Shown: one piece after another, positions 1 to 64,000 of the stretch | Layout: every line of letters starts with the position of its first letter | Numbering within the stretch: the first letter of the stretch is position 1 | Assembly: GCF_010726765.1 (NCBI RefSeq) | Contig: NZ_AP022601.1 | Coordinates: 2,480,001-2,544,000 of the forward strand | DNA from: Mycobacterium gallinarum | Lineage (GTDB): Bacteria > Actinomycetota > Actinomycetes > Mycobacteriales > Mycobacteriaceae | Direction: 5' to 3' | DNA: 64,000 nucleotides | Position numbers and translations under genes: made by a program | The notes under the pieces: generated by a model | What the model was told of the DNA's origin: nothing | Database searches by the model: none | Seen by the model: the letters and a program-made list of their open reading frames with translations, nothing else

Positions 1-31
1 GAGTGAGAGCGGGCGCTAAAGGCTCACCGCG

Positions 32-535
32 TCACGGGGTGTCGAGACGCGGCGGGGTGATGTTTCGGTCGGGGCGTGGCTCCGGAACGGACATACCCGG
101 ACTCGGGACCCAACCGGACTCGACCAGCAACTCGCCCACTTCCGCGATGTTCATCAGATCGAGTTCGTAGTCGAACAGGCCGTCGCCCGCGTAGTGCAGC
201 ACCGAGAACGCCGGCGCCTGATATGGCGTGCCGTCTGCGCGTGTCCCGGCCAAGCGATTCCACCAGTACGTGACGAGGCGATCACCGTCGACCATGGTCC
301 ATTCCTCCGGGAAACTCCATCCTTCGAAGCCGACCATCGACCGGTCGAAGAACGCCGCGATCTCGTCGCGCCCTTGCACCCGGCCAAAGGCCGGGTCGAT
401 GAATACCGCATCCTCGGTGAACCACTCGCCGATGGTCGACCAAGGCGCCGCGCCAGCGACACAACGTTCACGCTGTGCGACATAACGCCGGTATGAATCC
501 AGCGCCTCCAGCTCGCGCTCGTTCAGCTCTGCCAT
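32..535 (-). CDS. SnoaL-like (NTF2-fold) domain protein
   Basis: This 167-residue protein has a short helical N-terminus (ELEALDSYRRYVAQRE) followed by the pattern WFTEDAVFIDPAFGRVQGR-(D)-EIAAFF. That pattern is typical of the small cone-shaped SnoaL/NTF2-like fold (an acidic W-F-x-D-A-V-F-x-D-P segment, then G-R-x-x-I). The family includes polyketide cyclases, limonene-epoxide hydrolases and many proteins of unknown substrate, so no reaction can be assigned. The ATG is preceded by GGGAGACC, a good ribosome binding site. It is divergent from the glycosyltransferase. A shared role in secondary metabolism is only a guess. Confidence 0.75.
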   Translation of the reverse strand: MAELNERELEALDSYRRYVAQRERCVAGAAPWSTIGEWFTEDAVFIDPAFGRVQGRDEIAAFFDRSMVGFEGWSFPEEWTMVDGDRLVTYWWNRLAGTRADGTPYQAPAFSVLHYAGDGLFDYELDLMNIAEVGELLVESGWVPSPGMSVPEPRPDRNITPPRLDTP

Positions 536-688
536 GGTCTCCCTACCTGTGCGTGTGAAGTGTCCGACTCGAGGAACGAGCCAGCGCCGACAACCGAGAG
601 CCCGACACTAACGCTTCTACCTGCGATCTCCACCAGTTCTCCAGATAACCTCCAAGCTTGCGCACGCGCCGATCGCGAGCATCGATGC

Positions 689-1993
689 ATGCCAGAAATC
701 CTCATCCCCTCGCTGTCCCCCACCGGCCACATCGGACCACTGCTGAATGTCGCACGGGGTCTGGTCGACCGTGGCGACCGCGTCACCGTCCTGACGGCCG
801 CCGCACATGCCGACAAGATTCGAGCCGTCGGCGCCATCCCCGCCGCGATTCCCGCGGAAGCCGATTTCGATTTGACTCGACTCGACCTCGACCTGCCAGG
901 TCGTGCGGAAACGTCCGGCGTCAAGAGAATCAACTTCGACATCCAGCGCATCTTCCTGCAGCCGATGCCATTGCTCACGCGCGCACTGTCGGAGGCGATG
1001 GCACAGACGCGCTTCGATGCGATCCTCGCCGATTCCGCCTACTTCGGGATCCTGCCGTTCCTGCTCGGTGATGCCGCCGCCCGTCCGCCGATGCTGAGCT
1101 ACAGCACGATGCCGCTGATGGTGAGCAGCCGCGACACCGCCCCCTTCGGTCTGGGCATGACTCCGTCCTCGACCACACTGGGGCGGCTGCGCAACCGGGC
1201 ACTGACGACGCTGTCGCACAAGGTGCTGTTGCGCGAGTGCCAGAACACGGCCAATCTGCTACTCGATCGCTTGAACAGCCGGCAACTGCCCACGTTCATC
1301 CTCGACTCCGGGGTACTGGCGGACCGCTACATCGCACCCACGGTGCCTGAATTCGACTATCCCCGAAGCGATCTACCCTCGAATGTGCGCTACGTCGGTG
1401 CTGTTCATCCCCGTCCGGCGCGGGGGTTCCGCCCGCCACCGTGGTGGTCGGAACTCGACGGCGACCGGCCCGTCGTGCATGTCACCCAGGGCACCATCGA
1501 CAACGCCGACCTCGGCCGCCTGCTCGAACCCACCATCGATGCGCTCGGCGGTGAGGACGTCATCGTGGTGGCCACCACCGGTGGCCGCGACGTGTCCCAG
1601 CTGAAGGTCCCGCTTCCGTTGAATGCCTATGTCGCCGAATACATCCCGCACGACGTCCTGCTGCCCAAGGTGGACGTGATGGTCACCAACGGCGGGTTCG
1701 GCGCGGTGCAGCGAGCGTTGTCGATGGGTGTTCCGCTGGTGGTCGCCGGCAATACGGAGGACAAGCCGGAAGTCGCGGCGCGCGTCGCGTGGAGCGGTGC
1801 CGGCGTCAACCTCAAGACCGGGACGCCGAGCCCGAGGGTCATCCGCGCCGCGGTCCGCAAGGTGCTGGGCGACGACAGCTATCTGCGTGCCGCGCGGAAG
1901 CTGGAGGCGGCCTTCGCGAGACGTGACGGGGTGGCCGAGATCGCCGCGCTGATCGACGAGGTCATCGCCGAGCGCCAGGCGGTGCAGCGATGA
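689..1993 (+). CDS. GT1-family (UGT/MGT-type) glycosyltransferase
   Basis: About 434 residues from the ATG at 689, which starts MPEILIPSLSPTGHIGPLLN, the canonical GT-B N-terminal beta strand and acceptor loop with the catalytic-type His of G-H-I. The frame is open to 560, but the extra 43 residues do not look like this family. The C-terminal half has the nucleotide-sugar-binding pattern: HVTQGTIDN, then VTNGGFGAVQRALSMGVPL (the H-G-G-x-G-T region, here N-G-G-F-G-A) and AGNTEDKPEVAARV. These are hallmarks of macrolide/UDP-glycosyltransferases. The acceptor is unknown. Mycobacterial relatives act on glycopeptidolipids or xenobiotics. Confidence 0.85.
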   Translation: MPEILIPSLSPTGHIGPLLNVARGLVDRGDRVTVLTAAAHADKIRAVGAIPAAIPAEADFDLTRLDLDLPGRAETSGVKRINFDIQRIFLQPMPLLTRALSEAMAQTRFDAILADSAYFGILPFLLGDAAARPPMLSYSTMPLMVSSRDTAPFGLGMTPSSTTLGRLRNRALTTLSHKVLLRECQNTANLLLDRLNSRQLPTFILDSGVLADRYIAPTVPEFDYPRSDLPSNVRYVGAVHPRPARGFRPPPWWSELDGDRPVVHVTQGTIDNADLGRLLEPTIDALGGEDVIVVATTGGRDVSQLKVPLPLNAYVAEYIPHDVLLPKVDVMVTNGGFGAVQRALSMGVPLVVAGNTEDKPEVAARVAWSGAGVNLKTGTPSPRVIRAAVRKVLGDDSYLRAARKLEAAFARRDGVAEIAALIDEVIAERQAVQR

Positions 1994-2104
1994 GCCCGTG
2001 CGCCGACCCATTCGGCCACCCATCCCTGCGCAAGAGGCACCCAGGATCAGCTGGCGTAGTCGGCTACGCGTGCCGCTAGCGAGCATTCGGACGACGGTGA
2101 AGCC

Positions 2105-2191
2105 ATGGTTGAGCGGCTGCAGTACATCGCGGTAGCGACGTTCCTCGTGTGGGGGCTGGTGAGCTCGCTGGCCCACACAACGCGGCGCTGA
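2105..2191 (+). CDS. possible 28-residue single-span membrane microprotein
   Basis: An ATG-to-TGA frame of 29 codons encodes a short polar start (MVERLQ), one hydrophobic segment (YIAVATFLVWGLVSSLA) and a positively charged end (HTTRR). That is what a small membrane peptide looks like. GGTGAAG precedes the ATG at workable spacing. It fills the gap between the glycosyltransferase and the convergent clpX end. At this length an open frame can easily occur by chance, so the call is weak and no function is proposed. Confidence 0.25.
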   Translation: MVERLQYIAVATFLVWGLVSSLAHTTRR

Positions 2192-2194
2192 AGG

Positions 2195-3475
2195 CTAAGC
2201 GCTCTTCTCGCGACGCTCGTTGCGGGGCGGCTTGCGGGGAACGATCGTCGGAAGGACGTTGTCCTCGACGGTCTCCTTGGTCACGACCACCTTGGCGACG
2301 TCGTCGCGGCTGGGGATGTCGTACATCACCGGCAGCAGGACTTCTTCCATGATGGCGCGCAGGCCGCGGGCACCGGTGCCGCGGTGGATGGCCTGATCGG
2401 CGATCGCCTCCAGGGCCGCTTCGTCGAACTCGAGCTCGACGCCGTCCATCTCGAACAGCCGTGTGTACTGCTTCACCAATGCGTTCTTCGGCTCCGACAG
2501 AATCGTGACGAGCGACTCCTTGTCGAGGTTCGTCACCGACGCGACGACCGGGAGACGACCGATGAACTCGGGGATCAAGCCGAACTTGATCAGGTCCTCG
2601 GGCATGACCTCGGCGAAGTGGTCCTGGGTATCGATCTCCGCCTTGGAGTGCACCTCGGCACCGAAGCCCAGCCCGCGCTTGCCGACGCGGTCGGAGACGA
2701 TCTTCTCCAGGCCCGCGAACGCACCCGCCACGATGAACAGGACGTTGGTGGTGTCGATCTGGATGAACTCCTGGTGCGGATGCTTGCGGCCGCCCTGCGG
2801 CGGCACCGACGCCTGCGTGCCTTCCAGGATCTTCAGCAGCGCCTGTTGCACGCCCTCACCGGAGACATCGCGGGTGATCGACGGGTTCTCGCTCTTGCGG
2901 GCGATCTTGTCGACCTCGTCGATGTAGATGATGCCGGTCTCTGCGCGCTTCACGTCGTAGTCGGCGGCCTGAATCAGCTTGAGCAGGATGTTCTCGACGT
3001 CCTCGCCGACGTAGCCCGCCTCTGTGAGCGCGGTGGCGTCGGCGATGGCGAACGGGACATTCAGCATCTTCGCCAGCGTCTGCGCGAGGTAGGTCTTGCC
3101 GCAGCCGGTGGGGCCGAGCATCAGGATGTTGGACTTGGCCAGCTCGACGGGCTCGGCGCGCGAATCGCGCATCTTCTCGCCGGCCTGGATGCGCTTGTAG
3201 TGGTTGTAGACGGCGACGGCCAAGGTGCGCTTGGCGGTGTCCTGTCCGATGACATACCCCTCGAGGAACTCGCGAATCTCCGCAGGCTTAGGCAGCTCGT
3301 CGAGTTTCACATCGTCGGCGTCAGCAAGCTCCTCTTCGATGATCTCGTTGCACAGGTCTATGCATTCATCGCAGATATATACGCCGGGGCCCGCAATGAG
3401 TTTCTTGACCTGCTTTTGACTCTTCCCGCAGAACGAGCACTTCAGCAGGTCACCGCCGTCTCCGATGCGCGCCAT
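2195..3475 (-). CDS. clpX: ATP-dependent Clp protease ATP-binding subunit ClpX
   Basis: A 426-residue AAA+ unfoldase that recognises tagged or native substrates, unfolds them with ATP and threads them into ClpP. The start [17 protein letters not shown] gives the usual family length; an upstream in-frame ATG at 3574 adds 33 unrelated residues. Visible elements are the N-terminal C4 zinc-binding domain (Cys 13, 16, 35, 38), Walker A GPTGCGKT, the GYVGED pore loop, Walker [12 protein letters not shown], and the C-terminal alpha/beta subdomain ending REKSA. Its partners clpP1/clpP2 lie about 0.8 kb further along on the same strand. The single gene between them encodes a secreted repeat protein. 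Confidence 0.98.
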
Positions 3476-3776
3476 GTGGTGAAGTCCTACTTTCCTGTTC
3501 GCAATAAGATCTGATTCGATTCGCTCGAGATCCCACTGGGTGTTGATCCCGACGCTACCCGCTTGTTCCGGCACGAGGCGACCGATAAAGCCGAATCGCG
3601 TAGTTGGTATTCACTTGTGTGGGCAGAACATATCGCCTAACCACCCCGCAACCCTCTGGAACGCGCTGCCACGCCCCTGGCGTGTCGCCGCCGTTACCGG
3701 TTCGGGAGCCGTCCGCAACCAAAGTACCCGTCGCGTGGGAGTTGCCGGCAACCGCGCGTCCCCGATACCGCAACCC
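3476..3776. other. intergenic: clpX leader and downstream end of the repeat protein
   Basis: About 300 bases without a convincing gene. The part nearest clpX contains AGGAAAG and GTAGGAC, a plausible ribosome binding region about 10 bases before the clpX ATG. Small open frames on both strands have no start signals or coding character. No strong terminator hairpin or regulator box was seen. Confidence 0.5.
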
Positions 3777-4121
3777 CTACCGGCGACCCGGTCCGACCGG
3801 CCCTGGACCCACCGGGCCAGGACCCACCGGGCCAGGACCCACGGGGCCAGGTCCCACCGGACCGACGACTCCGCCGACACCAACGGGTCCGGCAGGCCCC
3901 ACCACCGGGTTCGGCGGGTTCACGTAGACGGTCGCGTCGACCGGCACGCACGTCACCGTGTACACGTCCCAGTACATGCCGTAAGGGCACGGCGGAGGTG
4001 GCGGCGGTGGCGGTGGCGGCTGCGCACCGCCGATCGCGGAAGATCCGAACTGCACCAGTACCGCAGCTGCCGCCGAAGCGAGCACCGCGAGCACCGCCCC
4101 GCGAAGTCGTACCCCCACCAT
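3777..4121 (-). CDS. secreted proline-rich protein with collagen-like GPVGP repeats
   Basis: About 114 residues from MVGVRLRGAVLAVLASAAAA, a signal peptide with Arg-rich n-region and Ala-rich core, followed by an A-Q-type cleavage region. A run of ten prolines follows, then a compact two-cysteine segment (CPYGMYWDVYTVTCVPV) and a C-terminal tail of PGPVG pentapeptide repeats ending GPGRR. The tail is encoded by a 15-bp tandem DNA repeat. Similar small Pro/Gly-rich exported proteins occur in mycobacterial envelopes without known function. Gly-Pro spacing of five does not match the Gly-X-Y triplet of true collagen. An alternative upstream ATG (4175) would place 18 residues ahead of the signal peptide. 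Confidence 0.7.
   Translation of the reverse strand: MVGVRLRGAVLAVLASAAAAVLVQFGSSAIGGAQPPPPPPPPPPCPYGMYWDVYTVTCVPVDATVYVNPPNPVVGPAGPVGVGGVVGPVGPGPVGPGPVGPGPVGPGPVGPGRR
3791..3865. repeat. 15-bp tandem repeat, about five units
   Basis: Units of the form GACCCACCGGGCCAG follow each other at 3791, 3806, 3821, 3836 and 3851. The second and third are identical and the outer ones diverge by a few bases. They lie in frame in the secreted protein and encode PGPVG on the minus strand, so copy-number changes keep the frame. Confidence 0.9.
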
Positions 4122-4243
4122 CGTGGCAATCCCCCTGTCGCCGTACCCATCTGCACGGTGTCGACAGCTTGCCATGCACGACGGGTCCCGGAGCCCGATT
4201 CGGCGGCATTACTGACGCCGGCGCAAGGGTCTGGGAGCTGGGC

Positions 4244-4927
4244 TCAGGCGGTCTGAGCGGACAGCTTGCGATACTCCAGGACGGTGTCGATCACGCCGTA
4301 CTCCTTGGCCTCCTCGGCCGTAAGGATCTTGTCGCGATCGGTGTCCTTGCGGATCTGCGCCGCGTCCTTGCCGGTGTGATGGGCCAGCGTCGTCTCCATC
4401 AGCGTGCGCATCCGCTCGATCTCCTTGGCCTGGATCTCCAGGTCGGAGAACTGGCCCTGGATGACGCCGGACAGCGCGGGCTGGTGGATCAGGATGCGGG
4501 CGTTGGGCAGCGCGAGGCGCTTACCGGGGCTGCCTGCGGCGAGCAGCACGGCGGCGGCCGACGCGGCCTGGCCGAGGCAGACGGTCTGGATGTCTGCGCG
4601 AACGTACTGCATGGTGTCGTAGATCGCCATCAGCGAGGTGAAAGAGCCACCCGGCGAGTTGATGTACATGGTGATGTCGCGGTCGGGATCGAGCGACTCG
4701 AGGACCAGCAGCTGGGCCATGATGTCGTTCGCCGACGCGTCGTCGACCTGCACGCCGAGGAAGATGATGCGCTCCTCGAACAGCTTGTTGTACGGGTTGG
4801 ACTCTTTGACACCGAAGCTCGAATGCTCGATGAACGACGGCAGGATGTAGCGGGCCTGGGGCTGGATCACGGCACCGCCGTGGGGTGCCAGGCGAGGGTC
4901 AGTCTGCGGATGCAAGTGGTCGGTCAT
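4244..4927 (-). CDS. clpP2: ATP-dependent Clp protease proteolytic subunit ClpP2
   Basis: A 227-residue serine protease subunit of the mixed ClpP1P2 tetradecamer that is essential in mycobacteria. The catalytic Ser lies in [14 protein letters not shown] and the His in RILIHQPA. The Asp of the triad lies in the [13 protein letters not shown] region. The N-terminal extension with [16 protein letters not shown], carrying its own processing region, distinguishes ClpP2 from ClpP1. The start overlaps the clpP1 stop by four bases (ATGA), so translation is coupled. The last gene of this leftward block. Confidence 0.97.
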
Positions 4928-5559
4928 TTGTCTAGTCCTGCGCTCGGGCCAGAGCCGTTGACGCTGGCGCTGGTGATGATGTGGTCGACGAAGCCGTACT
5001 CGAGGGCTTCCTGCGCGGTGAACCAGCGGTCGCGGTCGGAGTCGGCTTCGATCCGCTCGAGGGTCTGCCCGGTGAACTCCGCGTTCAGCCGGAACATTTC
5101 CTTCTTGATGACCGTGAACTGCTCGGCCTGGATCGCGATGTCGGCGGCGCCGCCGGTGATGCCACCGAGTGGCTGGTGCATCAGGATGCGGGCGTGCGGT
5201 AGCGCGTAGCGCTTGCCCTTGGTGCCCGCGGCGAGGAGGAACTCACCCATCGACGCGGCCATCCCCATCGCGTAGGTGGCGACGTCGCACGGCGCGAGGA
5301 CCATGGTGTCGTAGATCGCCATGCCCGCGCTGATCGATCCGCCCGGCGAGTTGATGTAGAGGTGGATGTCCTTGGTGGGATCCTCGGCCGACAGCAGCAG
5401 AATCTGCGCGCACAGCCTATTGGCGATGTCGTCGTCGACCTGTGATCCCAGGAAGATGATGCGCTCGGAGAGCAACCGTTCGTAGACAGAGTCGACGAGG
5501 TTCAGTCCGGGCGATGCACCACGCATATCAGTCACGACTGGATACCTGCTTTCTTTCAA
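4924..5559 (-). CDS. clpP1: ATP-dependent Clp protease proteolytic subunit ClpP1
   Basis: A 211-residue serine protease subunit, partner of ClpP2. It shows the oxyanion-hole strand [18 protein letters not shown], the catalytic Ser in [15 protein letters not shown], the His in [10 protein letters not shown], and an Asp in the [13 protein letters not shown] region. The family is usually near 200 residues, so the true start may be the internal VTDMRG or MRGASPG rather than the first ATG at 5559; the propeptide is removed on activation anyway. A ClgR-like palindrome lies 64 bases upstream, and tig precedes it on the same strand. Confidence 0.97.
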
Positions 5560-5622
5560 GTCCTAACACTCACCGACACTAACCAACCTGTGCGAGCGTG
5601 CACTCCCTAGACAGGCCGCTTT

Positions 5623-5633
5623 CGCTCACAGCG
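5623..5633 (-). promoter_or_regulatory. ClgR-like operator upstream of clpP1P2
   Basis: CGCTCACAGCG (CGC-N5-GCG) matches the core of the actinobacterial ClgR consensus as remembered from Corynebacterium (CGC-Y-N-A-N-R-GCG). The outer flanks match poorly. It lies between the tig stop and clpP1, where ClgR is known to activate clpP1P2 in mycobacteria. The core is observed; the factor is inferred. Confidence 0.5.
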
Positions 5634-7040
5634 TCACTTGGCGTCGGCGGTTTCCTCGTCAGTCTCGGCCGTTTCGGCCGGGGCCTCGGATGCTTCAGGC
5701 GCCTCGGAATCGCCGCCACGACCGAAGAACTCCGAGGTGTCCACGACCTCACCGTTCGAATCGGTGATCGTGGCGCCCTGAACGACCTGCGCCACCGCCA
5801 GACCGCGACGGACGTCGGCGAACAGCGCCGCCAACTGGTTGTTCTCCTGCAGGGCGGCGAGCAGCTGCTGCGGCTCCATGCCGTACTGCTGCGACATCAG
5901 CATCAGGCGCTGAGTGATGTCGTCCTGACCGACCTCGACGTCGAGCTTGTCGGCGATCGCGTCCACCAGCAGCTGGGTGCTGACGGCTTTCTCCGCGTTG
6001 GTGCGGTTCTCCTCGTCGAACTTCTCCCGGCTGCCGCCCTGAGCTTCGAGCGCCTCGGCGAACCGCGCCTCGTCATGGTCCAGCCCGTGGATCGCATTGT
6101 GCAGCGCCTCATCCACCTGCGCCTGCACGACGTTCTCGGGCAGCGGCACCTCGACCTGGTCAAGCAGAGCCTCGAGCACCTTGTCCCGGATCAGCTCGGC
6201 CTGTTGGACGCGCTTGCGGTTGCGCAGCTGCTCGGTGAGGCTGTTCTTGAGCTCGTCGATGGTGTCGAATTCGCTTGCCAGCTGGGCGAATTCGTCATCG
6301 GGCTCGGGCAGCTCGCGCTCCTTGACCGACTTCACGGTGACGGTTACCTGAGCCTCCTCGCCGGCGTGTGCGCCGGCGGCCAGCTTGGTGGTGAAGACGC
6401 GGGTCTCCCCCTCCTTGAGGCCGATGATGGCCTCGTCGAGGCCCTCGATCAGCTGGCCGGAACCGATCTCGTGTGAGAGTCCCTCGGTCTTGGCCTCGGG
6501 CAGGTCCTCGCCGTCGACGGTCGCGGACAGGTCGATGGAGACGAAGTCGCCATCCTCGGCGGCGCGGTCGACACCGGTCAGCGTGCCGAAGCGGGCGCGG
6601 AGGTTCTGCAGCTCGGCGTCCACCTCATCGTCGTTGACCTCGATGGCGTCGACCGTGAGCTCCAGCGCGTCAAGGTCCGGGAGGTCGATCTCGGGGCGGA
6701 CGTCGACCTCGGCGGTGAATTCGAGATCCTCGCCGTACTCCTTCTTGGTGACCTCGATGTCCGGCTGGCCGATCGGGCGCAGATCCGACGACGTCACCGC
6801 CTCGCTGTAGCGGCCGGGGAGTGCGTCGTTGACCACCTGGTCAAGCATGGCCTCACGGCCGAAGCGGGCCTCGAGCAGCTTGCGCGGCGCCTTGCCGGGC
6901 CGGAAGCCGGGCAGCCGGACCTGGCTCGCCAGCTGCTTGAAGGCGCGATCGAACTCAGGTTCGAGCTCGGTGAAGGGCACCTCCACGTTGATGCGAACCC
7001 TGGTCGGGCTCAACTTCTCGACGGTGCTCTTCACGCTCAT
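5634..7040 (-). CDS. tig: trigger factor, ribosome-associated chaperone/prolyl isomerase
   Basis: A 468-residue protein that binds nascent chains at the ribosome exit tunnel. The N-terminal ribosome-binding signature is visible as [10 protein letters not shown] with GFRxGK intact. It is followed by the FKBP-type isomerase domain (about residues 155-240) and the helical substrate cradle (CYS-free, Glu/Leu-rich, [21 protein letters not shown]). The acidic low-complexity tail ([23 protein letters not shown]) is typical of actinobacterial Tig. First gene of the tig-clpP1-clpP2 block. Confidence 0.97.
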
Positions 7041-7085
7041 GCTCCTCGTTGATCCTGGGTGGGTCTTGCCTATGTAGGGGTGCAG

Positions 7086-7159
7086 TCGGGGTGACAGGAT
7101 TTGAACCTGCGGCCTTCCGCTCCCAAAGCGGATGCGCTACCAAGCTGCGCTACACCCCG
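7086..7159 (-). tRNA. tRNA-Pro (anticodon TGG)
   Basis: Read on the minus strand, CGGGGTG pairs with CACCCCG as the acceptor stem. The D arm is GCGC-AGCTTGGTA-GCGC, the anticodon stem TCCGC/GCGGA encloses loop TTTGGGA (anticodon TGG), and the T arm is GCAGG-TTCAAAT-CCTGT. C1-G72 with discriminator A73 is the bacterial tRNA-Pro identity pair. No CCA is encoded. Confidence 0.96.
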
Positions 7160-7278
7160 CGCCTACGCGATCGCTCTCAAAACACAGAACGACCACGCGA
7201 GATACTACGGCCTGGACGCGCCCAGCCTTTAATTGGATGATTCCGCGGGCGCCGGTACAGTCTCCTGGTGCAACACAC

Positions 7279-7352
7279 GCGGGCGTAGCTCAATGGTAGA
7301 GCCCTAGTCTTCCAAACTAGCTACGCGGGTTCGATTCCCGTCGCCCGCTCCA
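7279..7352 (+). tRNA. tRNA-Gly (anticodon TCC), CCA encoded
   Basis: The acceptor stem is GCGGGCG/CGCCCGC, the D arm contains GCTCAATGGTAGAGC, and the anticodon stem CTAGT/ACTAG encloses loop CTTCCAA with TCC. The T arm is GCGGG-TTCGATT-CCCGT. The discriminator T is followed by CCA at 7350-7352. The 3' end of such a tRNA gene is a typical integration site, and an integrase relic lies about 0.6 kb downstream. Confidence 0.96.
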
Positions 7353-7356
7353 CTAA

Positions 7357-7373
7357 CGCCCCTGATCGGGGCG
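7357..7373 (+). terminator. short hairpin after tRNA-Gly
   Basis: CGCCCC-TGATC-GGGGCG forms a six-pair GC stem with a five-base loop, followed by TATTT. It is placed four bases after the encoded CCA. A short weak intrinsic terminator or processing hairpin is the likely role. Confidence 0.5.
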
Positions 7374-7526
7374 TATTTGCTGCGTACGAACAATTTGAGG
7401 GGCGGTGGCTGGCCCGTCTTTGGCCCGTCTCGGCAGCAGAATGGATGCCTGCGCGAGGGCGAAGCATGTTTGCCGTACCCGCCGCGGCGGTAACACCTCC
7501 GTTGCCAGCTTCTCCAGGGGGTATCA

Positions 7527-7913
7527 GTGGGCAGCGCTCAATCGTTCGTGCAACGAGTCGGGACGGCGGTCGTCGCGACGACGGCGTTGGCGACACTCAT
7601 GACGGGTTGCGGCGAGGACGACCGAGTGACAGCCGAGTCCGTCTACAACAAGTGCAAACAGGACTCGTCAAACATCGAGCTTTCAGAGGACAAGAAGGCC
7701 ATCGAATATAACTTCTTCGCGGGCACAGAGTCCGCCGAGGCCGTCTACGAGTGCCTCTTGAAGGAAACCCATGCGCCATCGAACGTCGATTACCAAGTCA
7801 AAGAGACACGCCCTATCGACGGAACTCAGAACGCCGATTGGGAGGGCTGGAAAATGCTCTGGACCTACGAGGGTCGCGGCGACGGCACCCGAATTCACTT
7901 GAGTCAGGCCTAA
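7527..7913 (+). CDS. putative small lipoprotein
   Basis: A 128-residue protein from a GTG preceded by AGGGGG. It has a signal peptide with lipobox MTGC (Cys at residue 28) after the hydrophobic TAVVATTALATL, so it is predicted to be an acylated exported protein. The mature part is polar with three cysteines in the first 60 residues and an acidic middle. No family is recognised. It lies in the accessory stretch downstream of tRNA-Gly, next to a dead integrase, which suggests it may have arrived with a mobile element. Confidence 0.6.
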   Translation: MGSAQSFVQRVGTAVVATTALATLMTGCGEDDRVTAESVYNKCKQDSSNIELSEDKKAIEYNFFAGTESAEAVYECLLKETHAPSNVDYQVKETRPIDGTQNADWEGWKMLWTYEGRGDGTRIHLSQA

Positions 7914-7924
7914 CGGCGGCGCAA

Positions 7925-8126
7925 TTAGCTCCGAAGCCGGATCACGTTGGTTGCGCGACTAGTGGGCACCGCCATCGCACCAAGCGCTGCCATCACCTCA
8001 CTGTGATCCTCGGTCGGCAGGTGCGCGTAGACCGATTCCGTCGTGCTCAGCTTCGCATGGCCCATGAATCGACTGATTTCAAACATCGGGACGCCAGCCG
8101 CGACACACAGGTGGCATACGTGCGCC
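7925..8126 (-). pseudogene. remnant of a tyrosine-recombinase (phage-type) integrase, C-terminal part
   Basis: The minus strand encodes AAGVPMFEISRFMGHAKLST, TESVYAHLPTEDHSEVMAAL and then about 20 more residues to a TAA at 7925-7927. G-H at F-M-G-H-A plus the downstream Tyr in SVYAHL are the conserved end of a tyrosine recombinase (the H/W box and the nucleophile Tyr region). Upstream of AAGVP the frame reads into a Cys/His-rich sequence with no H-x-L-R-H box and no catalytic N-terminal domain. There is no start, so only the 3' end survives. It points back toward tRNA-Gly. Confidence 0.75.
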
Positions 8127-8236
8127 GCAGCCCGCGCCAGCGGAGGCCGGACGCAATGCCCGCACCGCCGTTGTTGGCGCGCAGTACCGCAGCCGGAACA
8201 CCGCTTTAGAGAGAGTTGTGCCCAGCGCGCACGGCG

Positions 8237-8767
8237 CTACTGCGCCTCGCAGTCGCCTTCGGCTTTTCGCTCATCGATCATCTGTTGAACGGGCTCACCA
8301 AGGTCCTCCGCGAACTCCGGTGTCGGCAGCAAGAGCAAGAGCCACTGGCCGCCCTCGTATACGAGGTCCGCCGGAAGCTTGAACTCCATCGCCTCAAGGC
8401 GAGTGATCGCCTTGTCCGGACCGTCGAGGCGTACACCGTTAACTGTTGACGGCAGCTTCGTGAGGGAACTCGTGCACGTCTCGCTGACGGTTACGTAGTT
8501 CTCCTGGCTGATGCCCTCGCGAACCTGCTCGCTGAACAAGAGCCAGACGCCCGCGTAGTCACCTGCCGCTCTGCGGTCTACCCACTCTTGCGCTACTGCG
8601 GTCGCGGCTTCAAGCGTCTTCGGCTGTGCCGGTGCCGTGGTTGCGGTGGCGGCGTTGGCACTGGTGGCAAATGACGACGCGGTGGGGCTGTCGCTGTCGG
8701 TCACGGTGGACCCGCAGCCGGTGAGAGTGAACGCGATCAGAACGGAGGCAGCGACGGTGCGTGACAT
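8237..8767 (-). CDS. putative lipoprotein with NTF2-like (lumazine-binding-type) domain
   Basis: 176 residues from MSRTVAASVLIAFTLTGCG; lipobox LTGC places the lipidated Cys near residue 18. The frame is open upstream to 8896, but those 43 residues precede a perfect signal peptide and are rejected. After a Ser/Thr/Ala-rich linker, the mature domain TLEAATAVAQEWVDRRAAGD-(Y)-AGVWLLFSEQVR resembles the small exported NTF2-like domain common in mycobacterial lipoproteins (helix, W, D-Y-x-x-x-W). Two Cys remain, in SETCTSS and near the C-terminus. Function unknown. Confidence 0.65.
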   Translation of the reverse strand: MSRTVAASVLIAFTLTGCGSTVTDSDSPTASSFATSANAATATTAPAQPKTLEAATAVAQEWVDRRAAGDYAGVWLLFSEQVREGISQENYVTVSETCTSSLTKLPSTVNGVRLDGPDKAITRLEAMEFKLPADLVYEGGQWLLLLLPTPEFAEDLGEPVQQMIDERKAEGDCEAQ

Positions 8768-9304
8768 GCCGGTGAGGCTATGGGTTGGGCCAGGGGCGGT
8801 CGTCGGGTGTTCGATTTGCTGGCGACAGATGCCCTCGGCCCGTCCGTGGCCCGTACGCAAGGACATTGCTGGACACGCCGTGAAAGTTGTTGGCACGGTG
8901 CGCTAATCGGGCGGACTAACCCCCGATAGGGTCGTCAACTGTCGGAGTATCCGCCGCATACCCAGCGAAGGCGGAGTCTGCCGTCACCCGCCGTCGGCTG
9001 AATCGAGAGCCGCCACATTCAGCAGTAGTTCCGAGCCCGACAGCGGAGTCACGCGCCGACCTCGCCAAATGCTGGGCGCCCAGCGCGCCGAGGGCTGTCA
9101 TCGCGAGCCAGTAATCGTTCTCGCGCAAGTGGTGTCATCGCGGTGTTGCCGACTTCGCAGCCGCCGCAGGCTATCCGAAGCCCGAGCGTGACGACGTCGT
9201 GGCACCGGCCGATGTGCAGTGGTCCCGGCCACAGGCAACCTCCGGCGTCGACAGCTGGACCGCGCTACTGTCGGTCCAGTGTCGCGCCGAAGCGGCGGCC
9301 GCCC
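8768..9304. other. gene-poor spacer in the accessory stretch
   Basis: 537 bases with no confident gene. A 70-residue frame (8916-9128, minus) has no family match, and its only hydrophobic stretch is short. On the plus strand, codons around 9147-9300 read GVADFAAAAGYPKPERDD and VVAPADVQWSRPQATSGV in one frame with coding-like character but no start or stop context. It may be an eroded gene fragment. Confidence 0.35.
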
Positions 9305-9850
9305 CTACGGACCGACGCTGGTGTCCGTGGTGGTGTTCCCCGTGTTCGTGCTTCCGTTGTTGCCCGTGGTCGCGCTCTGCGCGCCGCTGGCGTTCGGCCC
9401 GAATCCGCTAAATTGAGCGTTGATGTTGTTGCCCGAGAACACATTGAAGGTGTTCGGGTTGTTCGTTCCGGTGTTGCCGAAGAAGTTGGTACTCGGGAAC
9501 GTCGGGAACAGGCTGGGAGTCTGCGTGACGGTGCAGGTTGTCGGGTTGGTGGTGTTCCCGCTGGTGTTGTTGCCCGTGCTCGAGGTTTGGCTGCTGCTCA
9601 GATTTCCTCCGGTGAAGTTGCCTTGGAAGTTCAGGTTGTTACCAGAGCCGTAGTTGAGTGTGTTCGGGTTGTTGGTGCCGGTGTTCCCGAAGACTACGAA
9701 TCGTTTACCGCAGGCCGCGTTTGCTTCCGGCGCGGTAGCCGTCGATAAGCTGAGCGCAACACCGCTCAAAGCCATACTGCCCGCGACCAAGCCGACGCCC
9801 ACGGTCCGATTGAACGCCGGGCGCTTACGCGACATCCTGTGATTTGCCAT
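9305..9850 (-). CDS. secreted Asn/Gly/Thr-rich protein with two 50-residue repeats
   Basis: A 181-residue protein with a long signal sequence (MANHRMSRKRPAFNRT, then hydrophobic VGVGLVAGSMALSGVALSL) and likely A-N-A cleavage before ACGKR. The mature part has two copies of a repeat beginning FGNTGTNNPNT. Copy A continues NYGSGNNLNFQ and copy B NVFSGNNINAQ; both end in Gln/Ser/Thr-rich G-N-N segments. A pair of Cys (ACGK and TTCTVT) may form a disulphide. GAAGGAG stands ten bases before the ATG, a strong ribosome binding site. The repeat is shared with the protein at 10911. A beta-solenoid or adhesin/fibre role is an inference from composition only. Confidence 0.75.
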   Translation of the reverse strand: MANHRMSRKRPAFNRTVGVGLVAGSMALSGVALSLSTATAPEANAACGKRFVVFGNTGTNNPNTLNYGSGNNLNFQGNFTGGNLSSSQTSSTGNNTSGNTTNPTTCTVTQTPSLFPTFPSTNFFGNTGTNNPNTFNVFSGNNINAQFSGFGPNASGAQSATTGNNGSTNTGNTTTDTSVGP

Positions 9851-10910
9851 TTTGCTGATCTCCTTCGCTCTCTGTGGTTGTTAAATACGAGTTAGTCAAT
9901 TTGCTGTCTGAATGCGCACAGAATTGAGCCGGGGCCAATTCCGACCGGAGAATTGTGATGGATTGCGATCCGTCGCTGCGACATCATGGAAGCGGGGGGC
10001 GAACGCTGTGAGTGGATGCAGACCAACGACGACTGGCGCAACTGGACGATATTTGCGCGTGGCGCCATCACCGACTGCTCCCTCCCGTGCCTGCAGCGAG
10101 TCAGGTACGGATCGACGGTATTCCTTTGCCAGAGACTGTGTCAAGTATCACAGCTAGCTATCTGGCGAATTAGAAGGCCGATCTGTAGGAAATTTTATTC
10201 ACGTTTGAGTCAATATAGTGCTACGGATTCCTGCGCGATCAAGCAACCTGGCCAAACAGGCTGTCGTACTCGCCGATCGCACCGAATCCATCTGAGATGA
10301 GTGTGAATCTTGGCTGGCTGAAGACGGTTGCATGCGCAAGTATCTCGGTCGGGTAACGGGGCGCTTTGAGCAACGCGCATGCTGTCAGCAACGTATTGCG
10401 ATCCAAATCGGACCAAAGAGCTACGAAATCCAGTGAACTTAGTTTCTGTGTATAGCAATCGTCGATTCCTTGCATGGAACCCTCAGCGTAGTAGCTGGGC
10501 CGAGGCGGGCGACGCGCCGCCGAAACGCGTCGCACCACTCGGACCCGACCGAGCAAGGCGCGGCGGAGCTGTTGCAGCGATGACGGCACCGAGCGATGTC
10601 GTGTATGAGTCAAGCCGAGCCAATGTTCGGAGCGGCGGCCCATGCAGAGGGTGAAATGTTTAGGAGATCAGATTTTTGCTGATTCATTTCGAACCGGCTT
10701 GAGTAATACCGCACAGTCAAATTACGGATCGGAGCTGTGCAAACAGGCAATCACATCCGCGATTGAGGATTATCGGCATGACGCCTCATTATTTTGCCTA
10801 GTCAACCAATCCGCTGATATACCCCATCGGTCCCTTGCGGTCGGAGCGTCAGAACGCGCATGCTGTTTGCTACCTAGGACAACGGCACCTTCGATCCGCA
10901 GGGAGGCACA
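9851..10910. other. about 1 kb without a confident gene, locally A+T-rich
   Basis: The stretch separates the two Asn-rich secreted genes, which point away from each other, so it holds both promoters. It is clearly richer in A+T than its surroundings, especially 10140-10230 and 10660-10850, in keeping with acquired DNA. One minus-strand frame (10239-10475) starts MQGIDDCYTQKLSSLDFVAL and encodes 78 residues of globular-looking sequence. It has no recognised family, so it could be a small orphan gene or a fragment. Other frames look random. Confidence 0.4.
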
Positions 10911-11321
10911 GTGGCATCCCGACGAACCAACCATTTTTCTGCGTATCTCCTGCTGCCCTCTGCGTCGATCGCAGTGGCTGGCGCAATCTTCGGCGCTACC
11001 TCCTGGTCGATGGCGGTCGCGCAACCCGAGCCGCTGGACGTCTGCGGCCAGACAATTGCCGACGTCCTGCAGGACATCCAGGGGGTGGGCGTGCCGGGAG
11101 CATCTGATCCGAATCGCCTGAACCCGAACGGCAGCGGCGCGACCGTAAACATCAACAGCGGCAACAACATATCTGTTCAGAGCGGCCCCAATAACACCAA
11201 CGTTCAATCGACGACTGTTGGCGACAACTCTTCGATCAACGCGAACAATTCGTTCACGTGTTGTGTAAACGGCCGCTGCTGCGTCTCCTTGGACGGTGGC
11301 CCCGCGGCCTGCACGCCGTAG
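10911..11321 (+). CDS. secreted Cys- and Asn-rich protein with an SGNN repeat module
   Basis: 136 residues from a GTG with AGGGAGG seven bases upstream. The signal peptide SAYLLLPSASIAVAGAIFG ends near SMAVAQ. A helical segment follows (LDVCGQTIADVLQDIQGVG), then one Asn-rich module, TVNINSGNNISVQSGPNNTN with VQSTTVGDNSS, and a C-terminal Cys cluster (FTCCVNGRCCVSLDGG). The module matches the repeats of the secreted protein at 9305-9850 (N-x-x-S-G-N-N-I/L-x-x-Q, then Q-S-x-T-x-G-D/N-N). Five Cys in the mature chain suggest a disulphide-stabilised exported protein. No function known. Confidence 0.7.
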   Translation: MASRRTNHFSAYLLLPSASIAVAGAIFGATSWSMAVAQPEPLDVCGQTIADVLQDIQGVGVPGASDPNRLNPNGSGATVNINSGNNISVQSGPNNTNVQSTTVGDNSSINANNSFTCCVNGRCCVSLDGGPAACTP

Positions 11322-11437
11322 TCATCCCAGAATCGGTCCGCCGTCGGCACACCGGTTGCCGAGGTGACGAGCACGTCCGAGGCATCCGGCACCGGGGGCA
11401 ATTTCCATCGTGACCATCGAGGACCGCCACCGGGCGC

Positions 11438-12706
11438 TCACTGTTCGGGCGTCTTCTGGATTGCGACCAGGGTGACGTCATCCAGCGCAGCGCCGGCCTC
11501 GGCGAGGGCACGCGCTCGAGAGCACAACTCGACGGGATCGGGATATTGGGCGACGAACTCCAACGCAGGACGGACATCGGTGCCGTCACCGATCAGATCC
11601 AGCACGCCGTCGGACGCGATGACAAGCGTTTCACCGTCTTCGAGCATCACGTCGTGCGACACCCACTCCTCGTCGGGCATGACGCCGAGCGGCAGACCCT
11701 CGCTCGACAACCGTTCGACGACACCGGTTTTCCGCACTATCAGGGCGAGACCATGTCCGGCGTCGACGTAGCGCACTGCTCCCGTGGCGATATCCAGTCG
11801 CGCATGAAACAGCGTGACGAAGGTTTCGGTGCTGGTGAGATCGTCGGACAGTTGCGCCGACACGGAGTTCACCGCGTCGGCGAGGTCGGCACTGTGATCC
11901 ATTTCGTCGACCGCCCGCGACGCCGCGCGAAGGGCTGATCGCACGCTGGCGGTCAGGATCGCGGCGCCGAGTCCCTTTCCCATCACGTCGGCGACGGTGA
12001 AGATCACGCCGCGCTGCGAGCTGTAATGGTCGTAGAAGTCGCCGCCGACCGCGAAGGCGGGCAAACACAAGGCGCACACGGTGTATCCCGGCAGATCGCC
12101 GAGCGGTCGCGGCAGCAGATGACTTTGCACCTGTGTTGCACGATCCATCTCATCGAACCGTTCCAGTTCCCGCTGAACCCAACCGGCCAACTCGCGAAAC
12201 GTCTCGACCTGCTCGCTGTCGAGCGAACGCGGTTTCGTGTCGTAGATGCAGAAGGTGCCGACAGGGTGACCGCCAGGGCCGAACAGTGGGTAGCCGGCGT
12301 AGAAGCGGACGCCGCCTTCGGCCTTGATCGCGGGCAGTTCGCAGAAATCCGGTTCCTGGCGCGCATCCTCGATGATCAGGGCCGGTTCGTCGACGTTCAT
12401 GTACACGCGCGCGATGGTCGCCCGACAGATGGTCTGCTCCCGGGGCACCGTGCCGGCCAGGTCAAGGCCATCGTTCTGTTTGAACCACTGGCAATCACGA
12501 TCGATCAGCGACACCGCGGCCATTGGCACGCCGAACACCTGTCGCGCCATCCGGGTGATGCGGGAAAATCGCTCCTCGGGTTCTGAGCCCAGCAAGTGCA
12601 ACTGCTCGACAGAGCGCATCCGGGCATCTTCGACCTCGGGAGCGAGCACGAAGCCTTCACCGACGACTTCGGCTGACATGGCCTCACGCCCGAGCTCTTG
12701 AACCAC
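11438..12706 (-). CDS. GAF domain-SpoIIE/RsbU-type protein phosphatase
   Basis: A 422-residue soluble signalling protein. Residues about 35-180 form a GAF sensor (FGVPMAAVSLIDRDCQWFKQ, then VRFYAGYPLFGPGGHPVGTF). A helical linker with LLPRPLGDLPGY leads into a PP2C-type domain: metal-binding Asp in AVGGDFYDHY and in FTVADVMGKGLGAAI, DAGHGLALIV, and IASDGVLDLIGD. Relatives dephosphorylate anti-anti-sigma factors in partner-switching control of stress sigma factors such as SigF. Neither a cognate anti-sigma nor antagonist gene is in the window. The GTG at 12706 has GGGGGA upstream; an internal ATG (12679) is possible. Confidence 0.88.
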   Translation of the reverse strand: MVQELGREAMSAEVVGEGFVLAPEVEDARMRSVEQLHLLGSEPEERFSRITRMARQVFGVPMAAVSLIDRDCQWFKQNDGLDLAGTVPREQTICRATIARVYMNVDEPALIIEDARQEPDFCELPAIKAEGGVRFYAGYPLFGPGGHPVGTFCIYDTKPRSLDSEQVETFRELAGWVQRELERFDEMDRATQVQSHLLPRPLGDLPGYTVCALCLPAFAVGGDFYDHYSSQRGVIFTVADVMGKGLGAAILTASVRSALRAASRAVDEMDHSADLADAVNSVSAQLSDDLTSTETFVTLFHARLDIATGAVRYVDAGHGLALIVRKTGVVERLSSEGLPLGVMPDEEWVSHDVMLEDGETLVIASDGVLDLIGDGTDVRPALEFVAQYPDPVELCSRARALAEAGAALDDVTLVAIQKTPEQ

Positions 12707-12912
12707 GCGTCCCCCATCGATCGATCCCCGCGTTACGCGAAACGATATTTGGCAGAGCAGGGTGGTGTACGCGATTGCCGAAAGGCAGCAATCGCGGTGG
12801 GGAGCACCGGCCTGTGCGGTCTGCCGAGATTCGAGGCGCGCGCACGCATTGTGGTCGAGAATTCATCGGGATCGCGGACTCTCCTCGCGACACAACAGTC
12901 TTGGAAGGTGAC

Positions 12913-14043
12913 ATGGCAGCGGAGGACCCGCGACGCACAGCGGTCGTCATCGTGCATGGAATGGGCGAGAAACGCCCGATGGAGACGTTCGAAGGTTTCG
13001 TGCGGACGGCGCTGCATCCGCTCGACGGGAAATGGGACTACCAACCGCGTCCGGCCGAGATCACCGACACCTACGAAGCGCGCCGCTACGTCGCCCCTGG
13101 TCCCGTCGACTTCTTCGAATACCACTGGCCATTCCTGATGACCGCGGGCAAGTACGCCGGCGTTGCATCGACGGCGCTACGGCTCTTTCTGCGGCGGCCC
13201 GGCAATGTGCCCGACGCGCTGGTCGGGATTTGGCGTCGGGTCTGGATCGTGGTCCTGTCAGCCCTGTTGCTGATCCCCGTACTGTTCGTGTCCGGCTACG
13301 CGCTGAATTCGGATGTTCCGGCGTGGATCATCGGGTTGACCATCAGCGCGGCCGTGTTGGTCTTTTGGTTCGGCCTCTACCGCATGCTGGCGCGAGCGTT
13401 GGTGAACAAGAAGACCGCGCCCCTGGTCGACTCTGCCCGCTACCTGGATCCGGCGCCGCCTTCGTATGCGGCGCGACGAGCCGTTCGCGGCGGCCTGGTC
13501 GACCTTCTCCGCGATGTGCACGAAGAGGGATACACACGCATCGTCGTGGTTGCCCACGGTACCGGCACGTACATCGCGTATGACGCGCTGACGCTATTCT
13601 GGGCACAGTTTCACAAACAGGGAAAGGCCTCGTGCATAACCGATTTCGTCACCGTCGGCGCCCCGCTGGTCCTTGCGGATCTGTTGCTTACTCGGCCGCC
13701 GTTGCTCAACGGCATGAAGACGTCGGACGGCGCCCTGCGGCGTGAGCTGTTCGAGGAACTGATGCGTCGCGGCGTCGTCGTCGGATGCCAACCTGAGTCT
13801 CCGTTCGCCGCCACGCGATGGACGAACATGTGGTTTCCCGTGACTCGGGGCAGCCGCCGCGGCGACTGGTTCGGCGGGGAGTTGGGTCCGTTGTTCGGCG
13901 CCGGCATCCGCGACATCGCGGTGAGCGGCAATCAGCCCGAGCGGCTCAAACCCGGTTCCGCGCACACCGAGTATTTCAGCCATCCCGACAAGGACGCCGA
14001 CGGTGATGTCGCCTGGCACCTGCGCAGGACTCTCGCGCTGTAG
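12913..14043 (+). CDS. membrane protein with degenerate alpha/beta-hydrolase fold
   Basis: 376 residues from MAAEDPRRTAVVIVHGMGEK; the V-V-I-V-H-G-M-G strand-loop is the oxyanion-hole start of an alpha/beta hydrolase. Two adjacent hydrophobic spans (about residues 110-165: VWIVVLSALLLIPVLFVSG and IIGLTISAAVLVFWFGLYRM) interrupt the fold. The expected nucleophile elbow reads VVVAHGTGTYIAYDAL, with Gly where G-H-S-x-G has Ser. Later FVTVGAPLVLADLLL looks like the strand after it. Catalysis therefore looks doubtful; a lipid- or protein-binding role is possible. An upstream frame from 12775 adds 46 residues without family character. Confidence 0.65.
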   Translation: MAAEDPRRTAVVIVHGMGEKRPMETFEGFVRTALHPLDGKWDYQPRPAEITDTYEARRYVAPGPVDFFEYHWPFLMTAGKYAGVASTALRLFLRRPGNVPDALVGIWRRVWIVVLSALLLIPVLFVSGYALNSDVPAWIIGLTISAAVLVFWFGLYRMLARALVNKKTAPLVDSARYLDPAPPSYAARRAVRGGLVDLLRDVHEEGYTRIVVVAHGTGTYIAYDALTLFWAQFHKQGKASCITDFVTVGAPLVLADLLLTRPPLLNGMKTSDGALRRELFEELMRRGVVVGCQPESPFAATRWTNMWFPVTRGSRRGDWFGGELGPLFGAGIRDIAVSGNQPERLKPGSAHTEYFSHPDKDADGDVAWHLRRTLAL

Positions 14044-14116
14044 GTCTCGCTGCGGGCGTAACTCGCTGCATGTTCGCGACCGATCTTGACTGTTTCCTGT
14101 CGGTACGCTGGACGCC

Positions 14117-14911
14117 ATGAACAGCGTTTTGCTTGTCCTCGTTGTCCTGGTCGTCGTCGCTCTCGGTGCGGTGGTGTACGGCGCGATGAGGGCCTCCGAC
14201 CGGCGCAATGCCGCCTCACTGGAGGACGCGAAAGCCGATGCGCGTCGCGTGATCGAACGTCTCGGCGGCCAGGTCATCAACTTGACCGGCACCGACGACG
14301 CTTCCAAGCAGGCGCTTGCCGACGCGTCGGAGCGGTATACGGCGGCGGGTTCGCAGATCGAGCAGGCAAACACCGCCAAGCAGGCGCTGTTCGCCAAGGA
14401 GAGTGCACTCGAAGGCCTCTACTACGTGCGTGCCGCCCGCACCGCGATGGGCATCGACCCAGGCCCGGAGCTGGAAACGCTTGCCGGCCAACGCTCGGCC
14501 GGCACCGTCACCGAGGACCGCAAGGTGAACTTCGAAGGTCGCGAGATCGAGGCGTCGCCGGCTCCGTCCGAGCGCACACCGAACTATTACCCCGGCGGCC
14601 GCGTCGCCGGCCGCCCCGTGCCCGCCGGCTGGTACTCCGAGCCGTGGTGGAAACCCGCGTTGGTCGCCGGCGCGTGGGGTGTGGGATCGATGTTCCTGTT
14701 CAGCGCGCTGTTCTCGGGCATGGCCGGCACCGGCTACGAGCAGGGCTTCGCGGAGGGATACGACCAAGGATTCGATCAGGGCGGCGATGGTGGCGGCGAC
14801 GGCGGGGGTGACTACGCCGACGGCGGCGGGGGTGACTTCGGCGGCGGCGATGGCGGCTGGGGCGGCGATTGGGGTGGCGGCGACTTCGGAGGCGACTTCG
14901 GCGGCTTCTAG
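14117..14911 (+). CDS. DUF1542-like membrane protein with Gly/Asp-rich tail
   Basis: A 264-residue protein with an N-terminal transmembrane anchor (SVLLVLVVLVVVALGAVVYGAM). An Ala/Glu-rich helical segment (about residues 25-120) has coiled-coil character. A second hydrophobic span follows (KPALVAGAWGVGSMFLFSAL), then a glycine-rich tail with E-Q-G-F-A-E-G-Y-D-Q-G-F and repeated GGGD/GGDW motifs. This layout is common to uncharacterised mycobacterial membrane proteins. It is downstream of, and likely co-oriented with, the degenerate hydrolase gene (73-base gap). Role unknown. Confidence 0.7.
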   Translation: MNSVLLVLVVLVVVALGAVVYGAMRASDRRNAASLEDAKADARRVIERLGGQVINLTGTDDASKQALADASERYTAAGSQIEQANTAKQALFAKESALEGLYYVRAARTAMGIDPGPELETLAGQRSAGTVTEDRKVNFEGREIEASPAPSERTPNYYPGGRVAGRPVPAGWYSEPWWKPALVAGAWGVGSMFLFSALFSGMAGTGYEQGFAEGYDQGFDQGGDGGGDGGGDYADGGGGDFGGGDGGWGGDWGGGDFGGDFGGF

Positions 14912-14930
14912 CCGCCGGCGGAGTCGGTTC

Positions 14931-15725
14931 CTATTTCTGACAGGTCGGGCACCAGAACAGGTTGCGGCCCTCCAACTCCGCAGTGCGAATTTCGGTGCCG
15001 CACACCCGACATGGTTCTCCCGCACGCCGGTACACGTAGGTGCGCGGCCGGCCAGGTCCATATGACGGCAACCCATGGTCGTCCTTGGGGCGGATCGCGA
15101 TGATCTTGCCCCGCCGCACGCCAACTTTCATCAACTCGACGAGATCTGTCCACATCGCGAAGAATTCGCTCTCGTCGATGTGCGTGCCCGGTCGGTACGG
15201 GTCGATGAGATGTCGGTACAACAGCTCGCTGCGGTACACGTTGCCCACGCCTGCAATCACCGACTGGTCCATCAGCAGCGCACCGATGGGTCTGCGCGAC
15301 TTGCGGATTCGGTTCCACGCCAATGCCCCGTCGGCGTCACGGCGCAACGGGTCTGGGCCAAGACGCGCGACGATGTCGGCGATCTCCGGCTCTTCGATGA
15401 CCTCGCACACCGTCGGGCCACGCAGGTCGGTGCCGTACTCGGCACCGAGCATCCGCATCCGCACCTGACCGACGGGCAGTGGCATGGGTAACGGGAGTTC
15501 GGTGAACGTCCCGTACAACCCGAGGTGAACGTGCACGACGCGGCCGCCGTTGTAGTGGTGGAACAGGTGCTTGCCCCACGCACTGGCCTTCTTAAGGACG
15601 TGTCCGTTGACCGCCGCGGCCCCGTCGGTGAATCGGCCCTGCGGGCTGGACACCATGACCGGCGCCCGGCCGAATCGGCGCTGATGCAGCTGGGCAAGCC
15701 GGTGCAGCGTGTGCCCTTCCGGCAT
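14931..15725 (-). CDS. nei1: Fpg/Nei-family DNA glycosylase/AP lyase
   Basis: A 264-residue base-excision repair enzyme that removes oxidised bases and nicks the abasic site. After Met removal the catalytic Pro-Glu is at the N-terminus (MPEGHTLHRLA). A conserved Lys lies in the KKASAWGKHLFHHY strand. The helix-two-turn-helix reads MDQSVIAGVGNVYRSELLYR with the conserved G-N-x-Y-R-S/A-E. A C-terminal zinc finger C-x2-C-x16-C-x2-C (CRVCG ... FWCPTC) is intact. It precedes the same neighbours as Rv2464c, hence the symbol. rpiB ends three bases upstream, so the two are probably cotranscribed. Confidence 0.9.
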   Translation of the reverse strand: MPEGHTLHRLAQLHQRRFGRAPVMVSSPQGRFTDGAAAVNGHVLKKASAWGKHLFHHYNGGRVVHVHLGLYGTFTELPLPMPLPVGQVRMRMLGAEYGTDLRGPTVCEVIEEPEIADIVARLGPDPLRRDADGALAWNRIRKSRRPIGALLMDQSVIAGVGNVYRSELLYRHLIDPYRPGTHIDESEFFAMWTDLVELMKVGVRRGKIIAIRPKDDHGLPSYGPGRPRTYVYRRAGEPCRVCGTEIRTAELEGRNLFWCPTCQK

Positions 15726-15728
15726 CCC

Positions 15729-16208
15729 CTAGCTCGGCGCGCCGGGCACAGGAGGCGCGACGTGGGTGCGCTCGTACTCGGACAGAATGTCGATACGACG
15801 TTGATGCCGTTCGGCTTTCGACCACGGCGTGGTGAGGAACGCATCGACGATCGCGAGCATCTCGTCTTCCGTGTGCATGCGCCCGCCGATGCCGATCACC
15901 TGCGCGTTGTTGTGCTCGCGCGCGAGTTTGGCCGTCTCGACGCTCCACCCCAACGCACACCGGACACCGGGCACCTTGTTCGCGGCGATCTGCTCGCCGT
16001 TGCCCGAACCGCCGAGCACGATGCCGAGGCTGCCTGGGTCGGCGACCGTCTTCTCCGCGGCCGCGATGCAGAACGCCGGGTAGTCGTCGTCGGCGTCGTA
16101 CGCGTACGCCCCGCAGTCGACGGGCTCGTGCCCGTTGGCGGTGAGGTGCTCGACGATCCGCTGCTTGAACTCGAAGCCCGCGTGGTCGGCTCCCAGGTAG
16201 ACGCGCAT
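15729..16208 (-). CDS. rpiB: ribose-5-phosphate isomerase B
   Basis: 159 residues from MRVYLGADHAGFEFKQ, with the conserved G-A-D-H-A-G start. It interconverts ribose-5-phosphate and ribulose-5-phosphate in the pentose phosphate pathway. YPAFCIAAAEKTV and the anion-hole loop GGSGNGEQIAANK are present. Actinobacterial RpiB uses a Glu rather than the Cys of enteric enzymes as base, and the loop here fits that type. MAAM gives an alternative start nine bases earlier. It lies three bases before nei1 on the same strand and is divergent from the secreted protein at 16360. Confidence 0.95.
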   Translation of the reverse strand: MRVYLGADHAGFEFKQRIVEHLTANGHEPVDCGAYAYDADDDYPAFCIAAAEKTVADPGSLGIVLGGSGNGEQIAANKVPGVRCALGWSVETAKLAREHNNAQVIGIGGRMHTEDEMLAIVDAFLTTPWSKAERHQRRIDILSEYERTHVAPPVPGAPS

Positions 16209-16359
16209 GGCGGCCATTCTGGCAGACGGTTCCGGCCAGCGGCGTTCGCATGCCGGCGAGGGCGGGCCTGAGAAACTGCGAAGTCGCCGTGCAAACGTGC
16301 GCGCAGGCATAAAATCGCGTCTTATCACGGCCATAGGCGCCGGAATCGGAGAGCGGCAA

Positions 16360-16869
16360 ATGTTCGATTTGTTTCAGCCTTCACGAGCGATCGCCGTCGG
16401 TTGTCTTTCCGCGGCCACACTTCTCGGTACTTGGGCACCGGCGGCCGCTGACCCAGCGAGCGATCAGGCACGCAATGACGAACTGGCCGCTCTGATCCCC
16501 GCGGGCTCGACCGATTGCCAAGTCGGGCGGCAGTACCCCGAAGACCCGTTCGTCGCCAGGCTCGGCTGCGGCCGGAACAGTCAACCGGGCGGGCCGTACA
16601 GCGCCGTCTACTCGCTGTACGGGAGCCCTGCCGACGTGGACACGGCCTTCGGCATATTGGCGGGCAGTGGTAGTCCTGTCGCATGTCCGGGAGCGGCCGG
16701 CGCGCAGCCGGTCGCATGGGGAGGCGGCATGGTGGTCTGCACGACGGCCAGCGGCCCCCGAGAAGGCGCGCCGACGGTGTCGTGGACCAAGGCCTCGGAT
16801 CTGTTCGTGGGGTCGGCATCGGGCGACGACCTCACGGCGCTGTATTCCTGGTGGCTCGCGGCGCGCTGA
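16360..16869 (+). CDS. secreted protein of unknown function
   Basis: 169 residues from MFDLFQPSRAIAVGCLSAAT, with a signal peptide and A-A-A-D cleavage region near residue 29. The frame is open 51 residues upstream, but that part overlaps the divergent rpiB start region and lacks export features. The mature chain has four Cys (TDCQVG, RLGCGRN, VACPG, MVVCTT) in a spacing that suggests two disulphides, and ends in a short Trp-rich helix (YSWWLAAR). The pattern resembles small conserved mycobacterial exported proteins; no activity known. Confidence 0.7.
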   Translation: MFDLFQPSRAIAVGCLSAATLLGTWAPAAADPASDQARNDELAALIPAGSTDCQVGRQYPEDPFVARLGCGRNSQPGGPYSAVYSLYGSPADVDTAFGILAGSGSPVACPGAAGAQPVAWGGGMVVCTTASGPREGAPTVSWTKASDLFVGSASGDDLTALYSWWLAAR

Positions 16870-16900
16870 AACCTCGTCAGTCGAAGACGACCGCGAGCGG

Positions 16901-17512
16901 TCAATCGAATACCGGCGGCTCGGTGCGGGTGCGCTTCAGCTCCCAGAAGTGCGGATAGGACGCAAACGTCACCGAGGCGTCCCACAGCTTTCCGGCCTCT
17001 TCGCCGCGTGGGATCTTCGACAGCACCGGGCCGAAGAAGGCGACACCGTTGACGTGAATCGTCGGGGTACCGACGTCGTCGCCGACGGCATCCATACCCG
17101 CGTGATGGCTCTCTCGCAGCGCCTCGTCGTACTTGTCGGTGTTGGCGGCCTCGGCCAGCTCGGCCGGCAGTCCGACCTCCTCCAGCGACTCCTTGATGAC
17201 GACATCGAAATCTTTGTTGTCCTGGTTGTGGATGCGTGTGCCCATCGCCGTGTAGAGCGGCGCGAGGATTTCGCTGCCCTTGGCCTGCTCTGCGGCGATC
17301 GCCACCCGGACCGGCTTCCACGCCTGCTTGAGACCTTCGCGGTACTGCTCAGGCAGATCTTCTTTGTTCTCGTTGAGCACCGCAAGACTCATCACGTGCC
17401 ACTGCACCTCGATATCGCGCACCTTCTCGACTTCGAGGATCCAACGCGACGTGATCCAGCACCACGGGCACAGCGGGTCGAACCAGAAACCGGCGACAGA
17501 CTTCTCGGGCAT
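16901..17512 (-). CDS. DsbA-family mycothiol-dependent oxidoreductase (Rv2466c type)
   Basis: 203 residues from MPEKSVAGFWFDPLCPWCWI. The thioredoxin-fold active site C-P-W-C is at about residues 16-19, and the cis-Pro region is GTPTIHVNGVAFFGP. In M. tuberculosis the orthologous Rv2466c (mycoredoxin-2) is reduced by mycothiol, contributes to oxidative-stress defence and activates nitro prodrugs. A longer frame from 17614 adds 34 residues with no homology, so the ATG at 17512 is chosen. It sits between nei1/rpiB and pepN as in M. tuberculosis. Confidence 0.92.
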   Translation of the reverse strand: MPEKSVAGFWFDPLCPWCWITSRWILEVEKVRDIEVQWHVMSLAVLNENKEDLPEQYREGLKQAWKPVRVAIAAEQAKGSEILAPLYTAMGTRIHNQDNKDFDVVIKESLEEVGLPAELAEAANTDKYDEALRESHHAGMDAVGDDVGTPTIHVNGVAFFGPVLSKIPRGEEAGKLWDASVTFASYPHFWELKRTRTEPPVFD

Positions 17513-17680
17513 GAAAACCTCTCGGTAGATGGTCAGACGTCCATTCAGACAACCTTGCACCCCGCCCGCATGTTCCCGCTGCCACGTATTGCGACGTACC
17601 GGCTCACAGGACACGCATAGTGTGCAAACAGTTATAGAAGCGTGTTGTCGATGTGACTGTTGTCAATCAGTGTTTCACCT

Positions 17681-18085
17681 GTGATTAAAACGAAACGCAT
17701 GATCGCCACGGCATTGGCCGGACCCGCGATGGCACTCTGTCTCGCGGCGCCGGCGTCCGCCGAGCCGGTGGACACGACGTTCCTCAACGCGTTGAACGAC
17801 GCCGGCATCGGGTACGGCGATGCCGTAAGCACGGAAAGGCTCGGACAGTCGGTCTGCCCGATGCTCGTCGAACCGGGCAAGAACCTGGCGTCGGTGTACT
17901 CCACCGTTTCCAACAACGGCATCAACCCCGACATGGCGGCCTTCTTCACCGGGATCGCCATATCGATGTACTGCCCATCGATGATGGCCCGGATCGGCAA
18001 CGGCACCGTCCTGGAGGGGCTCGACGGACTGGGCGGCCTGAACGGGCTCACCGGGCTCAACGGGTTCGGGATACCGGGGTTCTAG
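17681..18085 (+). CDS. DUF732-family exported protein
   Basis: 134 residues from a GTG (VIKTKRMIATALAGPAMALC); an internal ATG at 17699 is also possible. Signal peptide with A-S-A cleavage before EPVD. The mature domain TFLNALNDAGIGYGDA, two Cys (SVCPML, MYCPSM) and a central helix NGINPDMAAFFTGIAI match DUF732, a mycobacterium-rich family of small secreted helical proteins of unknown function. The tail is Gly/Leu-rich (GLDGLGGLNGLTGLNGF), an unusual pentapeptide-like run. It precedes pepN by 37 bases. Confidence 0.85.
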   Translation: MIKTKRMIATALAGPAMALCLAAPASAEPVDTTFLNALNDAGIGYGDAVSTERLGQSVCPMLVEPGKNLASVYSTVSNNGINPDMAAFFTGIAISMYCPSMMARIGNGTVLEGLDGLGGLNGLTGLNGFGIPGF

Positions 18086-18122
18086 CGCGCCTCACCACGA
18101 GACCGACCACTAGGTTGGACAC

Positions 18123-20708
18123 GTGGCACTTCCCAACCTCACCCGTGACCAAGCCGTCGAACGCGCCGCACTGGTCACCGTCGGCAACTACCGCATCGAC
18201 CTCGATCTGACCGACGGCGCCGGCAAGCCCGGCGAGCGCACGTTCCGATCGGTGACGACCGTCGACTTCGAAGCGCTGCCCGGCGCCGACACCTACATCG
18301 ACATCGCCGCCGATCGCGTCCGCAGCGCCGTCCTCAACGGCCGCGACATCGACGTGTCGAGTTACGACGAGTCCACCGGTATTCCGCTGACGGGCCTGGT
18401 CGAAAGCAACGTCCTCGTCGTCGACGCCGAATGCCGCTATTCCAACACCGGTGAAGGCCTGCATCGGTTCGTCGACCCGGTCGACGACGAGGTCTACCTG
18501 TACTCACAGTTCGAAACCGCCGACGCCAAGCGGATGTTCGCGTGCTTCGACCAGCCCGACCTCAAGGCGACCTTCGAGGTGACCGTCACGGCCCCGTCGC
18601 ACTGGGAGGTCGTCTCCAACGGCGCCACCACCGACGCCGAAGACGCGGGCGCCGGCAAACGGCACACCTTCGCCGTCACACCGAGGATGAGCACCTATCT
18701 GGTCGCGCTGATCGCCGGCCCGTACGCGCGCTGGGACGACAACTACAACGACGAGCACGGCGACATTCCGCTCGGCCTGTTCTGCCGCAAGTCGCTCGCC
18801 GAATTCATGGACGCGGAGCGGCTTTTCACCGAGACGAAGCAGGGATTCGGCTTCTACCACAACAACTTCGGCGTGCCGTATGCCTTCGGCAAGTACGACC
18901 AGCTGTTCGTGCCGGAGTTCAATGCGGGCGCTATGGAGAACGCCGGCGCCGTGACATTTCTCGAGGATTACGTCTTTCGCAGCAAGGTGACGCGGGCGTC
19001 GTACGAGCGACGCGCGGAGACCGTCCTGCACGAGATGGCGCACATGTGGTTCGGCGATCTGGTCACGATGCAGTGGTGGGACGACCTGTGGCTCAACGAG
19101 TCGTTCGCGACGTTCGCCTCGGTGCTGTGCCAGGCCGAGGCGACCGAGTACAAAGAGGCCTGGACGACGTTCGCGAACGTCGAGAAGTCCTGGGCATACC
19201 GGCAGGATCAGTTGCCGTCGACGCATCCGGTGGCCGCCGACATCCCCGATCTGCACGCCGTCGAGGTGAACTTCGACGGCATCACCTACGCCAAGGGCGC
19301 CAGCGTCCTGAAGCAGCTCGTGGCTTACGTGGGACTCGAGTCGTTCCTGGCCGGCCTGCGGGATTACTTCCGCGACCACGCTTTTGCGAATGCGACGTTC
19401 GGCGACCTGCTGGGCGCGCTGGAGAAGGCGTCCGGACGCGACCTGTCCGGCTGGGGCAGGCAGTGGCTCAAAACCACCGGACTCAACACGCTGCGTGCTG
19501 AATTCGACCTCGACGCCGACGACAATTTCACCCGGTTCGCGATCGCCCAGAGCGGGGCGCAACCGGGCGCCGGGGAGACACGCGTGCACCGCCTCGCGGT
19601 CGGAATCTATGACGACGACGGTAGCGGCAAGCTGGTGCGAACGCACCGCGAGGAGCTCGACATCGAGGGTGATGTTACCGAAGTATCTGCGCTGCAGGGA
19701 GTTTCGCGGGGACAGCTCGTCCTGGTCAACGACGACGACCTGACGTACTGCTCGTTACGCCTTGACCCGCAGTCGCTGCAGACGGCGCTCACGAGGATCG
19801 CCGATATCGCCGAGCCGCTCCCCCGCACGCTGGCGTGGTCGGCGGCGTGGGAGATGACCCGTGACGCCGAACTGAAGGCCCGCGACTTCGTCGCCCTCGT
19901 CATCAGCGGTGTGCACGCCGAATCCGAAGTCGGTGTCGCGCAACGCCTCCTGTTGCAGGCACAGACCGCGCTCGGCTCCTACGCCGACCCGGTCTGGGCG
20001 AAAGAGAACGGCTGGCCGGCATTCGGCGATGCACTGCTGGACCGTGCACGCGAGTCGGCACCGGGTTCTGACCACCAGCTGGCGTTCGTCAATGCGCTGT
20101 GCGCATCGGTGCTCTCCCCCAACCACATTGCTGTGCTGTCGACGCTGTTGGACAACGAGCCCGAGGCGGTGAACATGCCGGGCCTGGTGATCGACACGGA
20201 CTTGCGCTGGCGCATTGTCACCGCGTTGGCCACCGCAGGCGTCATCGACGCGGACGGCCCCGAATCACCGTTCATCGACGCGGAAGCCGAACGCGATCCG
20301 ACGGCTGCAGGTGGGCGGCATGCCGCGCAGGCCGCGGCGGCGCGGCCTCAGTTGGCGGTGAAGGAAGCGGACTGGCAGGAGGTCATGGAGGACGACACCC
20401 TGGCCAACGTCACCGCGCGGTCGATCACCATCGGCTTCGTGCGCCCGGGTCAGGAAGAACTGCTGAAGCCGTTCCGCGACAAGTACTTCAGCGCCATCTC
20501 CGGCGTCTGGCAACGGCGGTCGAGCGAGGTGGCACAGACCGTCGTCGTCGGGCTGTATCCGTCATGGGACATCAGCCAGGAGGGGTTAAACGCCGCCGAC
20601 AGGTTCCTGTCTGACCCAGACGTGCCGCCGCCGCTACGCCGGCTGGTGCTCGAAGGCCGCGCCGGGGTCGAGCGGTCGCTGCGTGCACGGGGTTTCGACG
20701 CCAGCTGA
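18123..20708 (+). CDS. pepN: aminopeptidase N (M1 family, zinc metallopeptidase)
   Basis: An 861-residue cytosolic peptidase that removes N-terminal residues. The exopeptidase motif is GAMENAG, and the zinc site is HEMAHMWFGDLV with the third ligand Glu in LWLNESFATF (H-E-x-x-H-x18-E). The N-terminal beta saddle and the long C-terminal helical domain (about residues 540-861) give the normal family length. The start is a GTG. A nested palindrome follows the stop by about 20 bases. Confidence 0.97.
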   Translation: MALPNLTRDQAVERAALVTVGNYRIDLDLTDGAGKPGERTFRSVTTVDFEALPGADTYIDIAADRVRSAVLNGRDIDVSSYDESTGIPLTGLVESNVLVVDAECRYSNTGEGLHRFVDPVDDEVYLYSQFETADAKRMFACFDQPDLKATFEVTVTAPSHWEVVSNGATTDAEDAGAGKRHTFAVTPRMSTYLVALIAGPYARWDDNYNDEHGDIPLGLFCRKSLAEFMDAERLFTETKQGFGFYHNNFGVPYAFGKYDQLFVPEFNAGAMENAGAVTFLEDYVFRSKVTRASYERRAETVLHEMAHMWFGDLVTMQWWDDLWLNESFATFASVLCQAEATEYKEAWTTFANVEKSWAYRQDQLPSTHPVAADIPDLHAVEVNFDGITYAKGASVLKQLVAYVGLESFLAGLRDYFRDHAFANATFGDLLGALEKASGRDLSGWGRQWLKTTGLNTLRAEFDLDADDNFTRFAIAQSGAQPGAGETRVHRLAVGIYDDDGSGKLVRTHREELDIEGDVTEVSALQGVSRGQLVLVNDDDLTYCSLRLDPQSLQTALTRIADIAEPLPRTLAWSAAWEMTRDAELKARDFVALVISGVHAESEVGVAQRLLLQAQTALGSYADPVWAKENGWPAFGDALLDRARESAPGSDHQLAFVNALCASVLSPNHIAVLSTLLDNEPEAVNMPGLVIDTDLRWRIVTALATAGVIDADGPESPFIDAEAERDPTAAGGRHAAQAAAARPQLAVKEADWQEVMEDDTLANVTARSITIGFVRPGQEELLKPFRDKYFSAISGVWQRRSSEVAQTVVVGLYPSWDISQEGLNAADRFLSDPDVPPPLRRLVLEGRAGVERSLRARGFDAS

Positions 20709-20730
20709 CTTTCGCAAGGGCCCACGCGAA

Positions 20731-20799
20731 GCCGCGAGTGACCGTGTTTGTACGGCGACACGCCGTAAACCGTGTGCACTTTGCGGTCACTCGCGCGGC
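20731..20799. repeat. nested imperfect palindrome (REP/MITE-like or terminator)
   Basis: Outer arms GCCGCGAGTGACCG and CGGTCACTCGCGCGGC are complementary apart from a two-base insertion. Inside is a perfect TACGGCG-ACA-CGCCGTA stem-loop with extra pairing GTTT/AAAC around it. There is no T-run, so a simple intrinsic terminator is less likely. It lies between pepN and an HNH gene. Confidence 0.75.
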
Positions 20800-20810
20800 A
20801 TTCTTTGTGG

Positions 20811-21161
20811 ATGGCGGTCAGTCGGACGAGACGAGCGCGCGCTGCGCGCAAGCGCAAGAAACGGATGGCCGCCGTCGACCATGACCTGACCGCCGAGCAG
20901 TGGGCAGCCATCAAGGATGCCTGGGAAGGTTGCGCTTACTGCGGGGCGACCGACGCTGCACTACAGCGCGATTGCGTCATGGCGATATCCCGCGGCGGGC
21001 GCTACACCATCGACAACGTCGTGCCCGCTTGCGCCAGGTGCAACACCAGCAAGTGCAACGACGAAGTCACCGGATGGATGCGCCGTAAGCGCCTCGACGA
21101 ACGCAGATTTCTCCAGCGATACGTCGAGATCCGTGCGGCGCTGTTGGCCGACGCCGGCTAA
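20811..21161 (+). CDS. HNH-type nuclease-like protein with altered HNH motif
   Basis: 116 residues from [20 protein letters not shown], a very basic N-terminus suited to nucleic-acid binding. A Cys4-scaffolded HNH domain follows: CAYCG, then [17 protein letters not shown], then [10 protein letters not shown]. In the family the middle motif is normally D-H-x-x-P-x-S-R-G-G. Here D-C-V-M-A replaces D-H-x-x-P, so the first catalytic His is missing while the Asn and the zinc Cys pairs remain. No clear ribosome binding site precedes the ATG. Could be inactive or repurposed. Confidence 0.7.
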
Positions 21162-21640
21162 TGAGCTGCTGGTGAGACCCCGGCGCTCATCACCTCGACG
21201 GCCTTGATCAGGCCCGGGATGAGCTTGCCGTCCTTGAACAGCTCCGCGGCGGCGGTCACTCCCTTGGGTGCGGACTCCTCGATGCCGCGGCCGCTGACCT
21301 CGCTGCCGTAGACCACCTCGATCGCGCGCTGGTCGGGGGACACCGCGAGCAGCACGGCGTTGTCCGGTGTCGGCACCTTCGCCAGGATCTGGCGAGCGGT
21401 CGCCGCGGTATCGGCGCCGAGGTCCCCGAGGTACACCGCGAAACGGGCCTTGGCGGCGCGCGAACCGTATTTCAGCGCGTCGTCGAGAAACGCCAGATCG
21501 TTGACCGGGAAGGGGTAGTGCACCGACAACTCGCCGGGCTCGGTGACCCCGGAGATCCGGCCGCTGTTCGTGACGACCCAGCCGCGCGGCAGCTCGGCGA
21601 GTTCCGTGGAACGAGTAGTTACGACGTCACCACTTGCCAC
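21158..21640 (-). CDS. DUF5130 (TPM-like) protein, possible respiratory supercomplex factor
   Basis: 160 residues starting at a GTG ([20 protein letters not shown]). [20 protein letters not shown], a following Asp-rich segment and [20 protein letters not shown] resemble the TPM-type alpha/beta domain. It matches Rv2468c in position. From memory of M. smegmatis supercomplex work, the equivalent gene (MSMEG_4692) encodes the CIII-CIV supercomplex-associated protein PRSAF1; this needs verification. Its start overlaps the end of the CtaJ-like gene by 14 bases, indicating translational coupling. Confidence 0.75.
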
Positions 21641-21884
21641 TTGCGCCGCCTCCTACCGTGACGGGGTGCGAACCATGGCCAGCCCCATGACCGCCGTGAT
21701 CGGCGGGTTCATCGGCTGCCCACAGGATCGGGTCATGCGTCCACTTGTCGGACATCTTGTAGGTAGCCGGATGCGGGCCCTTGCGCTTTGGACCGACGAC
21801 GTAGATCAAGAACATCAACACCAGCAGCACGGCCAGTGGAACCCCGCCAAGGAGGGAATGAGTAAGTGCTGTGCTCACGCGCAA
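21627..21884 (-). CDS. ctaJ: small membrane protein, probable aa3 oxidase subunit CtaJ
   Basis: 85 residues: a short start, one transmembrane helix ([21 protein letters not shown]), then a conserved basic/proline segment ([17 protein letters not shown]) and a His/Gly-rich end. In M. smegmatis the gene at this locus (MSMEG_4693, recalled not searched) encodes CtaJ, an accessory subunit of the aa3-type cytochrome c oxidase in the CIII2-CIV2 supercomplex. Size, topology and overlap with the DUF5130 gene fit that identity. Confidence 0.75.
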
Positions 21885-21892
21885 ACCGTATC

Positions 21893-21958
21893 AGCCAGCG
21901 ATGAGCGCCTGCGCGAAGAGCCAACAGCCAGCGATGAGCGCCCGCGCGAAGAGCCAAG
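21893..21958. repeat. two 33-bp tandem repeats upstream of ctaJ
   Basis: Two units beginning CAGCCAGCGATGAGCGCC (21893 and 21926) follow each other directly and differ by about one base. They occupy almost the whole gap between the ctaJ start and the convergent-side HNH stop at 21968, so they lie in the ctaJ promoter/leader. Confidence 0.85.
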
Positions 21959-21967
21959 GGCCATAGC

Positions 21968-22636
21968 TCAGGCCGCGCCTTCGCCCAGATACCGAACCCA
22001 TGCCGGATCGAGTTCCTTCACGCTGGACAGCAGTCGCCAATGCTGGCCCTTCGGCGGTACCGGCACCGAGCGCAGAGACCAGCCGAGTTCGGAGAGCAAA
22101 CGGTCGGCCTTGCGGTGGTTGCACGTCGAGCAGGCCGCCACACAGTTCTCCCACGAATGCTCGCCGCCGCGACTGCGTGGCACCACATGGTCGACGGTGT
22201 CGGCCTTGCCGCCGCAATAGGCGCAGCGGAACCGGTCGCGGTGCATCAGCGCTGCCCTGGTCATCGGGATGCGCGCACGGTAAGGCACTCGGACGTAGGA
22301 CCGCAGCCGGATGACCGAGGGCACCACGATGGAGCGGCTGGCGGAGTGGATGACGGGGCCGCCCGGATCGTCGTGGACCACGTCGGCTTTTCCGCACATC
22401 AGCATGATGACCGCCCGCCGCATGGGCAGAGCGGTCAACGGTTCGTACGTGGAGTTCAGCAGGAGTACCCGCCGCCGGCCCCACAGCGAGCCTTCCCTGG
22501 TACTGGGCGGATGGGTTTCGACGCTGTGCAGGACGCGCGACTGCGAATGCGACACTGCGGGCCCGGACAAGCCCGCTGCGGCGTCGTGAAGCCGGTGGCC
22601 AGCCCTTTTGGACGGGCCTTTCTTGCGATGCGCCAT
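21968..22636 (-). CDS. HNH endonuclease family protein
   Basis: 222 residues from [18 protein letters not shown]; a longer frame (22681) adds 15 residues. The N-terminal half is of the type seen in bacterial HNH proteins with [20 protein letters not shown]. The HNH core is complete: [20 protein letters not shown](G) followed by [15 protein letters not shown], with D-H, the Asn and four zinc Cys. Orthologue of Rv2469c by position. Role unknown; it is chromosomal and conserved rather than phage-associated. Confidence 0.85.
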
Positions 22637-22775
22637 ACGTCCTCCGTCGGACAGTCCACCACGGATTCCTGTCAATCGCACGACAATTCTGCTCGTGTTC
22701 GCTGGTCAGTCCAATGAACATCGGGTGACGCGACCGGCTGGGCAGCGCTTTGTGGCGGCAGGACACAATGGTGGA

Positions 22776-23171
22776 GTGACTCAGCCCCAGCGGTCGTTCT
22801 ACGACGAAGTCGGTGGCCATGACACGTTCCGAACCCTCGTGTCGCGGTTCTACCAGTTGGTGCGCGAGGACGAGATCCTGCTCCCGCTGTATCCCGAGAA
22901 AGACCTCGACGGCGCCGAGGTGCGGCTGCGGATGTTCCTCGAGCAGTATTGGGGCGGGCCGCGGACCTACTCCGATCAGCGCGGTCATCCGAGGCTGCGC
23001 ATGCGGCACGCACCGTTTCGGATCGGCTATCTCGAGCGCGACGCATGGCTGCGCTGCATGCACACCGCCGTCGCGGAGATCGACTCGCAGACGTTGGACG
23101 ACGAGCATCGCGAAGAGCTCCTGGCCTATCTGGAGATGGCCGCGCACTCGATGGTCAACTCACCCTTCTGA
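22776..23171 (+). CDS. glbO: truncated haemoglobin O
   Basis: 131 residues from GTG ([18 protein letters not shown]); the upstream in-frame codons from 22608 overlap the divergent HNH gene start region and are not coding. Group II trHb features: the proximal His in [10 protein letters not shown], the CD1 Tyr in FLEQYWGGP, and Trp G8 in RDAWLRCMH. It binds O2 and is thought to aid respiration and NO/peroxide handling at the membrane. aglA follows 75 bases on, as in M. tuberculosis Rv2470-Rv2471. Confidence 0.95.
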
Positions 23172-23246
23172 CGAGCGGGCCAAGCGGCGGTGAACGCGCC
23201 ATTTCCTCGACGGTGCGAGCGGGCCGTTGACGTAGATTTGGCGGCG

Positions 23247-24830
23247 ATGAGTCAGGACGTGAGTGCCCGTGAGCCTTGGTGGTCGCACGCGCTGTTTTAT
23301 CAGGTCTATCCGCGATCGTTCTACGACAGCAACGGCGACGGTCTCGGCGATCTCGACGGTGTGATCGCCAAGCTGGACTACCTCGAGGCACTCGGCGTCG
23401 ACGCGATCTGGCTCAACCCGGTCATGGTGTCGCCGATGGCCGACAACGGCTATGACGTGGCCGACCCCCGCGACGTCGACCCGATGTTCGGCGGCATCGG
23501 AGCGCTGGACCGGCTGACAGAGGCCGCGCACGCCGCGGGAATCAAGGTGACGATGGATCTGGTGCCCAACCACACCAGCTCGGCGCACCCCTGGTTCCAG
23601 GCGGCGTTGGCCGCCAGCCCCGGCAGCGATCAACGCGGGCGCTACATCTTCCGCGACGGCAGCGGCCCCGGCGGTGTTCATCCCCCGAACAACTGGGTGT
23701 CGATCTTCGGCGGGCCGGCGTGGACGCGCGTCGTCGAAGCCGACGGCAATCCCGGGCAGTGGTACCTGCACCTCTTCGACGCCGAACAGCCGGATCTGAA
23801 CTGGGACAACCCGGAGGTCTTCGACGATCTCGAGAAGACGCTGCGGTTCTGGCTCGAGCGCGGCGTCGACGGGTTCCGCATCGATGTCGCACACGGGATG
23901 GCCAAGCCGCCGGGACTGCCCGACATGGAGCACATCAAGGCTGAAGTGCTGCTGGCCGATATGGACGACGACCCGCGTTTCAACAACGACGGCGTGCACG
24001 ACATCCACCGGCAGATCCGCGGGGTGTTCGACGATTACGACAACGCGGTCGCCATCGGCGAGGTCTGGGTGTACGACAACGAGCAGTTCTCGCAGTACGT
24101 GCGGGCCGATGAGCTGCATCTGGCCTTCAACTTCCGCCTGCTGCGCGCGGAGTTCGACGCCACCGACATCCGTCATGCCATCGAGAACTCGCTTGCCGCA
24201 GCGCATCTCGTGGATGCGACGCCGAGCTGGACGCTGGCCAATCACGACGTCGACCGTGAACCGACCCGGTACGGCGGCGGAGCCGTCGGCCTGGACCGCG
24301 CCAAGGCGATGACGCTGGCGATGCTGGCACTGCCCGGCGCGGTGTTCATCTACAACGGCGAAGAGCTGGGCCTGCCCAACGTCGACCTGCCCGACGAGGC
24401 GCTGCGCGATCCGGTGTGGGAGCGCTCGGGTCACACGCGGCGCGGGCGCGACGCCAGCCGGGTGCCGGTGCCGTGGGAGGGCGAGGCACCTCCGTTCGGG
24501 TTCTCGGACAGTTCTGACACCTGGCTGCCGCTGCCTGAGGACTGGGCGACGTTGACCGTCGAGCAGCAGGACGGTGATCCGGCGTCGACGCTGACGTTCT
24601 ACCGGCGAGCAATCGAATTGCGGCGGGATCGAGCCGAATTCGCCGGTCCGACGATCGAATGGCTCGACTCCCCGGCCGACACGTTGACGTTCCGGAATAG
24701 CGGCGGGTTGGTATGCGTGCTCAATGCCGGCGCCGACGCGATAGCGCTGCCCGACGATGAGGTGTTGTTGGCGAGTGCTGAACTGGTGGGCGGCAAGCTG
24801 CCGCCGAACGCCGCCGCCTGGCTGGTCTAG
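23247..24830 (+). CDS. aglA: GH13 alpha-glucosidase
   Basis: 527 residues from MSQDVSAREPWWSHALFYQV. The GH13 conserved regions are all visible: DLVPNHTS (region I), GFRIDVAHGM with the nucleophile Asp (region II), GEVWVYDNE with the acid/base Glu (region III), and LANHDVDR (region IV). It hydrolyses terminal alpha-1,4 or alpha-1,6-linked glucose, probably on trehalose/maltose-type oligosaccharides; exact specificity is not deducible. A short C-terminal beta domain is present. The longer frame from 23190 adds 19 residues. Confidence 0.93.
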   Translation: MSQDVSAREPWWSHALFYQVYPRSFYDSNGDGLGDLDGVIAKLDYLEALGVDAIWLNPVMVSPMADNGYDVADPRDVDPMFGGIGALDRLTEAAHAAGIKVTMDLVPNHTSSAHPWFQAALAASPGSDQRGRYIFRDGSGPGGVHPPNNWVSIFGGPAWTRVVEADGNPGQWYLHLFDAEQPDLNWDNPEVFDDLEKTLRFWLERGVDGFRIDVAHGMAKPPGLPDMEHIKAEVLLADMDDDPRFNNDGVHDIHRQIRGVFDDYDNAVAIGEVWVYDNEQFSQYVRADELHLAFNFRLLRAEFDATDIRHAIENSLAAAHLVDATPSWTLANHDVDREPTRYGGGAVGLDRAKAMTLAMLALPGAVFIYNGEELGLPNVDLPDEALRDPVWERSGHTRRGRDASRVPVPWEGEAPPFGFSDSSDTWLPLPEDWATLTVEQQDGDPASTLTFYRRAIELRRDRAEFAGPTIEWLDSPADTLTFRNSGGLVCVLNAGADAIALPDDEVLLASAELVGGKLPPNAAAWLV

Positions 24831-24845
24831 TTTCCGCGAAGGCTT

Positions 24846-25505
24846 TTAACGCAGGACCAATGCCGGGTCGCCGCGTCGTCGATAAACCGAACCGAAGCGA
24901 GCGTCGACGCGCAACCATGACGGAAGCGCACGCACTCGCACGATCTCGTCGCCGCCGACGGCATCACCCGATTGCGGCAGGAAACCCATTGCGGTCAAGG
25001 CGAATACACAGCGCATCGGTATACCAACGCTGGCGTCGCCGGCGATGACCGCCACCACCTCCTGGTCCAGCAGCGACGCGGGTGGACCGTGCGAGCTGGA
25101 ATGCTCCTTGGCGAGCGCCATTCCTCGCTGCGCCAGATCGAGCATGACACCGGCAGGCACGTCATCGAGGTGCTCGAAGCCCGACTCGGGCGGCAACGCA
25201 CCGCGCCACGCGGAGTCCATCGCGAAGCCCGTCCCGACATATCCGCTGGCATCCATCGCGGCCAGACCCGCGCCCAACGCGTCGGCACCCACGGACAGGT
25301 CGGCAGGCTTGACTTCACCGGCGACCACGCGACTGGCCAGCACGTCGAACCCGGTCGACACCCAGGCCGTGACCAGACCGCCCTCGCGCTCACGTAACCG
25401 GATCACCGCCGCGTCGTCCAGTCGCAAGGCGCGCTCGACGAAGGCCGCGAGGTCTTCGCGATCAGCGGCGTCGTGCAGCCAAATACCGCGCTCGGGTTGA
25501 GTCAT
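24846..25505 (-). CDS. conserved hypothetical (Rv2474c type)
   Basis: 219 residues starting at an ATG that overlaps the thioesterase stop by four bases (ATGA), which decides the start over an open frame reaching 25688. The sequence has a hydrophilic alpha/beta character: RGIWLHDAADREDLAAFVER, then REREGGLVTAWVSTGFDVLA and a Gly/Ala-rich centre. No catalytic motif is recognised. It is translationally coupled to the thioesterase and gdh, so it probably works in the same physiological context. Confidence 0.75.
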   Translation of the reverse strand: MTQPERGIWLHDAADREDLAAFVERALRLDDAAVIRLREREGGLVTAWVSTGFDVLASRVVAGEVKPADLSVGADALGAGLAAMDASGYVGTGFAMDSAWRGALPPESGFEHLDDVPAGVMLDLAQRGMALAKEHSSSHGPPASLLDQEVVAVIAGDASVGIPMRCVFALTAMGFLPQSGDAVGGDEIVRVRALPSWLRVDARFGSVYRRRGDPALVLR

Positions 25506-25915
25506 CTCAACCATTGCCGCAAATACGCCTTCTGACCATCTGAAAGTCGTTGCAGTCTTTGCTCTCTGATATGTACGGCGGCCAGCTGTGTATCGGCGAT
25601 CACGGCGGGTTTCGAGTCGGCAGACGCACCCACCGGCCGCACTTCGTATCCGATGGTGAAATCGACAGACCGCACCTTCTTCGTCCACATCGTCACCTGC
25701 AAGGGCGAATCGATCAGTCGCACCTGCGCCTTGTAGGAGATGTGCACGTCCGCGATCAGCAGGCCGATGGTGTCGATCTCAGGACCGAACGGCTCACGCA
25801 GAAACGGAATCCGTGCCTCTTCGAGGAGTGTGACCATAGTCGCGTGGTTGACGTGCTGATACATGTCGATGTCCGACCAACGGACGTGCACCGGCGCGAT
25901 GAAACCATGTGTCAC
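25502..25915 (-). CDS. acyl-CoA thioesterase (4HBT hotdog fold)
   Basis: A 137-residue hotdog protein. [20 protein letters not shown] contains the family Asp (W-S-D-I-D) and the N-H-A helix, followed by [12 protein letters not shown], the central helix. This is the 4-hydroxybenzoyl-CoA thioesterase pattern, so acyl-CoA hydrolysis is likely, substrate unknown (Rv2475c type). Its start overlaps the gdh stop by four bases, and its stop overlaps the next gene likewise. Confidence 0.88.
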
Positions 25916-28900
25916 CCAGACGTCCCCGTTCCACTCGTCCGAGTCATGCTGCGAATCTGACGGGCGGCCACCGACAGGGTGGCCAGGTCAAGTTCTCCGC
26001 CCTCGTAGATCTCGGCGAGCGTTCGCCGCGCACGGCCGACTCGCGAACTGTTGGTCGACTCCCACTCGGCGATCTTCTCCTCGCCGGTCTCGTCGGGCTC
26101 GCCCACGGCCAGCACATCGAAGCACAACGCACGTAGCGAACCGTAGATGTCGTCGCGAATCGCCAGCCGCGCCAGAGAATGCCAACGGTCATCCCGTTCG
26201 AGCCGTGACACCGCCGTGAGCAGGCTGTCGGTGTTGAAGTGATCCATCAACGCGAAGTACGTGTCCGCAACCTCGGCCGGTTCGCGGTCGACTATGTCCG
26301 CGATGTCGATGACGTCGAGCAGGCTGTACTGGTACAGCCCCGTCGCGATCATGTACGCCAGGTCGGAAGACACTCCCTGCGAACTGAACTCGCCGGCCTC
26401 CTTCGACACGATCGCCTGATCGTCGCCGCGGAGCCACTCCGACATGCGCGGAGTCAGGGCGGCGACTTTGGCCGCAAACCGATTGATCTCGGCCCCGACC
26501 GCCAGCGGTTGCGGCCGGTAATTGAGCAGCCAGCGCCCGGCCCGGTCGATGAGCCGCCGCAGATCCAATGTCATCCGGTCCGACACCACCACCGACACCC
26601 CGTTTTCGCTGGCCACGCGGATCTGACGCAACACGTCGCTGATCCGGAAGATGGCGTCGGTCGCCGCATAGCTTCGGACCGCGTCCACCGGCCCCACACC
26701 GACGTCTTCGGCGACCCGGTAGGCGTAGCTGATGCCGCTGGTGTCGACGAGGTCGTTCACCAGCATCGTGGTGACGATCTCCCGACGCAGCTGGTGCGCA
26801 CGGATGTCCGCGCCGAACTCCTCGCGAAGCCTGGCGGGGAAATACACCGGCAGGCGAGCAGCGAACGCGTCCTGATCGGGCAGGTCGCTGGCGAGCACGT
26901 CGTCCTTGAGAGCAAGTTTGACGTGAGCCATCAGCGTCGCGAGTTCCGGTGAAGTCAAACCGATTCCGATTTCGGAGCGACGACTGATCTCTTTCTCGGA
27001 TGGCAGCGCCTCGAGTTCCCGGTTCAGCCCACGATCGTGGACGAAGTCCTTGATCATGCGGGCGTGGACGGGGAGCAGACTGGCCGAGTTCGCGCGGCTG
27101 GTGCCCAGCAGATCGTTCTGATCGACGTTGTCCTCGAGAACAAGACGACCGACCTCGTCGGTCATCGACAGCAGCAGTTCGGTGCGGTCCTGCGGACTGA
27201 CCTTGCCCGCGGTGACGAGTGAATCGATCAGGATCTTGATGTTGACCTCGTGGTCGGAACAGTCGACGCCTGCCGAGTTGTCCAGCGCATCGGTGTTGAT
27301 CCGGCCCCCTGCGAGATCAAACTCGACCCGCCCCAGTGAAGTCACGCCCAGGTTGCCACCTTCTCCGATGACCTTGGCGCGCACCTGATTACCGTTGACC
27401 CGCACGGGATCGTTGGCACGATCGCCGACGTCGGCATCGGACTCCGTCTCGGCCTTGATGTAGGTGCCGATGCCGCCGTTGAACAGCAGATCCGCAGGCG
27501 CCATCAGGATCGCCTTCATCAGCGCGGGTGGGGTGAGTTCCTCGACGCCGTCCTCGATGCCCAGTGCCGTGCGGGCCTGCGAGCTGATCGGGATCGCCTT
27601 CTGTTCCCTGCTGTACACGCCGCCGCCCTCGCTGATCAGCGAGGCGTTGTAGTCCTCCCAGCTGGACCGCGGCAGTTCAAACAGTCGCTTGCGCTCGTCC
27701 CACGACGTCGCCGCGTCGGGGTCCGGGTCGATGAAGATGTGCCGATGGTCGAACGCGGCGCGCAGTCGAATGTGCTTGGACAGCAGCATTCCGTTGCCGA
27801 ACACGTCGCCGCTCATGTCACCGACGCCGACGACGGTGAAGTCCTCGGACTGGGTGTCGACGCCCATCTCTTTGAAATGCCGTTTGACCGATTCCCACGC
27901 ACCCTTGGCGGTGATACCCATCGCCTTGTGGTCGTAGCCCACCGATCCGCCCGACGCGAAGGCGTCGCCGAGCCAGAAGCCGTAGGACAGCGCCACCTCG
28001 TTGGCGATGTCTGAGAACGTCGCGGTGCCCTTGTCGGCGGCGACGACGAGATACGCGTCGTCGCCGTCCCTGCGCACGACGTCGGCCGGCGTCACAACCG
28101 CCCCGGTGACCTTGTCGACGTTGTCGGTGACGTCGAGCAGACCGGAGATGAAGAGTCGGTAGCACGCCACGCCCTCGCTGCGTTGGGCGTCTCGGTCGGC
28201 TGCGGCGTCGCCGGTGGCCGGGGGCGGGTCCTTGACGACGAACCCACCCTTGGCGCCGACCGGCACGATGACGGCGTTCTTCACCGCCTGAGCCTTCACG
28301 AGGCCCAGGATCTCGGTGCGGAAGTCCTCTCTGCGATCCGACCAGCGCAGTCCGCCGCGGGCCACATGCCCGAATCGCAGGTGTACGCCCTCGACGCGCG
28401 GCGAGTACACGAAGATCTCGAACCTGGGTCGCGGCAGCGGGAGTTCGTCGATCAGGCCTGGGTTCAGCTTGAAGGACAGGACGTTTCGTGCGCGCGCGGA
28501 CTCCTGCCGGGTGACGAAGTAGTTGGTGCGCAGCGTGGCCTGAATCATCGACGCGAACGCGCGCAGAACTCGGTCGGTGTCGAGACTGACCAAGGCGTCG
28601 ATGTCGGCGGCGACGGCTGCTGCGGCGGCCTGGGCGTCGCGTCGTCGCGGCGCATCGTCTGTCGGCGCGGTCGGACAGAACAGGGCCTCGAATAATTCGA
28701 CCAGCGATCGCGCCGTCGCGGCGTTGTCGTTGATCACGGACTCGATGTGTGACTGGCTGTACGGAAAACCCGCCTGCTTCAGATATTTCGCATAGCTGCG
28801 TACAACGGCTACCTGCTGCCAGGTGAGGCCGGCCCGCAGGACGAGTTCGTTGAACCGGTCGATCTCGGCGCGGCCGTGCCAGATCGCGGTCACCGCATCG

Positions 28901-30795
28901 GCGAAGCGCATCTGGGCGGCGTCGCGTTCAGGGCCCGGCGGCACCTCCGGTACGGAACTGTGCGGCGACATCTTGAATTGGTAGATCCACACCGGCAAAC
29001 CGTCGGGTCGGGTCACGGTGAACGGCCGCTCCTCGAGCACCACGACACCCATCGACTGCAGCATCGGGAGTAGGGCACTCAGGGACGCGGACTGTCCGCC
29101 GAGATACAGGGTGAGCTGCGCGATGTGTTCCTCGACGGCGTCCAGGAGCACAGGCTTGATCGAATTATCTTGCAGCTCTTCGATGATGGCGATGTCGTTG
29201 ATCGCTTCATGCGGCGTGAAGGCCTGCTTGTAGGACTCCGAGAACGCCGACGCGTAGTGCGCTGCCTTGGCTTGGTCGATGGAACCGGTCCTGACCGCAC
29301 CGGTCAGCAGGTCTCCCCACGTGCGGGCCGCCTCTGTCAGCAGACCCTGGATGCGGGTTTCGTTCTCCATCGAGGCATCGATGTCCGCCGGACGCGAGCC
29401 GTCGGGCATGCGGACCGTGAAATGCACTACGGCCCATGGTGATTCACTGACGCGTGCGGTGTACTCGATGCTGACCCCGCCGAGCTCGCGCACCAGGATG
29501 TTCTGCATCTCCAGCCGCACGTCGGTGGTGTAACGGTCACGGGGAAGGTACACCAGACACGAGACGAAATGGGCGAGCGAATCGGCCCGCATGAACAACA
29601 GGGTGCGGCGTCGCGACCCGAGGTCGACGACCGCCTTGACCATGTCGAGCAGCGCCCGTGCCGACAGCGCGAACAACTCCGAACGGGGAATGGTCTGGAT
29701 GATGTCGAGCAGCAACTGGCCCGGGTGGCTCGGATCGCGCTGCGAGAGCGCCAACGCCTCGCGCACTCGCCCGGAAATCAGCGGTATTTCAAGCACATTG
29801 GCATTGGTCGCCGCGACGGTGAACAGGCCGACGAAACGGTGTTCTATCACCGTCGGACCCAACTGCTCGCGTACGACGACGATGTAAGGGTACGCGCCGT
29901 AACGAAGGTAGCTGGGGATGGTCGCCTGAGCCAGCACAAGCAGCTCGTCGCTGTGCGTCAACTGCGGCAGCACATCCTGGCGCAGCCGGAGGACGCCGAG
30001 CCGGCTCGCCGGGTCCACCGAAGATCGACCATTGTCGACGGAGCAGCGTTGGTAGCCGAGCAGCACGAAGTGCCCGTCGGCGAGCCACCGCAGCAGCGCT
30101 GCAACGTCTTTGCGATCCCGCCCGGGGAATCGGCCGTTGTGGTCGTTATCGAGTTCGAACGCCAGTTGGCGCATCGAGGCACCCATCGCGCTGGAGTCCA
30201 GCGCGACCTGCCGTGCGTCGGCCAGGACGCCCGGCAGCAACTGGGCAACCTGGGTGAGCGCGCCGCTGTCCGCGGCTTGGCCGAGTTGAACATGGATCCA
30301 AGACTCATCGACGCCTTCACGCGACGCCGCCGGGTCGGCGGACGGCCGGACGTCGAGCAGCTCGCCGTTCGAGCTTCGTCGCACCCGGAAGACCGGGTTC
30401 ATGATCGCCGAGTACGAGACGCCGAATCGGTGCAGCAGCACGGTCACCGAATCCATCACCATCGGGCTGTAATCAGTGACGATCTGCATCGCCGGACCGA
30501 AGCCCTTCGGGTCGTCCCCGCCGTATACCGCGACCCGCGTTTCGCCGACCGCCCGACGCTGCCCAAGGCGATGATGCGCGGTCACGAGCGCCGGGCCCAT
30601 CATCTGGCGCGACGACATATCGACCGGCAGGGTCAGCGACGCGTCGGACGCGGGTGCATCGTGCGGGCCGCGGTAGGTATCGAGATAGGCGTGCGCGAGC
30701 CGCGCGACGTCTTCCGGGCTCAGCGCGTGAGGTGCTGAAGGTCCGGCGCGACCGGGACCAGCTGGTCCGCCGATGGCTCCCGGATTCACCGACAT
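25912..30795 (-). CDS. gdh: NAD-dependent glutamate dehydrogenase, large (about 180 kDa) class
   Basis: A 1627-residue enzyme converting glutamate to 2-oxoglutarate and ammonium with NAD. Long N-terminal regulatory region (about 1-700, with ACT-like segments), then the catalytic core: [40 protein letters not shown] (substrate-binding Lys), [20 protein letters not shown], and [20 protein letters not shown] of the NAD-binding fold. The size matches the GDH180 group of Rv2476c. In mycobacteria it is inhibited by unphosphorylated GarA. It is the first gene of an ATGA-coupled three-gene run. Confidence 0.96.
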
Positions 30796-30888
30796 GCGAC
30801 GCTCCTCGCCTGTACCCGTGGACCGCCCGTCATTGGACGTCGTCGCCGGCTCGACGAGCAGGCGACCACGTGGTCCGCACGATGGACA

Positions 30889-32562
<1,674 letters not shown>

Positions 32563-32658
32563 GCCGTGGTGTTGCCTTTCAAAAGAGGGTCGAGTCGTTT
32601 ATCGCCGCCGACCATCCTAGGCGTGGCCCCTACGGTCGAGCCGACCGTGTGCCTGCGG

Positions 32659-33117
32659 CTACGCCGACAGTGGCAGCTCCCGGCCTGACTCGTCGGCGGC
32701 GCCGTCATCGCTGGCGTCGGAGGTTTCGTCGGCAAGGTCGGTGACCCGCGCGTCGGCCGGTTGTTTGGTCCGGTCGATGCGGGCGGTGCAGCGGGCCAGA
32801 TCTGGGCCGACGGATGTCGCCCGTACCTCGACCGACGAGCGCCGGTTGCCGTCACGGTCCTCGTACTCGCTGGTGTAGACGTGTCCGACGACGATCACCG
32901 GATCGCCCTTCACGAGACCGGCGCTGGCACCAGCGACCGCGCGCCCCCAGCAGGTCACCGTCACGAACAACGAGTTGCCCGGCTCCCATGTTCCTTCGGC
33001 AGTGCGGCGGCGGGAATTACTGGCGACGCGGAACCTGACCATCTCCTGCTCGCCGACCTGGCGGTGGATTGGATCGGTGACGATATTGCCGACGATGTGA
33101 AACGGCGTCTCGAACAT
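32659..33117 (-). CDS. single-stranded DNA-binding protein paralogue (SSB-b type)
   Basis: 152 residues from MFETPFHIVGNIVTDPIHRQ, an OB fold with VRFRVASNSRRR and a Trp-bearing strand (FVTVTCWGRAVAGASAGLVK) followed by the DPVIVVGHVYTSEYEDRDGN hairpin. The tail is acidic but ends RELPLSA, lacking the D-D-D-I-P-F partner-binding tip of the main SSB, so it fits the second mycobacterial SSB (Rv2478c). The 75-residue upstream extension of the frame from 33342 is not OB-like and is excluded. Confidence 0.9.
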   Translation of the reverse strand: MFETPFHIVGNIVTDPIHRQVGEQEMVRFRVASNSRRRTAEGTWEPGNSLFVTVTCWGRAVAGASAGLVKGDPVIVVGHVYTSEYEDRDGNRRSSVEVRATSVGPDLARCTARIDRTKQPADARVTDLADETSDASDDGAADESGRELPLSA

Positions 33118-33265
33118 GATGCTTCCTTTCATTACGTGCGACGGCCGGCGACCCGGCGCGTCGGTGACACGACCATTGACCGTCGGGCCGCCGACATCGA
33201 GACCACGTACGGTCGGCGCCGCCCCGCGGCTGTGGATCAATCCGCCGTTGTGGATAGGCCGCGGG

Positions 33266-33608
33266 TCAGCCTTCGAGTGCCTCCGCACAACCCGCCGATC
33301 CCAACCGCCGCGAAACCTCGCGCGAGAAGTAGCCGACGCCATGTGGACCGCTCGGCATCAGGCACGCCAGTCCGCTGCCGCGGACAAAGCCACCTGCCGC
33401 GAAATCCTCTACCTGCCAACGGGTTACCTGCTCGACCCAATCAGGCAGCTGGGCGGTGCGCTTCGGTGCCCCGGTGGTTCCGCCCGATTCGAAGATCAGC
33501 GGGATCGGCGCCGAAATGCCATGCGATCGCCGCGCGCAGAAACGCGTCCGGGTCCTCGACGGGTCGGTCGCGCGGAACGTCCAGCAATGAGAAGTCGACA
33601 CCGGTCAC
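33266..33608 (-). pseudogene. decayed AMP-binding (adenylate-forming enzyme-like) gene
   Basis: Minus-strand codons from a GTG at 33608 read VTGVDFSLLDVPRDRPVEDP, then AFLRAAIAWHFGA, and stop making sense. One frame over, the sequence resumes with PIPLIFESGGTTGAPKRTAQ, a P-loop-like S/T-G-G-T-T-G-x-P-K motif of adenylate-forming enzymes. It continues PDWVEQVTRWQVEDFAAGGF and LMPSGPHGVGYFSREVSRRL, then ends abruptly. A large internal deletion with frameshift near 33510-33520 and a lost C-terminus are the simplest explanation. Original substrate unknown. Confidence 0.65.
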
Positions 33609-33736
33609 GGCACCAGTGGTGTCACCGCCACGTGGCATGCAGCGTGACCTATCTCGCGAAAATGCGTGCGTTAACGTGCCATTCGGCAAGCGTCTACCGC
33701 GCGTGCCGGTCACGATGCCCCGTACATTGAAGGCCC

Positions 33737-34135
33737 ATGAGCGAGGATCTGGAGTTGGTGGTGTTCGGCGCGCACCTGCGGGGCGGACCGCTGTCTCACG
33801 AACTCACGGATTTGGGCGCGCAGTGGGCCGGCGAGATCACCACGGCCCCCAGGTACCGGATGTCGGTGCTGCCGACCGACCCGCCCAAGCCCGCCGTCAC
33901 CCGCGTGCCCGACGGCGCTGCGGGCGCCTCCATCATGGGTCATCGCTGGTTGCTCTCGCCACGGGCACTCGGCTTGTTCCTCGCGGCGCTCCCCGCGCCC
34001 ATGCAGTTGGGCAAGGTCGAGTTCGAGGACGGCACATGGCGAACCGGATTCAGTTGCGATGCTTCAGCCGCCACCGGCCCCGACATAAGTCGCTATGGCA
34101 GCTGGCCCGTCGCCATTGCGGCACGGGCGGTCTAA
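33737..34135 (+). CDS. allophanate-hydrolase-related (AtzF C-terminal-like) protein
   Basis: A 132-residue protein starting MSEDLELVVFGAHLRGGPLS. V-V-F-G-A-H-L-x-G-x-P-L-x-x-x-L-T-x-x-G is followed by the TTAPRYRMSVLPTDPPKPAV strand and then LAALPAPMQLGKVEFEDGTW and GFSCDA. This is the small gamma-glutamylcyclotransferase-like domain found at the C-terminus of allophanate hydrolase and as stand-alone proteins. No amidase domain is present, so it is not a full allophanate hydrolase. Function unknown. Confidence 0.8.
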   Translation: MSEDLELVVFGAHLRGGPLSHELTDLGAQWAGEITTAPRYRMSVLPTDPPKPAVTRVPDGAAGASIMGHRWLLSPRALGLFLAALPAPMQLGKVEFEDGTWRTGFSCDASAATGPDISRYGSWPVAIAARAV

Positions 34136-34141
34136 CGACCG

Positions 34142-36148
34142 CTACTGGGACTGCTCCTCGCGGCGGGCAAGCTCGGCGAGCATCCTGTTGTACGCGGCGA
34201 GGTCGGCCTCGTCGTCGCGATCCGCGGCGCGGTCCAGCCGCTTCGCGGTGCGCTCGTCGCTGCGGCGCCACTGAATCAGCAGCGCGGCCATCACGATGAC
34301 GAGCGGCAACTCGCCTGCCGCCCAGGCGATTCCACCACCCAGCCGTTGGTCGCCGAGCAGGTCGTTGTGCCAGTACAGCTGCAGCGACTTGTAGAACGGC
34401 TCTCCCAGTACCGTGTTCGTGCTCATCAACACCACCCCGAAGAACGCGTGGAATGGCAACGACGCGAACACCATGCCGACCTTGCCCAGCGGCGGGATCG
34501 GCCGCGGAGTCGGATCGACGCCGATCACCACCCAATAGAACAGGTAGCCGGTCAGGAGGAAGTGCAGATTCATCGCGAGGTGGGCGGGGTGGCTGTCCAC
34601 CGCCGCGTCGAAGATGCCGCCGAAGTACAGCCCGTAGAAACCCGCCACGAACAGGAACGTCGCGACGAACGGATTGGTGAGCACGCGCGACACCCGAGAA
34701 TGCAGGGCGGCGAGCAGCCACTCCCTGGGCCCCGGCGGATCGTCGCGGCCAGCGGCGGGTAGCGCCCGCAATGCGAGCGTGACGGGAGCCCCGAGCACGA
34801 GCAGGATCGGCGCGAGCATCGACAGCAGCATGTGCGCGGCCATGTGCATGCTGAACATGGCCGGCATATACCGGCCGACGCCTGATGACGTGGCGAACAG
34901 GAGGACCAGACAACCCAGGAGCCATGCCACGGTCCGGCCGATCGGCCATGTGTCGCCGCGGCGCCGCAGCCTGATGACGGCAACCGTGTACACGACGGCG
35001 AACACGATGGCTGCCGTGCCGAATACCAAGTCGAAGCGCCAGTCGAACAGGATGCGGGCCAGCGTTGGTGGACCTGCCAGGTCGTAGCCGATTTCGATCA
35101 CCGGGATGGAGGGATTGAAGATGGGGGGCGCAGGGGGCGGTGTCCGCCCCAGCGCGACGGCGATACCGAACGTCAGGCCGAACACCACCGCTTCCACGAG
35201 TGCCAACCTGATCAACGGAACGCGCGCCCCAGGGTCCGCCTCCAGCGCGGCGACACCGCGGCGGCGTTGCAACCAACCGAGCGCACCGAGTACGCACAGC
35301 GCCGCCGTCTTGGCCAGGATCAGCCAGCCGTACGCGGTGTCGAACAGATCTGAGGGCTGAACCCGGACGAGGGCGTTGACGACACCGCTGAACGCCATGG
35401 CGACGAAGCACCACAGTGCGACCGCCGAGAATCGACGCGCCGCCAGGTAGGCGTGCTCGCCACCGCGCAGCGCGTGCACCAGCAGCGCCAGCAACCCGCC
35501 GGCCCAGAGCGCGCCGGCCACGAGGTGGATGAGCAGGCTGTTGGTGGCCAGATCGTGGGAACCGCCGGAGGCCGAATGACCGGTCAGCGCCAGCGGCAGC
35601 AGGGTGGCCAGGGACCCCGCGAACAGCAGCGGCGTCGGCGACCAGCGCAGGACCGGGATGCTGGCGATGGTCACGGCAGCGGCGATGAAGACGGTCCACC
35701 GCCACGCCCCGGCGATCTCGACCAGGCTCGCCACCGACCAGATCGCGGACGGGTCCAGGCGCGAGGAGATGGGCTGCCCGGTGACGTCGGACACGGTCAG
35801 CGGGACCAGCAACGCGGCGCAGACGGTCCACACGCCGGAGGCGACAGTGCCGAGCCGCAGCGCACGATAGCCGCCGGCGTCGAGCACCCCGTTGGCCTGC
35901 GGAGGTACCAGGAATGCGGCGAACAGGAACGACCCGACGGCGATCACGGCGGCGATCTCCCCCGCTGCTCGGACGAACGGCAGGCCATACGTGGTCACCG
36001 GGCCCGGATCGGGCAGCCCCGTCGCCGTCAGCGCATCCGCGAGCGACAGCGCGCCCAGGCCCGCGGCGGTCGCCCCGGCCAGCACAGCGACCCCGACGAG
36101 CACCGGCCACACCGGGCCGGTGCGCACGCGGGATGCGACCGTCGTCAT
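34142..36148 (-). CDS. CopD-CtaG fusion membrane protein (copper resistance D / cytochrome c oxidase assembly)
   Basis: 668 residues with about 16 hydrophobic spans. The N-terminal half (about 1-330) matches CopD-type copper transport proteins, including LLIHLVAGALWAGGLLALLV and its conserved His. The C-terminal half is a caa3-type CtaG domain, with SMHMAAHMLLSMLAPILLVL, NLHFLLTGYLFYWVVIGVDP and LPFHAFFGVVLMSTNTVLGE providing the clustered His/Met residues. Probable role: copper delivery in cytochrome oxidase assembly. A charged cytosolic tail follows. Similar fusions occur in mycobacteria (Rv0102 type). Convergent with the preceding gene. Confidence 0.9.
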   Translation of the reverse strand: MTTVASRVRTGPVWPVLVGVAVLAGATAAGLGALSLADALTATGLPDPGPVTTYGLPFVRAAGEIAAVIAVGSFLFAAFLVPPQANGVLDAGGYRALRLGTVASGVWTVCAALLVPLTVSDVTGQPISSRLDPSAIWSVASLVEIAGAWRWTVFIAAAVTIASIPVLRWSPTPLLFAGSLATLLPLALTGHSASGGSHDLATNSLLIHLVAGALWAGGLLALLVHALRGGEHAYLAARRFSAVALWCFVAMAFSGVVNALVRVQPSDLFDTAYGWLILAKTAALCVLGALGWLQRRRGVAALEADPGARVPLIRLALVEAVVFGLTFGIAVALGRTPPPAPPIFNPSIPVIEIGYDLAGPPTLARILFDWRFDLVFGTAAIVFAVVYTVAVIRLRRRGDTWPIGRTVAWLLGCLVLLFATSSGVGRYMPAMFSMHMAAHMLLSMLAPILLVLGAPVTLALRALPAAGRDDPPGPREWLLAALHSRVSRVLTNPFVATFLFVAGFYGLYFGGIFDAAVDSHPAHLAMNLHFLLTGYLFYWVVIGVDPTPRPIPPLGKVGMVFASLPFHAFFGVVLMSTNTVLGEPFYKSLQLYWHNDLLGDQRLGGGIAWAAGELPLVIVMAALLIQWRRSDERTAKRLDRAADRDDEADLAAYNRMLAELARREEQSQ

Positions 36149-36217
36149 GCGTTCAGCGTATGGCGTGGCCAGTCGCCAGCCCGCAGGCGATATCCGGAAT
36201 GCGTGGTGGGCGAGCTG

Positions 36218-38557
36218 CTAGGCCGGTTCGGTGCGGAGGTTGCGGCGCGCGACCTCGCGCGCATAGAACTGCTCGCGGGAGAACTGCTCGACCTTGTCCA
36301 TGTCGCGCAGAATGCCGCGCAACTCGGTCGCGAACGCTGCGCGTCGCTCGTCCAGATCGGCGGCCGGTGTCAGCAGATTCTGGTCGGCGACCACCTGACG
36401 CGCCGTCGCGAACAACAGGGCGGACACCGACTCGTTGCTCTGCACCCGATGCTGCGCGCTGTATTGATTGCCGAGACCCAGCGCTTGCTTGGTCAACGCC
36501 TTCTCGTCGATGTCGGGGGGCGATTCACGCAACACATCCGCCACGATCTCGTACGCCTCGAAGAACGGTCGCAGCATCGCACCGGCGATGAGCGGACGTT
36601 TGGCGCGCAGCACGCTGTCGACGTCTCCCGACGCGACGTGCGACTCCCAGTCCTGGTGCCAGGACATCTCTTCGGCGACATGCTCGCGGAAGGCTGCCGA
36701 GTCGGCGAAGTAGAAATCGAACTTCAACAGAGCGCGGAGCCGCATCGCCTGGCTCCAAAACGCTTCCAAGCGGTCACCTTCGGCGCGCCCCGAGTACGCC
36801 AGCGCCAGGTCGACGATCGACGTCTCGAGGAACGCGTCGATGAGCGTGTTGCGGTAGAACGCCGCCTCGTGCTCGTCCTCGGGCGCAATCCGCCACACCG
36901 GCTCGCGGCCACCGTCGACGCACGTGACCGGATGACCGTTGGACAGCGCGTCGAGCGCGGCGCGCACCCCGTCGGCAGTGCGCAACCGTAACGCGCTGTT
37001 GGTCATCGGAGTTTGCTTGCGCTCCAAGTAATCCAGCGCATCCTGCAAGGTGTGGTGCAGTTGATCGAGTGTCAGGGCGACACCGCGGGTGGTCAGCAGC
37101 AGCGCCGACACCAGCGCGGTCGCATTGACCGGCGTTGCCCGCAGGATCCGCCACGACACCTCGAAGGCCATCTTCTGCATGGCCAGGCGTTTGGCGGCCT
37201 CGTCGGTGGCCATCGGACCGTGTGGGGCACCGAGGTATTCGCGCATCGACACCGCCGCGGGAAAGCGGACGTAGATCTTGCCGTAGTTGCGTTCACCCTG
37301 CGCCTTGATGAAGTTGTACATCCAGGACAAACCCTCGGGCGTCTTCTCGCCTCCTCGCGCATATGCGGCGTATTCGGCGGTTTCGTGCAGTTGGTCGAAG
37401 CTGATCGATACCGGCTGCAGCAGGATGTCGTCGCTGCGGCCGTCGAGGTACGCATCAGCGACGTAGGCGAGCAGACCGAGTTTGGGCGGCAACATCTTTC
37501 CGGTGCGTGAGCGGGTGCCCTCGATAGACCAGCTGAGGTTGAAGCGTTTCTCGACGATGTAGCCGACGAACTGCCGCAGCACGTATTTGTAGAGCGGGTC
37601 GTCGAGCTTGCGGCGCAGGAAGATCACGCCCGAGTGACGCATCAGCGGACCCATGAACCCGAAGGACAGGTTGATGCCCGCGAAGGTGTGCACCGGTGGC
37701 AATCGGTTCTCCTGCATGGCCACCGGGACGATCACACCGTCGAGATAAGACCTGTGGGAGAACAGCAGCACCGCGGGATGGTTCTCCAGGCTGTCGCGCA
37801 TCGCCTCGACCTCGGCGCGGTCGTAGTCGACGTTGGGATCGAACCCGCGGCTGAAGATGGCGCGGCCCAGCGACGGGATCAGGTCGACCGAAAAGCGGCT
37901 CCAGCCGGTGGAGAGCTCATCGAGCATCTCCCCCGCCTTTTCGACCGTCGCATCCGGGATCTGTTCCAGGCCTTCGCGAAACCGCGATGAGGCCAGGATC
38001 TCTGGCTTCATCAGGCGCGGGGACTTGTATTCCGGTCCCAGCAGGCGCAGCTCGACACGCTCGATCGCCAACGCCGCGCGACGCATCACGAATCGCGCGA
38101 ACTCCCGAGAGTTCTCGGCGACCGTGGTGTCGGCCCACTGCTGCCGAAGCTCCGAAACCTTGGCGGGCTCGCCGGCGACCACCCGCGCGCGAGACGGATC
38201 CTTGCGCAGGATGCGGCGCTGCAGAAGCTCTGGCGGCCGGTAGGTGTCGCGACCCGACAGCAGCGACACCACCTTCGAACGGGTCGGTAGTCCGCCCGGC
38301 ACCCAGAACACCCGCACGGGGACAACGGACCGATCCTCGTCGGCCTCCAGCTCGGCGACGAGCTGAGCGAGCACGCCGGGAGGCGGATCGTCGTCGGGCA
38401 GCCGCAACACGTCCACCTTGGCGTCGGGATGCTCGCGGCGCTGCTGTTCCAGCCAGTCGTTGAGCAGTTCCTGCTCGGCCGGCGACGACACCGATGCCAG
38501 CACGAGTGAGTCGTCGGTAGCGGTGAACGGTGCCATCTGGTCCGCGGTGGGTTTCAC
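36218..38557 (-). CDS. plsB2: glycerol-3-phosphate acyltransferase
   Basis: 779 residues. Catalytic H-x4-D in [18 protein letters not shown] (about residue 270), followed by the block with [40 protein letters not shown] (block III E-G-T-R-S-R) and [10 protein letters not shown] (block IV). It transfers an acyl chain to sn-1 of glycerol-3-phosphate, the first step to phospholipid and triacylglycerol. It starts within the plsC stop (ATGA overlap), so the three lipid genes are coupled. Orthologue of Rv2482c. Confidence 0.96.
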
Positions 38558-40224
38558 GACCGGCCCTTCGGCGCAGCCCTTTTCGTCGCCGTCTTCTTGG
38601 CGGGGGTTTTCTTCGCCGCAGCCTTCTTGGCCGTCGATTTGGCGGCCGCTTTGGTGGCCGCCTTCTTGGCGGGAACCTTCTTTGCCGCAGACTTCTGCGC
38701 CTTCTTGTCCGGAGCCGCGCGGCGGTACAGCTCTGGAGTGGGCAGCTCGTCCCGCGGCCAGTCCCTCAGCGTGTCGAGGTAGAGTTCGCGTACCTCGGCG
38801 ATGCGTTCGGACAAGTTGTCATGAGTCCAATCGTCTACGGGGATCGGCGGATACACGACGACGTCGACGATGCCGGGATTGAACGTGCTCGAATCGCGGG
38901 CGGCGATCACTTCGGCGTTACGAATCACGATGGGCACGATGGGGATTCCCGCCGACATCGCAATACGGAACGGGCCCTTCTTGAACGGGCCGACCTCGGT
39001 GGTGTCCAGCCGGGTGCCTTCGGGCGCGATGAGGATCGAGAGCCCCTTGCGCGCGAGCTCCTCGACCTTCTTCAGTCCCTCGATCGCCTTCTGCGGATCG
39101 TCACGGTCGATGAACGCCGCGTCCATGATCCTGCCCATCGTGCCGACGATCGGGTCCTTCTCGAGTTCCTTCTTTCCGACCGACGTGAAGTTGGATTCGA
39201 CGAGTCTCCCGGCGATCAGCGGGTCGGCCTGGTTTCGGTGGTTGAAGATGAACACCGCAGGCCGTTCGGCCGTCAGGTTCTCCTTGCCGAGCACATTGAG
39301 ATCGACACCGATGGTCGTGAGAAGCGTCCGGCCGAACGTCGACGTGAAGAAGTTGACGCCGGTGCGCCGGTTGCGGGTTAGCAGGCCGAGTCCGATAGCG
39401 CCCGCGGCGATCGGCATCATCGTCGCGATGCCCGCGGCGGTGCGCAGCTGTGACACCGGGCTGCTGCCACTGCGGCTGCTGAATCTCAGTACCGGCCAGC
39501 CACGTTTGGCGGCGACCGCCGCGAGCTTGCCCGCCGGGTTGGTGGGCCGCGGATTGCCGACCAGATACATCAGCGCGACGTCCTCGTCACCGTCGGCGTA
39601 GAAATAGCTTTTCGCCAGATCGACGTCGTTCTCGGAGGCGAACGCCTGCACCGCCCTGGCCTTGCCCGGACCCCAGATGATCGGCCTGAGCACCTCTCCG
39701 GTCAGCAGACCGTCCTCGTCGGTCTCGAACTTGTTGCTCAACACGTTCTTGATGCCGAGGAACCGCGCGACCGGCTCGACCTGCACCGTCAACGCCGACG
39801 AACTGAGCACCACGGTGTGGCCGCGGGCCATGTGTGCGCGGACGAGCTCACGCATCTCGGGATAGATGCGGCCGACGATCTTCTGGACAAACAGACGCTC
39901 GGCCAGCTCGTCGATGTCATCGAGGGAGTTGCCACGCAGCATTCGGGCGCCCTTGCCGATGAGGTCCTCGAATTCGGAGCGACCGAGTTGGTGATTGAGC
40001 CCGGCCTGCACCATGCCGATGAACTCCCCGACCGACATCTGGCGGCGCCGCAGCCGGTCCTGCGTCATGACCACACCGGTGAAGCCGGCGACCAGCGTGC
40101 CGTCGAGATCGAAGAACGCGCCGACCTCAGGTCCGGCCGGGCTCGCCTCGATTTCGGCGACGGAACCGGGCAGTCGCATGGTCCTGCCGATGGCCGGCGC
40201 GCCTTGGCCGTTTCCCGAAGTCAT
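38554..40224 (-). CDS. plsC: HAD phosphatase-like / lysophosphatidate acyltransferase fusion with Lys/Ala-rich tail
   Basis: 556 residues. The N-terminal HAD domain (about 30-290) has the nucleophile pair DLDGT in [14 protein letters not shown], motif [10 protein letters not shown] and a D-E-D-V motif. An AGPAT domain (about 310-500) follows: [15 protein letters not shown] (H-x4-D), [20 protein letters not shown] (E-G-T-R) and GIPIVPIVI. The C-terminal 60 residues are a histone-like Lys/Ala/Pro repeat ([15 protein letters not shown]). It acylates lysophosphatidate; the HAD partner suggests a phosphatase or serB-like ancestry (Rv2483c). The start is set by a four-base overlap with the upstream gene. 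Confidence 0.93.
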
Positions 40225-41705
40225 TGCAGCGCACTTCCGTTCGGTGAGATTTGGGCAGTTTCGGGCGGCTCCGCGGAGAACGACGCCGGCTCTGCGCGGC
40301 CGTCGCCACCCAGAGCCAGGATTTCGTCGAATCCCGACAACAGGCAGCGTGCCCACAGGTCCGGGTCGTTGATCGCGGCGCGATCGTAGCGTGTGGTGAT
40401 GGTGCAATACCCCGCCCGAGAGATCAGCACCACCATCATCGCCACACCGGGCAGCGGACCAATTCCGTACTGTCGCAGGATTTTTGCCCCGGCGATGAAG
40501 GTGTCGCCCGCGTAAACGGGCACGTTGCTGGCTTGCACGTCGGAGTTGACGATCGAACCCGCCATCGATTCGAGCACCGAGTCAGGCAGCAGGCTGATCA
40601 CCGGGGCGATGGCACCGACCATGTCGATCGCCCGCTCTTCGCGCTTGCTCGTCATCTGTGAACGGATGTTCTTGATTCGCACCTCGGGGTCCTGCAGCCC
40701 GATTGGCGCAGCGAGATTGACCCCTGCGAACCGGTTTCCACCGGCGGGGTCGGCCTCGGATCGAAGGTTGACCGGCACCGCCATCGGCAAGGCATCGATG
40801 GGAACACCTTTGGCCTCATGGTAGAGCCGCAGCGCGCCACACAAACCCGCAAGGTACGCGTCGTTGATCGAGCCACCCGCCGCCTTGGCCGCGCGATGCA
40901 GGTCGCCGAACTTGATGTCGATGGCCTCGCTGCGCGACGACAGGCTGCGCCGGCGCAGCACCGGCGACGGCTCGGCGACCGGGCCCATCACGCGGACACC
41001 GGACATCGCGTAGCCGACGACGCTGCCCATGCGCGAGACCGGGTCGCGAATCGCTTCGGTAACCACATGAGCGGTGCCGGCGACGACGCCGCGCACGCGG
41101 CCGGCGATCGTGCCGGGGAGGCGCCGGACCCCTTGCCGCATCAAGTCGTTGGGTGAGAGGTCTTGCGGAATCGGCAACGGAGGGATTGCTCGCGGCGCGG
41201 GCTCGCGCTCGAGGTCGTAGATGTTGGCGAACATCTCGACGGCGCCAACACCGTCGGTGATGGCGTGGCTCAGATGCATCATGATCGCAGCACCGCCGCC
41301 TTCGAGCCCCCCGATCAGCGTCGCGGTCCACAATGGCCGGGAGATGTCGAGCGGCGACTGCGCGGCGACGTCGGCGAGGTCGAGCACCTGGCGCAGGGTG
41401 CCCGGCTCGGCGATCCGGATTCGGCGGACGTGGAAGTCGAGGTTGAAATCGGGATCGATGACCCACCGCGGCGCCACCGTCGGCAGCGTGGGCGTGACGA
41501 CCTTCTGCCGTAGCCGCAGCACCTTGCGTGAGGCGTTGTCGAACCGTCGCCGGAACTGCTCCCAGTCCGGCTCGGCATCCAGGATCTCCACGGTCATGAT
41601 CCCCGACCGGGTGCGCGGGTTGGCTTCACCGCGATGCAGGATCTGATCGAACGCGCTCAGTTCCTCCGGGAGTCCGTCGGCGTCGAGGTCCGGCACATCG
41701 CTCAT
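40221..41705 (-). CDS. WS/DGAT-family acyltransferase (wax ester synthase-like)
   Basis: 494 residues from MSDVPDLDADGLPEELSAFD. Family landmarks are PLWTATLIGGLEGGGAAIMM and the active-site segment HLSHAITDGVG. The expected H-H-x3-D-G is S-H-A-I-T-D-G here, so the second, catalytic His, Asp and Gly are intact but the first His is Ser. NDAYLAGLCGALRLYHEAKG and the C-terminal P-L-P-G region follow. It joins an acyl-CoA to an alcohol or diacylglycerol. First gene of the lipid operon, matching Rv2484c. Confidence 0.9.
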   Translation of the reverse strand: MSDVPDLDADGLPEELSAFDQILHRGEANPRTRSGIMTVEILDAEPDWEQFRRRFDNASRKVLRLRQKVVTPTLPTVAPRWVIDPDFNLDFHVRRIRIAEPGTLRQVLDLADVAAQSPLDISRPLWTATLIGGLEGGGAAIMMHLSHAITDGVGAVEMFANIYDLEREPAPRAIPPLPIPQDLSPNDLMRQGVRRLPGTIAGRVRGVVAGTAHVVTEAIRDPVSRMGSVVGYAMSGVRVMGPVAEPSPVLRRRSLSSRSEAIDIKFGDLHRAAKAAGGSINDAYLAGLCGALRLYHEAKGVPIDALPMAVPVNLRSEADPAGGNRFAGVNLAAPIGLQDPEVRIKNIRSQMTSKREERAIDMVGAIAPVISLLPDSVLESMAGSIVNSDVQASNVPVYAGDTFIAGAKILRQYGIGPLPGVAMMVVLISRAGYCTITTRYDRAAINDPDLWARCLLSGFDEILALGGDGRAEPASFSAEPPETAQISPNGSALQ

Positions 41706-41781
41706 TGCCCGTCGCTCCCCTTCCCATAGGCCCATTCGGTGGTCACCACGCTAGTCCGCTGCGCGGGAGTGCGACGGGCCT

Positions 41782-42219
41782 TTAGTGGCTGTCGCGACGC
41801 GTCAGCGGACTCGGCAGCTTACGGAAGGCTGCAGCGTCCAGAACTCCCGCCTTTTGGCCGTTCCTGCTGGGCGCTATCCGGAGCGTGACCGATGCGCCAT
41901 ACGCATCGGGCGGGATGTAGTAACACTCGTCGGTCTCCGGGCAGTAGATGCACACCGTATCGATTGCGCTTTTATCCATCCGTGTCGTGTGCGTCCCGTT
42001 GCGGTCCGCCCACATGGATCGGAACGTGACGGTGACGGCGCCTGTGCGCGCCGATCGATACTTCACTTGTAGACGGTTGAATTCTCCCGCTGCGTACGCG
42101 ACGAGGTCGAACGGCGCATGCTCCGTCGCCGGGAACAAGACCGTGAATCCCTGACTCACCAAATCGGCATGGGCTTTGGCGATGCCCAAATCACCCTTGT
42201 CTTTCGTGTGGTGCGCCAT
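41782..42219 (-). CDS. PD-(D/E)XK endonuclease-like protein
   Basis: 145 residues starting MAHHTKDKGDLGIAKAHADL. A Gly/Asp-rich helical start is followed by FTVLFPATEHAPFDLVAYAA and NRLQVKYRSARTG. The order Glu/His region, P-F-D-L-V and (10 residues on) Q-V-K is the core of a PD-(D/E)XK nuclease (P-D ... Q-x-K variant), as in proteins annotated as group I intron endonuclease-like. Two CxxC-like features are absent except ICYIYC-type VCIYCPETDECYY. Somewhat lower G+C than its neighbours and adjacent to a tRNA gene suggest transfer. Substrate unknown. Confidence 0.65.
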   Translation of the reverse strand: MAHHTKDKGDLGIAKAHADLVSQGFTVLFPATEHAPFDLVAYAAGEFNRLQVKYRSARTGAVTVTFRSMWADRNGTHTTRMDKSAIDTVCIYCPETDECYYIPPDAYGASVTLRIAPSRNGQKAGVLDAAAFRKLPSPLTRRDSH

Positions 42220-42421
42220 CGTTTTAGAGTAATCGATGACCCATCAATCGGTTTGCGGGAGTTCGGCTAAGGTAGGTGCGCTGCCTTCGTAGCTCACCGA
42301 CAGAGTGACCCAATACCCGGTTTCGCCCTGCTCGGGAGGCGTATGTGAAAGGAGAACGACGGCCACATGTAGGTGTCGTTGCGATACGTCGGTAGTTTCT
42401 GGGTCGCGTGTCGTATCACTT

Positions 42422-42494
42422 GCCCCCGTGGCGCAACGGATAGCGCAGCGGATTTCTACTCCGTAGGTTGCAGGTTCGAATCCTGCCGGGGGCG
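42422..42494 (+). tRNA. tRNA-Arg (anticodon TCT)
   Basis: The acceptor stem is GCCCCCG/CGGGGGC, the D arm GCGC-AACGGATA-GCGC, and the anticodon stem GCGGA/TCCGT encloses loop TTTCTAC (anticodon TCT). The T arm is GCAGG-TTCGAAT-CCTGC, with discriminator G. CCA is not encoded. Confidence 0.96.
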
Positions 42495-42734
42495 CAAAAT
42501 GAGGAGCGCTCGCCACACGCGACACCGCGCCTGAACACCGCATAGCTCGCTCGTTGCGACGCGCAAGTCCCGCTGAATGAGATTGCGGGTTGTCCCGTGT
42601 TCACCTTCCGTTCACCGTGAGCTGTCCACACCAACGGCGGGAGGAATTGCTCAATGAACGGTGCGTCTGAAGGCGCCATCCAGGCGGGTTCACGAATACG
42701 AGCGACGTCGCCAGGGCGTCAGCGCAGAAGGGCG

Positions 42735-44144
42735 ATGTACCGGATCCTCGGCGTCGTTGTAGCCGCGATCGCCATGCTCATTGGCGCGGCGGTTCCCGCC
42801 TCGGCGGCCGAGACGATGCGGGTGACGTTCGTCCGCCACGGTCAATCCGAGGGCAATGCCTCCGGACTGATCGACACGTCGACCCCGGGCCCGGTGCTCA
42901 CCCCGTTGGGTCAGCAGCAGGCTGAAGATGTGGTCGACCTACTCGGCGACAACAACTACGACGCCATCTACGCATCCACGATGGTGCGGACCCAGCTCAC
43001 CGCGGCCCCGATGTCGCAGTACCTGGGCCTGCCGGTGCAGGTGCTGCCCGGCCTTCAGGAGATCGAGGCCGGTGTCTTCGAGGGCACCCCGGAGGCCAAC
43101 GCCTCGCGGGGGTACGGGCTGTATCCCATCGGGTGGGCACTGCCCGGCGTCATCCCCCAGATCCCAGTGGATCGTTTCAACAAGGGCACCGTCATGCCCG
43201 GTACGGATGGACTCAACGGGTATGTGTTCGACGCCAGGGTCGACGGTGCGCTGCAGACGATGTACGACAACGGTGACCGCAACGCGATCGTGTACTCGCA
43301 CGGCGGCGCCATCATGTTCTGGACGATGATGAACGTGAACAACCTGACCCCGATCCAGAAGCTACAGCTGCTGCAGACGGCTGCGTTGGGCAACACCGAC
43401 TACGTCGTCATCGAAGGCAACAACGAAGACGGCTGGACGTTGGTCGACTGGAACGGGCAGCGGTTCAGCCCTGAACCCACACTCAGCGCCGAAATCGCGC
43501 TTCAGCAGCGCACCTTGACGCGTCAGCTGACCGCGACTTTCGATGAGGTCGCCGACGCGTTCGCCACGCGGGACGTCAGGACGATCCTCACCGCGGTCAA
43601 TCGCGGCGCCGCGGACACGCAGTTCTCGTTCGCCAAGTTCAGCCGCGCCGTCACCGCCAAAATCACCAACGAGATCAGCAAGCTGACGTCGCAACCCGCC
43701 GAGTCCGGTGACACCGAAAACACCCCGGCACCGCACAGCCAGGTCGCCTCGGTCACAGCGACGACCGACAACTCGGCGACGGCGGAATCCACCGACATCG
43801 CCGGGCGCGTTTCCGCTGCCACGAGCTCGTTCGGCGCCAAGCCACGCAGCTCCACCAAGAAGTCACAGGCGGTCGACGCTGACGAGGCGAGCGAAGGTGC
43901 CGAGTCCGTACCGGCGCGCACCACGAGGCCTACTCGGGCCGGCGATCGTGGTCCGATCACGGCCGACGATGTCCGCGACTTCGTCTCGAGGTTTACTCCG
44001 AAACGTGCCACTGACAAGAAGGACAGCACCACCTCGGAAACGGTCGGCACCACCGGCACCGCAGGCAGCACCGGTCCCAGTCCCAGTGACAGTGACAGTG
44101 ACAGTGACAGTGACGGCGGAGGTTCGCAAAGCAACGCGGCGTAA
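42735..44144 (+). CDS. secreted histidine phosphatase-superfamily protein with Ser-Asp tail
   Basis: 469 residues from MYRILGVVVAAIAMLIGAAV, a signal peptide ending A-S-A before AETMRV. The phosphatase domain has the phospho-acceptor FVRHGQSEGN, an acidic LQEIEAGVFEGTPEAN loop and the second His in VYSHGGAIMFW, so the active site is complete. A long low-complexity region (residues about 270-469, Thr/Ser/Ala-rich) ends in S-D repeats (PSPSDSDSDSDSDSDGG). Substrate of the extracellular phosphatase is unknown; the tail probably acts as a stalk. A strong intrinsic terminator follows. Confidence 0.85.
   Translation: MYRILGVVVAAIAMLIGAAVPASAAETMRVTFVRHGQSEGNASGLIDTSTPGPVLTPLGQQQAEDVVDLLGDNNYDAIYASTMVRTQLTAAPMSQYLGLPVQVLPGLQEIEAGVFEGTPEANASRGYGLYPIGWALPGVIPQIPVDRFNKGTVMPGTDGLNGYVFDARVDGALQTMYDNGDRNAIVYSHGGAIMFWTMMNVNNLTPIQKLQLLQTAALGNTDYVVIEGNNEDGWTLVDWNGQRFSPEPTLSAEIALQQRTLTRQLTATFDEVADAFATRDVRTILTAVNRGAADTQFSFAKFSRAVTAKITNEISKLTSQPAESGDTENTPAPHSQVASVTATTDNSATAESTDIAGRVSAATSSFGAKPRSSTKKSQAVDADEASEGAESVPARTTRPTRAGDRGPITADDVRDFVSRFTPKRATDKKDSTTSETVGTTGTAGSTGPSPSDSDSDSDSDGGGSQSNAA
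44085..44114 (+). repeat. AGTGAC hexanucleotide repeat, five copies
   Basis: Five perfect AGTGAC units in frame near the 3' end of the phosphatase gene encode Ser-Asp dipeptides. Slippage would change the length of the S-D run by two residues per unit without a frameshift. Confidence 0.95.
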
Positions 44145-44152
44145 ATGAGTGC

Positions 44153-44191
44153 AGTCGGCCCCTTGCCCCTGCAAGGGGCCGACTGTTTTTC
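44153..44191 (+). terminator. strong intrinsic terminator after the histidine phosphatase gene
   Basis: AGTCGGCCCCTTGC pairs with GCAAGGGGCCGACT around a four-base loop (CCCT) and is followed by GTTTTTCT. This perfect 14-pair stem with a T-run is the clearest terminator in the window. It isolates the phosphatase gene from the IclR gene. Confidence 0.92.
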
Positions 44192-44235
44192 TGCCACCTA
44201 CAGTGAACTGACTCAACCGCGACACGGGAGGGCCC

Positions 44236-45090
44236 TTGGTCGGTCCTGCGAACAGTGCGTCTGACGCGCCGGCGTCGATGGTGGCGCGGGTCGCGTTGAT
44301 CATCAACTCGTTCGACCGCGCCGGAAAGCAGCTACGCCTCGACGACGTGGCCTCCCACACCGGCCTGCCGCGTTCGTCGACTCACCGCATCCTCAATCAA
44401 CTTCACGCGACAGGGTTGCTCACCCGCGGGCCGGACGGTTATTGCCTTGCTGCGTCGTCTCTCTCGGCGAATCGCGCCGTCGATCACTCCGAGTTGCGCG
44501 GCATAGCGTCGCCGGTGCTCAGACGTCTTGCCGCCGACACATCCCTCGTCGTACATCTCGGCGTGCTGCTGGGAGCGGACATCGTCTATCTCGACAAGGT
44601 CGGTGGCAGCAGCGATGTCGCGATTCCGACACGCGTCGCGGGCCGCACCCCCGCCCACGCCAGCGCGCTGGGCAAGGCGATGCTGGCCATGCAGCCCGCC
44701 GAGGACGTCGACGCGATCCTGGCCGATCCGCTCCCCAAGCGCACCCCGGCGACCATCGCCGACCTGGCCACGCTGCACCGGGAGCTGGCACTGATCCGAT
44801 CCCGGCACGGACTCGCCTACGACGACCAGGAACTGGCCGTGGGTCTGTCGAGCGTCGCAGCACCCATCCGAATGGCCGACGGCGAGGTGGCCGGTCTCTC
44901 CCTCACCGGCCCGATGCCCGCCCGCTGGCTCAACCGGATGGCGCCGTTCCTCACGCGCGCTGCAAGAGGCATATCGGAGCACATCGGCAGGGCGATACCC
45001 GCAACGCGGAACGACACCGATTCCACGACCGTCACCGACGACATGATGTCGCGGGTGCTACGCACCCTGTCGTCCGACGACTGGGTGTGA
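44236..45090 (+). CDS. IclR-family transcriptional regulator
   Basis: 284 residues from a TTG that follows GGGAGGG; an internal ATG at 44278 is an alternative. Winged helix-turn-helix: QLRLDDVASHTGLPRSSTHR with ILNQLHATGLLTRGPDGYCL. The C-terminal effector domain has GRTPAHASALGKAMLAMQPA and SRHGLAYDDQELAVGLSSVA, IclR signatures. Ligand unknown. It converges on the flavoprotein gene at 45097 and is the obvious candidate regulator of the divergent pair of flavoprotein genes. Confidence 0.9.
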   Translation: MVGPANSASDAPASMVARVALIINSFDRAGKQLRLDDVASHTGLPRSSTHRILNQLHATGLLTRGPDGYCLAASSLSANRAVDHSELRGIASPVLRRLAADTSLVVHLGVLLGADIVYLDKVGGSSDVAIPTRVAGRTPAHASALGKAMLAMQPAEDVDAILADPLPKRTPATIADLATLHRELALIRSRHGLAYDDQELAVGLSSVAAPIRMADGEVAGLSLTGPMPARWLNRMAPFLTRAARGISEHIGRAIPATRNDTDSTTVTDDMMSRVLRTLSSDDWV

Positions 45091-45096
45091 CCCGCG

Positions 45097-46200
45097 CTAC
45101 CAGATGAGGTCATCCACGTTGAGACCCATCGCGAACCGACCGGCCACAGAAAGTACCTGTTCCACATTGCTCGACACGTGGCGTTGCGCGGTTTGCACAT
45201 CACGCCAGATTCGTTCCAGCAGAGCGTGATCAGCGTGGGGACCCGGATTGTGCACGACCGTGCGGATCGCCGCGACCGCCCGCTCGCACGCCATCACCTG
45301 GTCCCGACGCGCGCGAAGCACCAATTCCGCATCCGGATATCCGCCGGCGCGAACGCGGTCCATCAGATCGGCAAGATTGCGTCTGATCTGAAGCATCGAC
45401 AGTTCAATGTCCGCGCGGGCCATCGCGATCGGATCCAGCGGTGTCGAAGAGTCCGGCGCCCGCTCTGCCAGCACTCGTTGCGCCGCCCCGAGCAGCGGAA
45501 TGGTTCCGGCCAGGGTGTACAACGTCGGCTGCGGCAACCGGTCCAGCAGCTTCGTCGCAGCGTTCGGATCGAAGTTCAGCCAGCTGAACGCGCGATGCTC
45601 TGGCACGAATACGCCGGACATGACGACGTCGTCCGCACCAATCCCCCTCAGTCCCAACCCATTCCAGGTGGGCTCGATCACGTAGTCAGCCTGCGGCACC
45701 AGCACTGCCATGAAGTCCTGGGCGGCGCCGTCAGGCCCCACGCGCAGCGCCGCGGCGCTCAACCACGCCGCATGGCGCGCGCCGGTGCATCGGGCCCATC
45801 GACCGGATAGTAGGAACCCGCCGTCGACGGACTCCAACCGTCCGGTCGGGGCGTAGGACGAGCACAGCAGCGTGCGCGGGTCGTCACCCCAGATGTCCTG
45901 CTGCACCCTTTCGTTGCGCACCGACAGCCCCCAGCTGTTCATCGCCAGCCATCCGGCGAGCCAGCCGGTCGACATGCACGCCGAGGAGAGTTCATGCGTG
46001 GCGGTCAGATAGTCGTCGGGGTCGCCCTCGCTCTCAAAACCCTGCGGTCGCAGCAGCGCGAAGTAGCCGGTGTCCTGAAGGCGCGCGATCATTTCGGGGT
46101 CGACCGCGCGCCGCCGGTCCACATCTGGCGCGGCCGCGGCGATCTCGGGAATCAACTCTCGAACCGAATCGAGCACCGACGGCGTCGTAGTCTGCTTCAC
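45097..46200 (-). CDS. acyl-CoA dehydrogenase-like flavin monooxygenase (HsaA/HpaB-type)
   Basis: About 367 residues from a GTG (VKQTTTPSVLDSVRELIPEI); the ATG at 46230 adds ten residues unlike the family start. The order helical N-domain (MIARLQDTGYFALLRPQGFE), substrate-recognition segment STGWLAGWLAMNSWGL, beta domain with SGRWARCTGARHAAWL and helical C-domain is that of group D flavin monooxygenases such as HsaA, which use reduced FMN/FAD from a separate reductase. The catalytic Glu of true acyl-CoA dehydrogenases is not evident. No reductase gene is nearby. Confidence 0.75.
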   Translation of the reverse strand: MKQTTTPSVLDSVRELIPEIAAAAPDVDRRRAVDPEMIARLQDTGYFALLRPQGFESEGDPDDYLTATHELSSACMSTGWLAGWLAMNSWGLSVRNERVQQDIWGDDPRTLLCSSYAPTGRLESVDGGFLLSGRWARCTGARHAAWLSAAALRVGPDGAAQDFMAVLVPQADYVIEPTWNGLGLRGIGADDVVMSGVFVPEHRAFSWLNFDPNAATKLLDRLPQPTLYTLAGTIPLLGAAQRVLAERAPDSSTPLDPIAMARADIELSMLQIRRNLADLMDRVRAGGYPDAELVLRARRDQVMACERAVAAIRTVVHNPGPHADHALLERIWRDVQTAQRHVSSNVEQVLSVAGRFAMGLNVDDLIW

Positions 46201-46260
46201 AGCTGCCTTTTTCGTGCCACGATTTCTCAATACCAGTTCGGCGCCCGCGTGGAGGTGAGT

Positions 46261-47226
46261 ATGGCCGAGCAGACGACCGTGCCGCGCGTCGTCCGCGTCA
46301 TTCTCGGCAAGCTGGCCAGCGAATCCGAAGGGGTCACGACTGAATCACTTGTCGGGCTGCACGGTTCGATAGCCGGCCACGCGATGCGCCCGGCGCGGCA
46401 TGGCGGGTCGGAATTGGGTGCCGACGAGTTCGTTTCGCAGATCTGCGAACTCGCGTCTCTCGACGGATCGCTCGGGTGGCTCGCGGCGATGTTCCATGCG
46501 GCCACCCGCCAAATCGCGACTCTCCCAGAGGCTGTTGTCCACGCGGTATGGGGTTCGGATCCGGAAGCGGTGGCTACCATCGCTTATCGCGGCTCGGGTG
46601 CCGTCGGGCCCGATCAGCGGCTGGTCGGCCGGTGGGAATCGGTCGTCGGCGCCCAATATGCCGACTGGCTGCTGCTGCCCACGGAGAACGCCCGCCGCGT
46701 CCTCGTGCCGCGTGCCGCCGCACGGATCGAACCGCATCGCGAGGGTTTCACCGTCGCAGGCGTCTGCGACGTGACGATCGCCGGTCACGTCGTCGACGAC
46801 AGCCACGCCTTTCCAAGTGACCACCGTGCCGCGGCAATCGCCATGGCCGGTGCGGCCGCAGCAGTGACAGGGGCGGCCGAGGGCGTCTGGCGCCACCACG
46901 TCGAACAGATGCGGGCTCGGCTTGCTACGTCCTACAGCGGCGGCGAACTGGCCAACGCCGCCCCTGCGCAAGTGGCCCGGGCCGCATCCGACATCGACGC
47001 GACCAGGCTCCAGATCGTCGACGCGTTGCGGCGTCCGGAGGCCGAAGCGGCCGACGCCCGGGCCTATCGGCAAGCGGTGGCCAGGGCGAGGTCCGCCGCC
47101 GACCACATCCTTGGCAACAGTCGCCATGCGCTCGACATGACCGATCCGGTTACCCGCCTGTGGCGGGACGTGCATATGGGGTGCCGACTGTCCGCCGCTG
47201 TGCTCGACGAAGCAGTGGGCGCCTGA
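46261..47226 (+). CDS. second, shorter acyl-CoA dehydrogenase-like flavoprotein
   Basis: 321 residues from MAEQTTVPRVVRVILGKLAS; upstream in-frame codons from 45994 overlap the divergent gene and are rejected. It has the same domain order as its divergent neighbour but is shorter: LGADEFVSQICELASLDGSL, GRWESVVGAQYADWLLLPTE (beta domain) and HHVEQMRARLATSY, ending VTRLWRDVHMGCRLSAAVLD, which parallels IWRDVQTAQRHVSSNVEQVL of the neighbour. Its start is only 60 bases from the neighbour's GTG, so the pair shares a promoter region. Probably a distant paralogue; substrate unknown. Confidence 0.7.
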   Translation: MAEQTTVPRVVRVILGKLASESEGVTTESLVGLHGSIAGHAMRPARHGGSELGADEFVSQICELASLDGSLGWLAAMFHAATRQIATLPEAVVHAVWGSDPEAVATIAYRGSGAVGPDQRLVGRWESVVGAQYADWLLLPTENARRVLVPRAAARIEPHREGFTVAGVCDVTIAGHVVDDSHAFPSDHRAAAIAMAGAAAAVTGAAEGVWRHHVEQMRARLATSYSGGELANAAPAQVARAASDIDATRLQIVDALRRPEAEAADARAYRQAVARARSAADHILGNSRHALDMTDPVTRLWRDVHMGCRLSAAVLDEAVGA

Positions 47227-47328
47227 TCGGCAAAATCACGGACATCCCGAGTGCCGAGAAGTGGCGATCTCGCGTACCATTCCGGTGGGCAACAGGTTTG
47301 CTGCGAAATGCTTACAAGGGGCGGATCA

Positions 47329-48777
47329 ATGGCGAAGTCTGACGGAAAGCGCACGCTCAAGGTCGCGATCGGCGCTGTCGCGGTGGGAGTCGCTACCAGC
47401 GTCGGCGCCGTTGCGGTCACGCAACCCGCCTCCATCTCCGCGTCCCTTGTCGACCTGGCCGCACTCATCGTGGTCGGGAGCTCGACAAATCCGACCGGAG
47501 AGGGCGTCGAGAACTTCTTCGGCGGCAAGTTCCGCGACCCGATGTACACCGGGGCCGACGGCACGGACATCGTCCGTGTGAACTTCCGTGAGGGCCCCGC
47601 CGGCATCAGGGCTGCGCTGGACGAGAACGCGGGCGAGCAGAACGCCGTCCTCGCCTCGGGCTGGGGTGCGGCGAACGCGAGTCTGCTGTTGCTGAGGGAC
47701 GATCCGGCCTACGCGGACACCGTCTTCATTCTGGACAACGACGTCGCTCGTCCCGACGGCGGCTTCGGCACCCGGTATCCGTGGTTCGCCCTCATCGGGG
47801 TCAACCCCATTCCCACCCCCAGCGAGGTTCCGGCCCAGGCGGCAGTGAACGTCGGCTACCAGTACGACTACAACTCGAATGCCCCTTCCTACGTGCTGAA
47901 CCCGTTCTCGGCGGTCAATTCGCTGGCGGCGTACCTGAACACGCGCCTGAATCAGGCGGAGATCGATCTGCCGGTCAATGCCGACGGCACACCGTCGGTC
48001 ACGTGCAACGCCAACACGTGCGCGATCACCGAAAGCGGCGCCGTGCTGGACTGCCCCGACGCGCGATGCAGCTCGCCGAGCGACCGAATCACGGCCTACA
48101 TCACGACGCGGGACAACACCACGTATGTCACCTATACGACGGACGAGCTGCCGCTGACCAAGCTGATTCGCACCTACTTCGGTGACTACATCGCCGATGT
48201 CCTCAATCCAGTTCTGGAGTTGGCCGTCGACTTCGGTTACTACGGCGGCAACCCGATTCCGAGCGATCCCAGCGCCTATCGACCCGGGGCGTTCCTGCCG
48301 TCGAGCGCTGACATCGTGACCGCCTTGGCGAAGCTTCCCGGCGTGATCGAGCGCACGGTCGCCGCGGCGCTCGGTCCGCTGCGGCAGGAAAATCCGCCGT
48401 CTATGAACAGGATTGAGCCGACCACCGACACGGCCGAGCCATTTGCGGCGGAAGACAAGCCTCCGATCGCCGAGCAACTCGAGCAGGCCGCCGAGGCGAC
48501 CGCGGTGCCGGATTATCTGAAACCGCAGAAGCCGAAACTGACCAACAAGCCCCTGCTGAACGTCGTTCGGGACGGACTCAAGGTCAAGCCCGGCACCCTC
48601 GGAGAGGGCTCGGAAAGCCCTGTCGGCGCCGTGCCAGACAAACCGAAGGACGGCGAGAACGTCGAACAGCCGACAGATCCGTCGCCGACCGAGCCAGCCG
48701 GCGGGAACGGCGCCGGCGACGGCACCGAACCCGGCGGATCCACCGACGCGAACAACGGTGGCGCCGCGGCGGCGTGA
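47329..48777 (+). CDS. secreted PE-PPE-domain (alpha/beta-hydrolase-like) protein with altered elbow
   Basis: 482 residues from MAKSDGKRTLKVAIGAVAVG, with a signal or anchor segment followed by the PE-PPE-type domain beginning ASISASLVDLAALIVVGSST. It continues AVLASGWGAANASLLLLRDD, FVLIGVNP-type strand FALIGVNPIPTPSEVPAQ and a helical cap. The position where relatives have G-x-S-x-G reads A-S-G-W-G, so the nucleophile may be missing. The C-terminal 110 residues are Pro/Glu/Gly-rich (PTEPAGGNGAGDGTEPGGST), probably disordered. Mycobacterial relatives modify or transfer acyl groups in the envelope. Confidence 0.75.
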   Translation: MAKSDGKRTLKVAIGAVAVGVATSVGAVAVTQPASISASLVDLAALIVVGSSTNPTGEGVENFFGGKFRDPMYTGADGTDIVRVNFREGPAGIRAALDENAGEQNAVLASGWGAANASLLLLRDDPAYADTVFILDNDVARPDGGFGTRYPWFALIGVNPIPTPSEVPAQAAVNVGYQYDYNSNAPSYVLNPFSAVNSLAAYLNTRLNQAEIDLPVNADGTPSVTCNANTCAITESGAVLDCPDARCSSPSDRITAYITTRDNTTYVTYTTDELPLTKLIRTYFGDYIADVLNPVLELAVDFGYYGGNPIPSDPSAYRPGAFLPSSADIVTALAKLPGVIERTVAAALGPLRQENPPSMNRIEPTTDTAEPFAAEDKPPIAEQLEQAAEATAVPDYLKPQKPKLTNKPLLNVVRDGLKVKPGTLGEGSESPVGAVPDKPKDGENVEQPTDPSPTEPAGGNGAGDGTEPGGSTDANNGGAAAA

Positions 48778-48837
48778 CGGGTGCTGTCGTCGCGAGATCT
48801 GCCTCGGCCTGGCGACGCTGTGGATACACTCCACGAC

Positions 48838-49206
48838 GTGAAGACGAAGGTCGCGACGGCAGCGGGCGCCGCACTGATGGCGCTGGGACTGGCCGTCCCT
48901 GCGGACGCCGCTCCACCGAGCTACGGCAGCAACGGCGTCTTCAACGTCACCACCAATCCGCGCGACGGATGGGCGACGGCGTTCATCCCGCCGGGCCACT
49001 ACCGCGTCAATCAGGCCCCGAGCATGTTTCCGTATCAAAGTGCGCCCGGGTTCTGGTACCGCTGCCACAACTTCCCGTGCAGCCCCAGCTTTCCGGGCAA
49101 CGTCATCGCTTCCGGCCCCGCCCAGCGCGACGCCGCGACGTTCGTCGACATCCTGCCCACCGATGTCGCGGTGGCGCTACACAACGTCACGTTGACGATC
49201 GCCTGA
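48838..49206 (+). CDS. secreted protein of unknown function
   Basis: 122 residues from GTG (VKTKVATAAGAALMALGLAV), a signal peptide with A-D-A cleavage before APPSYG. The mature part is aromatic- and Pro-rich with GWATAFIPPGHYRVNQAPSM, YRCHNFPCSPSFPGNVIASG (two Cys six apart) and a beta-rich end. It resembles the small exported proteins common in mycobacteria with a likely beta-sandwich fold. It lies 61 bases after the PE-PPE gene on the same strand. Confidence 0.7.
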   Translation: MKTKVATAAGAALMALGLAVPADAAPPSYGSNGVFNVTTNPRDGWATAFIPPGHYRVNQAPSMFPYQSAPGFWYRCHNFPCSPSFPGNVIASGPAQRDAATFVDILPTDVAVALHNVTLTIA

Positions 49207-49244
49207 CTCACAGAGGGCTGTGAGCGGTCACTAGGCTGAGCCGC

Positions 49245-49997
49245 GTGTCTGATCTCGTACTGGTTCACGTCGACCACCACGTCGCCGTCATCACCATCAA
49301 CGATCCCGACCGCCGCAACGCGGTCACTTTCGAGATCTCTGCGGCGTTGCGTGCCGCGGTGGATGCCGCCGAGGCCAACACAGATGTGCATGCGCTGATC
49401 GTCACCGGCGCCGGGAAGGCGTTCTGCGCAGGCGCCAATCTGACCGCGCTCGGCGAGGCCACCGAGGACGGCCTGCGCGTGATCTACGACGGATTCCTCG
49501 CGGTCGCCAACTGCACGTTGCCGACGATCGCCGCCGTCAACGGCGCGGCAGTCGGCGCCGGGCTGAACCTCGCACTAGCCGCGGATGTCCGCATCGCCGG
49601 TCCCCACGCCCTCTTCGATCCGCGCTTTCAGAAGCTGGGCATCCATCCCGGCGGCGGTGCCACGTGGATGCTGCAGCGCGCGGTCGGTCCGCAGGTAGCC
49701 CGCGCGTCGCTACTGTTCGGGATGAGCTTCGACGCCGAGACGGCGGTGCGCCACGGACTCGCGCTCAAGGTCGCCGAGGATCCCGTGGCCGCCGCGCGCG
49801 AACTCGCCGCGGGACCGGCCGCTGCGCCGCGCGAGGTGGTTCTCGCGACCAAAGCCTCGATGCGCGCTACCGCCAACCCCGGATTCGTCGACAGCGACCA
49901 GCACCGCATCGCGGTGGACACCGAGCTGGGCCCGCAGGCGACCTCCATCGAATCACCGGAGTTCGCGCGCCGACTCGAGGCCGCCAAGCGCCGGTGA
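49245..49997 (+). CDS. echA14: enoyl-CoA hydratase/isomerase
   Basis: 250 residues of crotonase fold starting [20 protein letters not shown] from a GTG. Oxyanion-hole segments [16 protein letters not shown] and [20 protein letters not shown] are present, and [20 protein letters not shown] marks the region where catalytic Glu residues sit; only partial acid residues are seen there, so hydratase chemistry is probable but unproven. Position next to bkdC matches Rv2486. Convergent with bkdC (one base apart). Confidence 0.85.
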
Positions 49998-49998
49998 G

Positions 49999-51183
49999 CT
50001 AGAGGTCCAACAGCGCCAGTTCGGGCGACTCGATGAGGCCGCGCAGTTCGGCCAAGAATGCGGCGGCCTGCGCGCCGTCGATGATGCGATGGTCGAACGC
50101 ACACGTGAGCGACATCGTCGGCCGCGCCACGACTTCTCCGTCGACGACGACGGGGCGCGGCTTCAGCGAGCCCATCCCGAGGATCGCCGCCTCCGGATAG
50201 TTGATCACCGGGACGCCGTCATCGAGCCCGAGCGCGCCGAAGTTGGACACCGTGAACGTCGAGCCCTGCAGTTCGGTCGGCCTGAGCGTGCCGGACCGCG
50301 CGTCCCGAATCAGCCGGGCGACCACGTCGGCGAGCTCGCGGGTCGTCTTGTCCTGGGCGTCTTTGACGACGGGCACCAGCAGGCCGCGCGGTGCCGCGAC
50401 TCCGAATCCCAGATGCACCGCGGAGTGCAGATGGATCTGCGGACCTTCGGTGGTATTTACCCAAGTCGCGTTGAGGTTCTGGTGGTGGGTGAGCGCAATC
50501 GTCAACAGCCGCAACGTGAGTACGAACGGTGTGATCGACACGTCGTCGCCCACCTGGTCACGCATGCGGTCGCGCAGCCGCACCAGGTTCGTCCCATCGA
50601 CCTGCACGCTGGCATGGGCATCGGGTATCTCCCTGCGCGACAGCGACATTCGATGGGCCATCTCCGCCCGCACGCCGCGCACCGCCACCATGTCGGGGCT
50701 CGGCGCGGACCGGCCCGCCGACGTCAAGACATCCTCGCGGGTGATGACACCGTCGGCGCCCGAGCCCACCAGCGCGTTGAGGTCAACGTTCAGCTCCGAT
50801 GCCAACTTTCGTACCGGGGGCTTCGCGCGTGGTCGTGTCGACGTGGGCGGCGTGGTTCGCCTGGTTTCGTCCATCTCGTCGTCGGCGCCGTAGCCGACCA
50901 GGACCGGGTTACGCTTGGTCTCCACAGCCGTCGGCGTGTCGGTCTCGATACGGACCAGCACCGCACCGACATTCAGCGTTTCACCTTCGCCGCCGCCGAG
51001 CTCGGCGATCCGCCCCGCGAACGGACTCGGGATCTCCACCTCGGCCTTGTTGGTCTCGACCGTGCACAGCGTCTGGTTGAGCTCGACGGTGTCGCCGACC
51101 GCGACGCTCCAGCTCGTGATCGTCGCGTCCTCCAGCCCCTCACCGAGATCGGGAACGAGGAAGTCCCGCACCTGGTCGGTCAT
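49999..51183 (-). CDS. bkdC: branched-chain alpha-keto acid dehydrogenase E2 (dihydrolipoamide acyltransferase)
   Basis: 394 residues from [20 protein letters not shown]. One lipoyl domain with the lipoylated Lys in [16 protein letters not shown], a peripheral subunit-binding region ([20 protein letters not shown]) and a catalytic acyltransferase domain ending in [17 protein letters not shown], which holds the H-x3-D active site. It passes acyl groups from E1 to CoA in leucine, isoleucine and valine degradation (Rv2495c type). Start overlaps the bkdB stop by four bases. No E3 (lipoamide dehydrogenase) gene is in the window. Confidence 0.95.
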
Positions 51184-52238
51184 GGCGCCTCCAGCGTCCG
51201 CTCGACGCAATCCAGAAGCCGGTCGACTCCCGGTAGCCACAGCTTTTCCAGCCGTGCCGGCGGGAACGGGGTGTCGAATCCGGTGGCGCGCAGGACCGGT
51301 GCCTCGAGGTCGTAGAACAACTCCTCTTGGATGCGCGCCGCGAGTTCAGCACCGAAGCCCAGCGTGCGCGGCCCCTCGTGCATGACCACAGCGCGACCGG
51401 TGCGCCGCACCGATTCGGCGACCGTATCGAAGTCCAACGGGTTCAGCGACCGAAGGTCGATGACCTCGATACTCCAACCGTGGTGCTGCGCCGCCAGTTC
51501 GGCGGCGCTGACGGCTGTGGCGACCAGCGGTCCGTAGGTCACCACCGTGACGTCGTCTCCGCTACGCCGGATCGCCGCACGCCCGATCGGCAGGCCAGGG
51601 GTGACGGTGTCGACGGGTTCACGTAACCAATACCGGCGCTTGGGTTCCAGGTAGACGATCGGATCACGGCATGTGATCGACTGTCGCAGCAGCCAGTACG
51701 CGTCGGTCGGGGTCGAGGGCGCCACCACCTTCAACCCCGCGGTGTGCAACCAGTAGCTTTCGGTCGACTCCGAATGGTGTTCGACGGCCCCGATTCCGCC
51801 GAACGACGGAATCCGGATGGTCACCGGCATCTCGATGTCGCCGCGGGTTCGCATCCGGTACTTCGCGAGATGGCTGACGATCTGGTCGAACGCCGGCGCG
51901 GCGAACCCGTCGAATTGGATCTCCGGGACGGGTACCAAGCCGCGGATCGCCATGCCGATCGCGATGCCGATGATTGCCGACTCCGCCAGCGGAGTGTCGA
52001 AACACCGTTGCTCACCGAAGGTTTGAGCGAGCCCCTCGGTGACCCGGAAGACACCGCCGAGCGTGGCGACGTCCTCACCGAACACGAGCACGCGTTCGTC
52101 GGTTGCCATCGCGTCGTGCAGTGCGCGGTTGATCGCTTGGGCCATGGTCAGCGTCGGGGCGTCCGGCACGGTGGTCAATAACGGACGTTGCGGTTCGTCG
52201 TCTCCGTGGAAGGTCGGCCGCTCGATGATCTGAGTCAC
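51180..52238 (-). CDS. bkdB: branched-chain alpha-keto acid dehydrogenase E1 beta
   Basis: 352 residues from a GTG ([20 protein letters not shown]) that sits beside the bkdA stop; a longer frame would run through bkdA. Transketolase-like pyrimidine domain with [20 protein letters not shown] and [20 protein letters not shown], the central [20 protein letters not shown], and a C-terminal domain with [20 protein letters not shown]. Forms the alpha2-beta2 E1 with BkdA that decarboxylates branched-chain keto acids with ThDP. Orthologue of Rv2496c. Confidence 0.95.
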
Positions 52239-52239
52239 G

Positions 52240-53358
52240 TCAGGCCTCCTTCGCGATCTCCGCCAGCACTTGTTCTCGCTGCGCCAGCAAGTCCGGGGTG
52301 ATGTCGTGGTACACGGTGTCGAACACGTCGGTGATGTCGAAATCGTCGGCGTCGACAACCGCCTCCCGCAGCTCGGCGCGCAATCGCTTCGATTTGGCGG
52401 CAACCCGCTCCTCGAGCCGCTCGCTCCACACACCTACCGACTGCAGGTACGTCCGGTAGCGCTGAATCGGGTCGCGCGCCGCCCAGTATTCGAGTTCCTC
52501 GTCGGAGCGGTAGCGGGTGGGGTCGTCAGAGGTGGTGTGCGGACCCATCCGGTAGGTGATCGCCTCGATCAGCGTCGGCCCGCCGCCTCCTCGGGCACGC
52601 TTGGCGGCCTCGGCCGTCACGGCGTAACAGGCCAGCACGTCGTTGCCGTCCACCCGAACTCCGGGCATCCCGTAGCCGATGGCCCGGTGCGCGATCGACG
52701 GCCCGGCCAGCTGCCTACTGACCGGAACCGATATCGCCCAGTGGTTGTTCTGTACGACGAACACGCATGGCGCGTTGAACACGGCCGCAAAATTCAGCGC
52801 CTCGTGCGCGTCGCCCTCGCTGGTGGCGCCGTCGCCCATGAACGTCAAGGTCACCGAATCCTCGCCAAGGCGTTGCGCCGCCATCGCCGCGCCGACCGCA
52901 TGCAGACCTTGGGTTCCGATCGGGATCGAGATCGGCGCGACACACTTCTCGGTGAACTGCAGCCCCCCGTGCCATTTGCCGCGCCAGACCGCACCCATCT
53001 GCGCCGGGGTGAGTCCGCGCAGCAGAAACGCGCCGATCTCTCGGTACTGCGGGAACAGCCAGTCGGTCTTGGGCAGGCAAGCTGCGGCACCGATCTGCGC
53101 GGCCTCCTGACCACGGCAGGATGCGTAGAGTGCCAGCTCACCCTGTCGCTGCAGGTTGACGAACTCGATGTCGAGTTCGCGGGTGACGACCATCGACTCG
53201 TAGAGCCAGGCCAGAGTCTCGGGCGGGAGGTTCCGTCGGTATTGAGAGGACCTGCTTGAGGCGGTCGGCGTCCCATCGGGCGCGACCAGCTGTATCGGAT
53301 CCAGCTCGACGCCTGGCTCTATCCCAGACGTCCGCGGGGTCGCATCGATCCCTGCCAT
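52240..53358 (-). CDS. bkdA: branched-chain alpha-keto acid dehydrogenase E1 alpha
   Basis: 372 residues from MAGIDATPRTSGIEPGVELD. The ThDP/Mg motif is GDGATSEGDAHEALNFAAVF ending V-V-Q-N-N. Substrate-side features include YRMGPHTTSDDPTRYRSDEE with the H-T-S-D-D-P-T signature of branched-chain E1 alpha rather than pyruvate dehydrogenase. Starts the bkdA-bkdB-bkdC operon (next gene overlaps). Orthologue of Rv2497c. In M. tuberculosis citE follows immediately upstream; here 3.3 kb is interposed. Confidence 0.95.
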   Translation of the reverse strand: MAGIDATPRTSGIEPGVELDPIQLVAPDGTPTASSRSSQYRRNLPPETLAWLYESMVVTRELDIEFVNLQRQGELALYASCRGQEAAQIGAAACLPKTDWLFPQYREIGAFLLRGLTPAQMGAVWRGKWHGGLQFTEKCVAPISIPIGTQGLHAVGAAMAAQRLGEDSVTLTFMGDGATSEGDAHEALNFAAVFNAPCVFVVQNNHWAISVPVSRQLAGPSIAHRAIGYGMPGVRVDGNDVLACYAVTAEAAKRARGGGGPTLIEAITYRMGPHTTSDDPTRYRSDEELEYWAARDPIQRYRTYLQSVGVWSERLEERVAAKSKRLRAELREAVVDADDFDITDVFDTVYHDITPDLLAQREQVLAEIAKEA

Positions 53359-53483
53359 ACCGCCTCCTAGGGTCACTGACGGCGGGTCGCGCCGTCAGGC
53401 GACTGAGGTGCTCAGCACGGAGGCGATCGGAGCAGAACCCCTGGTGGGGGGCTCGTCCGCTAGCTGCCGGGGTGTGGCGCTAA

Positions 53484-53591
53484 CGCGACGATGCGCTCTG
53501 CTCGCCGCAGTACTGGGGCATCAACCATTATGCCCTCGCATTGGAAGACAGCATCTGATCGCGGCCGGCGGTGAGGACGTGTCGCGCGTCA
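53484..53591 (-). pseudogene. citE 3'-end fragment (second, decayed copy)
   Basis: Minus-strand sequence reads ARHVLTAGRDQ, then after a one-base deletion VFQCEGIMVDAPVLRRAERI-(V)-A. The intact citE ends ARAVLAAARDE, GVFQHEGLMVDAPVLRRAER, IVASAT. Over VFQ to IVA, 20 of 22 residues agree, and the DNA alignment of plus-strand 53485 onwards to 56677 onwards is obvious. The fragment starts directly at the stop codon of the DUF1214 gene and fades out toward bkdA. It has no start or catalytic part, so it is a scar. Confidence 0.85.
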
Positions 53592-54902
53592 GTACTGGCG
53601 ATATCTCCGTTGAACGTGTTCCTGACGGATCCGGATCTGCTCATTGCGTTCGTCTTGAGAGACGACGCGGGTGGCGGCGGGGAGGTGTGGACGCACCTCG
53701 CCGAACGCCATCTTGCTGACATTGACCTTCGGGAGTTCGTCAGGAGGCTCAGGGTAGGTCCACCGCGCGGTGAGGAACCCTTGCGTCTGGCCAGTGGTGT
53801 CCAGCCAGTTCGGCACACCGGGATCGCGGTGGGCGATCACGAACCGGGTGATGCCGTCGGTGTCTGCTTCGGCTTGAAATCCGTTGAGACTGGTCACGTG
53901 GTTGGCATAGTCCAACGACTCACCCCACAGATTGCCGAGATGAAAGCCGGTGTAGGACGGCTCGACTGGGGCGTCGATCTCAACCAGCAGGGCCTCATCC
54001 GGGCCGAGGTCGAACATTCCGCCGGAATAGACGTTGGTGCACTGACCGCCGCCCGTCGCGAGGTTCGCCCGCGCGGGTTCGTTGAGTCCGTTGCGAGGCA
54101 TGAACGTTTGGCCATCGCCGTTCCGGTCACCGTGTGCCTCCAAGACGACGTCGTAGAACTCGTTCCAGAACTTCATCTGATTCTCGACGATCGCGCCGAC
54201 TCGACGCATCTTGATGGCCGCGGCAGACGGGTCGATCGGCGGCGGATGCGCACCCTCCCTGCCGGCCTGGACGATCTGCAGATCGGGCGATAGCTCGTTC
54301 TCCCAGTCGTGAAAAAGCATGCGCACGATCAAGAATCGGGCATCTTTCGTGTCGTCGCCGATGACCTGACGCGAGGCGATGAAGTTGCCGACGTGATCGG
54401 CGGGCCGCGCCGGGGCGACGAGGATCTCGAATTGACCATCGTCGGCCACGACCAGGCCCGTGCTGTCGAGCGATCCAGTGATGGCGCGTTCGGTCGGGCT
54501 GAGCTCCGCCAATGTGCCCGAGTCTCCGGCGTACGCGGTGTGCGCTTCGAAAATCATGTACTGCGGCGCCTTGTGGCCCACCAGCCTGCCCCGCACCCGG
54601 TAACTGGCGCCACCGTCGATCGACGCCGACAGGTACAGCGCGTCGGCATTGTCGATGGTCGCCTTGTCCACCGGCTGAATTGCGCGGCGGAAGTATGGGA
54701 ACGCGGGGTCTTCACACAAGGCGCGCTCGATCGCACCGAATGTGAAGCCGAGTAGGTAGCGGTATCCCTCGGCGAGCCCCCGCTCGGTCTCTGGGGGCGC
54801 GTGTAGATCCGGTGAGTCGATCGCGTCCCTTGCCCTGTTCAGTCCGTCGATCAAGTCGGTCCAGGCGGCGCGGAGTGCGGTCGCGCTTGACTCAGTTGAC
54901 AA
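53589..54902 (-). CDS. DUF1214-domain protein
   Basis: 437 residues from a TTG at 54902 (LSTESSATALRAAWTDLIDG), supported by AGAAGGAG eight bases upstream; it overlaps the end of the sulfotransferase gene. The central/C-terminal region with GDRNGDGQTFMPRNGLNEPA, FDLGPDEALLVEIDAPVEPS and FHLGNLWGESLDYANHVTSL is DUF1214-like, a beta-rich fold seen in many actinobacterial proteins of unknown function. RPHLPAATRVVSQDERNEQI at the end. Tight coupling implies that it works with the sulfotransferase, perhaps on the same lipid or sterol-like substrate. Confidence 0.75.
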   Translation of the reverse strand: MSTESSATALRAAWTDLIDGLNRARDAIDSPDLHAPPETERGLAEGYRYLLGFTFGAIERALCEDPAFPYFRRAIQPVDKATIDNADALYLSASIDGGASYRVRGRLVGHKAPQYMIFEAHTAYAGDSGTLAELSPTERAITGSLDSTGLVVADDGQFEILVAPARPADHVGNFIASRQVIGDDTKDARFLIVRMLFHDWENELSPDLQIVQAGREGAHPPPIDPSAAAIKMRRVGAIVENQMKFWNEFYDVVLEAHGDRNGDGQTFMPRNGLNEPARANLATGGGQCTNVYSGGMFDLGPDEALLVEIDAPVEPSYTGFHLGNLWGESLDYANHVTSLNGFQAEADTDGITRFVIAHRDPGVPNWLDTTGQTQGFLTARWTYPEPPDELPKVNVSKMAFGEVRPHLPAATRVVSQDERNEQIRIRQEHVQRRYRQY

Positions 54903-56046
54903 TTGCGTCGTCTCCTTCTGTCTCCCAGTTGAAGCGCTCGAAGAGGCCGGCCAACTGGGTGTGAATCTCGTGTGGATCAAGGCCGAATTCTTCGAGGCAG
55001 TATCGATGAGCCGACTCATGGCCTTGTCCCAATGCCGAGTCGATTGCCTCGGCGACCGCGGGCCCGAGCTCGAGACCCAACTCCTCGTAGACGCAACGCA
55101 TCGTGAGCGCAGGCCTGCTCACCAGGTCTCGATAGTCGACTACGCACGAGCGCGTTTCCGGATGTCGCGCCAGCACCTCGAGCGGATGTTCGTAGGCATC
55201 GAACGACTGGTCGGCCAGAACGCGCAGCGAGTTCTTGATCAACTGGTCGTCGCGTCCGCGCAGCGTCCACTCTTTTTGCAGCATCTTGAGGAGGCTCGGG
55301 ATCGTTTCGTAAGGGTTACGCACTGGCACAACGAATCTCGCATCCGGGAATGTCTCGATGAGGGCCTCGACGCGGCCGCAGAAGGTCGGGTTCTTACTCA
55401 GGTGAGTTCCTCCGCCATTCAGGACGATCTGGCGCCGAACACATTCCTTGTAGAAGGTCATCACACGCCTACGCTTGTCTTCGCTCCAGCGGTCGACGTG
55501 GTAGAAATCCAGCTCACCCATGTAGGGGAACATCACTATCCAGAAGCCGGAACCCAGCGACCACGTCAACAGGAAGTCGTCCTCCTCGGGTGCGAAGAAC
55601 CCCGTCTTGTGCATGTCATTGGTCTCAGCGAACGCGCTCTCTTCGATCGCATCGAGCCTGCGCCGGAGGCGCTTCCCCGTCACGTCATCGATTCGGAACA
55701 GCAGCCGCAGGAACCGCTTCTCGAGCAGCGACGGAAAGAACATCTCGTACATCAGCACGTAGCTGAACTGAGGGTCTTTGGCCATCAACCGATGCAGATA
55801 GGTGGTGCCACTGCGGGCATGTCCGACACAAAACGTCGGCTCGCGCACCTGTGTCCTGCGCAGCGACGGGAACAGGATGGGATCCAGCGCGAAGCAGACG
55901 GCGTGGATGGCGGCGATCGTCGGCACACCGATCAGGAACGCGCAGAACATTTTTCGGCGTCGCGCCGGATTTGGCTCCTCGCGCAACAGCCTGAGCATCG
56001 TGCGGTAGTTGGCCCAGTCGAAGTAGTAGCGCCACCCGGCACCCAT
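54892..56046 (-). CDS. sulfotransferase family protein
   Basis: 384 residues. PAPS 5'-phosphosulfate loop FCVGHARSGTTYLHRLMAKD (R-S-G-T-T) and a 3'-phosphate-binding region GGTHLSKNPTFCGRVEALIE followed by RFVVPVRNPYETIPSLLKML. These define the sulfotransferase fold that moves sulfate from PAPS to an acceptor. A hydrophobic N-terminal region (AFLIGVPTIAAIHAVCFALD) suggests membrane association and a lipid acceptor. It follows the MarR gene by 72 bases and overlaps the DUF1214 gene. Acceptor unknown. Confidence 0.88.
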   Translation of the reverse strand: MGAGWRYYFDWANYRTMLRLLREEPNPARRRKMFCAFLIGVPTIAAIHAVCFALDPILFPSLRRTQVREPTFCVGHARSGTTYLHRLMAKDPQFSYVLMYEMFFPSLLEKRFLRLLFRIDDVTGKRLRRRLDAIEESAFAETNDMHKTGFFAPEEDDFLLTWSLGSGFWIVMFPYMGELDFYHVDRWSEDKRRRVMTFYKECVRRQIVLNGGGTHLSKNPTFCGRVEALIETFPDARFVVPVRNPYETIPSLLKMLQKEWTLRGRDDQLIKNSLRVLADQSFDAYEHPLEVLARHPETRSCVVDYRDLVSRPALTMRCVYEELGLELGPAVAEAIDSALGQGHESAHRYCLEEFGLDPHEIHTQLAGLFERFNWETEGDDAIVN

Positions 56047-56069
56047 GCAAGAAGGCTAGCCCTAGTAAT

Positions 56070-56082
56070 TTGACAATGTCAA
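56070..56082. promoter_or_regulatory. perfect palindrome TTGAC-AAT-GTCAA upstream of the sulfotransferase gene
   Basis: A five-base inverted repeat with a three-base centre lies between the MarR stop and the sulfotransferase start. MarR proteins typically bind such A+T-rich palindromes, and TTGACA is also a -35 hexamer, so binding would block a promoter. Binding by the adjacent MarR protein is inference. Confidence 0.45.
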
Positions 56083-56118
56083 GCAACTACGAGAGCGCAC
56101 TCTTCTCGACGCCTGTCT

Positions 56119-56607
56119 TCATGGTTCGTCGTCGATCGAAGTCGCCGTGGTGTCTGCGAGGAACCGCATCAGAAGCCGATCGAAGTCCTCCAGCTCGGAG
56201 GCCGACCATCCGGACAGTGCCCGCTGCAAGTGACGCCGCCGCACGTCCTGCAGTGCTCCCGCGACCCGGTGGCCCTCAGGGCTCGCCGCAACGAGTGACA
56301 CTCGTCGGTCCGCGGGATCCGGCTGTCGACTGACCAGCCGCGCCTCGACGAGTGCGTTGACCTGCCGCGCCGCCATGCCCACGTCCATGTGAGCGATACG
56401 CGCCAGACCACCCATCGGGAGCGGTCCCTCGTCGATGAGGGTTCGGAGCAGGACGTAGGACGGCTGCGCCAGATCCACACCGGCGGCCGCCGCCTGCCGG
56501 GCGAACATGGAGCGACTGCCGCTCAGCCGCATCACCCTGGCCAGCGTGTGGTTGATGGAGTCCAGCGACCCTTGTCTGCCTGACAACGCCATTGGCAAAT
56601 CATGCAC
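56119..56607 (-). CDS. MarR-family transcriptional regulator
   Basis: 162 residues with an N-terminal helix and a winged helix-turn-helix: YVLLRTLIDEGPLPMGGLAR, IAHMDVGMAARQVNALVEAR and the wing LVSRQPDPADRRVSLVAASP with the conserved D-x-R-R. MarR dimers usually repress until bound by small phenolic or acyl ligands. An internal ATG at 56592 is possible. It lies between citE and the sulfotransferase gene, all leftward. Confidence 0.9.
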   Translation of the reverse strand: MHDLPMALSGRQGSLDSINHTLARVMRLSGSRSMFARQAAAAGVDLAQPSYVLLRTLIDEGPLPMGGLARIAHMDVGMAARQVNALVEARLVSRQPDPADRRVSLVAASPEGHRVAGALQDVRRRHLQRALSGWSASELEDFDRLLMRFLADTTATSIDDEP

Positions 56608-56663
56608 GCTATGCGGGGTGACGCTCAGAGGCGGGCATGAAGCCGGTCCCGCGAAACTCGTCC

Positions 56664-57470
56664 CTACGTGGCGGACGCGACGATCCGTTCTGCGCGCCGA
56701 AGCACCGGGGCATCGACCATCAAACCCTCGTGTTGGAACACTCCCCGCTCATCGCGGGCAGCCGCGAGAACCGCCCGTGCCCAGTCGACCTGCTCGTCTG
56801 TCGGCGCGTAGGCATCACGAATGACCGCAACCTGCGATGGGTGGATGGCAACCTTGGCGTCGAAGCCCACTGCGACCGCGTCGTCACTTTCCGCGCGGAG
56901 GCCGTCGAGGTCCTTGATGTTGAGATAAACGGAATCCAACGCGATCTTGCCGTACGCCTTGGCGGCAAGCAGACTCTGCGACCGCACATGTCTGGCGACG
57001 TCGCGGTAACTACCGTCGGGCCACCGGTTGGCGGTGCCGCCGGTGACGGCGAACAGATCCTCCGCGCCCCACATGACCGCGAACGCATTGTCCATGCGCG
57101 CCAGTTCGCCGACTTCCAAGGCGCCCAGCGGTGTCTCGATCAGCACGACCACCTCGCGCGGTGCGAGATCGCGGACCTGGCGCGGTGATTCGGTTTTAGC
57201 CAGCATGACGACGGTGTAGTCGGTGCGCGCCAGCGTCTCCAGGTCGAGCTGATGATCGGACGTCGCGGTCGGGTTGATCCGGACGACCGTGCGGGCGGGG
57301 TCCAGCGGAGTGTCGATCAGCGCTTGGCGTGCGGCTTCGCGGTCCTTGGCGGCGACACCGTCCTCGAGATCGAGGATAACGACATCGGCTGCGGCGGCGG
57401 CCTTCTCGAACCGTTCAGGGCGGTCGGCGGGACAGAACAGCCAAGCCGGACCGTTGTTGCCCAACGCCAT
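56664..57470 (-). CDS. citE: CitE-like beta-hydroxyacyl-CoA lyase
   Basis: 268 residues of TIM-barrel lyase: WLFCPADRPERFEKAAAAAD, VVILDLEDGVAAKDREAARQ (metal-site Glu/Asp), VVLIETPLGALEVGELARMD and MWGAEDLFAVTGGTANRWPD. Work on Rv2498c assigned it lyase activity on 3-hydroxy-3-methylglutaryl-, citramalyl- and beta-methylmalyl-CoA, so it ends leucine degradation and also serves itaconate breakdown. Its start overlaps the stop of the MaoC gene by one base. Its 3' end is duplicated near bkdA. Confidence 0.92.
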   Translation of the reverse strand: MALGNNGPAWLFCPADRPERFEKAAAAADVVILDLEDGVAAKDREAARQALIDTPLDPARTVVRINPTATSDHQLDLETLARTDYTVVMLAKTESPRQVRDLAPREVVVLIETPLGALEVGELARMDNAFAVMWGAEDLFAVTGGTANRWPDGSYRDVARHVRSQSLLAAKAYGKIALDSVYLNIKDLDGLRAESDDAVAVGFDAKVAIHPSQVAVIRDAYAPTDEQVDWARAVLAAARDERGVFQHEGLMVDAPVLRRAERIVASAT

Positions 57471-57970
57471 CAGGCCGTCCCCTCGGGCCGCTTGCGCACC
57501 ATGGTCTTGCGGGACGCGGTCGCCACGACGTCACCGTGTTGATTGCGGCCAACGTGCAAGAAGGTGACGATGCCTTCCCCCGGCCTGCTCTTCGATTCCC
57601 GCTTCTCGGTGATCTCGGTCTCGGCGTAGAGCGTGTCACCGTGGAAGAGCGGCTTCGGGAACGCGACTTCGCCGAAGCCGAGGTTTCCGACGATGGTGCC
57701 CTGTGTCAGTTGCGCCACCGACAGCCCGACCAGTGTCGACAGCGTGAACATCGAATTCACCAGCCGCTGGTTGAACGGGGGCAACGCATCGGAGAACGCC
57801 GCATCGAGATGCAGCGCCTGGGTGTTCATGGTCAGAGTGGTGAACAGCACGTTGTCCGCCTCGGTGATGGTGCGTCCCGGCCGGTGCTGGTACAGGACAC
57901 CGGTTTCGAATTCCTCGAACCACAGACCGCGTTGGACGATGACCTTCTTGGACTCTTCGGCGCCGCTCAC
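57470..57970 (-). CDS. MaoC-type hydratase (methylglutaconyl/itaconyl-CoA-hydratase-like)
   Basis: 166 residues from a GTG (VSGAEESKKVIVQRGLWFEE) that overlaps the fadE19 stop; the much longer open frame to 58906 runs through fadE19 and is rejected. Hotdog fold with GRTITEADNVLFTTLTMNTQ-(A)-LHLD, the hydratase-2 motif region holding Asp and His, and LFHGDTLYAETEITEKRESK. The equivalent Rv2499c product hydrates the alpha,beta-unsaturated CoA formed from leucine and in itaconate catabolism. Confidence 0.88.
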   Translation of the reverse strand: MSGAEESKKVIVQRGLWFEEFETGVLYQHRPGRTITEADNVLFTTLTMNTQALHLDAAFSDALPPFNQRLVNSMFTLSTLVGLSVAQLTQGTIVGNLGFGEVAFPKPLFHGDTLYAETEITEKRESKSRPGEGIVTFLHVGRNQHGDVVATASRKTMVRKRPEGTA

Positions 57971-59127
57971 AGGCCGGCCTCCCGTGCGATCAGCATCAGC
58001 TGTACTTCCGTTGTCCCCTCGCCGATTTCGAGGATCTTGCTGTCGCGGTAGTGACGAGCGACCGCATACTCGTTCATGAAGCCGTAGCCGCCGAACACCT
58101 GCGTGGCATCGCGGGAGTTGTCCATCGCCGCCTCGCTGGCCACCAGCTTGGCGATTGCCGCGGCCTTCTTGAACGGCTTGCCCGCCAGCATCAGTGCCGC
58201 CGCGTCGTAGTAGGCGGTTCGGGCCGAGTGTGCGCGCGCCTCCATGCGGGCGATCTTGAATGCGATGGCCTGGTACGCGCCGATCTTCTGACCGAACGCC
58301 TCCCGCTCCTTGGCGTACTTCACACATTCGTCGACGCAGCCCTGCGCGGCACCGACGGACAATGCTGCAATGGCGATCCGTCCCTCGTCGAGGATGCGCA
58401 GGAAATTGGCGTAACCGCGACCACGTTCGCCCAGCAGGTTCTCCTGCGGTACCCGGACGTCGTCGAAACTCAGCGGGTGGGTGTCCGACGCATTCCACCC
58501 GACCTTGTTGTAGGCAGGCTCGGCGGTGAATCCCGGCGTCGGAACCGGCACCAGGATCGACGAGATCTCCTTTTTGCCGTCCGTGTCCCCCGTTACTGCG
58601 GTAACGGTGACGAGCTTGGTGATGTCGGTGCCCGAGTTGGTGATGAACTGCTTGGAGCCATTGATAATCCAGTGCCCGTCGTCTAGCCGCGCTGTCGTTC
58701 GAGTCGCGCCCGCGTCGGTACCGCCACCCGCCTCGGTCAGACCGAATGCACCCAGCGCCTTTCCGCTCGCCAGCAGCGGCAGCCATTCCTGCTTCTGCTC
58801 CTCGTTGCCGAAGCGGTACACAGGCATCGCACCCAGCGAAACACCTGCCTCCAGCGTGATCGCCACACTCTGATCGACCTTGCCGAGCTCCTCCAGCGCC
58901 AGGCACAGCGCGAAGTAGTCACCGCCCATACCGCCGTATTCCTCGGGGAATGGCAGGCCGAACAACCCCATATCGGCCATGCCGGCGACGACCTGGTACG
59001 GAAACGAGTGCTCTTCATCGTGTTTGGCGGCGACGGGCGCGACCACGCTCTGCGCGAAATCGCGGACCGTCTTGGCCAGCTGCTCATAGTGATCGGGCAG
59101 CATGCCCGTCGCCAGACTGTTGCTCAT
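57967..59127 (-). CDS. fadE19: acyl-CoA dehydrogenase (isovaleryl-CoA dehydrogenase-like)
   Basis: 386 residues from MSNSLATGMLPDHYEQLAKT. ACAD features: FGLTEAGGGTDAGATRTTAR (FAD/substrate loop), the PNKVGWNASDTHPLSFDDVR beta domain, and the C-terminal RDATQVFGGYGFMNEYAVAR with HYRDSKILEIGEGTTEVQLM. It oxidises isovaleryl-CoA and related branched acyl-CoAs in leucine breakdown, with electron transfer flavoprotein as acceptor. Downstream stop overlaps the MaoC gene. Orthologue of Rv2500c. Confidence 0.93.
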   Translation of the reverse strand: MSNSLATGMLPDHYEQLAKTVRDFAQSVVAPVAAKHDEEHSFPYQVVAGMADMGLFGLPFPEEYGGMGGDYFALCLALEELGKVDQSVAITLEAGVSLGAMPVYRFGNEEQKQEWLPLLASGKALGAFGLTEAGGGTDAGATRTTARLDDGHWIINGSKQFITNSGTDITKLVTVTAVTGDTDGKKEISSILVPVPTPGFTAEPAYNKVGWNASDTHPLSFDDVRVPQENLLGERGRGYANFLRILDEGRIAIAALSVGAAQGCVDECVKYAKEREAFGQKIGAYQAIAFKIARMEARAHSARTAYYDAAALMLAGKPFKKAAAIAKLVASEAAMDNSRDATQVFGGYGFMNEYAVARHYRDSKILEIGEGTTEVQLMLIAREAGL

Positions 59128-59158
59128 GCGCGATCCGCCTCCGCTACTCGCTTGATGC

Positions 59159-61150
59159 TCATGCCTGTTCTGCTTTCTCACTAGCGGTGATCCGGGACAA
59201 TGTCTGGCCCACCTTGACCTGGTCGCCGACGGCGACGAGTAGCTCGACCACACCCGCGACCGGGGCGGTCAGTGCGTGTTCCATCTTCATGGCCTCGACG
59301 GTCACTACGACGGTTCCGGCCTCGACCGCGTCGCCGTCGGAAACACCGACGGCGACAACCGAACCCGGCATTGGGCTCGTCAGCTCGGCGTCGCCGCCCA
59401 GTTCGTCGTCGGGGCGCACGGGCGCTTCCCGAACCTCGTCGACGACGGCGGTGTGCCCGTCACCGGACAGCCAGGTCCGCCCGTCGACGGCCGCGACCAG
59501 GTACTCGGTTCGCAACCCATCCAGCGTCAACGACAACTTGTCACCGTCGAGAGACGCTGACAACGAACGGGATTCGCTGTCCTCCACGGCAGCGGTCGCG
59601 GATCCGGGGTTGCCGGTGAGGTAGACGTGGTCGGTGCGGTCGCCGGAATGCAGGCGAAGCGCCGTCGGCGCGTGCTCTCCGAGCCGCCATCCCGATGGCA
59701 CCGCCCACAGGTCGGTGACCGGGTCGGGCCAGCCGCGCAGCCACTTGTGGGCAGCCGCGGCGATCAACTCACGGTCACCCGGCTCCGCGGGCTCGAAGTC
59801 CGGCATGCGGCGGTCGAGTAGACCGGTGTCGAGGTCACCGGCGACGACGTCAGGATCGGCCAGCAGAAATCGCAGAAACTCGATGTTCGTGACGACACCG
59901 AGGACAGCGGTCTGCGACAGGGCCGTATCGAGGGCGCGGATGGCGCCGGCACGGTCCTCGGCGTGCGCGATGACCTTCGACAGCATCGGGTCGTAGTCGC
60001 TGCCGACTATGGTGCCGGCTTTCAGCCCGGAGTCGACGCGGACGCCGCGGCCACCGGGTTCGGCAAGGTCCAGCACGGTGCCGCCAGTCGGCAGGAAGCC
60101 ACGGCCGGGGTCCTCGGCGTAGACGCGCGCCTCGATGGCGTGCCCGGTCAAAGTGATGTCGTCCTGGCTGAACGGCAGCTTGTGCCCCGCCGCGATGAGC
60201 ACCTGTTGTTCGACGAGGTCGACGCCGGTGACCATTTCGGTCACCGGGTGCTCGACCTGCAGGCGGGTGTTCATCTCCATGAAGAAGAACTCGTCGGGCC
60301 GGTCGGCGGACACGATGAACTCGACGGTGCCCGCGCCGGTGTACTCCACACTGCGGGCCGTATCGCAGGCCGCGGCACCGATGCGGGCACGGGTTGCCGC
60401 GTCCAGAAGGGGCGACGGCGCCTCTTCGATCACCTTCTGATGCCGACGCTGCAGACTGCACTCGCGTTCGCCTAGGTGCACGACGTTGCCGAAGCCGTCG
60501 GCGAGCACCTGCACCTCGATGTGTCTCGGGTTCAACACGAAACGTTCGAGGAACAGCGTGTCGTCGCCGAAGGCCGACGCGGCCTCCCGGCGGGCGCTGG
60601 CCAGCGCGGCCGCCAGCTCCGCCGGCTCGTGTACGACGCGCATGCCCTTGCCGCCGCCGCCCGCGGACGGCTTCACCAGGACCGGGTATCCGACCTCGTC
60701 AGCACCGGCGATCAGGTCTGCGTCGGTGAGGCTGGGCCGCGACACACCGGGAACGACAGGAACTCCGAACGCCGACACCGCGGCCTTGGCGGCGATTTTG
60801 TCACCCATCGTCTGTATCGCGCCGACTGGAGGGCCGATGAACACGATGCCAGCGGAGTGCAGGGCAGCCGCGAATTGTGCGTTCTCCGAGAGGAACCCGT
60901 AACCCGGGTGCACCGCCTGCGCCCCGGTGCGCCGGGCCGCCGCGACCACCGCGTCGATGTCGAGATAGCTCTCCCGGGCCGCGGCAGGCCCGATGTTCAC
61001 CGCCACATCGGCCTCGGCGACGTGACGGGCGCCGGTGTCGGCGTCGCTGAACACCGCGACCGAACGGATACCCATCGCACGCAGCGTGCGGATCACGCGC
61101 ACGGCGATCTCACCGCGGTTGGCGATCAAGACTGTATCTATGGTGGTCAC
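59159..61150 (-). CDS. accA1: acyl-CoA carboxylase alpha subunit (biotin carboxylase/BCCP)
   Basis: 663 residues from a GTG. Biotin carboxylase with ATP-grasp motif [20 protein letters not shown] and [20 protein letters not shown], a middle BT domain, and a C-terminal biotin carrier with the biotinylated Lys in [20 protein letters not shown]. With AccD1 it forms the methylcrotonyl-CoA carboxylase of leucine degradation (Rv2501c). Four bases separate it from the accD1 stop. Confidence 0.96.
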
Positions 61151-61154
61151 GTGA

Positions 61155-62768
<1,614 letters not shown>

Positions 62769-62801
62769 CGAAATGTCCACCAGCGCGTTTGGAGTGTGTC
62801 G

Positions 62802-63437
62802 ATGGCCTCCACTTCGGTGCCTGATCTGGCCGCGACGCGCCGCAGCAAGGCCAAATCGGACCGCCGATCGCAACTGATCGCAGCGGCTGAACGACTGGTC
62901 GCCGAACGGGGATATCTTGCCGTGCGTCTGGAGGACATCGGCGCCGCTGCCGGCGTCAGCGGACCGGCGATCTACCGCCACTTCCCCAACAAAGAAGCGC
63001 TGCTCGTCGAATTGCTGGTGGGAATCAGCACACGCCTGCTGGCCGGCGCGACCGAGGTCGTCGCGCGGGCTGACGACGCGCGGTCCGCGCTCGATGGGCT
63101 GGTCGACTTTCACCTGGACTTCGCACTCGGCGAATCGGATCTGATCCGCATCCAGGATCGTGACCTTCCCAACCTGCCGCCGAACGCCAAACGTCAGGTC
63201 CGAAAGGCCCAGCGGCAGTATGTCGAGATTTGGGTCGATGTGTTGCGGCAGTTGAATAAGTCTCTCCGGGAAGACGATGCCCGGCTGATGGCGCACGCGA
63301 CGTTCGGACTGCTGAATTCGACCCCACATTCGGTGAAACCAAGTGCCACAAAAAGGGCCGAGGCCAGCGAGCGTGCCGTCCTTCGAGCGATGACGGTTGC
63401 TGCGCTGACCTCGGCCGCGGAGACCGTGAGCGGTTAG
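62802..63437 (+). CDS. bkaR: TetR-family repressor of the leucine cluster
   Basis: 211 residues from MASTSVPDLAATRRSKAKSD; ATG and GTG alternatives lie up to 51 bases earlier. TetR helix-turn-helix: RRSQLIAAAERLVAERGYLA, VRLEDIGAAAGVSGPAIYRH, FPNKEALLVELLV. The ligand-binding half is helical. It is divergent from accD1, matching Rv2506, which is called BkaR and controls branched-chain keto-acid genes; the inducer is probably a pathway acyl-CoA. The stop TAG overlaps the end of the convergent small gene by two bases. Confidence 0.9.
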   Translation: MASTSVPDLAATRRSKAKSDRRSQLIAAAERLVAERGYLAVRLEDIGAAAGVSGPAIYRHFPNKEALLVELLVGISTRLLAGATEVVARADDARSALDGLVDFHLDFALGESDLIRIQDRDLPNLPPNAKRQVRKAQRQYVEIWVDVLRQLNKSLREDDARLMAHATFGLLNSTPHSVKPSATKRAEASERAVLRAMTVAALTSAAETVSG

Positions 63438-63589
63438 TACCAGGCTCTACGGCCACCGACGGGACGTCCGACGGACCCGAGAATCCAGAAGACGGCTCCG
63501 ATAACGACCAGGATGACACCGATTGTCGTCAAAACGCTGATGCCGAGGATGTAACCGAGTACGGCGAGGATGATTCCGAGGATAATCAT
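63434..63589 (-). CDS. small membrane protein (DUF6131-like)
   Basis: 51 residues: MIILGIILAVLGYILGISVL then TTIGVILVVIGAVFWILGSV and a short basic tail (GRPVGGRRAWY). Two closely spaced hydrophobic helices with Gly zippers and a G-R-R end are typical of the tiny DUF6131-type membrane proteins widespread in actinomycetes. Its stop overlaps the convergent bkaR stop by two or three bases. A role in envelope stress is assumed for such genes but not shown. Confidence 0.75.
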   Translation of the reverse strand: MIILGIILAVLGYILGISVLTTIGVILVVIGAVFWILGSVGRPVGGRRAWY

Positions 63590-63628
63590 CGTGACTCCAT
63601 TTCTTTTGAATTATCAACTGCTAGTGGA

Positions 63629-63838
63629 CTATTGACTGGGCTCCGGGATATTGCAGTCCGCCACCTTCGGATTGACTCCCGCGTAGTTCAGCGGGCCGAC
63701 GACGACCGTGAGTGCGATACTCCCCGCAGTCGCGCAGTTGGTTGCGCCAGTTTCAAAGTAACCGCGCTGATAGGCCGCAAACGCGCCGATCAGCAACCAG
63801 ATGAGCACTAGAACTCCGAGTAGCCCACCACCTCGCAT
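63629..63838 (-). CDS. small secreted or membrane protein
   Basis: 69 residues starting MRGGGLLGVLVLIWLLIGAF, one hydrophobic helix, then a short extracytoplasmic part with two Cys (TNCATAGSIALTVVVG, KVADCNIPEPSQ) that can form a disulphide. Upstream lies a SigF-type promoter, and the other small membrane gene follows in the same direction 40 bases on, so they are likely cotranscribed. Function unknown. Confidence 0.7.
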   Translation of the reverse strand: MRGGGLLGVLVLIWLLIGAFAAYQRGYFETGATNCATAGSIALTVVVGPLNYAGVNPKVADCNIPEPSQ

Positions 63839-63889
63839 GCTGCGCCTCCATCTCTAATTGCGCCCCAAATCGGCGCGCACGCAGCGTGT

Positions 63890-63914
63890 TTACCCGGCAG
63901 AAAATTTCCCAAAC
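63890..63914 (-). promoter_or_regulatory. SigF-like promoter for the small membrane genes
   Basis: On the minus strand GTTT (-35, 63914-63911) is 15 bases from GGGTAA (-10, 63895-63890), fitting the mycobacterial SigF consensus GTTT-N15-17-GGGTAT. It is about 50 bases upstream of the gene starting at 63838. Confidence 0.65.
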
Positions 63915-63963
63915 CTGGGAATGGCAACGATTCGGCTACGGTTCCCGGCGCGGTGAGAAAGCT

Positions 63964-64000
63964 GTGAACAGCCAGTCGCACATGGCCTTGACCAGTACGG
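63964..64000 (+). CDS. possible start of a gene running off the window
   Basis: From GTG at 63964 the frame VNSQSHMALTST stays open to the window end, and GGTGAGAAAG lies just upstream. Twelve codons are too few to tell; it may be chance. Confidence 0.2.
   Translation, partial: MNSQSHMALTST

Follow-up and report, generated by a model that had tools for sequence, protein, structure and literature searches.

The segment between the DUF1214 gene and bkdA in this 64,000-nt stretch of the Mycobacterium gallinarum genome (hereafter the window) had been read as a citE "scar", a decayed duplicate of the citE 3' end left behind when three genes were inserted into the leucine cluster. Our analysis leads to a different view: with a probability of roughly 0.8, judged from comparative sequence data, the segment works as a regulatory region for bkdABC and arose within the coding end of citE. 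Most likely it is the WhiB2-type promoter and leader of that operon, kept in place and uncoupled from citE by a second gene end. The region would comprise a WhiB2/WhiA-type site, CGACACG, a -10 element, GCATAATGG, and a leader RNA able to pair with the bkdA Shine-Dalgarno sequence. In species with a single citE end abutting bkdA (state S), the same bases would double as code for the last CitE residues. In species with two ends (state D), the other end would provide the protein C-terminus, and the old end, freed from coding, would be retained as promoter and leader.

Table 1. Positions of genes and predicted regulatory features in the window.
Feature	Position	Strand	Remarks
bkdA	52240..53358	-	start taken as ATG 53358
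bkdA structured leader RNA (model R1)	53355..53520	-	predicted; 185.8 bits; 3' end consists of Shine-Dalgarno AGGAGGCGG and ATG
Second citE 3' end ("scar")	53474..53578	-	retained citE-derived segment with predicted -10 and leader 5' half
GCATAATGG, predicted -10 of bkdA promoter	53525..53533	-	ANNNT type (PMC6448022)
CGACACG, predicted WhiB2/WhiA-type activator site of bkdA promoter	53578..53584	-	motif published in PMC9040748
DUF1214 gene (PF06742)	53589..54902	-	third gene of inserted module; we chose the TTG at 54902 as start
Sulfotransferase gene (Sulfotransfer_3, PF13469)	54892..56046	-	second gene of inserted module
MarR-family regulator gene (PF01047)	56119..56607	-	first gene of inserted module
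Intact citE	56664..57470	-	diverged 3' end without GCATAATGG
Two BkaR operators, GTTA(N)T(N4)A(N)TAAC	62728-62743, 62753-62768		upstream of operon; motif from PMC3920632

The genes lie where the original prediction placed them, all on the minus strand, as open reading frames and Pfam matches agree (E-values of 1.5e-10 for MarR, 4e-26 for Sulfotransfer_3 and 6.5e-6 for DUF1214). Their order on that strand is accA/D-type, fadE, MaoC, citE, MarR, sulfotransferase, DUF1214, bkdA, bkdB and bkdC, where the names fadE, MaoC, accA/D-type and bkdA/B/C are ones we assigned by reading. The three-gene block is indeed flanked by two citE 3' ends, and the second of these is real, far beyond chance: in the proposed DNA alignment, 53474-53578 matches 56668-56771 with a local score of 74, as compared to a maximum of 34 among 1914 window segments taken as random controls. 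By our count, the two ends are identical at 20 of 22 residues from VFQ to IVA, just as had been stated. The homology thus stands, while the single one-base frameshift gives way to one two-base and one one-base gap in the DNA alignment. The supposedly decayed tail continues in frame as LAPHPGS*, with which CitE usually ends in single-end species. The second end was also said to abut the DUF1214 stop codon directly; the conserved element runs further upstream, to the CGACACG located 4 nt past that stop.

The suggestion that the second end is a functionless, decaying by-product of block insertion, whether by duplication or by exchange, does account for a block lying between two citE ends and for the lack of that block in most near relatives. 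In a tree of 85 rows, the window falls in a fully supported clade of nine species, of which three carry the block (the window's, M. tusciae and G341) and six do not, so that the block is, as predicted, extra DNA between citE and bkdA. The second end, however, does not mark block insertion, being present with only a short spacer between the two ends in the blockless relatives G213, G125, G039, G277 and G081; in G169, one citE end runs directly into bkdA. An ancient arrangement shared with relatives, which the original prediction held would speak against it, is thus what is seen for the second end, and not for the block. The second end is in fact widespread in the genus, occurring at 36 of 80 named loci (below), and exists in the absence of the block. 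Also against a by-product are the conservation of motifs across indels and the presence of CGACACG at fixed distances, and what had been called decay proves to be DNA kept where reading frames are not. As stated, this explanation is already refuted for the second end, and we give it very little credence overall.

Of 396 genomes of the genus, 395 have a CitE match. The set of 80 named loci comprises the best of 253, hence the most CitE-like rather than a random sample, and was classified by means of profiles from 12 species that have a single end: 32 are S, 36 are D and 12 show no bkdA, although at two of the latter (L111, L141) the contig stops ~100 bases past citE. On the 85-row tree, constructed from fadE-MaoC-citE DNA with the citE end excluded, S and D species are intermixed, and state D requires at least 11 changes on the starred branches, with five D rows having been labelled by hand. 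The GCATAATGG element resides in the true citE end at 31 of 32 S loci, but at 0 of 36 D and 0 of 12 no-bkdA loci. In D, it is the region upstream of bkdA that holds GCATA[AC]TG, at all 36 loci, 29 of which have CGACACG as well. The string GCATAATGG-N-GCCCCAG is mostly preserved in D despite an often broken citE frame (L108 and L178 have GCATACTGG), and the motifs are retained across frame-breaking indels. Among 20 further genus members of our choosing, 19 have bkdA, and in all 19 it is preceded by GCATAATG. Four of these loci (L196, L197, L199 and L200) keep CGACACG and GCATAATG with no citE within the 1 kb fetched. At another, L211, citE is gone; fadE, a citE-end remnant and bkdA are consecutive, and the -10 is kept.

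The codons tell a related story. Synonymous identity over an 11-codon core at the end of S citE genes is 0.769, higher than in all 233 windows of the gene body (body mean 0.587). The corresponding value for D citE is 0.484, which 228 of the 233 body windows equal or exceed, and for the 12 no-bkdA loci it is 0.621, equalled or exceeded by 51 of 233. An isoleucine codon at the site is ATA in 31 of 32 S genes, as opposed to 12 of 232 other Ile codons of S citE. On this measure, the citE end shows synonymous constraint in S and not in D.

Upstream of the predicted -10, exact CGACACG is found 40-42 or 50-54 nt from GCATA (~41 or 52 nt from GCATAATGG) in 77 of 87 loci, a count that treats related loci as separate despite their common descent and is thus not one of independent cases; one S locus, L168, was dropped from the set as it has no GCATAATG. 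In up to 110 nt examined per locus, no exact copy occurs at any other distance, and chance would provide ~0.02 per locus. The exact heptamer is absent from 8 of 43 D, 1 of 39 S and 1 of 5 no-citE loci. The two spacing classes lie about one helical turn apart, and in S loci they make use of different citE codons. CGACACG is not rare in itself, with 24 copies in the window as compared to a median of 16 for its 210 permutations, so only its spacing counts; in combination with CATAAT, it occurs in the window's genome only at bkdA and one other place.

WhiB2 activates mcdR via a cGACACGc located upstream of a -10, and its overexpression also activates the clpX promoter (PMC9040748); GACAC is also the WhiA/WhiB motif in Streptomyces (PMC3781837, PMC4850268). 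The M. smegmatis -10 is of the ANNNT type (PMC6448022), which the ATAAT at bkdA fits. A cGACACGc core upstream of a -10, the feature by which we recognize a WhiB2/WhiA-type promoter, is thus present at bkdA, where the distance from CGACACG to the -10 is 41-43 or 51-55. With -10 boxes that we assigned ourselves, this distance is 41-44 at mcdR in 18 of 19 genus loci (the other, L259, has AATACT there) and 55-58 at clpX in 15 of 16; a second GACAC follows 11 nt later, 44-47 from the -10, in 9 of 15 clpX promoters. Here mcdR was identified as the gene that follows the BFN-domain gene. The shorter bkdA spacing agrees with that of mcdR, and the longer is mostly 1-4 nt shorter than that of clpX. In the available parts of the WhiB2 literature, bkdA is not named as a target, and no start at the predicted site was seen in the available text of transcription start papers. 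Promoter activity at bkdA and binding of WhiB2 there are both inferred.

Downstream of the putative -10, a leader of ~165 nt precedes the bkdA Shine-Dalgarno sequence and is conserved from GCCCCAG to the ATG, with AGGAGGCG invariant in 57 aligned leader sequences. Its predicted fold is far more stable than that of shuffles (z of -4.4 in the window, -4.8 in L149). It consists of a branched domain, with P1 (CAGAGC:GCUCUG), P2 with loop ACACCCC and P3 (CCYC:GRGG), together with an outer stem, a hairpin and a CCUC that pairs to the Shine-Dalgarno sequence; alternative pairings exist. In S species, the leader's 5' half comes from the end of citE, where the codons of the CitE tail PHPG run across the P2 loop. 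Across the alignment, 92.8% of cells are paired, as opposed to 33-49% when the structure is slid. Covariation amounts to 45 doubly changed cells, a count uncorrected for phylogeny, as compared to 22.1 in shuffles (0 of 500 as high), and to 12 pairs with double changes as compared to 8.7 (17 of 500).

Leader alignment A1 excluded 10 shortened-leader loci, L150 and L168; A2 excluded near-duplicates and also L101 and L169. On loci outside the training set, the model R1 scores 166 bits (L168), 108 bits (L169) and 91-96 bits (11 shortened-leader loci); no-bkdA loci do not exceed 20.3 bits at their citE end, and the opposite strand yields 23.7 bits at best. Of 198 genus genomes, 88 have an R1 match, which is weak (32-41 bits) in 7, and 87 of the 88 matches end within 45 nt of a bkdA match. 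As bkdA itself is found in 136 of the 198, many species lack a recognizable leader. Under strict filters, a search of 251 family genomes matched one of 31 genera, R1's own (12 genomes), and none outside it. Rfam yields no match at E ≤ 1 for window positions 53000-57600, and none to the leader at E ≤ 5 in L103, L106, L149 and L132.

Such strong structure, with its conserved Shine-Dalgarno pairing, invites the view that the leader alone is what matters, namely that an RNA, possibly a riboswitch, is made from the upstream BkaR-controlled promoter and that bkdA has no promoter of its own. Co-transcription in M. smegmatis (PMC3920632) would agree with this. We nevertheless consider it unlikely, since the folded part is located downstream of both CGACACG and GCATAATG. 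These two are also kept in L196, L197, L199 and L200, with the bkdA start only ~25 nt beyond GCATAATG, and are spaced in a manner resembling the mcdR and clpX promoters. Still less probable, and to our minds extremely so, is that a translated short upstream ORF (ATGGTGGATGCC...) attenuates bkdA: an ATG within GCATAATGG does start a 22-codon frame in the window, but indels of 1-2 nt alter its frame and length between species as the DNA motifs stay. A palindromic operator in the element, GGCAT-N8-ATGCC, was rejected as well, since several D species keep GCATAATGG and not the second arm. The preferred reading remains that of a promoter together with a leader that may control translation.

How would such a promoter relate to the known control of the operon by BkaR? 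In M. smegmatis, the genes upstream of bkdABC are transcribed together with it, and mutation of bkaR derepresses bkdABC (PMC3920632), so that an internal promoter can be at most one of two inputs. Derepression is 16.5-fold for citE, 8.4 for bkdA, 3.3 for bkdB and 1.8 (not significant) for bkdC (PMC3920632), a gradient that is compatible with an internal promoter but no proof of one. Also compatible with an own promoter is the finding that the Rv2497c transcript is unchanged in an M. tuberculosis citE double deletion strain (PMC6232273). Binding of BkaR at the scar was considered and rejected, as the operator pattern occurs exactly in the window only at 62728 and 62753, with one two-mismatch match at 34415, and the available part of PMC3920632 reports that the 211-bp gap before bkdA in M. 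smegmatis has no BkaR motif. Most likely, bkdABC receives two inputs: transcription that reads through from the promoter controlled by BkaR ahead of the operon, and a WhiB2-type promoter of its own, followed by a leader that controls translation.

The block itself appears to be a tenant rather than the cause of the second end. Between citE and bkdA it was found only in G341 (L034) among 40 citE loci with long flanks, and only in M. tusciae (L101) among the 80 named loci. Its DNA is 88.5-90.5% identical between the window and L034, like that of the surrounding genes (83-91%), and therefore does not stem from a very recent transfer between the two. Sulfotransferase matches are seen in 54 of 396 genus genomes. 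The 28 inspected sulfotransferase loci that rank next after those of the window and L034 all have DUF1214 and MarR matches too (the latter partial and more distant in L096 and L100), with no citE in the ~1.5 kb shown. The MarR-sulfotransferase-DUF1214 set is thus a pre-existing, standing module that occupies the gap. That it forms a new lipid-sulfating module controlled via leucine is an unproven proposal. Because the block lies downstream of the two BkaR operators, read-through into it from the BkaR-controlled promoter is plausible. The MarR, sulfotransferase and DUF1214 genes fill the insert, and none of the three is an integrase or transposase such as would go with a site-specific integrative element at a gene 3' end; the block region has no match in a plasmid collection.

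Other cargo is found in this position, including a TetR gene with an oxidoreductase, a 448-aa lipoprotein-like gene, a secreted protein, sugar genes, a histidine-kinase-like gene and a transporter (all named from translations). The citE-bkdA distance exceeds 700 bp at 13 of 36 D and 0 of 32 S named loci (Fisher 8.5e-5, uncorrected for kinship), and M. peregrinum has cargo in one genome (L109) and none in another (L151). In the window, the block stops 4 nt before CGACACG. On its right side, the junction is similar to the spacer found in blockless relatives, with shuffles scoring as high in 0 of 300 cases for L102, 1 for L036 and 5 for L032, and more weakly for L104 (9 of 300) and L033 (38 of 300); the left junction shows no likeness to that spacer. 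The junction upstream of CGACACG would create a site that tolerates extra genes with neither neighbor harmed, and in the window it would hold the module described above. The double end itself may have originated by tandem duplication or by replacement with a foreign citE end.

A broader proposal, that a genus-wide WhiB2/WhiA promoter and a new class of switching leader reside in the citE end and have been repeatedly decoupled from it, with the junction serving as a docking site for cargo, is tentative, and we hold it to be possible rather than probable. If true, the second end would free the protein end to evolve, and breakdown of branched-chain keto acids would be tied to a cell-division regulator. 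On the preferred reading described above, the locus offers an overlap of coding and regulation resolved in many natural replicates, one copy serving as protein end and the other as promoter. The prediction of a new WhiB2 target, which would connect that regulator with branched-chain catabolism, comes with a candidate leader RNA that has no Rfam match, and would explain the long gap before bkdA in D species. It also carries a warning, that what looks like the scar of a gene end can be a live promoter.

Among known systems, the BkaR regulon accD1-bkdC (PMC3920632) is the same operon, with BkaR operators as in the window. The gap is described there, in the available part, without promoter or leader, whereas we find a conserved promoter-like element and leader; in the search listings and papers covered, the citE-bkdA region is undescribed beyond that gap. 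The WhiB2 promoters of mcdR and clpX feature the same heptamer upstream of an ANNNT -10, at spacings of 41-44 and 55-58 by our -10 assignments, next to 41-43 or 51-55 at bkdA. In contrast to these, the bkdA site precedes a metabolic operon and, in S species, lies within the coding end of the upstream gene, and action of WhiB2 upon it is predicted. The Streptomyces WhiA/WhiB regulon has its GACAC motif in common with the predicted bkdA site. Like translation-controlling leaders and riboswitches, the bkdA leader combines a branched fold with subsequent pairing to the Shine-Dalgarno sequence; as distinct from the known ones, it has no Rfam match and is a candidate derived from sequence and predicted structure. 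Finally, intragenic transcription starts in mycobacteria (PMC6448022) offer a precedent for initiation inside coding sequence from an ANNNT -10, as proposed here, with the difference that at citE-bkdA the coding and promoter roles would have been split, in many species, by a second gene end.

Two M. peregrinum genomes (loci L109 and L151) differ by a gene of 448 aa that is inserted between the two citE ends, the intact 3' end of citE and the second, citE-derived end before bkdA. The spacer between these ends carries a palindrome with GCGATTTGTGTGCG arms in genome G039 and in M. barrassiae (Table); the palindrome is exact in the former and has one exact arm in the latter, and it was not found in the other loci compared.

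At the G072 locus (L211), both MaoC and citE have been lost between fadE and bkdA, with a citE-end remnant still present before bkdA. In four further loci (L196, L197, L199, L200), citE is absent nearby and bkdA retains both CGACACG, the predicted WhiB2/WhiA-type site, and GGCATAATG, the predicted -10 region, from which only ~25 nt lead to the bkdA start codon. Several Mycolicibacterium species run from citE to an echA-like gene without bkdABC (L113, L124, L137, L145, L148, L157, L163, L171).

The structured RNA leader before bkdA is ~40 nt shorter, with one hairpin lost, in a subgroup of loci (L132, L150, L161, L162, L164, L167, L170, L172, L175, L176, L180); those members that were read retain stems P1-P3 and CCGCC...GGCGG.

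Table. Coordinates of the CGACACG sites and palindromes
Feature	Location	Strand	Remark
CGACACG upstream of clpX	window 3681-3687	(-)	55 nt before TATGTT
CGACACG + CATAAT	G000:C1:4505332-4505386		second genomic place
GCGATTTGTGTGCG-arm palindrome	L033 2825-2877		G039 spacer
GCGATTTGTGTGCG-arm palindrome	L104 8864-8877		M. barrassiae spacer

CGACACG also recurs with CATAAT, at similar spacing, elsewhere in the window's own genome (G000). Another copy lies upstream of clpX, where a second GACAC follows the first by 11 nt in 9 of the 15 promoters measured. This gene, located within the same window as the bkdA region, is a published WhiB2 target.
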